This document shows, piece by piece, positions 1 through 6,156 of a stretch of DNA of 6,156 bases. Numbering within the stretch: position 1 is the first letter of the stretch; each line of letters starts with the position of its first letter. The notes below the pieces were generated by a model that was given only the letters and a program-made list of their open reading frames with translations, ran no database searches and had not been told where the DNA came from. This DNA comes from SAR92 clade bacterium (lineage in GTDB: Bacteria; Pseudomonadota; Gammaproteobacteria; Pseudomonadales; Porticoccaceae), in NCBI GenBank assembly GCA_018607545.1, contig JABBBF010000022.1:1-6156 (forward strand), given 5' to 3'. A program made the position numbers and the translations under genes.

Positions 1-108
1 TTACCCCTACAGTTAGATATTGTTATTATTATGAGCATCAGTGTGCTTCTTATTGTCAGGAGACTAACTGAGCCCCATATGCAGTTTCCCATATTTTTAT
101 ATATTTAG
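1..108 (+). CDS. Possible 3' end of an upstream membrane protein (partial)
   Basis: Frame 1 is open from the first base to a TAG at 106-108, giving 35 residues. The stretch is strongly hydrophobic in its first half (DIVIIMSISVLLIV), then has a basic pair (RR) and a short tail ending FPIFLYI. That would fit a last membrane helix plus a short C-terminus of a gene starting outside the window. The stretch is short and A+T-rich, so an open frame of this length can occur by chance. An internal ATG at 31 has no clear ribosome binding site. No family is recognised. Confidence 0.3.
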   Translation, partial: LPLQLDIVIIMSISVLLIVRRLTEPHMQFPIFLYI

Positions 109-191
109 ATGAAACTACTTTGGCTAACCTATCGTAAATAAAAAGAAAGTGCAAATTATAGGAATTGAATATTTTTTAGGTTGTAGGGTAT

Positions 192-205
192 GTATATGCC
201 TATAC
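192..205. promoter_or_regulatory. Palindrome GTATA-N4-TATAC, possible operator and/or -10 element
   Basis: The arms GTATA (192-196) and TATAC (201-205) are perfect inverted repeats around TGCC. The right arm also reads TATACT, five of six matches to a sigma70 -10 box, but no good -35 box sits 16-18 bases upstream; TTGTAG at 181-186 is only 14 bases away. It lies 75 bases before the start of the serine hydrolase. A regulator site overlapping a promoter is possible, but the arms are short and the region is A+T-rich. Confidence 0.25.
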
Positions 206-268
206 TCGAAAAACGTTAAAACTTATAAATAAAAAAACGGAATAGTAAAAAAGCCGGAAAGCAAGTTT

Positions 269-275
269 AAAGGGG
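269..275 (+). promoter_or_regulatory. Ribosome binding site of the serine hydrolase
   Basis: AAAGGGG ends 5 bases before the ATG at 281. It is the only strong Shine-Dalgarno-like stretch near the start and supports that start codon. Confidence 0.6.
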
Positions 276-280
276 ATACT

Positions 281-1546
281 ATGTTTCAATTCACTGGGTT
301 TAGAAGCGCCTTTTATGGGCTTGCGTATGTACTTAAGGGTGGATTTTTCTTTGCGCTTATCGCTTTTCCTGTTGCCGGCAGTGCCGCTCATCATAGTCAA
401 GCCGATAATCCGGTTCTCGAGTATCCTCAGGAACAATGGCAGGTCAGGCCTGCGTCCGAACTTGGAATTGCCGAAGAGAAAATTCAACGGCTGTTCGATT
501 TATCTTTTTCCGATTCTGCCACTCAGGCAGTGGTACTGATCAAGGATGGTTATCTGGTGGGTGAGCGCTATGCCAAGGGCTATGAAAAAAGTTCCTACGG
601 TACATCCTGGTCGATGGCAAAAAGTATTTATGCCTCACTGATTGGTATTGCAATCGATCGCGGTGAAATTGCCAGCCTCGACGATAAGGTGGCAGTTTAT
701 CTCGACTATTTTAATGACGAGCGAGCTGAGATTAGTCTTCGTGATTTATTGAATATGAGCAGCGGTCTGGAGATGCCTGATCATGAACACGAAAATATGT
801 TTTTTTCCGATGATCACCTCGCCTACGCAAGAGCAGTCGGTGTCGAAAAATCTGCCGACCAAAAGTTTGAATACAATAATGTTAACTCAATGCTATTGGC
901 CGATATCCTCGAAAAGGCATCAGGAAAAAAAGCCGATGTACTCCTAAAAGAGCGTGTTCTCGATAAGATTGGTATGACCGATGTAACATTGTGGCGTGAC
1001 GCAGCAGGAAACCCGTTAACCTATTGCTGTATTGATACTACAGCGCGACAGTATTCGCGCTTTGGTTTGCTGTTCGCCCGCAATGGAAAATGGGACCAAG
1101 AGCAAATTATTTCTGAAGACTATATCAACCAAACCTTCACCAGGGCCTGGACTGACATTGATAGTTCGACAATTAATCAGCAGCGTGGATACTCCCTGCA
1201 CTGGTGGAACTCACGCCATGATGACAGGGCGGTTATTTTTAATACCAGCGGTAAATTTGGTCAGTATATTTTTGTCGATCGGGAAAATGATTTGGTGTTC
1301 ACGCGGATAACAAAGTATCACTCAACTGGCGGATCGGTTCAGCAATGGGGGCCGTTACGTTATATAAACTGGCTGGGTTCGGTGGATTTTCGTCGTCGTG
1401 TCGCCGAGTTTCTCGACTATGCCGGAATTATAAAAATTCGTGGTAATGTCGCTACGCCAGTGACATTTGATGATGGCATCTCAGAGGAATTTTTTAGCAA
1501 TTACAGGGCGATTATGGATGCGCTGGTAGAGGTTGTTGAGAAGTAA
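281..1546 (+). CDS. Secreted serine hydrolase, beta-lactamase / CubicO family
   Basis: This 421-residue protein belongs to the class C beta-lactamase-like serine hydrolases (penicillin-binding protein fold; CubicO, EstB and NylB relatives). The catalytic SxxK motif is S111-M-A-K114. The second motif YxN is Y198-N-N200. The KTG-equivalent position is probably G324-K-F-G-Q328, as in esterase-like and amide hydrolase members that lack KTG. The N-terminus has a lysine (K19), a hydrophobic stretch at about 20-33 and an A-G-S-A-A site near 32-36, so it is predicted to be exported to the periplasm, perhaps still membrane-attached. The start at 281 is supported by AAAGGGG. Family members hydrolyse esters, amides or peptides, and the substrate cannot be told from sequence; a true beta-lactamase role is less likely. 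It faces the photolyase genes convergently and has no obvious functional link to them. Confidence 0.9.
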   Translation: MFQFTGFRSAFYGLAYVLKGGFFFALIAFPVAGSAAHHSQADNPVLEYPQEQWQVRPASELGIAEEKIQRLFDLSFSDSATQAVVLIKDGYLVGERYAKGYEKSSYGTSWSMAKSIYASLIGIAIDRGEIASLDDKVAVYLDYFNDERAEISLRDLLNMSSGLEMPDHEHENMFFSDDHLAYARAVGVEKSADQKFEYNNVNSMLLADILEKASGKKADVLLKERVLDKIGMTDVTLWRDAAGNPLTYCCIDTTARQYSRFGLLFARNGKWDQEQIISEDYINQTFTRAWTDIDSSTINQQRGYSLHWWNSRHDDRAVIFNTSGKFGQYIFVDRENDLVFTRITKYHSTGGSVQQWGPLRYINWLGSVDFRRRVAEFLDYAGIIKIRGNVATPVTFDDGISEEFFSNYRAIMDALVEVVEK

Positions 1547-1553
1547 CATTCTT

Positions 1554-1609
1554 CTACAAGCTCTCCTCTACAAGCTCTCCTCTACAAGCTCCTTTCTACA
1601 GCTCTTCTA
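1554..1609. repeat. 14-bp tandem repeat, about four copies
   Basis: The unit CTACAAGCTCTCCT occurs exactly at 1554-1567 and 1568-1581, with two changes at 1582-1595 and in degenerate form from 1596 to about 1609. The array fills most of the gap between two convergent genes. Its last copy contains the stop codon and final codons of the - strand photolyase. Read on the - strand, each unit carries GAGCTTGTAG, like the gene's own GAGCTGTAG end, so the array looks like slippage duplication of the gene tail. It has no spacers, so it is not a CRISPR, and it has no T-run to mark a terminator. Confidence 0.85.
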
Positions 1610-3146
1610 TATTGGTCAGGCAGTACTCCGCTCTCAAAAGTAGCGACTGCTTGACCTCTGCATCCATTTTATTCCAGCTGCGATAGGCCATCGCGGTGCG
1701 CGGGTTTCTTGCAAAGCGCTCTCCATGACGATTCATAAAGTGCCAGTAGAGGCTGTTAAATGGGCAGGCCTTTTCTGTAAAGCGCTCTTTTACACTGTAA
1801 TGGCAGTCTTTACAGTAATCACTCATCTTGTTGATATAGCTACCGCTGGCTGCATAGGGCTTGGTGGCGATCAATCCGCCGTCGGCAAATTGACTCATAC
1901 CGCGGGTGTTGGGCATCTCGACCCATTCGATGGCGTCGATATAAATACCCAGATACCAGTTATCCATCTGATCGGGATCTATACCCGCCAGCATGGCAAA
2001 GTTGCCGGTGACCATTAGACGCTGGATATGGTGTGCGTAGGAGTAGTCCAGGGATTGATCGATCGCCTGTTTCATACAGGACATTTTGGTTTTTCCGGTC
2101 CAATAATACTCTGGCAGGTCAGCCTCTGCGCCCAGGGCATTGCGCTCGGCGTAGCCGGGCATATTGGCCCAGTACACCGCTCGCACATATTCCCGCCAAC
2201 CGATAATCTGCCGAATAAAACCCTCTACCTGGGCTATATCCACAGGGCTATTTGCTTCTTCAAAGCGCCTTATAGCGGCTTCGACAACCTCCCTTGGATG
2301 AAGAATTTTGCTATTTAGAGCAAAGGAGATTCGCGAGTGATAGAGGCTCCAGCGCTTATCGGTCTGCGCCGTCATGGCATCCTGGAAGCGGCCAAAATTT
2401 GGCAGGCAGTAGTCACAGAAAAATTGCAGTAATTCGAGTGACTGCTGACGATTGACCGGCCACAGCAAGGACTCTGTAGCAGTGCCTATGGTGGTGATCT
2501 TATGGGCTTGTATACGCTGTAAAATTTTACCCACCGGATTGGCAAATAGCAGCGGTTCTGGCAGTGCCGCTATATCGGTGGGTTTAAGTTTTTGGCGGTT
2601 TTCACCGTCGAAATTCCAGCGTCCACCCCGCGGCTGGGCACTGTCCATCAGCAGGTTAAAGCGGACGCGCATCTTTCGATAGAAGGATTCCATACGGTTG
2701 TGTTTATCGGGCTTTATATACTTACTGATCTCTTCCTTCGGCAGTAAAAAGTGCTCCGAATCACAGCAGCTGACACGAACTGAAGGCAGGGATATATTTT
2801 CCAGCTGTTGGGCAAGACGATATTCATCCGCGTGCTGGTAGTCGAAATTTTCGACGCCATACTGCTCGCACAGTTTGGCAATTAAATCACTGAGGTCTCT
2901 ATAGTCTGCGCTGTCGTCCAAAGTTAAATAATTAACCTGGTGGCCGGCGGATTGCAGTGCGCTGGCAAAGTTTTCCATCGCCGCAAAAAAGGCAGTTATT
3001 TTTTGAATGTGATGTTTAACGTAGCTGGTTTCCTGATGCAGTTCGGCTATTACATAGAGTACGCCGTTATCGACATGCCTATACCAGGAGTGGCTACTGT
3101 TAAGCTGGTCGCCAAGAATTAAGCGTAGGGTATGAAATTGCTGCAT
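1596..3146 (-). CDS. Iron-sulfur bacterial photolyase/cryptochrome (PhrB/CryB type, probable (6-4) photolyase)
   Basis: This 516-residue protein is a deoxyribodipyrimidine photolyase-related protein of the FeS-BCP group. It opens with the typical LRLILGDQLN segment of the N-terminal antenna domain, and the helical FAD domain follows. Four cysteines, C357, C445, C448 and C461, have exactly the spacing of the 4Fe-4S ligands of Agrobacterium PhrB (350, 438, 441, 454), a constant offset of 7. The pair H372-H373 in YAHHIQRLM matches the conserved active-site histidines of that enzyme. Relatives repair (6-4) photoproducts in DNA using light, with FAD and a ribityllumazine antenna; the Rhodobacter relative CryB also has regulatory effects. 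Length is normal for the family. The ATG at 3146 has no clear Shine-Dalgarno, but the next Met is about 56 codons in, past conserved sequence. It lies 62 bases after the DASH gene and is probably co-transcribed with it. Confidence 0.93.
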   Translation of the reverse strand: MQQFHTLRLILGDQLNSSHSWYRHVDNGVLYVIAELHQETSYVKHHIQKITAFFAAMENFASALQSAGHQVNYLTLDDSADYRDLSDLIAKLCEQYGVENFDYQHADEYRLAQQLENISLPSVRVSCCDSEHFLLPKEEISKYIKPDKHNRMESFYRKMRVRFNLLMDSAQPRGGRWNFDGENRQKLKPTDIAALPEPLLFANPVGKILQRIQAHKITTIGTATESLLWPVNRQQSLELLQFFCDYCLPNFGRFQDAMTAQTDKRWSLYHSRISFALNSKILHPREVVEAAIRRFEEANSPVDIAQVEGFIRQIIGWREYVRAVYWANMPGYAERNALGAEADLPEYYWTGKTKMSCMKQAIDQSLDYSYAHHIQRLMVTGNFAMLAGIDPDQMDNWYLGIYIDAIEWVEMPNTRGMSQFADGGLIATKPYAASGSYINKMSDYCKDCHYSVKERFTEKACPFNSLYWHFMNRHGERFARNPRTAMAYRSWNKMDAEVKQSLLLRAEYCLTNIEEL

Positions 3147-3208
3147 AGTTAGTTTTATTAAAGTTATTTAGTTAGAAATTTTATTATGGTCAATTGTGAA
3201 ACCAGGCT
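3147..3208 (-). other. Short A+T-rich spacer between the two photolyase genes
   Basis: These 62 bases separate the DASH stop from the PhrB-type start. I see no hairpin with a T-run, no copy of the CAATCC/CGTA promoter and no strong ribosome binding site. This fits read-through from the DASH promoter, with weak or leaderless-like initiation for the downstream gene. Confidence 0.5.
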
Positions 3209-4561
3209 CTAAATAGGCCAGTCTACTATATCTCTTGAGTCGAGCTCTTCAAGGTGTTGATCGCCACCCCAGCGCTTTATAAACAAGCCTTTGGGATCGT
3301 AGATTTTAGTCTGTTTATCTAGATCAAAACGTCTGTGCCCCCGAGGGTCGGCGCCAACTCCGGCAAGATACTGCCAGTTTCCCCAATTAGAGGCGACGTC
3401 GTAGTCAACAAGCTGTTGCTCCATATACGCAGCACCATAGCGCCAGTCTAAATTTAACTCATGAACAAAGCAGCTGGCGACCAGCTGTCGGCCGCGATTT
3501 GACATATAGCCAGTGGCATTTAACTGTTTCATGCAGGCATTGACGATTGGGTAGGGGGTATTTCCCTGACACCATTTCTGGAATCGCTCCGCATAAAAGC
3601 TGGTTGTCGGGTTGTTGTTTTTAATGCCATTAAACTTAAAAATATTTGCTTTGTGGCTCTGTGCATACCATTGAAAATACTCTCGCCACAAAAGCTCAAA
3701 ATAAATCCAATAGGTTGAGTCATTGGCGTCTACTGCAGATTCATACTGATGCAGGTCGCAAATAATCTGTCGGGCAGAAATACTGCCATTACTCAGCCAG
3801 GGTGAAAACTTGGTCGAGAAATTCACTCCGTTACAATGTTCATCAAGTCCGTTGCGAGTTTCTTTATAAGTGCTCGCACTTTTACCTTGAAAGTAGTTTT
3901 GTAAATGTTGTCTGCCGGCCTGAGAACCACCTTTAAATAATTGATCGTCGCCAAGTTGAGAATAGAGAGTGTACTCTTTCCAGGCGGCTTGCCAATCTTT
4001 CTTAGGGATTAAACAGCTGGTTGGTAGCTGAGGTGGTTTTTCCAACGGTGCTCTTACAACAATATCTGAGACCATACGACGAAACTTAGAGAAACTGTCC
4101 GGTAGCTTATCCATGGCAAATGGCAGTTCTGATCTATCAAATAAGGTGTGAGTGTCCCTCTGGTTAAACTGGATCATGGCGTAACGTTTGCGCAGAGTAT
4201 TCCAGGTTTTTTGCTCATACTCTCCAGCATTGTGGCTGCGGTAAATATGGGAAATATTATATTGGGTGATATATTCGGGAATGGCGTCCGCAGGGGATTT
4301 AAATTCGATTATCAGCGGTTGTCCCTGTTCAGCCAGGGCCTTATCTAAATCGACTAGGCTTTCAAATAAAAACTGCTGGCGGATTGGTGATAACTTGCCG
4401 GGTGCCTTGTGGTCGTGAAAAGTAGATGTTGGGGCAACACAATAAATACAAATAAGTGTGTCGACTTCTGCTGCTGCTTTATTGAGGGCTGGGTTGTCGT
4501 CAATGCGCAGGTCATTGGTAAACCAAAATAGTCCCGTTTTTCTGATTCCATCCAATTGCAT
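3209..4561 (-). CDS. cry: Cryptochrome DASH / DASH-type photolyase
   Basis: This 450-residue protein is a DASH-class member of the photolyase/cryptochrome family, usual length for bacterial DASH proteins. The N-terminal Rossmann-like antenna domain starts with LFWFTNDLRIDDNPAL. The C-terminal FAD domain shows T250-K-F-S-P-W255, the DASH-typical GYMSNRGRQ stretch, and N392-W-G-N-W396-Q followed by AGVGADPRG; W396 corresponds to the flavin-proximal tryptophan of the electron chain. Family members bind FAD and a folate antenna and repair cyclobutane pyrimidine dimers, mainly in single-stranded DNA; some also act as light sensors. The ATG at 4561 is preferred over the TTG at 4567: GGGAG (4574-4570) is 8 bases from the ATG but only 2 from the TTG. 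It is the first gene of the leftward transcript, divergent from the DUF3429 operon. Confidence 0.95.
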   Translation of the reverse strand: MQLDGIRKTGLFWFTNDLRIDDNPALNKAAAEVDTLICIYCVAPTSTFHDHKAPGKLSPIRQQFLFESLVDLDKALAEQGQPLIIEFKSPADAIPEYITQYNISHIYRSHNAGEYEQKTWNTLRKRYAMIQFNQRDTHTLFDRSELPFAMDKLPDSFSKFRRMVSDIVVRAPLEKPPQLPTSCLIPKKDWQAAWKEYTLYSQLGDDQLFKGGSQAGRQHLQNYFQGKSASTYKETRNGLDEHCNGVNFSTKFSPWLSNGSISARQIICDLHQYESAVDANDSTYWIYFELLWREYFQWYAQSHKANIFKFNGIKNNNPTTSFYAERFQKWCQGNTPYPIVNACMKQLNATGYMSNRGRQLVASCFVHELNLDWRYGAAYMEQQLVDYDVASNWGNWQYLAGVGADPRGHRRFDLDKQTKIYDPKGLFIKRWGGDQHLEELDSRDIVDWPI

Positions 4562-4569
4562 GATCAATA

Positions 4570-4574
4570 CTCCC
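4570..4574 (-). promoter_or_regulatory. Ribosome binding site that decides the DASH start
   Basis: On the - strand GGGAG lies 8 bases before the ATG at 4561. The in-frame TTG at 4567 would leave only 2 bases, so the longer 452-residue version is unlikely. Confidence 0.65.
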
Positions 4575-4596
4575 TGATGTGATTCAACCCTGTAAG

Positions 4597-4622
4597 TACG
4601 CCGAATATGCTATTTTGGATTG
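4597..4622 (-). promoter_or_regulatory. Predicted ECF-type promoter of the leftward photolyase operon
   Basis: On the - strand CAATCC (4622-4617) is followed after exactly 16 bases by CGTA (4600-4597). Transcription would start near 4590, giving a leader of about 30 bases before the DASH ATG at 4561. The layout resembles the TGATCC/CGTA promoters of ECF11 (RpoE-ChrR) sigma factors, which control photolyase genes in photo-oxidative stress; the first two -35 bases differ. The same element is repeated on the + strand in this gap, which raises confidence that it is functional. There is no competing good sigma70 pair. The sigma factor assignment is inference. Confidence 0.6.
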
Positions 4623-4659
4623 ACTGTCAGCTCAGTTGGGCGTTTAGCTGGCAATCCAA
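4615..4659. repeat. Inverted repeat TTGGATTG / CAATCCAA in the divergent gap
   Basis: TTGGATTG (4615-4622) and CAATCCAA (4652-4659) are perfect 8-base inverted repeats 29 bases apart, with a smaller nested pair CAGCT (4628-4632) / AGCTG (4646-4650). The arms coincide with the predicted -35 elements of the two divergent promoters, so the symmetry is best explained as two copies of one promoter facing apart. Both predicted transcripts start outside the repeat, so an RNA hairpin role is unlikely. Confidence 0.75.
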
Positions 4660-4677
4660 TCAAGTGTCTACCTCGTA
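4652..4677 (+). promoter_or_regulatory. Predicted ECF-type promoter of the DUF3429-DCC-SDR operon
   Basis: CAATCC (4652-4657) is followed after exactly 16 bases by CGTA (4674-4677). The spacing and both blocks equal those of the leftward promoter. A start near 4684 would leave a leader of about 25-28 bases before the ATG at 4711. It resembles ECF11 (RpoE-ChrR) promoters in layout, with an AT instead of GAT context in the -35. A TTGACT at 4620-4625 could be a sigma70 -35, but only poor -10 sequences (TTTAGC at 4643-4648) lie at the right distance. Confidence 0.6.
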
Positions 4678-4710
4678 AGAATAATTACAATAATTTCAGC
4701 GTTAAAGATA

Positions 4711-5244
4711 ATGAATACACACAGCCCGGGACAGACTGCTTCCGGAATAATACGAGTATTGGGATTTGCTGGTTTGATCCCTTTTTTACTGCCAGTTCTG
4801 TTAATGATTCAAGGGGTATTGTCGGCCAAAGGGTTTCAGAGTGCGTCGCTGTTTGGTCTCTATGCACCCTATGTGTTTATTACTTACAGCGCGATTATTC
4901 TCAGCTTTTTATGCGGCGCGCTGTGGGGCAAAGCTGTCTCCGGAGATTGCCGTCAGTCAGCCAATGCAGTGTTGATATTCAGTAACCTGATTGCCCTCAG
5001 CGCCTGGAGCTGCACCCTGCTTATTTATTTGGCACCGATTATGTCGATCTTTGCGGTGTCAATGTTGCTGGCCGGGTTTTTAGCGGTGCTGTTCTGCGAA
5101 CGTGAGTTTGAGCAGATAAGAAATCAGCGCAACAGCGAAGAAGATTACCGGGACTCCAGCTATTGGAAAATGCGTCTGCAACTGACCGCGCTTGTTTCTC
5201 TGCTGCACCTGGTGGTGATCTACCTAATGATTCAGGAGTTCTAA
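4711..5244 (+). CDS. DUF3429 family membrane protein
   Basis: This 177-residue protein is predicted to be an inner membrane protein with five helices, at about 13-35, 50-72, 84-107, 108-128 and 157-174. Between helices 4 and 5 is a charged loop (about 129-156). The segment YSAIILSFLCGALWG (59-73) and the W152-K-M-R-L-Q-L-T stretch before the last helix match what I know of the DUF3429 family. No biochemical role is established. Cysteines at 68, 80, 101 and 129 lie in or at the ends of helices. The ATG at 4711 has only a weak purine-rich sequence (AAAGAT) in front. It is the first gene of the rightward operon and ends 3 bases before the DCC gene; this linkage to photolyases and a DCC protein suggests a part in the response to light or oxidative membrane stress, which is inference. 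Confidence 0.85.
   Translation: MNTHSPGQTASGIIRVLGFAGLIPFLLPVLLMIQGVLSAKGFQSASLFGLYAPYVFITYSAIILSFLCGALWGKAVSGDCRQSANAVLIFSNLIALSAWSCTLLIYLAPIMSIFAVSMLLAGFLAVLFCEREFEQIRNQRNSEEDYRDSSYWKMRLQLTALVSLLHLVVIYLMIQEF
5234..5238 (+). promoter_or_regulatory. Ribosome binding site supporting the GTG start of the DCC gene
   Basis: AGGAG, inside the last codons of the DUF3429 gene, lies 9 bases before GTG at 5248. No ATG is nearby, and the conserved FYDGGCPLC motif begins only six residues after the GTG, so this start is well supported. Confidence 0.7.
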
Positions 5245-5247
5245 TCT

Positions 5248-5646
5248 GTGACTGAGCTGATTATTTTTTACGATGGCGGCTGTCCACTCTGTGTTTCAGA
5301 GATGCGTCATCTATCCAGACTTGATGCAGAGGCTAAGATCAGTCTGGAAAATATCTACGCCGATGACTTTAGTGAGCGTTTTCCCCATATAGATCAGCAG
5401 CGCGCCGATCGCATACTTCACGGCCAACTCGCCTCTGGTGAAGTGATCTATGCGCTGGATGTGACCTACACTGCCTGGGCCCTGGTGGGCAAGCGTCACT
5501 GGGTAGCAATATTGCGTTGGCCGATCGTCAAGCAGATTGCTGATTATAGCTATCTGTTTTTTGCTAAATATCGCTCGACGATTTCCAGGCTGCTGACCGG
5601 TAGCGAGCGCTGTGAAATGTGTGTGATCAACAGAGACCAGTCATGA
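5248..5646 (+). CDS. DCC family (DUF393) thiol-disulfide oxidoreductase-like protein
   Basis: This 132-residue cytoplasmic protein has the defining DCC motif near its N-terminus: F7-Y-D-G-G-C12-P-L-C15, a thioredoxin-like CxxC following D9-G-G. Length is normal for the family. Members are predicted to have a thioredoxin-like fold and redox activity, but few have been studied and the substrate is unknown. A second CxxC, C122-E-M-C125, lies near the C-terminus. No signal peptide is seen. The start is GTG with a good AGGAG site. The gene begins 3 bases after the DUF3429 stop and overlaps the SDR start by ATGA (5643-5646), so the three genes are almost surely one translationally coupled operon. 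Co-induction with photolyases fits a role in handling oxidative damage, as inference. Confidence 0.92.
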   Translation: MTELIIFYDGGCPLCVSEMRHLSRLDAEAKISLENIYADDFSERFPHIDQQRADRILHGQLASGEVIYALDVTYTAWALVGKRHWVAILRWPIVKQIADYSYLFFAKYRSTISRLLTGSERCEMCVINRDQS

Positions 5647-6156
5647 TATCCACAGAAAAAACCAATGCACTGGTTCTCGGCGCTAGCGGCGGTTTGGCCC
5701 AGGCTCTAATCGCGCAATTTTTAGCCGATAAAGCTATCGATACTGTTATCGCGGTAAGCAGTAAGCCCGCCCCTGAATCTGTGCAGGCTGAAAGTGCGCT
5801 GCTGTGGATCCAGACGGAGTATGCAGAGCCAGCTATGGCTGAGGTGGTCGAGCAACTGCAAGACTACAGTGGCAGCATAAGCAGGGTCTGTATCTGTCAT
5901 GGTCTGTTGCATACGGACAGTCTCTGGCCTGAAAAGCGTCTTGAAGATATTAAGCCGGAAGCCTTACATGAAATTTTCCAAGCCAATGCCGTGGTTCCCG
6001 CGCTGTGGTTAAAGCTTTTGCATCGGGTTTTAAAAGGTAAGCAGCCGGCAATAGTGGCGGCGCTGAGTGCCAGGGTCGGGAGTATTAGTGATAATCGTCT
6101 CGGTGGCTGGTATGCCTATCGCAGTTCGAAATCTGCGCTGAATATGCTGTTGAAAA
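5643..6156 (+). CDS. Short-chain dehydrogenase/reductase (C-factor-like SDR), 3' end outside window
   Basis: The first 171 residues of an SDR-family NAD(P)-dependent oxidoreductase are present; the gene runs off the window, with perhaps a third missing. The nucleotide-binding glycine motif is G13-A-S-G-G-L-A19 after a hydrophobic beta strand (ALVLGAS). A NAG-like NAV follows in the middle of the domain. The active site shows S142 (in ALSARVGS; S147 is a less likely alternative) and Y159-R-S-S-K163, the YxxxK pair. The D-N-R-L-G-G-W-Y insert before the tyrosine is typical of C-factor/CsgA-like SDRs. The substrate is unknown. Its start overlaps the DCC stop (ATGA), with only a weak ribosome site, so translation is probably coupled. 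SDRs of this kind are known members of LitR- and RpoE/ChrR-controlled photo-oxidative stress clusters. Confidence 0.93.
   Translation, partial: MISTEKTNALVLGASGGLAQALIAQFLADKAIDTVIAVSSKPAPESVQAESALLWIQTEYAEPAMAEVVEQLQDYSGSISRVCICHGLLHTDSLWPEKRLEDIKPEALHEIFQANAVVPALWLKLLHRVLKGKQPAIVAALSARVGSISDNRLGGWYAYRSSKSALNMLLK

What the first reader, a model, noticed from the sequence alone, without database searches (positions are those of the whole stretch)
4597..4677. Matched divergent promoters: CAATCC-N16-CGTA on both strands
The 149-base gap between the photolyase operon and the DUF3429 operon holds the same bipartite element twice, facing apart: CAATCC, exactly 16 bases, CGTA. Even the two bases after the first block (AA) are shared. 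Each -10-like block lies about 33-36 bases before its start codon. The layout is like ECF11 (RpoE-ChrR) promoters, TGATCC with CGTA, which control photolyases under singlet oxygen stress in Rhodobacter and Vibrio relatives. This would make both arms one regulon unit under a single sigma factor, with a variant -35 (CAATCC).
Basis: partly seen in the sequence, partly recalled or inferred. Interest (0 to 1): 0.7.

Follow-up and report, generated by a model that had tools for sequence, protein, structure and literature searches.

The report
Paired light-stress promoters beside photolyase genes
A marine bacterium related to the SAR92 group carries two back-to-back start signals of the kind used by a known singlet-oxygen stress switch (RpoE-ChrR), one for its light-driven DNA-repair genes and one for a poorly known membrane-protein operon; the switch is known, but its use for that second operon looks new.

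Summary
Both CAATCC-N16-CGTA elements lie in the 149-base gap, facing apart, and are the window's only [AG]TC[CT]-N16-CGTA matches. In 24 loci with the order DUF3429<- ->CRY-DASH (window included) the element occurs at spacing 16 on the photolyase side in 24 and on the DUF3429 side in 21; spacings 13-15 and 17-20 are empty. Spacing and CGTA equal the Pseudomonas syringae RpoE-ChrR consensus TGATCC-N16-CGTA (PMC5507510). The window's own genome is not held; of 22 held relatives with this gene order 19 encode ChrR, and the three without look like assembly gaps. The sigma gene's own promoter has the same design. I conclude: two ECF11 promoters. Their -35 differs in the DNA, not in the sigma: 0 of 45 arms have the TG that 13 of 19 sigma-gene promoters have, while the sigma's LPLGTVKSRVRL stretch is identical in 19 of 19. 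The new part is the recruitment of the DUF3429-DCC1-SDR operon: outside this clade a site lies upstream of DUF3429 in 3 of 27 ChrR-bearing genomes examined. New member of a known kind; no transcript data exist.

The parts
4597..4622 (-). ECF11-type promoter towards CRY-DASH and DPRP: -35 CAATCC (4617-4622), N16, -10 CGTA (4597-4600)
   Evidence: conserved at N16 in 24 of 24 loci
4652..4677 (+). ECF11-type promoter towards DUF3429-DCC1-SDR: -35 CAATCC (4652-4657), N16, -10 CGTA (4674-4677)
   Evidence: conserved at N16 in 21 of 24 loci
3209..4561 (-). DASH-family cryptochrome (an in-frame TTG lies at 4567)
   Evidence: TIGR02765 510.6 bits, cut-off 317.05
1596..3146 (-). Deoxyribodipyrimidine photolyase-related protein (DPRP), 62 bases after the cryptochrome stop; probably the same transcript
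   Evidence: PF04244 235 bits; same order in relatives; co-transcription inferred
4711..5244 (+). DUF3429 protein
   Evidence: PF11911 82.8 bits, cut-off 39.1
5248..5646 (+). DCC1-like thiol-disulfide oxidoreductase
   Evidence: PF04134 84.1 bits
5643..6156 (+). Short-chain dehydrogenase/reductase, cut by the window end
   Evidence: PF00106 27.3 bits; best NCBIfam match PRK09009 at 116.7 bits, under its cut-off of 330

Best explanation
The two elements are divergent promoters read by RNA polymerase carrying the ECF11-type sigma factor RpoE, which the zinc-binding anti-sigma ChrR holds inactive until singlet oxygen or a similar light-made stress releases it. One drives CRY-DASH plus DPRP (photorepair). 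The other drives DUF3429, a DCC1-like thiol-disulfide oxidoreductase and an SDR. Their -35 keeps (A/G)TC(C/T) but lacks the TG of TGATCC, so these arms are probably weaker than the sigma gene's own promoter. Shown by computation: the elements, their conservation, the fixed N16 spacing, and the sigma/ChrR pair with its matching promoter in relatives. Inferred: sigma binding, the inducing signal, weaker output, and the presence of the pair in the window's own genome.
For: Spacing 16 only, 24 of 24 and 21 of 24 loci, 21 with both arms, against about 0.2 loci per arm and at most one locus with both in 2000 rounds of shuffles. The same spacing and CGTA in the P. syringae consensus TGATCC-N16-CGTA, where sites without TG (katG TaATCt, 41-fold; tctD gcATCC, 7-fold) respond to sigma overexpression (PMC5507510 section 17), and in Shewanella RpoE2 sites (PMC4336711 passages). 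ChrR over cut-off in 19 of 22 held relatives with this gene order. The sigma of the closest relative matches R. sphaeroides RpoE at 121 bits, next chain 51; its ChrR matches only the two R. sphaeroides ChrR sequences. The same N16 element before rpoE-chrR in 20 of 20 readable clade members. In G001, the closest relative, CAATCC-N16-CGTA occurs three times in the genome and two of these are this pair.
Against: The window's own genome is not held, so its sigma/ChrR pair is inferred. Genome-wide, CAATCC-N16-CGTA is no commoner than its backward control over 8 relatives (19 against 19); TGATCC-N16-CGTA is modestly commoner (22 against 13), and MATCYRA-N14-CGTA likewise over 6 (34 against 24). The -35 departs from TGATCC in 45 of 45 arms. 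L027, L032 and L040 lack the DUF3429-side match. Of 47 genomes without the photolyase-side site 29 still have ChrR, so the link is not general across gammaproteobacteria. No transcript data.
Confidence: 0.85

Rival explanations
1. The elements are promoters of a different ECF sigma factor with the same -10 (CGTA) and a looser -35, not of the ChrR-linked one.
For: Arms and sigma-gene promoters differ at -35 positions 1-2 (0 of 45 against 13 of 19 with TG). Weakly similar second sigma factors exist in the relatives (up to 50.7 bits, 34% identity or less). Three genomes with the sites show no ChrR.
Against: In six clade members the sigma gene's own promoter is also TAATCC or CAATCC at N16. Only one sigma per genome is close to the ECF11 query; in G006 it is split over two contigs. 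The three ChrR gaps fit missing assembly. ECF11 in P. syringae tolerates non-TG -35s.
Confidence: 0.09
2. The elements are operators of a DNA-binding light regulator (for example a MerR/LitR-type protein) rather than promoters.
For: Light regulators of this kind control photolyases elsewhere (recalled); in Vibrio cholerae MerR and ChrR both act in the blue-light response (PMC5241685, abstract and passages).
Against: The element is directional and not palindromic, has one fixed spacing, faces each gene at promoter distance, and recurs before rpoE-chrR. I did not search the relatives for LitR genes.
Confidence: 0.04
3. Chance, or passive conservation of a short gap between close relatives.
For: CAATCC-N16-CGTA elsewhere in the relatives is at control level.
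Against: The gaps range from 128 to 246 bases by BLAST starts and differ in sequence, yet keep the element; shuffles almost never give both arms. In the three closest members the longest invariant block is CAATCCAAAA.
Confidence: 0.02

Closest known systems
RpoE-ChrR (PSPTO_1043/1042) promoters of Pseudomonas syringae DC3000 (PMC5507510)
   Same: CGTA -10, exactly 16 bases, ATCC-type -35; targets include the sigma operon, phrB and an SDR gene of the phrB locus
   Different: Consensus TGATCC; its photolyase operon has one promoter, aGATCC, with no DUF3429 arm listed in the section read
RpoE2-ChrR promoters of Shewanella oneidensis (PMC4336711, passages)
   Same: TGATC[CA]-N16-CGTA (spacing counted by me on the listed sites); targets include a DPRP gene with an SDR (SO_4169, SO_4170)
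   Different: TGATC kept before the DPRP gene; no DUF3429 or DCC1 in the listed targets
Blue-light ChrR-sigmaE response of Vibrio cholerae (PMC5241685, passages)
   Same: Cryptochrome and photolyase operons rise with blue light; ChrR and sigmaE control many genes
   Different: The paper writes the motif as TGATC-N18-CGTAT, one base longer than TGATCC-N16-CGTA; the four Vibrio loci held here show no such site before CRY-DASH

Membership tests
ECF11 (RpoE-ChrR) promoter | -10 CGTA | tested here: met
   Both arms
ECF11 (RpoE-ChrR) promoter | Spacer of 16 bases between TGATCC-type -35 and CGTA | tested here: met
   Both arms; 24 of 24 and 21 of 24 loci; consensus from PMC5507510
ECF11 (RpoE-ChrR) promoter | -35 TGATCC | tested here: inconclusive
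   ATCC kept, TG replaced by CA; 0 of 45 arms have TG, but P. syringae sites without TG respond
ECF11 (RpoE-ChrR) promoter | Sigma/ChrR pair encoded in the genome | tested here: inconclusive
   Own genome not held; present in 19 of 22 held relatives with this gene order
ECF11 (RpoE-ChrR) promoter | The sigma gene of the same clade is preceded by the same element | tested here: met
   20 of 20 readable clade members
ECF11 (RpoE-ChrR) promoter | Induction by singlet oxygen or light through release from ChrR | not testable with these tools
   No expression data

The most novel reading that the evidence does not exclude
The DUF3429-DCC1-SDR operon is a new effector arm of singlet-oxygen defence, recruited to ECF11 in a rhodopsin-bearing Porticoccaceae/SAR92 clade, and the divergent pair is detuned at the -35 (TG lost in cis while the sigma's recognition stretch is unchanged), so that photorepair and the membrane/thiol arm rise together but later or less than the sigma operon itself.
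Probability: 0.4. Interest if true: 0.5.

Novelty: new member of a known kind. Interest (0 to 1): 0.36.

Why it matters
It ties a marine clade whose members mostly carry a rhodopsin gene (25 of 26 genomes searched) to a defined singlet-oxygen switch. It gives DUF3429, named in 2 papers of one full-text search (listings only), a testable role in light-stress defence. The clade also offers a natural series of -35 variants facing an almost unchanged sigma, useful for asking how ECF promoters are tuned.

Tried and rejected
Rhodopsin as a further target: G008 has TGATCC-N16-CGTA 176 bases before a rhodopsin gene. Of 26 rhodopsin loci examined over up to 350 upstream bases, 2 had any [CT]-ended TCN-N16-CGTA match: this one and a weak one in G013. 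Dropped as clade-wide regulation.

DUF3429 as a general ECF11 target: 37 of 55 genomes outside the clade have DUF3429. Of the 30 loci returned, 27 are in ChrR-bearing genomes; 3 of these have a site upstream (G068 at 42 bases, G059 at 62, G023 at 262) and none of the 3 without ChrR does.

Helical phasing of the two arms: the gap between the -35 hexamers is 18-19 bases in 11 of 21 loci, 39 in 4, 32-34 in 4, 29 in the window and -2 in one. Too few independent lineages to claim phasing.

Viral relatives: one short fragment only (L081); not used. Structure prediction was not run, because sequence matches to solved RpoE and ChrR sufficed. I did not search for LitR genes.

Full report
What is there. 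The window encodes a beta-lactamase-family protein (281-1546 +), a DPRP photolyase-related protein (1596-3146 -), a DASH cryptochrome (3209-4561 -), DUF3429 (4711-5244 +), a DCC1-like thiol-disulfide oxidoreductase (5248-5646 +) and the start of an SDR (5643 onward, +). The 149-base gap between the cryptochrome and DUF3429 start codons holds CAATCC-N16-CGTA on both strands. Shuffled windows gave 0.07 matches on average and none of 200 gave two. No other [AG]TC[CT]-N16-CGTA occurs in the window.

Relatives. A scan with an alignment of 27 CRY-DASH proteins kept the best 80 of 584 genome loci. In 23 of the 80, DUF3429 lies divergent to CRY-DASH with DCC1 and SDR behind it; 12 of these 23 records are labelled Porticoccaceae or SAR92, the others Pseudomonadales, Cellvibrionales, HTCC2207, HTCC2143 or MOLA455. 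With the window they make the set of 24. Three more loci with a DUF3429 hit beside CRY-DASH were left out because they are more distant: L055 and L057 (Idiomarina) have a photolyase-side match only, and L080 has no [AG]TC[CT] match. In the 24 the element occurs at N16 on the photolyase side in 24 and on the DUF3429 side in 21; L027, L032 and L040 lack the latter. Spacings 13-15 and 17-20 are empty on both sides. Mononucleotide shuffles give about 0.2 loci per arm, and at most one locus with both in 2000 rounds. In the window and its two closest relatives CAATCCAAAA and CGTA are invariant on the photolyase side.

The sigma. P. syringae PSPTO_1043 has the consensus TGATCC-N16-CGTA; of the 18 promoters in its table several lack TG and still respond (PMC5507510, section 17 read). 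Shewanella RpoE2 sites have the same spacing (PMC4336711, passages). The V. cholerae paper writes TGATC-N18-CGTAT (PMC5241685, passages), which differs by one base. ChrR (TIGR02451) is over the cut-off in 8 of 8, 28 of 41 and 22 of 30 genomes; one genome (L006) is not held. Of these 79 genomes, 29 of the 32 with a photolyase-side site within 100 bases have ChrR, and 29 of the 47 without one do (table typed into; Fisher p 0.0045, not corrected for relatedness; a few contigs had under 300 upstream bases, and two loci with a site 174-185 bases away count as without). The three site-bearing genomes without ChrR are G016, G018 and G022. In G007 and G008 chrR lies beside the 3' end of hisF. In G016 hisF ends at base 7 of its contig, G018 has no hisF match and G022 only a 26% one, which fits missing assembly. 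The G001 sigma matches R. sphaeroides RpoE best (121 bits, next chain 51), and its ChrR matches only the two R. sphaeroides ChrR sequences.

Autoregulation and regulon. Of 24 clade genomes searched with the sigma, three have none and in one the contig is cut. In the other 20 the sigma gene is preceded by the N16 element: TGATC[CT] in 13, TAATCC in 4, CAATCC in 2, and AATCC with position 1 unread in G006. In G001, CAATCC-N16-CGTA occurs three times; two are this pair and the third lies inside a long reading frame. TGATCC-N16-CGTA occurs four times: before rpoE, before a 102-aa protein without a Pfam match, before DUF2878, and once inside a reading frame. A looser pattern adds a site before DUF2805 in G001 and G002. 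Single other relatives have sites before DUF1295, msrA, DUF4399 and, 172 bases away, a second photolyase. Three have a site before clpS. Against this, genome-wide totals are near the backward-pattern control for CAATCC (19 against 19 in 8 genomes) and modestly above it for TGATCC (22 against 13 in 8) and for the looser pattern (34 against 24 in 6). Many of these hits lie inside reading frames.

The -35. None of 45 arms has TG at positions 1-2, against 13 of 19 sigma-gene promoters (G006 left out). The sigma's stretch LPLGTVKSRVRL is identical in 19 of 19 clade sigmas, so the variation lies in the promoters. Weaker output is an inference from the P. syringae fold changes.

Recruitment. Outside the clade 37 of 55 genomes have DUF3429. 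Of the 30 loci returned, 27 lie in ChrR-bearing genomes, and 3 of these have a site upstream. So the DUF3429 arm is largely a clade feature, whereas photolyase and SDR genes are among the targets reported for P. syringae and Shewanella.

Verdict. Two ECF11 promoters of a known kind, with a variant -35, driving photorepair and a newly recruited operon. Papers: PMC5507510 (section 17 and passages), PMC4336711, PMC5241685 and PMC6852236 (passages); all others only as listings. Six searches listed no title or abstract start about this promoter pair; their lists were capped at 20, and full texts were not read.

Noticed in passing
Left of window position 1; G001:C1:120347-121045 and G002-G006: A rhodopsin gene (PF01036 in the G008 copy used as query) was matched in 25 of 26 genomes searched. 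By coordinates it lies next to the beta-lactamase-like gene of this cluster in G001 to G006, the six I worked out, so it probably begins just beyond the window's left end.
   Followed up: partly
L011 intergenic region (G005:C1:563221-563270): The two -35 elements abut or overlap in this relative, so two polymerases could hardly bind at once; in the other 20 two-armed loci they are 18 to 39 bases apart.
   Followed up: no
L133 (G008:C40:33014-33039): TGATCC-N16-CGTA lies 176 bases before a rhodopsin gene in one relative; not shared by the others examined.
   Followed up: yes
L094, L107, L120: AATCT[AG]ATGTAAGAT...CGTA at N16 lies before a ClpS-like gene in three relatives (Pfam checked for L094 only).
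   Followed up: no
L142, L130, L135: A small protein of about 102 aa without a Pfam match (L142 tested) has TGATCC-N16-CGTA 57-67 bases upstream in three relatives.
   Followed up: no
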